Source: a virus. From it: a DNA stretch of 20,076 bases. The notes under the pieces were generated by a model. The model was given only the letters and a program-made list of their open reading frames with translations. It searched no databases and had not been told where the DNA came from. A program made the translations under genes and the position numbers. Positions 1-20,076 of this stretch are shown here, piece after piece (position 1 is the stretch's first letter; the number at the start of each line of letters is the position of its first letter). The stretch covers positions 1 through 20,076 of the IMG/VR virus record IMGVR_UViG_3300044729_002524; one strand, given 5' to 3'.

Positions 1-42
1 CCCCGCCTGCCCCTGCCCCCGCTTGCCTGCCCCCGCCTGCCC
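1..42. repeat. C-rich tandem repeat at the window edge
   Basis: The stretch is almost pure C with interspersed TGC and GCC. The 12-mer CCCCGCCTGCCC occurs at 1-12 and again at 31-42, a 30-bp period, so the window may start inside a longer array. On the minus strand it gives five runs of three or more G within 42 nt, enough to allow a G-quadruplex. No coding sense is evident. The composition contrasts sharply with the AT-rich phage genes downstream. Confidence 0.6.
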
Positions 43-44
43 GG

Positions 45-110
45 TGTTTTACCCCTAAAACTTCCCTGGTCTCAAGTGCGCCAAAACGGCTCATGTTTTA
101 CCCCTAAAAC
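45..110. repeat. Two copies of a short inverted repeat (operator-like)
   Basis: TGTTTTACCCCTAAAAC occurs identically at 45-61 and 94-110. Each copy is an inverted repeat with arms GTTTTA and TAAAAC around a CCCC centre. Identical palindromic sites 49 bp apart suggest paired binding sites for a dimeric regulator, or replication-region sites. No adjacent gene shows which. There is no T-tract after the arms, so a terminator is unlikely. Confidence 0.5.
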
Positions 111-275
111 AAAACGCTTTTAAATCCGTTTTAAGCCTCGCGAAACGCCTGTCCGCTGTCAGGGTATTCCCCCCCCGTTACAAAACACCGAAAACACAGC
201 AAAACCCCAATGTTTATCGTTAACGTGGCACCGGAAAAAAAAACCAATCAGAATGCGCCTATTGGGCGTTTAAAC

Positions 276-440
276 CGTGCCAAGTTCCCGAAAAGTGAAC
301 TTTTCTTCAAGAAAAGTGTCTGCGGTGGCCGAATTCGATGCCTTGGCATAGAACCTGCCCGACAGGAACCGTGCCAAGTTACCTACTCATTTTGCGTGCC
401 AAGTTCGGCAATTTTGCGCGATTCAAGAACCGTGCCAAGT
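276..440 (+). repeat. Four iteron-like direct repeats
   Basis: CGTGCCAAGT occurs four times on the + strand, starting at 276, 370, 395 and 431. Three copies are preceded by AAC, giving AACCGTGCCAAGT, and three are followed by a further T. An inverted core (CCTTGGCA) lies at 341-348. Start-to-start distances are 94, 25 and 36 bp, so this is not a simple tandem array. The cluster ends about 40 bp before the 478-506 promoter, so the repeats could be regulator sites for it. They could equally be replication iterons. No replication initiator gene is visible in the window. Confidence 0.55.
299..317. repeat. Near-perfect 19-bp palindrome
   Basis: ACTTTTCTT (299-307) and AAGAAAAGT (309-317) are exact reverse complements around a single C at 308. 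The palindrome lies between the first and second iteron-like repeats. It has no T-tract and no flanking gene, so a protein binding site is more likely than a terminator. Confidence 0.45.
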
Positions 441-477
441 CGCTGCCCTGGTCTAAAACTTTTTTTTATTTTTGTGC

Positions 478-506
478 TTGACACCCCCTTTTTGAAATGG
501 TACAAT
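478..506 (+). promoter_or_regulatory. Near-consensus sigma70 promoter
   Basis: TTGACA at 478-483 and TACAAT at 501-506 are separated by exactly 17 bp, which matches the sigma70 consensus at 11 of 12 positions. The predicted transcription start is near 513. No ORF with plausible protein sequence follows before 840, so its product may be a non-coding or leader RNA. The four CGTGCCAAGT repeats lie directly upstream. Confidence 0.75.
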
Positions 507-517
507 TCCCGCCGTTT

Positions 518-543
518 GGGGGCGCGCGGGGGGGCCCTTTTTT
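518..543 (+). terminator. GC-rich hairpin plus T-run directly after the promoter
   Basis: GGGC (520-523) can pair with GCCC (534-537), and six T follow at 538-543. The hairpin would lie at the very 5' end of any transcript from the 478-506 promoter. Alternative pairing of CGCC (510-513) with GGCG (521-524) is possible, so an attenuator-like switch is conceivable. The stem is short, and the G-rich tract could form other structures. Confidence 0.3.
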
Positions 544-717
544 CATTCTCCCCTCTTCAATTTTATTCTTCTAATAAACCAAATAAAAAAATTCGGGGCG
601 GCTATTCTTTTCTATAGGTCTTTTAAGTTACATAATAAAAAAACAAACACACACCCCCCTTTTTTAATTTCTTTAATCTCTTTAAATAACAATAACAAAA
701 ATAAAGATAAAAAAAAT

Positions 718-748
718 CCCCAAGCCTTTTCTTTCTTAGGGGTCTTTT
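718..748 (+). terminator. Terminator-like hairpin
   Basis: CCCCAAG (718-724) pairs with CTT-A-GGGG (735-742), leaving one bulged A at 738, and a TCTTTT run follows at 743-748. It would end a transcript from the 478-506 promoter before the beta-barrel gene. The single bulge makes it weaker than the terminators at 1560 and 14254. Confidence 0.45.
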
Positions 749-802
749 AATATACAATCTTCTAAGCAAATGAAGAGGAGGCGCCCTCGCCGCAAAAAAA
801 AC

Positions 803-830
803 TTGACAAAACAAAAAAAAGTGTAAAAAT
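803..830 (+). promoter_or_regulatory. Promoter of the beta-barrel gene
   Basis: A perfect TTGACA lies at 803-808. The -10 is AAAAAT at 825-830, a weak hexamer but preceded by TG at 822-823 (extended -10), with a 16-bp spacer. The predicted start is near 837, only a few bases before the ATG at 840, so the mRNA would have almost no leader. An AGAAG-like element (833-837) sits too close to the ATG to act as a normal ribosome binding site. Confidence 0.6.
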
Positions 831-839
831 AGAAGAGCT

Positions 840-1538
840 ATGAATACACTATTCAAAATTGCACTATTAATTGCAACACTAACTACAGCGGCCTTTGCCC
901 AAAATGCCCCGGTTCGCGCCTCTTTTGAGGCCGGGTACACCTCAACGTACCTCGTGAACGGCTTGTCTCGTACCAAGGCTACTCCTTTTGCAGGAGTTGG
1001 CCTAGGTTCAACATACTATGGGGTTGATGTAGGAGTGTCTGGAACGATTCTCCCAGTTAGCGAGAATCTCGATGAAAGCCACTGGGCTTTCAATGTAGGA
1101 AAGGGTTTTCAACTCTTTGAGGGCGTAACGTTGCGCACAGATGGCTCAGTAATCCGTCACCAAGCTGGCGACCCGAATATTCCAAACTCCACAGAAGCAA
1201 ACATAAAGGTTGCTCTTCAGAACGATTTCTTTACTCCCTATGCCAAGGCAGTATACGACATTAATCTAGAGCAATATGGATATGGCGTCGGCATTGAGCG
1301 CCCAACCAGCGTGTTTGGTTGGTTTACTGCTACTCCTGCTTTGGAGTACGTTAAGCTCAGCGACTCTGCTAGTGCTATTGCTAAGCTTGGGGTAAGCCGC
1401 ACATTCTTTGAGCATCTAACAGCCTTTGCTGAAGTTACTTATATCAAGAATGACTTTGATGTCTCTGCATTTAACTTCGCTCGCAAGGAGTTGGATGGCG
1501 AGGTAGTGGGTGCTGGTGGTTTGCGCTGGACCTTCTAA
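840..1538 (+). CDS. Outer-membrane beta-barrel (porin-like) protein
   Basis: 232 residues. Residues 1-20 form a signal peptide: K6, a hydrophobic core, then AFA before Gln21, a good signal peptidase I site. The mature part alternates short polar and hydrophobic or aromatic stretches, as in membrane beta strands, and ends in Arg-Trp-Thr-Phe. A C-terminal aromatic residue is the usual recognition signal for the BAM complex. The segment around residues 30-65 (Y-x-S-x-Y, G-L-S, then YYGVDVGV) recalls small TorF-type putative porins, a resemblance from memory. It has its own promoter and terminator, so it is transcribed separately from the phage operon, and it is more GC-rich than its right-hand neighbours, which hints at capture from a bacterium. 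In a phage it might alter the lysogen surface, for example for receptor masking or uptake. That role is inferred. Confidence 0.75.
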   Translation: MNTLFKIALLIATLTTAAFAQNAPVRASFEAGYTSTYLVNGLSRTKATPFAGVGLGSTYYGVDVGVSGTILPVSENLDESHWAFNVGKGFQLFEGVTLRTDGSVIRHQAGDPNIPNSTEANIKVALQNDFFTPYAKAVYDINLEQYGYGVGIERPTSVFGWFTATPALEYVKLSDSASAIAKLGVSRTFFEHLTAFAEVTYIKNDFDVSAFNFARKELDGEVVGAGGLRWTF

Positions 1539-1559
1539 TCTAATATAAATAACTTAAAT

Positions 1560-1598
1560 AAACCCCTAGGTGTAAAAACTTAGGGGTTTTTTGTTTTT
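1560..1598 (+). terminator. Intrinsic terminator after the beta-barrel gene
   Basis: AAACCCCTA (1560-1568) pairs perfectly with TAGGGGTTT (1581-1589). The stem can extend inward through G-U, G-C and T-A pairs to about 12 bp. A T-rich tract follows to 1598. It isolates the beta-barrel gene from the phoH gene. Confidence 0.85.
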
Positions 1599-1602
1599 CT
1601 TA

Positions 1603-1608
1603 TATAAT
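1603..1608 (+). promoter_or_regulatory. TATAAT box 7 nt before the phoH start
   Basis: A perfect TATAAT lies at 1603-1608, just after the terminator, with 7 nt before the ATG at 1616. Transcription would begin at or next to the A of the start codon, giving a leaderless mRNA. No convincing -35 is seen at the usual distance, and there is no Shine-Dalgarno sequence. Confidence 0.5.
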
Positions 1609-1615
1609 AGCTTTA

Positions 1616-2344
1616 ATGTCAAAACAAGATAAGTCCCCAAAGATTCTTCAAAGAGACAAATTTAAAGAAGAAATAAAGATCAGAGAACTCAATTGGACAG
1701 ACAAACAAAAAGCCTTTATTGATATTGCCCTGAATAAAGATATAAAGATGATGTTTATTAGCGGCCCCGCCGGGTCGTCTAAGACATTATTAAGTATTTA
1801 TTGCGCGCTCCAATTGATTAAAGATAAGAGAGTTAGCGACATTATGTATATTAGGTCTCCAGTAGAGAGCAGCGATAGCAAAATTGGTTTCTTGCCCGGA
1901 GATGCAGATGAAAAACTAAAGTATTATAACTTGCCATTCGCAGACAAACTAGAAGAGCTTTTATCTAAGCAATATATTGAAGCATTAAATAATCAAGGCC
2001 GCCTTCAGAGTCATCCGTTGTCATTCGTACGCGGTATGAGCTGGAACTGCAAGGCTATTATTCTTGATGAAGCGCAGAATTGCACTCAAAAAGAAATAGT
2101 GACCCTTATGACAAGAGTCGGAGAGTTTAGTAAGTGTTTTATTCTCGCTGATCCTGACCAATCAGACTTGGGAAATGGCAAGTCTGGCGGCTTTGAAAAG
2201 TTGCAAACAATCTTTGGCGACGAGGAGAGCAAAGAAAAGGGAATTTATTCTTTCCACTTTACTGAAGACGATATTAAACGAAGCGATCTAGTAAAATTCA
2301 TAGTGAAGAAACTAAAAGTTCTTTCTCCAACCGTTCGCGTATAA
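1616..2344 (+). CDS. phoH: PhoH-like P-loop ATPase
   Basis: 242 residues, a typical length for phage PhoH proteins that consist of the ATPase domain alone. The Walker A motif GPAGSSKT is at residues 50-57. The family signature follows at about 80-100 (RSPVE, then GFLPGD and EK), and Walker B (IILDEAQN) is at 148-155. ADPDQSD at 178-184 fits the conserved sensor region. PhoH proteins are ATPases probably acting on RNA. They are common in aquatic phages, and their role in infection is unsettled. The gene lies between a strong terminator and a convergent small gene whose 3' end overlaps it by 33 bp. The start is supported by the TATAAT 7 nt upstream. Confidence 0.88.
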   Translation: MSKQDKSPKILQRDKFKEEIKIRELNWTDKQKAFIDIALNKDIKMMFISGPAGSSKTLLSIYCALQLIKDKRVSDIMYIRSPVESSDSKIGFLPGDADEKLKYYNLPFADKLEELLSKQYIEALNNQGRLQSHPLSFVRGMSWNCKAIILDEAQNCTQKEIVTLMTRVGEFSKCFILADPDQSDLGNGKSGGFEKLQTIFGDEESKEKGIYSFHFTEDDIKRSDLVKFIVKKLKVLSPTVRV

Positions 2345-2608
2345 ATATTTTGTTAAAGTTGCCGCGAACTTACGAACATTCTTCTCTGATTTATCCCAAA
2401 AGAAAGCATGAGCAAACTCTTCAATAGTAACAGACATCTCTCTTCGCGGCAAGAGAGAGACTTCTATAAATATTTGAGGTTGCTCGTTCCCAGGAGAGTC
2501 ACACAATCCTTCAGCCTTGTCCCTAGCTGGGATTTTTATTTTACTTACAGAATATTCTATGCCTTTATCGGTTTTAAATTTGAAACTTTTAGTAGTTTTT
2601 TTAGGCAT
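2312..2608 (-). CDS. Small protein resembling a degenerate HExxH phage metallopeptidase
   Basis: 98 residues, the only gene I accept on the minus strand. The N-terminal third is basic (MPKKTTKSFKFK). Residues 34-48 (G-x-CDSP followed by a strand) and 60-95 (E-E-F-A-H, then WDKSE, ending NGWR) match a pattern I recall from small phage proteins with HExxH followed by WDxSE and GWR. Here Glu63 stands where the first His would be, giving EExxH at 63-67, so zinc binding or catalysis is doubtful. The 3' end overlaps phoH by 33 bp tail to tail. The 5' end is 19 bp from the divergent zinc-ribbon gene. A real gene is likely because codon sense and composition hold throughout; the function is unknown. 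Confidence 0.65.
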   Translation of the reverse strand: MPKKTTKSFKFKTDKGIEYSVSKIKIPARDKAEGLCDSPGNEQPQIFIEVSLLPRREMSVTIEEFAHAFFWDKSEKNVRKFAATLTKYLYANGWRKNF

Positions 2609-2627
2609 ATTGTGTATAATTATTAAT
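2609..2627. promoter_or_regulatory. 19-bp divergent promoter region
   Basis: Only 19 bp separate the ATG of the minus-strand gene (2608) from the ATG at 2628. A TATAAT at 2615-2620 stands 7 nt before the + start, the same spacing as at phoH. On the minus strand, TATACA (2617-2612) and AATAAT (2624-2619) are candidate -10 boxes. Both promoters must overlap, or their -35 regions must lie inside the opposite gene. Neither gene has room for a normal Shine-Dalgarno leader. Confidence 0.5.
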
Positions 2628-3014
2628 ATGAAGATCTACTGTCAAAAATGTGGTAATGCAACTGAATATTCCTTTGATAAACCAAAGTTTTGTTCTGGCT
2701 GCGGTTCTAGTTTTGTTATTGCTTCTTCTTTCATTCCGAAAACAGCTAAGCCTGTTATTAAAATTACACATAATGAATCAGAAGAAGAAATTTCAGTAGA
2801 AAAAGTACCGCATCTTGATAAATTAGATTTTGAGATAAACGTAAACTCTGCTAAAGGAATAAGACTTAACAACTTGATAGGTACTCACAATGGTCAAGCT
2901 ACGGAGACGACAACCTTCAGTAGTCAAAAGATAAACAAAGAACAGGCTATGGAAGATTTTAAACGAGAAGCAGGTCATTACCCAGCTCGACAATCAATGA
3001 ATGAAGAAGAATAA
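2628..3014 (+). CDS. Zinc-ribbon protein of unknown function
   Basis: 128 residues. The N terminus holds a compact zinc ribbon, C5-x2-C8 and C22-x2-C25, followed by an acidic, low-complexity region and no second recognisable domain. The ATG at 2628 is preferred because the zinc ribbon begins at residue 5 and a TATAAT lies 7 nt upstream. A longer in-frame start at 2517 would run through the antisense gene with no supporting motif. The last 14 bp overlap the sigma-like gene, suggesting co-translation and perhaps a related role in transcription. This link is inferred from position only. Confidence 0.75.
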   Translation: MKIYCQKCGNATEYSFDKPKFCSGCGSSFVIASSFIPKTAKPVIKITHNESEEEISVEKVPHLDKLDFEINVNSAKGIRLNNLIGTHNGQATETTTFSSQKINKEQAMEDFKREAGHYPARQSMNEEE

Positions 3015-3681
3015 ATTAAAATTCGAAAATTACATTGAATTAATCAATTTAGAAATAGCAAAGCGGAAAAATAAATGGACACTTACTGCTATTAACTGGA
3101 TGGGTTTCGAAGACGTTTCGCAAATCATAATTTCTCATATATATAAAAAATGGAGTCTCTATGACGAAAAGAAGCCTTTGCTCCCTTGGATAAACAGAAT
3201 CATCTCCAATCAAATAAAGAATTTAATTAGGAATAACTACGGAAATTATACTCGTCCTTGCTTAAAGTGCGCAGCTTCCATAGGCGAAAATGAATGCAAA
3301 ATTTACGGTAAGCAAGAAAAATCTTGTCCACTATACGATAATTGGATAAAAACTAAAAAGAATGCTTACGATTTAAAAATGACATTATCCATAGAAGACC
3401 ATTCTCGTGAAATAAATAATCAATCAATAGAGCAGTGCGACATCGCGAAAGCTTCGGTCAGTCTTCATGAAAAAATGAAAAAAATTCTTAAGCCAATAGA
3501 ATGGAAGGTCTATGACTTACTATACATCCAGAATAAAACAGAAGAACATATCTGCAAAAATTTAAATTTTAAGTACGACAAGAAAGCTAAGACTACTTAC
3601 AATAAACAGCTTAGGAATATCCAAAAGAATATAATTAAAAAAGCTAAACAATGTTTACTTAATGGAGAAATAGACCTATGA
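3001..3681 (+). CDS. Sigma-70-family-like factor with Cys-rich insert
   Basis: 226 residues. Residues 31-85 look like sigma region 2: an EDVSQ start, then a helix ending PWINRIISNQIKNLIRN, the pattern of the core-binding and -10 recognition helices. Residues 155-218 look like region 4, with a helix-turn-helix and a basic C-terminal helix. Between them is a Cys-rich insert (C87, C90, C99, C109) that could bind zinc and is absent from standard ECF factors. I recall similar inserts in phage sigma-like proteins, but this is unverified. It probably directs the host RNA polymerase to late phage promoters. The gene overlaps its upstream neighbour by 14 bp and the downstream one by 4 bp (ATGA), so translation is coupled. 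Confidence 0.65.
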   Translation: MKKNKLKFENYIELINLEIAKRKNKWTLTAINWMGFEDVSQIIISHIYKKWSLYDEKKPLLPWINRIISNQIKNLIRNNYGNYTRPCLKCAASIGENECKIYGKQEKSCPLYDNWIKTKKNAYDLKMTLSIEDHSREINNQSIEQCDIAKASVSLHEKMKKILKPIEWKVYDLLYIQNKTEEHICKNLNFKYDKKAKTTYNKQLRNIQKNIIKKAKQCLLNGEIDL

Positions 3682-4766
3682 ATGAAATAAACCTCTCTCA
3701 AGAACAAAAAGATTTAATAATTAGTACTTGGAACAGCCGGAAAGACAACCCGCCTAGCTTGCAAGAGTTAACTCAAATTATTTTCCCAGATGTCCCGGAT
3801 ATAGATGGGCGTAGTAAGTATGGCAAAGCTGTAAAAAATTTTATAGCTTCAAGAGAAATAAAAATAAAAACTAAGAGCGAATACACTCCAAAAAATAGAA
3901 TTGATTTCACTCAAGACCAAAAAGATTTTATCGCTAATAACGCCTCTTCTATGACAGCTGTAGACTTGGCAAGAGATCTTTTTAATAATTATAGTTTAAC
4001 TAATCTTTCTATTGAAGCTCGTAGCATCCAAGAATATTTAGACACTCTTCCTAAGCAAATTCAATCAAACACATCAGATAGGGAAGACGAGCAAGGCGAA
4101 TACAAACCACCCAAAAATTTAGAAAGAGCCTTAGTAAGAGTTAATAGGTTTGTTCTCAACGGACTAGACAAAGATAAGCTGACGTTTAAACAAAAAAAAG
4201 ATTTAACTTCTCTTATATCTTATCTGCATACTTTTAGATTTCTTCATCAAATCAGCACCTATTTAACGCAACAAGATAGAGAGCTATTCGAAAGCAGTTT
4301 TATAAGATACTCTTACGACAAAGGGGATTTAACTCAAGAAGAAGTTGATCAATACATTATTCTAGCAACAGAAGTTGTAATTTCCGCAAACATTCAACGA
4401 ACAATACAAACCCTTCAAGAGCAAATTGACATGGAAATGTCTTCTGGCAACAGGATCCCAATGCCATTAATAGAAGCGGTAACTTCTGCTCGGACAGAAT
4501 ACAATCAGTGCGTTACTCGTCAGCAAAAACTTCTTAATGATCTAAAAATCAAGAGAAGTGAAAGGCTTTCTAATCTTGTTAAAGAAAACGCATCTATCCT
4601 TAATCTTGTTCAAATGTGGAAAGACGAAGACTCTAGAAAAGAAATGATAAAAATGGCAGATATGAGACGAGAAGTCTTAAAAACTGAAATTGGTCGTTTA
4701 TCTTCCATGGACGACGTGAAAGCTAGAATCTTTGGTTTAACAGAAGAGGAGGTTCTAGATGGTTAA
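3678..4766 (+). CDS. Helix-turn-helix protein, possible small terminase
   Basis: 362 residues. The N terminus has two related helical units, residues 4-57 and 75-122. Each begins with a similar phrase (NLSQEQKDLI and DFTQDQKDFI) and both resemble winged or helix-turn-helix DNA-binding modules. The remainder is highly helical and charged, with possible coiled coil at about 240-340. The start overlaps the sigma-like gene by ATGA, with GGAG about 10 nt upstream. The end overlaps the nuclease gene by 8 bp. A DNA-binding protein two genes before TerL is in the place of a small terminase subunit. That is inference from position, and a transcription or replication regulator is also possible. Confidence 0.5.
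   Translation: MNEINLSQEQKDLIISTWNSRKDNPPSLQELTQIIFPDVPDIDGRSKYGKAVKNFIASREIKIKTKSEYTPKNRIDFTQDQKDFIANNASSMTAVDLARDLFNNYSLTNLSIEARSIQEYLDTLPKQIQSNTSDREDEQGEYKPPKNLERALVRVNRFVLNGLDKDKLTFKQKKDLTSLISYLHTFRFLHQISTYLTQQDRELFESSFIRYSYDKGDLTQEEVDQYIILATEVVISANIQRTIQTLQEQIDMEMSSGNRIPMPLIEAVTSARTEYNQCVTRQQKLLNDLKIKRSERLSNLVKENASILNLVQMWKDEDSRKEMIKMADMRREVLKTEIGRLSSMDDVKARIFGLTEEEVLDG
4745..4752 (+). promoter_or_regulatory. Strong ribosome binding site for the nuclease gene
   Basis: AGAGGAGG ends 6 nt before the ATG at 4759 and lies inside the end of the preceding gene. It is one of the few strong Shine-Dalgarno sequences in the window and fixes the start at 4759. Confidence 0.75.
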
Positions 4767-5679
4767 ATGTAAAATTTGTAATTTAGAATTTGAAACGGAG
4801 AAGTCTTTTCATGGACATCTTAAGTCTCACCAATTAAGAATGGTAGAATATTACCAGACTTATGAGCCTAGGTACGATTTATGTTCTGGAGAATTAATAA
4901 ACTTTAAAAATAAAGATTATTATTTCTCTAATGATTTTAATAATAAAGTCTCCATGAAAAAATGGCTAAAGCTACAAGATTCAGCCGTTCAAAAAGAATA
5001 TTTAAAAAAATTTCTCTCGCAAAGAAAAGAAAAGCACAACTTAACTTATACTCCTACGGAAGTAGAGCTTCGCTCTATTACTAGCCCTCCAATTCCTTAT
5101 TATCACAGTCTTTTCTCTGATTATTATAGTCTTTGTAGCGAAATTGGTTTTAGAAACAAATACCAATACCCAAAAGGAGAGCTTGAATCAGAAATAAAAC
5201 AAGGCTTCAAGATATTTATTGATACTAGAGAGCAGATGCCTCTTGTTATTGACTATCCGACAGAAGTTAAAGGCTTAAAGTTTGGAGACTACGCCATTAA
5301 TGATCCAGAAAACAAATGCTATATCGAAAGAAAATCTATCTCTGATTTTATTGGCACAATGAGTGGTGGATACGAAAGATTTTGCCGCGAAATAGAAAGA
5401 TCAATAGCAGCAGAAGCTAATCTAATTGTGTTGATAGAACGCCCGCTTCAAGAGTGTTTAAGCTTTCAGTATCTCAATTACGTTTCCAAAAAAATCAAAG
5501 TCACTCCAGAGTTTGTTTTCTTCAATGTCAGAGAATTGATTCAGAAATATAATAATGTGCAATTCTTATTTGTAGATGGCAGAGAAGAATCTGTAAGAGT
5601 AATGAAAAAAATATTTTTTAGCAGCGGAGAGTATAAAAAATATGATTTGCAATTAATGTACGATTTAAACATGTTGTAA
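4759..5679 (+). CDS. C2H2 zinc finger fused to ERCC4-type nuclease
   Basis: 306 residues. A classic C2H2 finger opens the protein: C4-x2-C7-x12-H20-x3-H24. A linker of about 120 residues leads to an ERCC4-type nuclease domain from about 151. This shows the DTRE strand (155-158), GDY (176-178) and the catalytic signature E190-R191-K192-x3-D196, all expected for XPF/Mus81-type structure-selective endonucleases. The key acidic residues are present, so it is probably active. Likely substrates are branched or flapped DNA in replication or recombination intermediates. Its place next to TerL suggests clearing branches before packaging, a job done in T4 by an unrelated resolvase. This last point is inference. 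Confidence 0.8.
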   Translation: MVKCKICNLEFETEKSFHGHLKSHQLRMVEYYQTYEPRYDLCSGELINFKNKDYYFSNDFNNKVSMKKWLKLQDSAVQKEYLKKFLSQRKEKHNLTYTPTEVELRSITSPPIPYYHSLFSDYYSLCSEIGFRNKYQYPKGELESEIKQGFKIFIDTREQMPLVIDYPTEVKGLKFGDYAINDPENKCYIERKSISDFIGTMSGGYERFCREIERSIAAEANLIVLIERPLQECLSFQYLNYVSKKIKVTPEFVFFNVRELIQKYNNVQFLFVDGREESVRVMKKIFFSSGEYKKYDLQLMYDLNML

Positions 5680-5680
5680 T

Positions 5681-7519
5681 ATGTGGCACGAGACAACAAA
5701 ATATAAAAAGAAAACAGAAAACTATAATGAGATTTTTAAACAGCTTCAGGGAGAGTTGGAAGACAAGGAAGCTAAGATAACTCTTTGTAAATTCTTACGC
5801 CAAAATTTATATTTTACTACTTATTTGCTAACAGGTATTAAACTAGCACCTTATCAAGAAATTACTTTGAAAGGAATGTTTAATAGAAATTTTAACATGT
5901 GCGTCTGGGGACGTGGTTGCTCAAAATCTTTTATAGCAAGTGTTTATTGCGTATTGCAGTGCGTCTTTGAACCTAATACAAAAATTTTAATAGCTGGACC
6001 TACTTTTCGTACAGCGAGAGCCATCTTTAATAATATAGAAAAAATGTCCGAAAGTAAAGGCGCAGAATTATTGATGCAGGCTTTTGGCGCCAAAAGTAAA
6101 AGAAATGATTTGTACGAATGGGATATTAACGGCGGGTCGATCAGGGCTATCCCTCTAAGCGGCGAAAAGATTCGCGGTTTTCGAGCTAACATCCTTGTGC
6201 TTGACGAGTTTTTGCTTCTCCCAGAAGAAATTATTAAAAATGTATTAATGCCATTCCTTGTCGCGCCTCAAGACATGAAAAGACGTATTGACGTGCGCGA
6301 AATGGAAGACTTGCTAATCAAAGAAGGCAAAATAAAAGAAGAAGATAGAATGACTTTTGTAAATAACTCGAAGATGATAGCTTTATCTTCCGCTAGTTAT
6401 ACTTTTGAAAATCTTTACAAAACCTACCAAGAGTGGATAACAAAAATTACTTCTCCAGAGAAAGAAGAATCTAGCTATTTTGTTTCTCAGTTAGGGTATG
6501 AGGCTCTACCAGAAGAGATGATAGATAAAACAATTATCGAAGAAGCTCAAGGCGGAGGATCGTCTCACTCCTCCTTCCTTAGAGAGTATTGCGCTCAATT
6601 TACTGACGGCTCAGATAGTTATTTCAGCGCAAAAAAAATGGAACTATGCACTCTCAAAGACGAGTACCCTCATACTTTAATAAAAGGAACTCCTGGCAAG
6701 AAGTATATCGTTGGCATAGACCCTAATATGAGCGACAGCCCAAATGCTGACTATTTTGCTATAGCAGTAATGGAGCTAGACGAAGATACTGGAATTGGAA
6801 TCCTTGTGCATACTTATGCTGGTCTTGGTAATTTAAATAATCATGTCAAATATTTTTCTTACATCATGACTTATTTTAATGTCGTTATGATAGTATGCGA
6901 TAATGCTGGAGCAGATATATTTATTGATACATGTAATCAATCAGAAGTATTTAAAGCTGCAAAAATAAATATAAAAACTATTAATTTTAATTCAGAAGCA
7001 GAAGGTCAAGATCATGAAATGGAATTAAGAAACGCTAAATCCCAATACAATTTATCTGATCATAGGATAGTTTTTAATCAAGTCTTTACGTCTAACTTTA
7101 TAAGAAAAGGTAATGAATATTTGCAAGCTTGCATAGATTACAAAAAAGTACTTTTTGCTTCTAGAGTTTGTTCTAATGATAAATTTTTTGACAATACAAT
7201 CGGCATTGATCTCCCTAAAGATTTAATATTTACAGGAGATAAAGCTGATTGGACTAGTTTAGATTTTATAGAAAATCAAGACGATTACATTTATCAAACT
7301 AAAAAACAATGTGCTTTAGTAGAATATACAACGACCTCTAGAGGAATGCAGAATTTTGATCTGCCGCAGCATTTGAAAAGAGGATCTTCGACGACAAGAG
7401 CAAGAAAAGACAATTATTCTGCGTTTATGTTGGCGAATTGGGGGGTAAAAAACTATAACGAAATAATGAAACAAAGTGTAGAAATTAATACATTTACATT
7501 TACTCCAGTAATGTTTTAG
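5681..7519 (+). CDS. terL: Terminase large subunit (packaging ATPase and nuclease)
   Basis: 612 residues, a usual length. The N-terminal ATPase has a P-loop-like motif WGRGCSKS (76-83), Walker B ILVLDEF (171-177, Asp175 and Glu176) and a coupling motif SSAS (236-239). The C-terminal RNase H-like nuclease has VGIDPN (Asp347) and VCDNAG (Asp407); a third acidic residue lies further on, possibly in the Asp-rich stretch near the C terminus. The enzyme drives DNA into the prohead and cuts it. ATG 5681 follows the nuclease stop by one base with no Shine-Dalgarno, so re-initiation or coupling is likely. Cys80 within the P-loop is a mild variation. Confidence 0.93.
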   Translation: MWHETTKYKKKTENYNEIFKQLQGELEDKEAKITLCKFLRQNLYFTTYLLTGIKLAPYQEITLKGMFNRNFNMCVWGRGCSKSFIASVYCVLQCVFEPNTKILIAGPTFRTARAIFNNIEKMSESKGAELLMQAFGAKSKRNDLYEWDINGGSIRAIPLSGEKIRGFRANILVLDEFLLLPEEIIKNVLMPFLVAPQDMKRRIDVREMEDLLIKEGKIKEEDRMTFVNNSKMIALSSASYTFENLYKTYQEWITKITSPEKEESSYFVSQLGYEALPEEMIDKTIIEEAQGGGSSHSSFLREYCAQFTDGSDSYFSAKKMELCTLKDEYPHTLIKGTPGKKYIVGIDPNMSDSPNADYFAIAVMELDEDTGIGILVHTYAGLGNLNNHVKYFSYIMTYFNVVMIVCDNAGADIFIDTCNQSEVFKAAKINIKTINFNSEAEGQDHEMELRNAKSQYNLSDHRIVFNQVFTSNFIRKGNEYLQACIDYKKVLFASRVCSNDKFFDNTIGIDLPKDLIFTGDKADWTSLDFIENQDDYIYQTKKQCALVEYTTTSRGMQNFDLPQHLKRGSSTTRARKDNYSAFMLANWGVKNYNEIMKQSVEINTFTFTPVMF

Positions 7520-7533
7520 TGTAACCTTATAAT
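7518..7533 (+). promoter_or_regulatory. AGTGTAA element and TATAAT before fibre gene 1
   Basis: AGTGTAA at 7518-7524 recurs before two other genes (10324 and 14673). A TATAAT at 7528-7533 ends only 3 nt before the ATG at 7537, too close to start a transcript that includes this ATG. TGTAAC at 7520-7525 is the better -10 candidate for an 11-nt gap. Promoter function is a guess. Confidence 0.3.
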
Positions 7534-7536
7534 AAC

Positions 7537-8418
7537 ATGGCTAATTTAATTAGAAGAAAACAGATAGATCAGCCAGAGTTTTCTGGGTTTATCGTAGAGG
7601 TAGGAGATAGTAATTACTATCCCTTGTCTTCTAATCCGGTTGGATACGTTAATCAAGCGACACTAAATTCTGCGACAGGCACGCTAAATTCTATTATAAA
7701 TAGTGTTTCTGGAGATTTAGACACAAAAATTCAAAACTCTGGAAGCGCTGCAAATGGTTTCTCCAATGACATAAGCGGAGCTCTTTCGATTCGCCTTTCT
7801 AATACTGGAAATTCCTTATTGGGAGAAATAAACTCTCTTAGCGGCTATACTGTTTCAGTAAGCGGAGCCTTGAATAGTACTATCCTTTCTGGTAGTGGAG
7901 CCGTTAGCACCAAGGTTGATGTAGCGAGTGGATTCTTGAAATCTTATACAGATACAGTTTCTGGATCACTTAATAATCAAATTGCAACTGGATCTAGCGC
8001 CGCGAATGTCAACAATATAGCTAGCGGAAATAATTTTAATTTCAGCGGCACAAAAACTTTTTTATCTCCGATAACTGCTCAAACAATAAATATTAGCGGG
8101 TCTACTAATCCAACTAGCATCTCTATTGTGGCGTCTTCTGGAGTCGTGTCTATAGTCGGAGACAATGGTACTTTTGTTAGTTATTTCGAAACAGGAGCCA
8201 ACGCTTCTTTGTACGCAGTGACTGACTCTAATGGGTTGCCAATGATAGAGCTATTTGATGACTACACTTTAATTTTGGGACATTCAAGTAGACCATCTAT
8301 TATTATTAGCGGGTTGTCTGGGTATGTTTTGTTGCCAAGTCTGCCAACTCAAACGCAAACAGGAGGCCTGCCTAACGGCACTATTTTTAGAAGTGGAAAA
8401 CATTTAATGATTTTATAA
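7537..8418 (+). CDS. Fibre-like virion protein, paralogue 1
   Basis: 293 residues. The N terminus (MANLIRRKQIDQPEFSGF) is nearly shared with the protein at 14689, so the two are paralogues with a common anchoring module. Residues about 45-165 repeat a pattern of 'VSG/SSG plus a short helix-like stretch', suggesting a trimeric stalk of coiled-coil or beta-helical type. The C terminus (GGLPNGTIFRSGKHLMIL) recalls a short beta motif that ends many phage fibre proteins. It is probably a virion fibre or appendage subunit. The gene stands between TerL and the portal, an unusual place for a fibre, and may have been inserted there. The start is fixed by the shared MANL terminus. No ribosome binding site is seen. 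Confidence 0.65.
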   Translation: MANLIRRKQIDQPEFSGFIVEVGDSNYYPLSSNPVGYVNQATLNSATGTLNSIINSVSGDLDTKIQNSGSAANGFSNDISGALSIRLSNTGNSLLGEINSLSGYTVSVSGALNSTILSGSGAVSTKVDVASGFLKSYTDTVSGSLNNQIATGSSAANVNNIASGNNFNFSGTKTFLSPITAQTINISGSTNPTSISIVASSGVVSIVGDNGTFVSYFETGANASLYAVTDSNGLPMIELFDDYTLILGHSSRPSIIISGLSGYVLLPSLPTQTQTGGLPNGTIFRSGKHLMIL

Positions 8419-8419
8419 C

Positions 8420-10330
8420 ATGAGAAAGCCAAAGATTCAAGAAATCAAACCAATGATGACTGCTTACGCAGCTTCTGCCGACAATGCTCCCCTCAAGGTT
8501 CGCAGAAATATTGCTGGCGACATTGAGAGAACAGATAGGTTTTACAATATCGATTATGGGCTAGTACCATTTAAGTATTCTAATAACGTACAAAATAAAA
8601 GTAGTCTTAACGTTAGAGATGCTGTGATTCTATGCCAAAAAGCTTATTATAATTTTTCTTCTTTTAGAAATGTTATTGACCTCATGACAGAGTTTTCTTG
8701 TAGTAAAATTTATTTTACTGGAGGCAATAAAAAAGCTAGAGATTTTCTGGAAGCTTTATTCAAAAAAATTAACATTGATAATTTTATAGACAAATTCTTT
8801 AGAGAGTATTATCGATCTGGTAATGTTTTTATTTACAGATTTGATTATAAAGTAAACCCTGAAGACGTATCTAAAATAACTCAGGTATTTGGATCGAGCT
8901 CTATTTCTGCTGCTAGCAAATTAGAATTGCCATCTAAATACATGATTTTAAATCCAGCTGATATTCAATACGGAGGGAATATTTCATTTGTTGGTGGTAA
9001 TTATTACAAAATTCTTACAGATTATGAGCTGCAAAGATTACGCACTCCGACCACCGATGAAGATAGAGAAGTATTGAAAAGCTTAAGCGAAAGTAACAAA
9101 CTAAACTTACAAAAGAAAAGCTTTTCTGGAGCTGGAGCTTACATTACAATTCCTTTAGATACAGAACAAGTGTCTGCCGTCTTTTACAAAAAACAAGATT
9201 ACGAACCTTTCTCTGTTCCTATGGGCTTCCCGGTATTGGAAGATATTAACTGGAAGCAGGAAATGAAAAAAATGGACATGGCCCTCACAAGGACAACTCA
9301 ACAAGCTGTTCTTTTGATTACTATGGGCTCTGAATTAAAAAGCGGTGCTTTGAATATTAATCAAAAAAATATCGAAGCGATGCAAACTCTTTTCCAGAAT
9401 CAGTCGGTAGGAAAAGTTTTAGTTTCTGATTTTACTACTAAAGCTCAATTTATTATTCCGGATATCGCTAGCATTCTAGATCCTAAAAAATATGAAATAG
9501 TAAATACAGATATCCAGCAGGGTTTAAATAATATTTTAGTTGGAGAGGAAAAGTTTTCGAGTTCGAGCATCAAAGCAAATATCTTTTTCCAAAGACTAGA
9601 ACAAGGTAGGCAAGCTTTCTTAAACGACTTCATGATGCCAGAAGTAAAGAGACTTTGCAAAAATTTAGGTTTTAAAAACTTTCCTACTCCTCATTTTCAA
9701 AAAATAGACATTCAAGACGATTCTGTTTGGAACAGGGTTTCTGCTCAGCTAGTACAGCTTGGCGTTTTGACTGCGGAGGAAGGTCTGGAAGCGATACAGA
9801 CTGGAAGGCTACCAGACCCAGAAGAGTCTTTAGAGTCTCAAAGGAAGTTCAAAGCATTCAAAGAAGAGGGGTTGTACGCTCCAGTCGCAACGGGAGGGGC
9901 TGGAGCTGCGCCTTTGAATACTGGAAGGCCTACGGGATCAAGTTCTCCTCAATCTAGGAAAAGCGTGTCTCCTGCTGGAGCAGGGAAAAAGACTCCAGCT
10001 ATAGCTTCTTATTCAATGAAAGGAATATCTCAAACTTTTAAGGAATACGAAATACTTTGCGCTAAAGTAGAAGAGTTTCTCCGGAACAAGCACAAGAAAA
10101 AATCTTTGAATAAAGAGCAAAAAGCTATAGCAGAACAAATAGCTAAAAATATTATAATTAATGAAGAAAAAACTAATTGGGATTATTCTATAAAAGCTTA
10201 TACTGAAGGAGAAAAGCAAGACGATCCAAAGAAAATGGTTAAGCTGTTGGAGATAGCAGAAGAGCATAACATTGACATTTTTTCAGCAGCTTTATTGAAT
10301 TTAAGTCAGGCTTTTCAAGAAAAAGTGTAA
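8420..10330 (+). CDS. Portal protein
   Basis: 636 residues. The body (about 60-490) fits a phage portal: an early helical part with a YRSGNVFIYR stretch (131-140), then a long alpha/beta clip-stem region with MGFPVLEDINWKQEMKKMD (268-286). The end is the conserved LGVLTAEEGLEAIQTGRLPD (447-466) typical of portal C termini. The ring forms the vertex through which TerL pumps DNA. Residues about 495-525 are a Gly/Ser/Pro-rich linker, and 530-636 form an additional charged helical tail not usual in the core fold. This tail may contact the scaffold or the neighbour encoded next. ATG 8420 follows the preceding stop by one base, with no Shine-Dalgarno. Confidence 0.85.
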   Translation: MRKPKIQEIKPMMTAYAASADNAPLKVRRNIAGDIERTDRFYNIDYGLVPFKYSNNVQNKSSLNVRDAVILCQKAYYNFSSFRNVIDLMTEFSCSKIYFTGGNKKARDFLEALFKKINIDNFIDKFFREYYRSGNVFIYRFDYKVNPEDVSKITQVFGSSSISAASKLELPSKYMILNPADIQYGGNISFVGGNYYKILTDYELQRLRTPTTDEDREVLKSLSESNKLNLQKKSFSGAGAYITIPLDTEQVSAVFYKKQDYEPFSVPMGFPVLEDINWKQEMKKMDMALTRTTQQAVLLITMGSELKSGALNINQKNIEAMQTLFQNQSVGKVLVSDFTTKAQFIIPDIASILDPKKYEIVNTDIQQGLNNILVGEEKFSSSSIKANIFFQRLEQGRQAFLNDFMMPEVKRLCKNLGFKNFPTPHFQKIDIQDDSVWNRVSAQLVQLGVLTAEEGLEAIQTGRLPDPEESLESQRKFKAFKEEGLYAPVATGGAGAAPLNTGRPTGSSSPQSRKSVSPAGAGKKTPAIASYSMKGISQTFKEYEILCAKVEEFLRNKHKKKSLNKEQKAIAEQIAKNIIINEEKTNWDYSIKAYTEGEKQDDPKKMVKLLEIAEEHNIDIFSAALLNLSQAFQEKV

Positions 10331-10340
10331 TATTTATTAT
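10324..10340 (+). promoter_or_regulatory. AGTGTAA element and TATTAT box
   Basis: AGTGTAA at 10324-10330 overlaps the portal stop. TATTAT at 10335-10340 ends 8 nt before the ATG at 10349, near the spacing seen at phoH and the zinc-ribbon gene. There is no Shine-Dalgarno sequence. In AT-rich DNA such boxes arise by chance, so this is tentative. Confidence 0.3.
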
Positions 10341-10348
10341 ATCGCAAA

Positions 10349-11023
10349 ATGAATTTTGAAATGAAAAATAAAAATTTAACAAAAGCTATTAATCAAAATG
10401 AGTTTTGCGTTGATTTTCTCGATCAAAATACTATAAAAGAAATAGTGCGCGAAGAGTCGACCGCAGATCGGTTTGAAATAGAAATAGAAGCTAAAAGGCC
10501 TGGACGCAAAGGGGCCGCACAAACACCATCCGCGCCATCAGAAAGAAAAAGTGGATCTTCTAAAAACAAGCCGGGCTCTGCTGGAGAAAAGGGTTCTGGA
10601 GCAATTGATTTTTCAGCTAAAGTCGTAGAGAGTTTAAAAAATAAAGTCAAAGAGCACAATTCCAAGCATTCTAGAAAAGTAAGCTTATCTCAATTAAAAA
10701 AAGTTTATCGTAGAGGAGCCGGAGCATTTAGCACTAGCCATAGGCCAGGCATGACACGAGGCCAATGGGCGATGGCAAGAGTAAATATGTTTTTGAGAAT
10801 GATGGGCGGTGGTAAAGTCAAGGACTCTTACAGGAAAGCAGATCAAGATGTCGCAAAAGGTTCTGCTAATTTCATAGATGTGTCAGACTCTTGGGAGCCA
10901 GAGGATCAAGATGTGGCTCAATCCATGATTGACATGGAATCTATCGGAGATTTTGATTTCGAAAACGCAGATGAGCTTTATTTAGAAGATGATTCTGATT
11001 CTGTAAAATGGTACACAATTTAA
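10349..11023 (+). CDS. Conserved phage protein with QWAxARVN motif, unknown role
   Basis: 224 residues. The N-terminal 90 residues are variable, basic and Gly/Ser/Lys-rich. Residues 91-152 form the recognisable part: a charged helix, then VSLSQLKKVYRRGAGAF, SHRPG, and RGQWAMARVNMFLRMM. I recall this string from many phage structural or virion-associated proteins of unknown function (DUF5824-like), sometimes fused to others. The C terminus is acidic (many Asp/Glu) and could bind capsid or DNA-mimicking partners. It lies between the portal and the protease-scaffold gene, so a head-assembly role is likely. No catalytic motif is seen. Confidence 0.65.
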   Translation: MNFEMKNKNLTKAINQNEFCVDFLDQNTIKEIVREESTADRFEIEIEAKRPGRKGAAQTPSAPSERKSGSSKNKPGSAGEKGSGAIDFSAKVVESLKNKVKEHNSKHSRKVSLSQLKKVYRRGAGAFSTSHRPGMTRGQWAMARVNMFLRMMGGGKVKDSYRKADQDVAKGSANFIDVSDSWEPEDQDVAQSMIDMESIGDFDFENADELYLEDDSDSVKWYTI

Positions 11024-11025
11024 TT

Positions 11026-12462
11026 ATGAATTTTAAATATACTTCTACATTTAGTTCTGTTCTAAGACCTTTGGTTTCAGAAGAGAAGGACAAGTATTTA
11101 GCTTTAGCATCTTTAATGCAAGTCGGGAATTTTATTCCTGATATTGATACAGAGAAAAACATAGATTTATTGCCTGTCGCTTTTAACGCTGCCGTAGTTA
11201 ACAGAGTCAATAAAAATGGTGATGTCATAGACACTGACACAGCTATAGCTTCTTATAAAGATTTCATTAATAAGCCAATCAATATCGAACACAATAGAGA
11301 AAAAATTGTTGGAGTAATTTTAACTGCTGGTTTTAGCGAGTTTGGATCAGACGCTTCGCTCTCAGAAGACCAAGTCAAAGATTTCAAAAAACCTTTTAAT
11401 ATAACCCTCGGTGGCGTAATTTGGAAAATATCTAACCCTGATCTCGCTAATAAGATTGAAGACTCTAGCGATGCTACTAGTGATAAATATCAATCAGTAA
11501 GCGCGAGCTGGGAGCTTGGCTTTAACGATTATAATGTCGTGATGATTGATGGAGAATCTAAAAACATAGAAGACGGATCTACTATTTCTGACGCAAGCGA
11601 AATCGAATCTATTAAAAATAACCTTAGAGCCTTCGGTGGGTCAGGCAAAGTAAATCAAAGAAAATTTGTTTATAGAAAAGTTATTGGTAATGTTGTTCCT
11701 TTGGGAGTAGGCTTAACTGAAACTCCTGCGGCTGATGTAAAAGGTATCGCAACAGTAAAATCAGAAGCTTCTATGGAAATTAAAGAAAAAAATATTTCTA
11801 GTATTGATAATTTAAATGTAAATACAGATAACGATAATAAAGTTATGAAAATTCAAAGCGTCAAAGATATTACTGATGAGAGTTTGAAGCAAGTAACAGC
11901 TTCTCAAATCTCTGATCTCATTGAACAAGAGCTTAAAATAGCTTCTGAAAAGTATACCGCTGAAAAAGCCGTCGTTGAGCAGTCTTTGAAAGACGCTAAT
12001 GAGAAATATAATACTTTATCAGTCGCCCAAGATTCTCTTCAGAAAGAAATCGCTGCTCTTAAGGCCTCGCTTGAGGCTGTCGAGTCCGAGAAAAAAGCTA
12101 TTTTAGCTAACGAGAAATTCAACGAGAGAATGAACGCTTTTGATAGCGAATACGAACTAGACAGCGAAACTAGACAAGTCCTAGCTTCTGATATCGCTGG
12201 TCTTGATGACGATTCTTTTGCTGCTTATAAAAATAAGATGGCAGTATTCATGAAGAGCAAAAAGAAGAACGGCAAAGAGAAAGAGGAGCAGAAGGAAGAC
12301 TCTAAGGAGTCTAAAGCTTCTGTAACTCAAATTGTAGAAGATGTCGCTGATAAAGCCGAAAAGCAAGTTGTTAATATTCCAATGACTTCTTCAGCTTCAG
12401 AAGACTCTTTCTTCAATAAATATAAACAAGCTTTTGACTATGATGGATTCATAGTTAGATAA
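11026..12462 (+). CDS. Prohead protease fused to scaffold domain
   Basis: 478 residues from ATG 11026, two bases after the previous stop. An upstream in-frame ATG at 11008 would add six residues and overlap the previous gene. Residues about 30-240 look like a phage prohead serine protease. A candidate catalytic His is H89 (INIEHNREKIVGVI) and a candidate Ser is S157 or S159 (YQSVSASWELG), in the order and spacing usual for capsid maturation proteases. Residues about 285-375 are a strong coiled coil. The Lys/Glu-rich region at 410-430 and the acidic tail complete a scaffold-like half. The protein probably templates the prohead and then degrades the scaffold. Fusions of this type are known in several phages. 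Confidence 0.72.
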   Translation: MNFKYTSTFSSVLRPLVSEEKDKYLALASLMQVGNFIPDIDTEKNIDLLPVAFNAAVVNRVNKNGDVIDTDTAIASYKDFINKPINIEHNREKIVGVILTAGFSEFGSDASLSEDQVKDFKKPFNITLGGVIWKISNPDLANKIEDSSDATSDKYQSVSASWELGFNDYNVVMIDGESKNIEDGSTISDASEIESIKNNLRAFGGSGKVNQRKFVYRKVIGNVVPLGVGLTETPAADVKGIATVKSEASMEIKEKNISSIDNLNVNTDNDNKVMKIQSVKDITDESLKQVTASQISDLIEQELKIASEKYTAEKAVVEQSLKDANEKYNTLSVAQDSLQKEIAALKASLEAVESEKKAILANEKFNERMNAFDSEYELDSETRQVLASDIAGLDDDSFAAYKNKMAVFMKSKKKNGKEKEEQKEDSKESKASVTQIVEDVADKAEKQVVNIPMTSSASEDSFFNKYKQAFDYDGFIVR

Positions 12463-12474
12463 AACAAAAAACAT

Positions 12475-12486
12475 TATAATAAAGGA
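12475..12486 (+). promoter_or_regulatory. TATAAT and ribosome binding site before the decoration gene
   Basis: TATAAT at 12475-12480 abuts AAAGGA at 12481-12486, which ends 6 nt before the ATG at 12493. The AAAGGA is a good Shine-Dalgarno. The TATAAT could be a -10 only if the transcript began inside or after the Shine-Dalgarno, so it may be decorative AT-richness. The same pair recurs before the capsid gene. Confidence 0.5.
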
Positions 12487-12492
12487 TAAAAT

Positions 12493-13077
12493 ATGGCTTA
12501 CAAATTAAGACCTTTCAGAGATTATGATGAACACGATGTACTAAATCTGTTCTCATACGACACAACTGGTTTGAACGCTGGTTCGATTAACATCACCAAG
12601 GGAAGCTTGGTCAAGATCGCTACCGGATGGAAGAACTACGACTCAGGCGTTGACCTTGGCGGTGGAATAGAATTCATCGGAGGAGCCGGAACGCTGCAGC
12701 CCACTAACGTTGTTTCCCAACGTTATGGAGTAACCGCTAAAGTTGTAGTCAGTACTACTGGCGAAACTCCAATCGGTATGACACTTTTCGACGTTAGAGA
12801 CGCCGATGAGAATGGTGAACTTCTCAAGTATTACCCCCGCAAGGCTGCTGAGATGCAAGCCGTAATTCCTGGACAAGCTGTCCCAGTCGTTACCCGTGGT
12901 GTTTTCTTGGTGCAAGGCGTTCTTGGATCTCCTTCTGCTGGCGGAACCGCTTACGCTGGTGGAACAGGCCAAATTACTTCTTCTACCGGATCTGCCGGAA
13001 TTGCTAACGTTGCTATCGGTAAGTTCCTCGGACCTGCTGATACAAACGGCGAAACCCTCGTTAAATTGGCCCTATAA
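12493..13077 (+). CDS. Probable capsid decoration (head-stabilising) protein
   Basis: 194 residues, rich in Gly, Ala, Thr and Val with beta-strand character. A long Gly/Ser/Thr-rich loop lies at about 146-172. Its place between the scaffold-protease and the major capsid gene, and its strong AAAGGA site, fit a decoration protein made in large amounts, like the lambda gpD position. I see no family signature, so the assignment rests on order and composition. Codon choice is richer in C-ending codons (AAC, ATC, TTC) than in genes such as the portal, as expected for high expression. A minor head protein is the alternative. Confidence 0.55.
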   Translation: MAYKLRPFRDYDEHDVLNLFSYDTTGLNAGSINITKGSLVKIATGWKNYDSGVDLGGGIEFIGGAGTLQPTNVVSQRYGVTAKVVVSTTGETPIGMTLFDVRDADENGELLKYYPRKAAEMQAVIPGQAVPVVTRGVFLVQGVLGSPSAGGTAYAGGTGQITSSTGSAGIANVAIGKFLGPADTNGETLVKLAL

Positions 13078-13086
13078 TATAAAGGA
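13073..13086 (+). promoter_or_regulatory. TATAAT and ribosome binding site before the capsid gene
   Basis: TATAAT at 13073-13078 overlaps the end of the decoration gene. AAAGGA at 13081-13086 ends 5 nt before the ATG at 13092. The layout repeats that at 12475-12486, so both highly expressed virion genes share one leader design. Confidence 0.55.
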
Positions 13087-13091
13087 TTAAC

Positions 13092-14237
13092 ATGAGAATT
13101 AAATTAAAAAATACCCCCGAGCAAGTCGAGCTAATCAAGGCTCTTGGCTCAAAAAATAGATTGGTTGCCGCAGAGGCTTCTGAAGCTTTTGCAGCTTTCC
13201 TTGGCCCTGTCATTCAAAGAGTAATCTTGCAAGCTGGCACAGCCGCTTCTGTTTATACTGACGCTCCATTTGACGAGAATGACTCGCCAAGTTATCCTCT
13301 TGATCTTTATTATCAAGAGCTTAATAATGGTTTCGTTAGCGTTTATTCACAAACTCTTGCTGGTGGTTTGCCTTCAGCTCAAGATGTTTCTGCTGTTCAA
13401 GAGATAAAAATTGCTACTTATCGTTTAGATAGTGCTGTTTCAATCAATAAGAGATATGCTCGCCAAGCTCGCTTGGACATTATCGCTAAATTGGTTGAGC
13501 GTATGTCTCAAGAAGTTTTAATTAAACAAGAGCGTAATGCTTGGGCCGTCATGCTCAAGGCTCTTGGCGAAGCTTCTACTACTCCTTCCGGTGGGTCTGC
13601 TCTCAAGCATTACATCGCTGCCGGGACCGCTGGGCAATTCAAGCTAGACGATCTCAACAAGTTGATGACTCGCGTCAAGAGAATCAACGAGTCTTGGGCT
13701 GGTGGTACTCCTGCTGATCCATATAGCACTGGCTTGACTGATCTTTACGTCTCTCCTGAGATTAAGGAAAGGATTCGTGCTTTTGCTTATAACCCATTGA
13801 ACACTGTTGCTGGTGTTAGAACTATCGGTGGTGCATCAGACACAAGCACCGAAAGCGCTATCGCTCTTCCTGACGGAATGAGAGAAGAGATCTATCGCAA
13901 TGCTGGTATGCAAGAGATCTATGGTGTAAATATCATTGAGTTGATTGAGCTTGGTCTTTCTAAGAAATACAACATTCTCTTTGATTCTTACATCTCTGAG
14001 ACCGCCACTCTTGGTCAGGCTTTCAATCCTGCGACCTACCAAATTCTAGTCGGTGTTGACAACACTAAGGGAGCTTTGATTCGCGCTGTTGCTACAAGCT
14101 CTGAAACCGGAAGCCAATTCAACGTACAACCAGACGATCAATTCTTGCAAAGAAGCGATAAGGCTGGATTCTACGGTTCGTTGGAAGAGGGCCGCATCTG
14201 TATTGATGCTCGTGCTCTATCTGGTATTATTGTTTAA
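13092..14237 (+). CDS. Major capsid protein (HK97-fold candidate)
   Basis: 381 residues, a normal size for an HK97-type capsid protein without a delta domain. The N terminus is helical and charged, then the protein is mixed alpha/beta with no catalytic or membrane motif. Support comes from its position after protease-scaffold and decoration genes, the strong AAAGGA site, high-expression codon use and an efficient terminator directly after. Residues about 115-150 (YRLDSAVSINKRYARQARLDIIAKLVERMSQE) resemble the long spine helix region. I recognise no closer family, so the fold is inferred. No separate head-maturation cut site can be read by eye. Confidence 0.78.
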   Translation: MRIKLKNTPEQVELIKALGSKNRLVAAEASEAFAAFLGPVIQRVILQAGTAASVYTDAPFDENDSPSYPLDLYYQELNNGFVSVYSQTLAGGLPSAQDVSAVQEIKIATYRLDSAVSINKRYARQARLDIIAKLVERMSQEVLIKQERNAWAVMLKALGEASTTPSGGSALKHYIAAGTAGQFKLDDLNKLMTRVKRINESWAGGTPADPYSTGLTDLYVSPEIKERIRAFAYNPLNTVAGVRTIGGASDTSTESAIALPDGMREEIYRNAGMQEIYGVNIIELIELGLSKKYNILFDSYISETATLGQAFNPATYQILVGVDNTKGALIRAVATSSETGSQFNVQPDDQFLQRSDKAGFYGSLEEGRICIDARALSGIIV

Positions 14238-14253
14238 TAAATTCAGTTACAAT

Positions 14254-14286
14254 AAAACCCGCTGGGGAAACCTAGCGGGTTTTTTA
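14254..14286 (+). terminator. Strong terminator after the capsid gene
   Basis: AAAACCCGCT (14254-14263) pairs perfectly with AGCGGGTTTT (14274-14283). Inner pairs G-U, G-C and G-C close a GAAA tetraloop at 14267-14270, giving a 13-bp stem. A T-run continues to about 14285. It ends the TerL-to-capsid block. Confidence 0.93.
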
Positions 14287-14287
14287 T

Positions 14288-14316
14288 TTGATATATTCGT
14301 TTAATTAAGTTATAAT
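14288..14316 (+). promoter_or_regulatory. Promoter with start at or beside the ATG
   Basis: TTGATA at 14288-14293 and TATAAT at 14311-14316 are 17 bp apart, matching the consensus at 11 of 12 positions. The ATG at 14323 is 6 nt after the -10, so transcription would begin on or within a base or two of it. This is the clearest leaderless-type arrangement in the window, and it restarts transcription just after the capsid terminator. Confidence 0.72.
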
Positions 14317-14322
14317 TTTTAT

Positions 14323-14670
14323 ATGAGCAAAAAATCAAAGCTGCAGCAACTAAATCAAATAGACGCAAAAGAAGAAATAGGAAAACCAACTACTTTAGAT
14401 CAAATCTGGGGTGATACTGGCTTACAAAAATACGGAACCAATAATTTAGATGAGTATAAAATTTATCTTCGTTCATTAAATAGAAGCGACATCCAATCTC
14501 ACGCTATAAAACTAGGTATGCTACCAACAGACAATCACGAAATACTTGTGGCTAGACTAGAAAGAGAATTTCAAAGGCACGTTTCTGCCTATCAAGCTCC
14601 AGCGAATGATAGCCGAAAACAGAAAAAAATATCTAAAGACGCTCAGAAGATATTATCAGAAGGAAGATAA
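14323..14670 (+). CDS. Small SAP-like domain protein
   Basis: 115 residues. Residues about 43-84 (LDEYKIYLRSLNRSDI, GMLPTDN, LVARLEREF) fit a SAP-like helix-extended-helix fold, which often binds DNA and occurs in small phage head or terminase-linked proteins. The ends are basic (SKKSK at the start, RKQKKISK near the end). Its own promoter starts a new transcript after the capsid terminator. Head completion, connector or DNA-binding roles are all possible. The protein is too short for more certainty. Confidence 0.55.
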   Translation: MSKKSKLQQLNQIDAKEEIGKPTTLDQIWGDTGLQKYGTNNLDEYKIYLRSLNRSDIQSHAIKLGMLPTDNHEILVARLEREFQRHVSAYQAPANDSRKQKKISKDAQKILSEGR

Positions 14671-14672
14671 TC

Positions 14673-14680
14673 AGTGTAAT
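14673..14680 (+). promoter_or_regulatory. AGTGTAAT element before fibre gene 2
   Basis: AGTGTAA at 14673-14679 also precedes the paralogue at 7537. TGTAAT at 14675-14680 (5 of 6 to TATAAT) ends 8 nt before the ATG at 14689, the leaderless-like spacing. No Shine-Dalgarno lies at a useful distance. Confidence 0.35.
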
Positions 14681-14688
14681 TTGATTTA

Positions 14689-15477
14689 ATGGCTAATTTA
14701 GTTAGGCTTAAGCAGCTGGATCAACCGGAGCTATCTGGTTTTGTTCTAGATGTAACAGACCAAAGTTATTATCCGAGTAGCAACCCTTCTGGTTACATCT
14801 CTGATCTTTCGTCTGAGAATGATTTTATTGTATTAAGTGGTAATCTAACAAATACAGGTTCTAATTTAGTTTCTTCAATTCAATCTGCGCAAACCAGTTT
14901 AAGCGGTTTCGTTGTTTCTACTGGGGCTTTTTTAAATTCTAGAATAGATTCTGTCTCTGGAGATTTAGTCGCTACGAATTTAGACGTATACACAGTTTCT
15001 GGTAATGTTCAATCAACTATAAATTCATTTTCAGGATTCAAGGTAGAAGTTAGCGGATCAATTAGCGGAGAAGTCTCTGGCCTAAATATTTTAATAAATC
15101 AAGCTAGCGGCACATTAAATACAAAAATTGATAATGTAAGCGGAAATTTAAATTCAAGAATAAGTAATTTAGAAGACAACTTTGCTTTAACAGGAAGTAA
15201 TTTTGTAGATTTAGATTCAAATAATCAAGTCGTTGAAGGCTCCAAAACTTTTAATAATAAAATTGGTTTTAAGCAGATAGATATTCTTCCATTTAGTGGA
15301 AACTACAGTAATCCTGGCGGGCAACACGGCATTTTATTTACTCAATTTATAGATAATTTTAGTTTTATTGCTAGCGGATTAGGAACAGTTACTGGAGACG
15401 CTTTCGTAACAAAAATAATGCAGCCTAACAATATAGAATGTATAATATGTTCTATTATTTATACAGGATCTTATTGA
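14689..15477 (+). CDS. Fibre-like virion protein, paralogue 2
   Basis: 262 residues. It shares the N-terminal module of the protein at 7537 (MANLVRLKQLDQPELSGF against MANLIRRKQIDQPEFSGF). It has the same repeating stalk style, with 'SGNL', 'VSGDL' and short polar heptad-like segments at about 45-160. The C-terminal third is unrelated, and Cys appears only near the end. This pattern, constant base and variable tip, is common in phage appendages that exchange tips. It lies upstream of the large adhesin and the collagen-like gene, in the same direction, and probably forms part of the same virion structure. The start is supported by the shared MANL terminus. Confidence 0.65.
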   Translation: MANLVRLKQLDQPELSGFVLDVTDQSYYPSSNPSGYISDLSSENDFIVLSGNLTNTGSNLVSSIQSAQTSLSGFVVSTGAFLNSRIDSVSGDLVATNLDVYTVSGNVQSTINSFSGFKVEVSGSISGEVSGLNILINQASGTLNTKIDNVSGNLNSRISNLEDNFALTGSNFVDLDSNNQVVEGSKTFNNKIGFKQIDILPFSGNYSNPGGQHGILFTQFIDNFSFIASGLGTVTGDAFVTKIMQPNNIECIICSIIYTGSY

Positions 15478-15478
15478 T

Positions 15479-17791
15479 ATGGAAATAAAAAAAGTCTATG
15501 GTTCTTTAGATTCTGCCGGAGACTCTTGCGTCTTGTTGTATGATTTCTTTGGTAAATCTTACGACGGCGAACCAACCACAAATTTATTCACTCAACCAAC
15601 TGGAAACGCAGGCTTTGCAATAAAACCGGCAAACACTGGAAGAGCATTTTTTAAATTAGACTATTCAGCCAACTTAGGCGGGCAAGGTAATTTTTTTGAC
15701 AACGCTCCTGAGCCATTCAATAAGTTTGATTCTATTTATAAATATAATTATGTATCTGGTCAAACAGATTCTACTTCTAATAAACATGGTTTTAATATAA
15801 ATGTAATAAGAGGAGAGACGTATACCGCTTCTGTAGATGTTTTTGTTTCGACTGGTCATCCGAGAACTGGGAAAGCTACTGTTTTAAGTTTAACTCCGAA
15901 CAGCCAGGATTTTAATACAATTAGCGGTTCTTACGATTTTAACTCGAAGGGGTCTTGGCAGAGTATATCGGAAAAAGTTTTTGTTCCTGCTGTGTCTAAT
16001 AATTTTGGTAATAGCGCTTTTTATTTTGAGGTGGGTGTAGCTACAAAAACGGCTCAGCATCCTTTTTTTGGGTCTGGATCTGCGCAAGGATTTGTAGTTT
16101 CTAATATTCAAGGCAGAACTCTTAATTTGTACAAGGGCGGAACTTATGTATTCCTTCAGTCTAATATCAGTAACGTTGATAATGAGTTTTATTTGTCAAC
16201 AACGGCAGGAGTAGGAGGCGGCACGAACGCTTATAATACTAATTTTTCTTATTATGGAAACAAAGGCTTTGATGGTTATGCAGTCTTTAATGTTCCATTC
16301 AATGCTCCGAGTGTTTTGTTTTACAATTCAAAAACCGAAGGGACATCTTTTTTCGGAGGAAAAATAAATATTTTAGGAGGATACAATTCTGGGAACGTAG
16401 GCAATATTGGGTCTTCAGGGAGTTCTGGCTCTTCTGGTAACGTAGGAACCGTTAGCGAAACATCATTGTCATATGCTGTTAACTTTGACCCTACAAGAGG
16501 CGAATTGGTAGGGGCTAACTTAAATGGAGGTTACATTTTATATAGGAACATGCAATTTGAAAAGAATAAGCCGATGTTCAAAGGTATCGCTCATAAAACA
16601 AAATTTACTTCTTCATCAAGAAGCCCATTCGGGAGCTTTCTAGATCTAACTGGGCGTGGCAACAATTCTAATTTAATAAATACGATGTTTGATTCTGATG
16701 CTTTAATTGTTTTTGGCAACAGAACAAATTTAAACGATGGAGGCTTAGTAGACGTAAACTTGAAATTTAACTCTCAAAAAACCTTCTCCATAGGTAGTGA
16801 AATAACACAAACTTATGATTTCTGGTTTACTCAGACAAGGACTTCTTTCAGAAGGGCTTATCTTTTTGCGAGGTCTAGTGCTGTGTTTTTAGATTACTTT
16901 TTAGAAAATCAAGGCGCTCCGCAGTTGATATATATAGAAGACAAAAAAATTTACTTTAGTTTCGCTTCTGCTTCTGGCGATATCTTGTCTGGATATACTG
17001 CTGCGGTAATAGAAAAAAATACTTTATATAACGTGTGTATCTGCGTCAACACTTACCTGCAAGAAGGAGAAAAGGTAAAGGTTTATATAAATGGCGAGGA
17101 AGTCTCTGTAATTATATTGTCTGTGGTAGAACCTCCTTCTTCTTTGTCTTTTTCTAATGTATCGTCTAATGTAAATAATTTAACTAACTCTGGAAATGTT
17201 GGTTTTTTAAATAACGCTACAAATTTTTACTGCATATCTTCTTTTGACGGAGCTGGAGAATCAAAAGCTTCTAATATAATATCTGCAGCGAGTGATCCTA
17301 TAAAAAAATCAATTCAATTATCTTGGCCTATTGTAGAAAATGCTTTTGGCTATTATTTATATAGATCAGGCTCTCCAGTATTTGGCAATTTTTCTTTACT
17401 CGCTGAGCTTAACAGTAAAAACATTTTATCTTTCATTGACGAAAATAATCAAACTAAAACTGGTTTCCCTAAAACCGCTGCGAAATATAATCTTAATTAT
17501 AATAAAAATATAACTTCTATTGTTGATAATTCTGTTTCAAAAGTTTGTTTTGGAAATTATCCATTATCAAATAATACAGTTAATTATTTTGAAGGTCGCA
17601 TATACAGGATTGCTCTTTACAAGATTCAACTTTCTTCGATTCAGATAAATAGAAATTATAATTCATTTTTATATAAGTATATATCTGAAAATCCTTTGAT
17701 AATAAACTCTCCAAATAAACAAAGAAGTGTAATAAGTGGTAATACTGGAACTACTGGCTCGGCTGGAAGTTTTAGAAAGGTACTGGAATAA
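15479..17791 (+). CDS. Multidomain adhesin with CBM-like and LamG-like domains
   Basis: 770 residues. Residues about 15-200 and 325-385 resemble the two halves of a carbohydrate-binding-like jelly roll of phage adhesins (YTASVDVFV, GSWQSISEKVFV, then YILYRNMQFEKN). Between them, about 205-300 resembles a cupredoxin-like domain (LNLYKGGTYVF, VPFNAPSVLFY, GGKINI). A short Gly-Ser stretch (310-320) follows. Residues about 385-550 and 685-730 look like a LamG/concanavalin-like lectin (FSIGSEIT, VKVYINGEE, then YFEGRIYRIALYK). The stretch about 575-665 between them is FN3-like (IQLSWPIVENAFGYYLYR). It ends with a mini-collagen tail (GNTGTTGSAG). Likely a receptor-binding virion protein for glycans. 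Domain calls are by motif memory. ATG 15479 lies one base after the previous stop. Confidence 0.68.
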   Translation: MEIKKVYGSLDSAGDSCVLLYDFFGKSYDGEPTTNLFTQPTGNAGFAIKPANTGRAFFKLDYSANLGGQGNFFDNAPEPFNKFDSIYKYNYVSGQTDSTSNKHGFNINVIRGETYTASVDVFVSTGHPRTGKATVLSLTPNSQDFNTISGSYDFNSKGSWQSISEKVFVPAVSNNFGNSAFYFEVGVATKTAQHPFFGSGSAQGFVVSNIQGRTLNLYKGGTYVFLQSNISNVDNEFYLSTTAGVGGGTNAYNTNFSYYGNKGFDGYAVFNVPFNAPSVLFYNSKTEGTSFFGGKINILGGYNSGNVGNIGSSGSSGSSGNVGTVSETSLSYAVNFDPTRGELVGANLNGGYILYRNMQFEKNKPMFKGIAHKTKFTSSSRSPFGSFLDLTGRGNNSNLINTMFDSDALIVFGNRTNLNDGGLVDVNLKFNSQKTFSIGSEITQTYDFWFTQTRTSFRRAYLFARSSAVFLDYFLENQGAPQLIYIEDKKIYFSFASASGDILSGYTAAVIEKNTLYNVCICVNTYLQEGEKVKVYINGEEVSVIILSVVEPPSSLSFSNVSSNVNNLTNSGNVGFLNNATNFYCISSFDGAGESKASNIISAASDPIKKSIQLSWPIVENAFGYYLYRSGSPVFGNFSLLAELNSKNILSFIDENNQTKTGFPKTAAKYNLNYNKNITSIVDNSVSKVCFGNYPLSNNTVNYFEGRIYRIALYKIQLSSIQINRNYNSFLYKYISENPLIINSPNKQRSVISGNTGTTGSAGSFRKVLE

Positions 17792-17794
17792 AAT

Positions 17795-20076
17795 ATGGCT
17801 ATTACAAGATATGCAGGAGACAGGTTTTATGGATTAGATTCTGAAAAAGAAACTTTGCTTTCTCAAGTAATTGATGGAGCGCAATTCACAGCATCAGATA
17901 CATTAATTGTTTATTCTAAAGTAGGCGGTTATTGGTTGCCTTCTACCGGGACCGTAGGCTCAATTGGAAGCAGAGGATCAATTGGAAGCACAGGGTCAAC
18001 AGGCTCCTCTGGTACTTCAGGATCATCTGGAACGAGTGGTACATCTGGTACTTCAGGATCGTCTGGTACTTCAGGTTCGTCTGGAACTAGCGGTACATCT
18101 GGATCAACAGGCGACTCTGGCACTTCAGGATCGTCTGGAACTAGCGGTACATCTGGAACGAGTGGTACATCTGGTACTTCAGGATCGTCTGGTACTTCAG
18201 GTTCGTCTGGAACTAGCGGTACATCTGGATCAACAGGCGACTCTGGTACTTCAGGATCGTCTGGTTCTTCAGGATCATCTGGAACTAGCGGTACATCTGG
18301 AACGAGTGGTACATCTGGTACTTCAGGATCGTCTGGTACTTCAGGATCGTCTGGTACTTCAGGATCGTCTGGTGCTTCAGGATCGTCTGGTACTTCAGGA
18401 TCATCTGGAACGAGTGGTTCGTCTGGTACTTCAGGATCATCTGGAACATCTGGAAGCAGTGGGTCAACAGGCGGAACTGGCGGTATTGGAAGCACAGGGT
18501 CAATTGGAAGCACAGGGTCAATTGGCAGTTCAGGAGGTACTGGCGGTACTGGAGCTACGGGAGGTACTGGCGGCACTGGAGCTACAGGTGGTACTGGAGC
18601 TACAGGCGGTACTGGCGGTATTGGAAGCACAGGGTCAATTGGCAGTTCAGGTTCATCTGGAACGAGTGGTTCGTCTGGTACTTCGGGATCATCTGGAACT
18701 AGTGGCTCTTCTGGAACTTCAGGAAGTAGTGGAACTTCAGGTAGCAGTGGAACAAGCGGTTCTTCTGGAACTTCAGGCAGTTCTGGTACTAGCGGTTCTT
18801 CTGGAACTAGTGGTTCGTCTGGTACTTCAGGTTCATCTGGAACATCTGGAAGCAGTGGGTCAGCAGGCGGAACTGGCGGTATTGGAAGCACAGGGTCAAT
18901 TGGAAGCACAGGGTCAATTGGCAGTTCAGGCGGTACTGGCGGTACTGGAGCTACAGGCGGCACTGGAGCTACAGGCGGTACTGGCGGCATTGGAAGCACA
19001 GGGTCAATTGGAAGTTCAGGCGGTACAGGTGGCACTGGAGCTACAGGCGGTACTGGCGGTATTGGAAGCACAGGGTCAATTGGAAGCACAGGTTCAACAG
19101 GCGGTACAGGCGGTATCGGAAGTACTGGGTCGATGGGAAGTAGAGGCTCAACAGGCAGTACAGGCGGTACTGGCGGTATTGGAAGCACAGGGTCAATTGG
19201 AAGTTCAGGTGGTACAGGTGGTACTGGAGCTACAGGCGGTACTGGCGGTATTGGAAGCACAGGGTCAATTGGAAGCACAGGGTCAATTGGAAGTTCAGGC
19301 GGTACAGGTGGTACTGGAGCTACAGGCGGCACTGGAGCTACAGGCGGTACTGGCGGTATTGGAAGCACAGGGTCAATTGGAAGTTCAGGTGGTACAGGTG
19401 GTACTGGAGCTACAGGCGGTACTGGCGGTATTGGAAGCACAGGGTCAATTGGAAGCACAGGTTCAACAGGCGGTACAGGCGGTACTGGAGCCACAGGCGG
19501 CACTGGAGCTACAGGCGGTACTGGCGGCATTGGAAGCACAGGGTCAATTGGAAGCACAGGTTCAACAGGCGGTACAGGCGGTATCGGAAGTACTGGGTCG
19601 ATGGGAAGCAGAGGCTCAACAGGCAGTACAGGCGGTACTGGCGGTATTGGAAGCACAGGGTCAATTGGAAGTTCAGGTGGTACAGGTGGTACTGGAGCTA
19701 CAGGCGGTACAGGCGGTATCGGAAGCACAGGGTCAATTGGAAGCACAGGTTCAACAGGCGGTACAGGCGGTACTGGAGCCACAGGCGGCACTGGAGCTAC
19801 AGGCGGCACTGGAGCTACAGGCGGTACTGGCGGCATTGGAAGCACAGGGTCAATTGGAAGTTCAGGTGGTACAGGTGGTACTGGAGCTACAGGCGGTACA
19901 GGCGGTATCGGAAGCACAGGGTCAATTGGAAGCAGAGGCTCAACAGGCAGTACAGGCGGTACTGGAGCCACAGGCGGCACTGGAGCTACAGGCGGCACTG
20001 GAGCTACAGGCGGTACTGGCGGCATTGGAAGCACAGGGTCAATTGGAAGTTCAGGTGGTACAGGTGGTACTGGAGC
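17795..20076 (+). CDS. Collagen-like virion protein, open at the right edge
   Basis: At least 760 residues; no stop occurs before the window ends. The N terminus ([16 protein letters not shown], then [22 protein letters not shown]) matches a module I recall at the start of phage collagen-like fibres. From Gly52 onward Gly falls at every third position without a visible break, at least 236 triplets. X and Y are mainly Ser, Thr, Ala, Ile and Gly, with almost no Pro, so the helix must be stabilised otherwise than by hydroxyproline. Composition alternates between GTS/GSS blocks (about 18000-18480 and 18650-18870) and GGT/GAT/GST/GSI blocks (the rest). It probably forms a trimeric fibre. The gene follows the adhesin stop by 3 nt. 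The long reverse ORF over it is only a shadow of the repeats. Confidence 0.85.
18031..18246 (+). repeat. Direct duplication, 126-bp offset, in the collagen-like gene
   Basis: Bases 18031-18120 (90 bp) recur identically at 18157-18246 as far as I can read. The offset is 126 bp, or 14 Gly-X-Y triplets, so the frame is kept. It includes the rare GDS triplet (gcgactctgg) that marks both copies. Confidence 0.75.
19031..19710 (+). repeat. Direct duplication, 468-bp offset, in the collagen-like gene
   Basis: Bases 19031-19242 match 19499-19710 over 212 bp with two differences seen by eye (one T/C in a GGT-ATT triplet, one T/C at 19141 against 19609). The offset is 156 residues, or 52 triplets. The copies share the rare GSMGSRGS segment, so they come from a recent duplication rather than independent repeats of short units. 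Confidence 0.75.

Follow-up and report, generated by a model that had tools for sequence, protein, structure and literature searches.

What is a cupredoxin-like domain that has lost its copper ligands doing in a protein likely to sit on a phage particle, and does it truly lie within a second domain? The question is raised by an open frame in IMG/VR virus record IMGVR_UViG_3300044729_002524, of which positions 1 to 20,076, the whole 20,076-nucleotide stretch analyzed here, are referred to as the window. Our computational results make it quite probable that residues 181-301 of the 770-aa product form a cupredoxin sandwich without copper ligands, set inside a carbohydrate-binding-type (CBM-type) jelly roll and kept by selection as a structural or recognition module of the virion fibre. 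Sequence comparisons used an alignment of the protein in 27 versions, complete or partial, from aquatic viral contigs (identity 50-97%), the window's own included. The open frame, residue numbering and ligand losses described in a first-pass annotation of this DNA agree with what we found; feature coordinates are collected in the table.

The product is referred to as an adhesin by inference from its gene company, which makes virion location and host binding likely; it is a putative phage tail fibre or adhesin. Its gene adjoins what look to be head genes and lies downstream of them in window order, and the upstream genes look like those of portal and capsid proteins by size and order. A cement-like protein is also encoded upstream (PF22758, E 2e-5, slightly under the Pfam cut-off), and the gene lies between two ORFs, a fibre-like one (14689-15477) and a long collagen-like one that begins at 17795 and continues to the window end. 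The collagen-like ORF (17795-20076) carries Gly-x-y repeats up to that end, and long frames on the opposite strand (17929-20076) seem to be a side effect of these repeats. The fibre-like protein of 14689-15477 has a paralogue at 7537-8418 (32% identity over 208 residues), with a common start, 'MANL(I/V)RxKQ(I/L)DQPExSGF'. Elsewhere in the window, 3001-3681 gave a Sigma-70 region 2 match (E 2e-5) indicative of a phage sigma-like factor, and 4759-5679 encodes an ERCC4-type nuclease domain (E 1e-7) after a C2H2 zinc-finger-like start. The 232-aa product of 840-1538 has a signal-like N-terminus, a beta-barrel-like sequence and a final Phe but no Pfam match; its traits suggest an outer membrane protein encoded by the phage.

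Features of the adhesin gene (window positions; residues are those of the 770-aa protein)
Feature	Position	Strand	Basis or remark
770-aa multidomain virion-surface (fibre/adhesin-type) protein, putative	15479..17791	+	open frame; 27 aligned versions, aquatic viral contigs
First part of CBM-type jelly roll, predicted (residues ~56-178)	15644..16012	+	Pfam CBM_4_9 below cut-off; CBM16/22/4 structural matches
Cupredoxin-like domain without copper ligands, predicted (residues 181-301)	16019..16381	+	profile match, hhalign, Foldseek/VIA cupredoxins on ~178-305
His194, sole conserved His of the domain (26/27), loop between strands 1 and 2	16058..16060	+	alignment
Asn235 at first ligand His position	16181..16183	+	Asp in 18/27, Asn in 9/27
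Ser284 at ligand Cys position	16328..16330	+	Ser in 27/27
Thr289 at second ligand His position	16343..16345	+	Ser/Thr in all 27; soft assignment
Phe292 at ligand Met position	16352..16354	+	Phe or Val in all 27
Gly/Ser/Asn-rich linker back to jelly roll (residues 302-328)	16382..16462	+	length varies in alignment; pLDDT ~27-30
Resumed jelly roll, last strands 'YAVNFDP...GGYILYRNMQFEK', predicted (residues 329-363)	16463..16567	+	strands at model 274-281, 297-307, pLDDT 81-83
Laminin_G_3/concanavalin-type lectin domain, C-terminal (LamG; residues ~404-735)	16688..17683	+	Laminin_G_3 E 1e-5, slightly under Pfam cut-off

At the sequence level, residues 181-301 are homologous to a domain common in aquatic phages, with a resemblance that exceeds chance along its full length. 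Copies of that domain with copper ligands in place were gathered from at least 122 places in viral contigs encoding the pattern 'YYYCxNHxGMGG', and a profile of 109 of them matched residues 199-298 of the adhesin at 35.7 bits (E 5e-10), the best of 1000 composition-matched shuffles reaching 8 bits. The reverse search, with an adhesin-family profile against the ligand-bearing relatives, scored up to 66 bits, and profile-profile comparison of the two families by hhalign gave a probability of 98.6% (99 columns, 31% identity). Residues 186-288 also matched the PHROG tail-fibre family phrog_30742 (E 1e-6), as did 23 of 24 ligand-bearing copies. The kinship to a domain of aquatic phages and bacteria that the first-pass annotation had proposed is thereby borne out, with wider limits: it had placed the domain at about 205-300, whereas in the joint alignment the first strand, 'FYFEVGVA' (181-189), aligns to the relatives' 'YTVTVA', and we set the start at ~181 and the end at ~301. 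Searches of Pfam and NCBIfam with the domain and with its ligand-bearing relatives returned no significant family. A second, ligand-bearing copy was sought in the window record, a 174-kb relative and two shorter relatives, which yielded the adhesin's own copy only.

Two AlphaFold models were used to place the domain. The first covered the whole 770-aa protein and was built from 23 ortholog sequences with ligand-bearing relatives excluded (mean pLDDT 61, domain 64-73); VIA matches to this full-length model were filled by the C-terminal domain and were uninformative on 181-301. The second covered residues 56-372 and was built from 21 orthologs plus 34 ligand-bearing relatives, which help its fold and were absent from the first alignment; its pLDDT over the cupredoxin-like domain was 77-89. 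In VIA, the second model matched CBM16 (Z 9.4, rmsd 2.6, 118/144 residues, spanning model 1..308), CBM22 (Z 9.0) and CBM4 (Z 8.6), with CBM matches overall at Z 8.4-9.4. These alignments took in only 114-133 residues over model 1..308 (protein 56-363), ended at model 306-312 and reached the final CBM residues, while cupredoxin structures aligned to model residues 118/123-252 (protein ~178-305). VIA reports only where an alignment begins and ends, and the gap in the CBM alignment is deduced from these numbers. Because the cupredoxin part falls mid-span of this gapped alignment, the CBM fold appears to be built from residues ~56-178 plus ~329-363. The host domain is thus predicted to have a CBM-type jelly-roll fold and the cupredoxin-like domain to be inserted in it, much as first proposed, with the jelly roll resuming at ~329 instead of ~325.

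Sequence profiles are less decisive on this point. Pfam CBM_4_9 (PF02018) matched residues 92-186 of the whole protein (E 0.0026, 18.6 bits) and improved on the excised piece (E 7e-5, 23.6 bits), still under the gathering cut-off of 25.9; joining the flanks with the insert deleted did not raise the score. Since the match is below cut-off and takes in strand 181-186, the insertion is unproven from sequence alone and rests on the models. A relative without the insert was not found among 36 loci, the three that lack the domain comprising two at a contig edge and one matching only 30 residues. The domains might instead stand in tandem, the jelly roll closing with strand 181-189, the cupredoxin-like domain following and residues 329-363 belonging to something else. 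Such an order would agree with the CBM_4_9 match, which reaches profile positions 41-132 of 136 by residue 186, and with the joined flanks' failure to score better. We consider it unlikely, in that the joint alignment pairs strand 181-189 with strand 1 of the cupredoxin-like family and the CBM structural alignments pass over the middle to end at protein ~361-367.

Insertion may have occurred elsewhere in the same protein. The C-terminal domain aligned with CBM40 and pentraxin structures at Z 14-15, and as only 166-180 residues were aligned within its 330, an extra beta-domain is left at about 570-660. The LamG/CBM40-type sandwich of the model therefore seems to hold a second inserted beta-domain, and domain-in-domain building seems to have taken place twice in the adhesin. 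A structural likeness between the C-terminal half and clostridial receptor-binding domains was set aside, what is shared being a common lectin-type sandwich also present in CBM40, pentraxins and sialidase modules.

Inspection of the copper-ligand positions of the domain gave a uniform result: none of the 27 aligned adhesin versions has a copper ligand at any of the four. Asn235 aligns to the conserved His of the relatives' 'xxHP[LF]', and Gly-Gly 293-294 are kept across aligned versions. The first-pass annotation had assigned Asn235 to the first His, Ser284 to the Cys and Phe292 to the Met, all of which stand; its choice of Glu287 for the second His gives way to Thr289, an assignment that is soft because loop 284-292 exceeds the family length by two residues. 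This loop contains no His in the 770-aa protein, and Cys is absent from the domain in all 29 distinct copies (those retrieved with the N-terminal half as query). The adhesin family therefore lacks Cys, ligand His and ligand Met, as had been claimed for the window's copy. As read from the alignment, residues 181-301 fall outside the blue (type 1) copper proteins, defined by His-Cys-His(-Met) ligands, and the family is without the conserved His and Cys-x2-His-x2-Met that most, though not all, members of the aquatic-phage domain possess. With neither Cys nor His available, no type-1 copper centre would be possible and electron transfer would not be expected. The site could have been rebuilt for another ion, with His194 joining Asp/Asn235, Glu236 or Asp265 to bind zinc, calcium or similar, and conservation of His194 (26/27), Glu236 (26/27) and Asp265 (27/27) fits this idea. 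A lone conserved His in a domain without Cys speaks against it, however, and His194 may serve packing; we consider such a site unlikely.

The ligand-bearing copies have one His followed by Cys-x2-His-x2-Met, the latter spaced as in the type-1 copper site of amicyanin. How often ligands are lost was gauged in a sample of 113 rows picked with a motif lying outside the ligand positions. His, Cys, His and Met were all kept in 106; the other seven comprised two in which every or nearly every ligand is gone (L227 still has a Met), two partial losses and three truncated pieces. A wider search added a further ligand-less copy, L117. Copies with some or all ligands lost (L227, L236, L117, L254, L255) are scattered among intact relatives. 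In a domain tree computed without the ligand columns, the adhesin family formed one clade (support 100/100) whose stem is long (1.56 changes per column), with L117, L227 and L236 placed outside it, each separate from the others. L227 and L117 grouped with ligand-bearing relatives at good support and L236 less firmly, many other forks being unresolved. This separation implies about four separate ligand losses, and the rarity of the ligand-less state suggests loss rather than gain.

One query found the ligand-bearing domain in 318 of 50,697 phage records, nearly all from phages of Synechococcus, Prochlorococcus, Pelagibacter and Methylophilales, and often in gp9/gp10-like baseplate or fibre proteins. 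Some contigs with marine bacterial or archaeal assignments carry the domain as well. In L113 (ORF from 359, + strand) and L069 (minus strand), it is apparently split by an insert after 'HPDGxRNLV', the Cys-His-Met end lying beyond the inserted stretch. Literature searches returned no paper naming the ligand-bearing domain and nothing relevant on cupredoxin or plastocyanin-like domains in phage tails.

Structure prediction and fold comparison, the check proposed in the first-pass annotation, yielded a cupredoxin-like sandwich and weigh more in the fold assignment than the weak profile matches of the ligand-bearing copies. Foldseek matched the first, orthologs-only model to rusticyanin (E 7.6e-4, 21% identity), and rusticyanin was the top PDB match of the second model, for which a titin Ig domain was also listed. 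VIA aligned 105 residues of the second model to the cupredoxin domain of nitrite reductase (Z 9.6, rmsd 3.1) and also found two-domain laccases (Z ~8.2); the best values here and for CBM16, Z 9.4-9.6, exceed the tool's stated background of 7-8 by a small margin. In BFVD, the matches of the second model included tail-fibre and structural virion proteins of cyanophages, with E values from 1e-7 to 1e-10. The cupredoxin-like model also matched, at 17-23% identity, small 'beta-sandwich' proteins encoded by Pithovirus LCPAC and Marseillevirus LCMAC, which raises the possibility that giant viruses have the domain as well. Residues 181-301 are accordingly predicted to adopt a cupredoxin fold, a plastocyanin-type Greek-key beta-sandwich. 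Beta-sandwiches look alike, the best Z is under 10 and an Ig domain is among the matches, all of which would suit an Ig-like or jelly-roll sandwich resembling cupredoxin by chance. We regard this as very unlikely in view of sequence homology to a family with the His/Cys-x2-His-x2-Met pattern, of whose members 10/24 match Pfam Copper-bind weakly (best E 5e-4) and whose profile has plastocyanin as its best solved-structure match, with Cys, His and Met aligned, but at E 0.16.

Coding-sequence comparison indicates that the domain is under purifying selection. Nei-Gojobori dN/dS was 0.03-0.10 for the domain (nine pairs) and 0.04-0.11 for the whole protein; several pairs have dS >1, making ratios rough, and the closest pairs (dS 0.5-0.7) give 0.03-0.08. 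These values indicate a domain that is maintained, not decaying, and together with the fixed replacements they imply that it is kept for something other than copper. That it is a decaying leftover without a role, as the loss of all four ligand positions might suggest, is hardly credible with dN/dS at or below that of the rest of the protein and replacements fixed across relatives down to 50% identity.

We propose that residues 181-301 descended from the copper-ligand-bearing domain now widespread in aquatic phage structural proteins, and that the domain came to be placed between the body and the last strands of a CBM-type jelly roll. A fixed set of non-metal residues (Asp/Asn235-Glu236, Ser284, Ser/Thr289 and Phe/Val292) would have taken the place of its copper site, leaving a domain presumed to have neither type-1 copper nor electron transfer. 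It may be a rigid module of a virion fibre protein, jutting out of the jelly roll next to the C-terminal lectin-type domain, with the former copper pole an ordinary protein surface that could make contact with glycans, the surface of the host or an adjacent subunit. Residues 181-301 are thus probably a building or sticking module. A broader proposal, which we hold only as a doubtful possibility, is that the widespread domain truly binds copper in virion fibre and baseplate proteins of aquatic phages and that its copper pole was repeatedly turned into a non-metal glycan-recognition surface in some lineages, here nested in a CBM.

Phages that infect marine cyanobacteria, SAR11 and other aquatic bacteria commonly carry the ligand-bearing parent, for which our searches turned up no curated family in Pfam or NCBIfam. 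Metal ions (iron) in phage tail fibres have been considered as possible baits for host uptake receptors in work on an Alteromonas phage (PMC11705849), and the ligand-free family would offer a natural control for a copper counterpart of this idea. A role found in fibres without copper would be structural, and one confined to intact copies would be the metal's. The adhesin is, in addition, a case of domain-in-domain building in phage surface proteins.

Among known systems, cupredoxin-fold proteins without copper are familiar from eukaryotes: ephrin ectodomains, early nodulin-like proteins and factor V/VIII domains. Like residues 181-301, these reuse the fold for binding or structure without type-1 copper, a likeness of fold reuse and not of tested kinship; a literature search on ephrin as a copper-free cupredoxin fold returned no paper. 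Rusticyanin, plastocyanin and the cupredoxin domains of nitrite reductase and laccase share the predicted fold (Z up to 9.6) but are redox proteins, whereas 181-301 has no copper ligands, ~20% identity or less to them, and a place in a virion-type protein. CBM16, CBM22 and CBM4-9 have the jelly-roll fold in common with the host domain, which differs in scoring under the Pfam cut-off and in holding a whole inserted domain. A further counterpart is the ligand-bearing aquatic-phage domain (phrog_30742, phrog_677, phrog_27200 and others), which shares sequence family, length, strand order and blocks such as 'L.LxxGxTYxF' and 'GGxI' with 181-301 and is likewise a module of phage structural proteins, present in fibre and baseplate proteins. 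Where that domain has His/Cys/His/Met, 181-301 has Asn/Ser/Thr/Phe, with two more residues in the equivalent of the Cys-Met loop and a predicted position inside a jelly roll.
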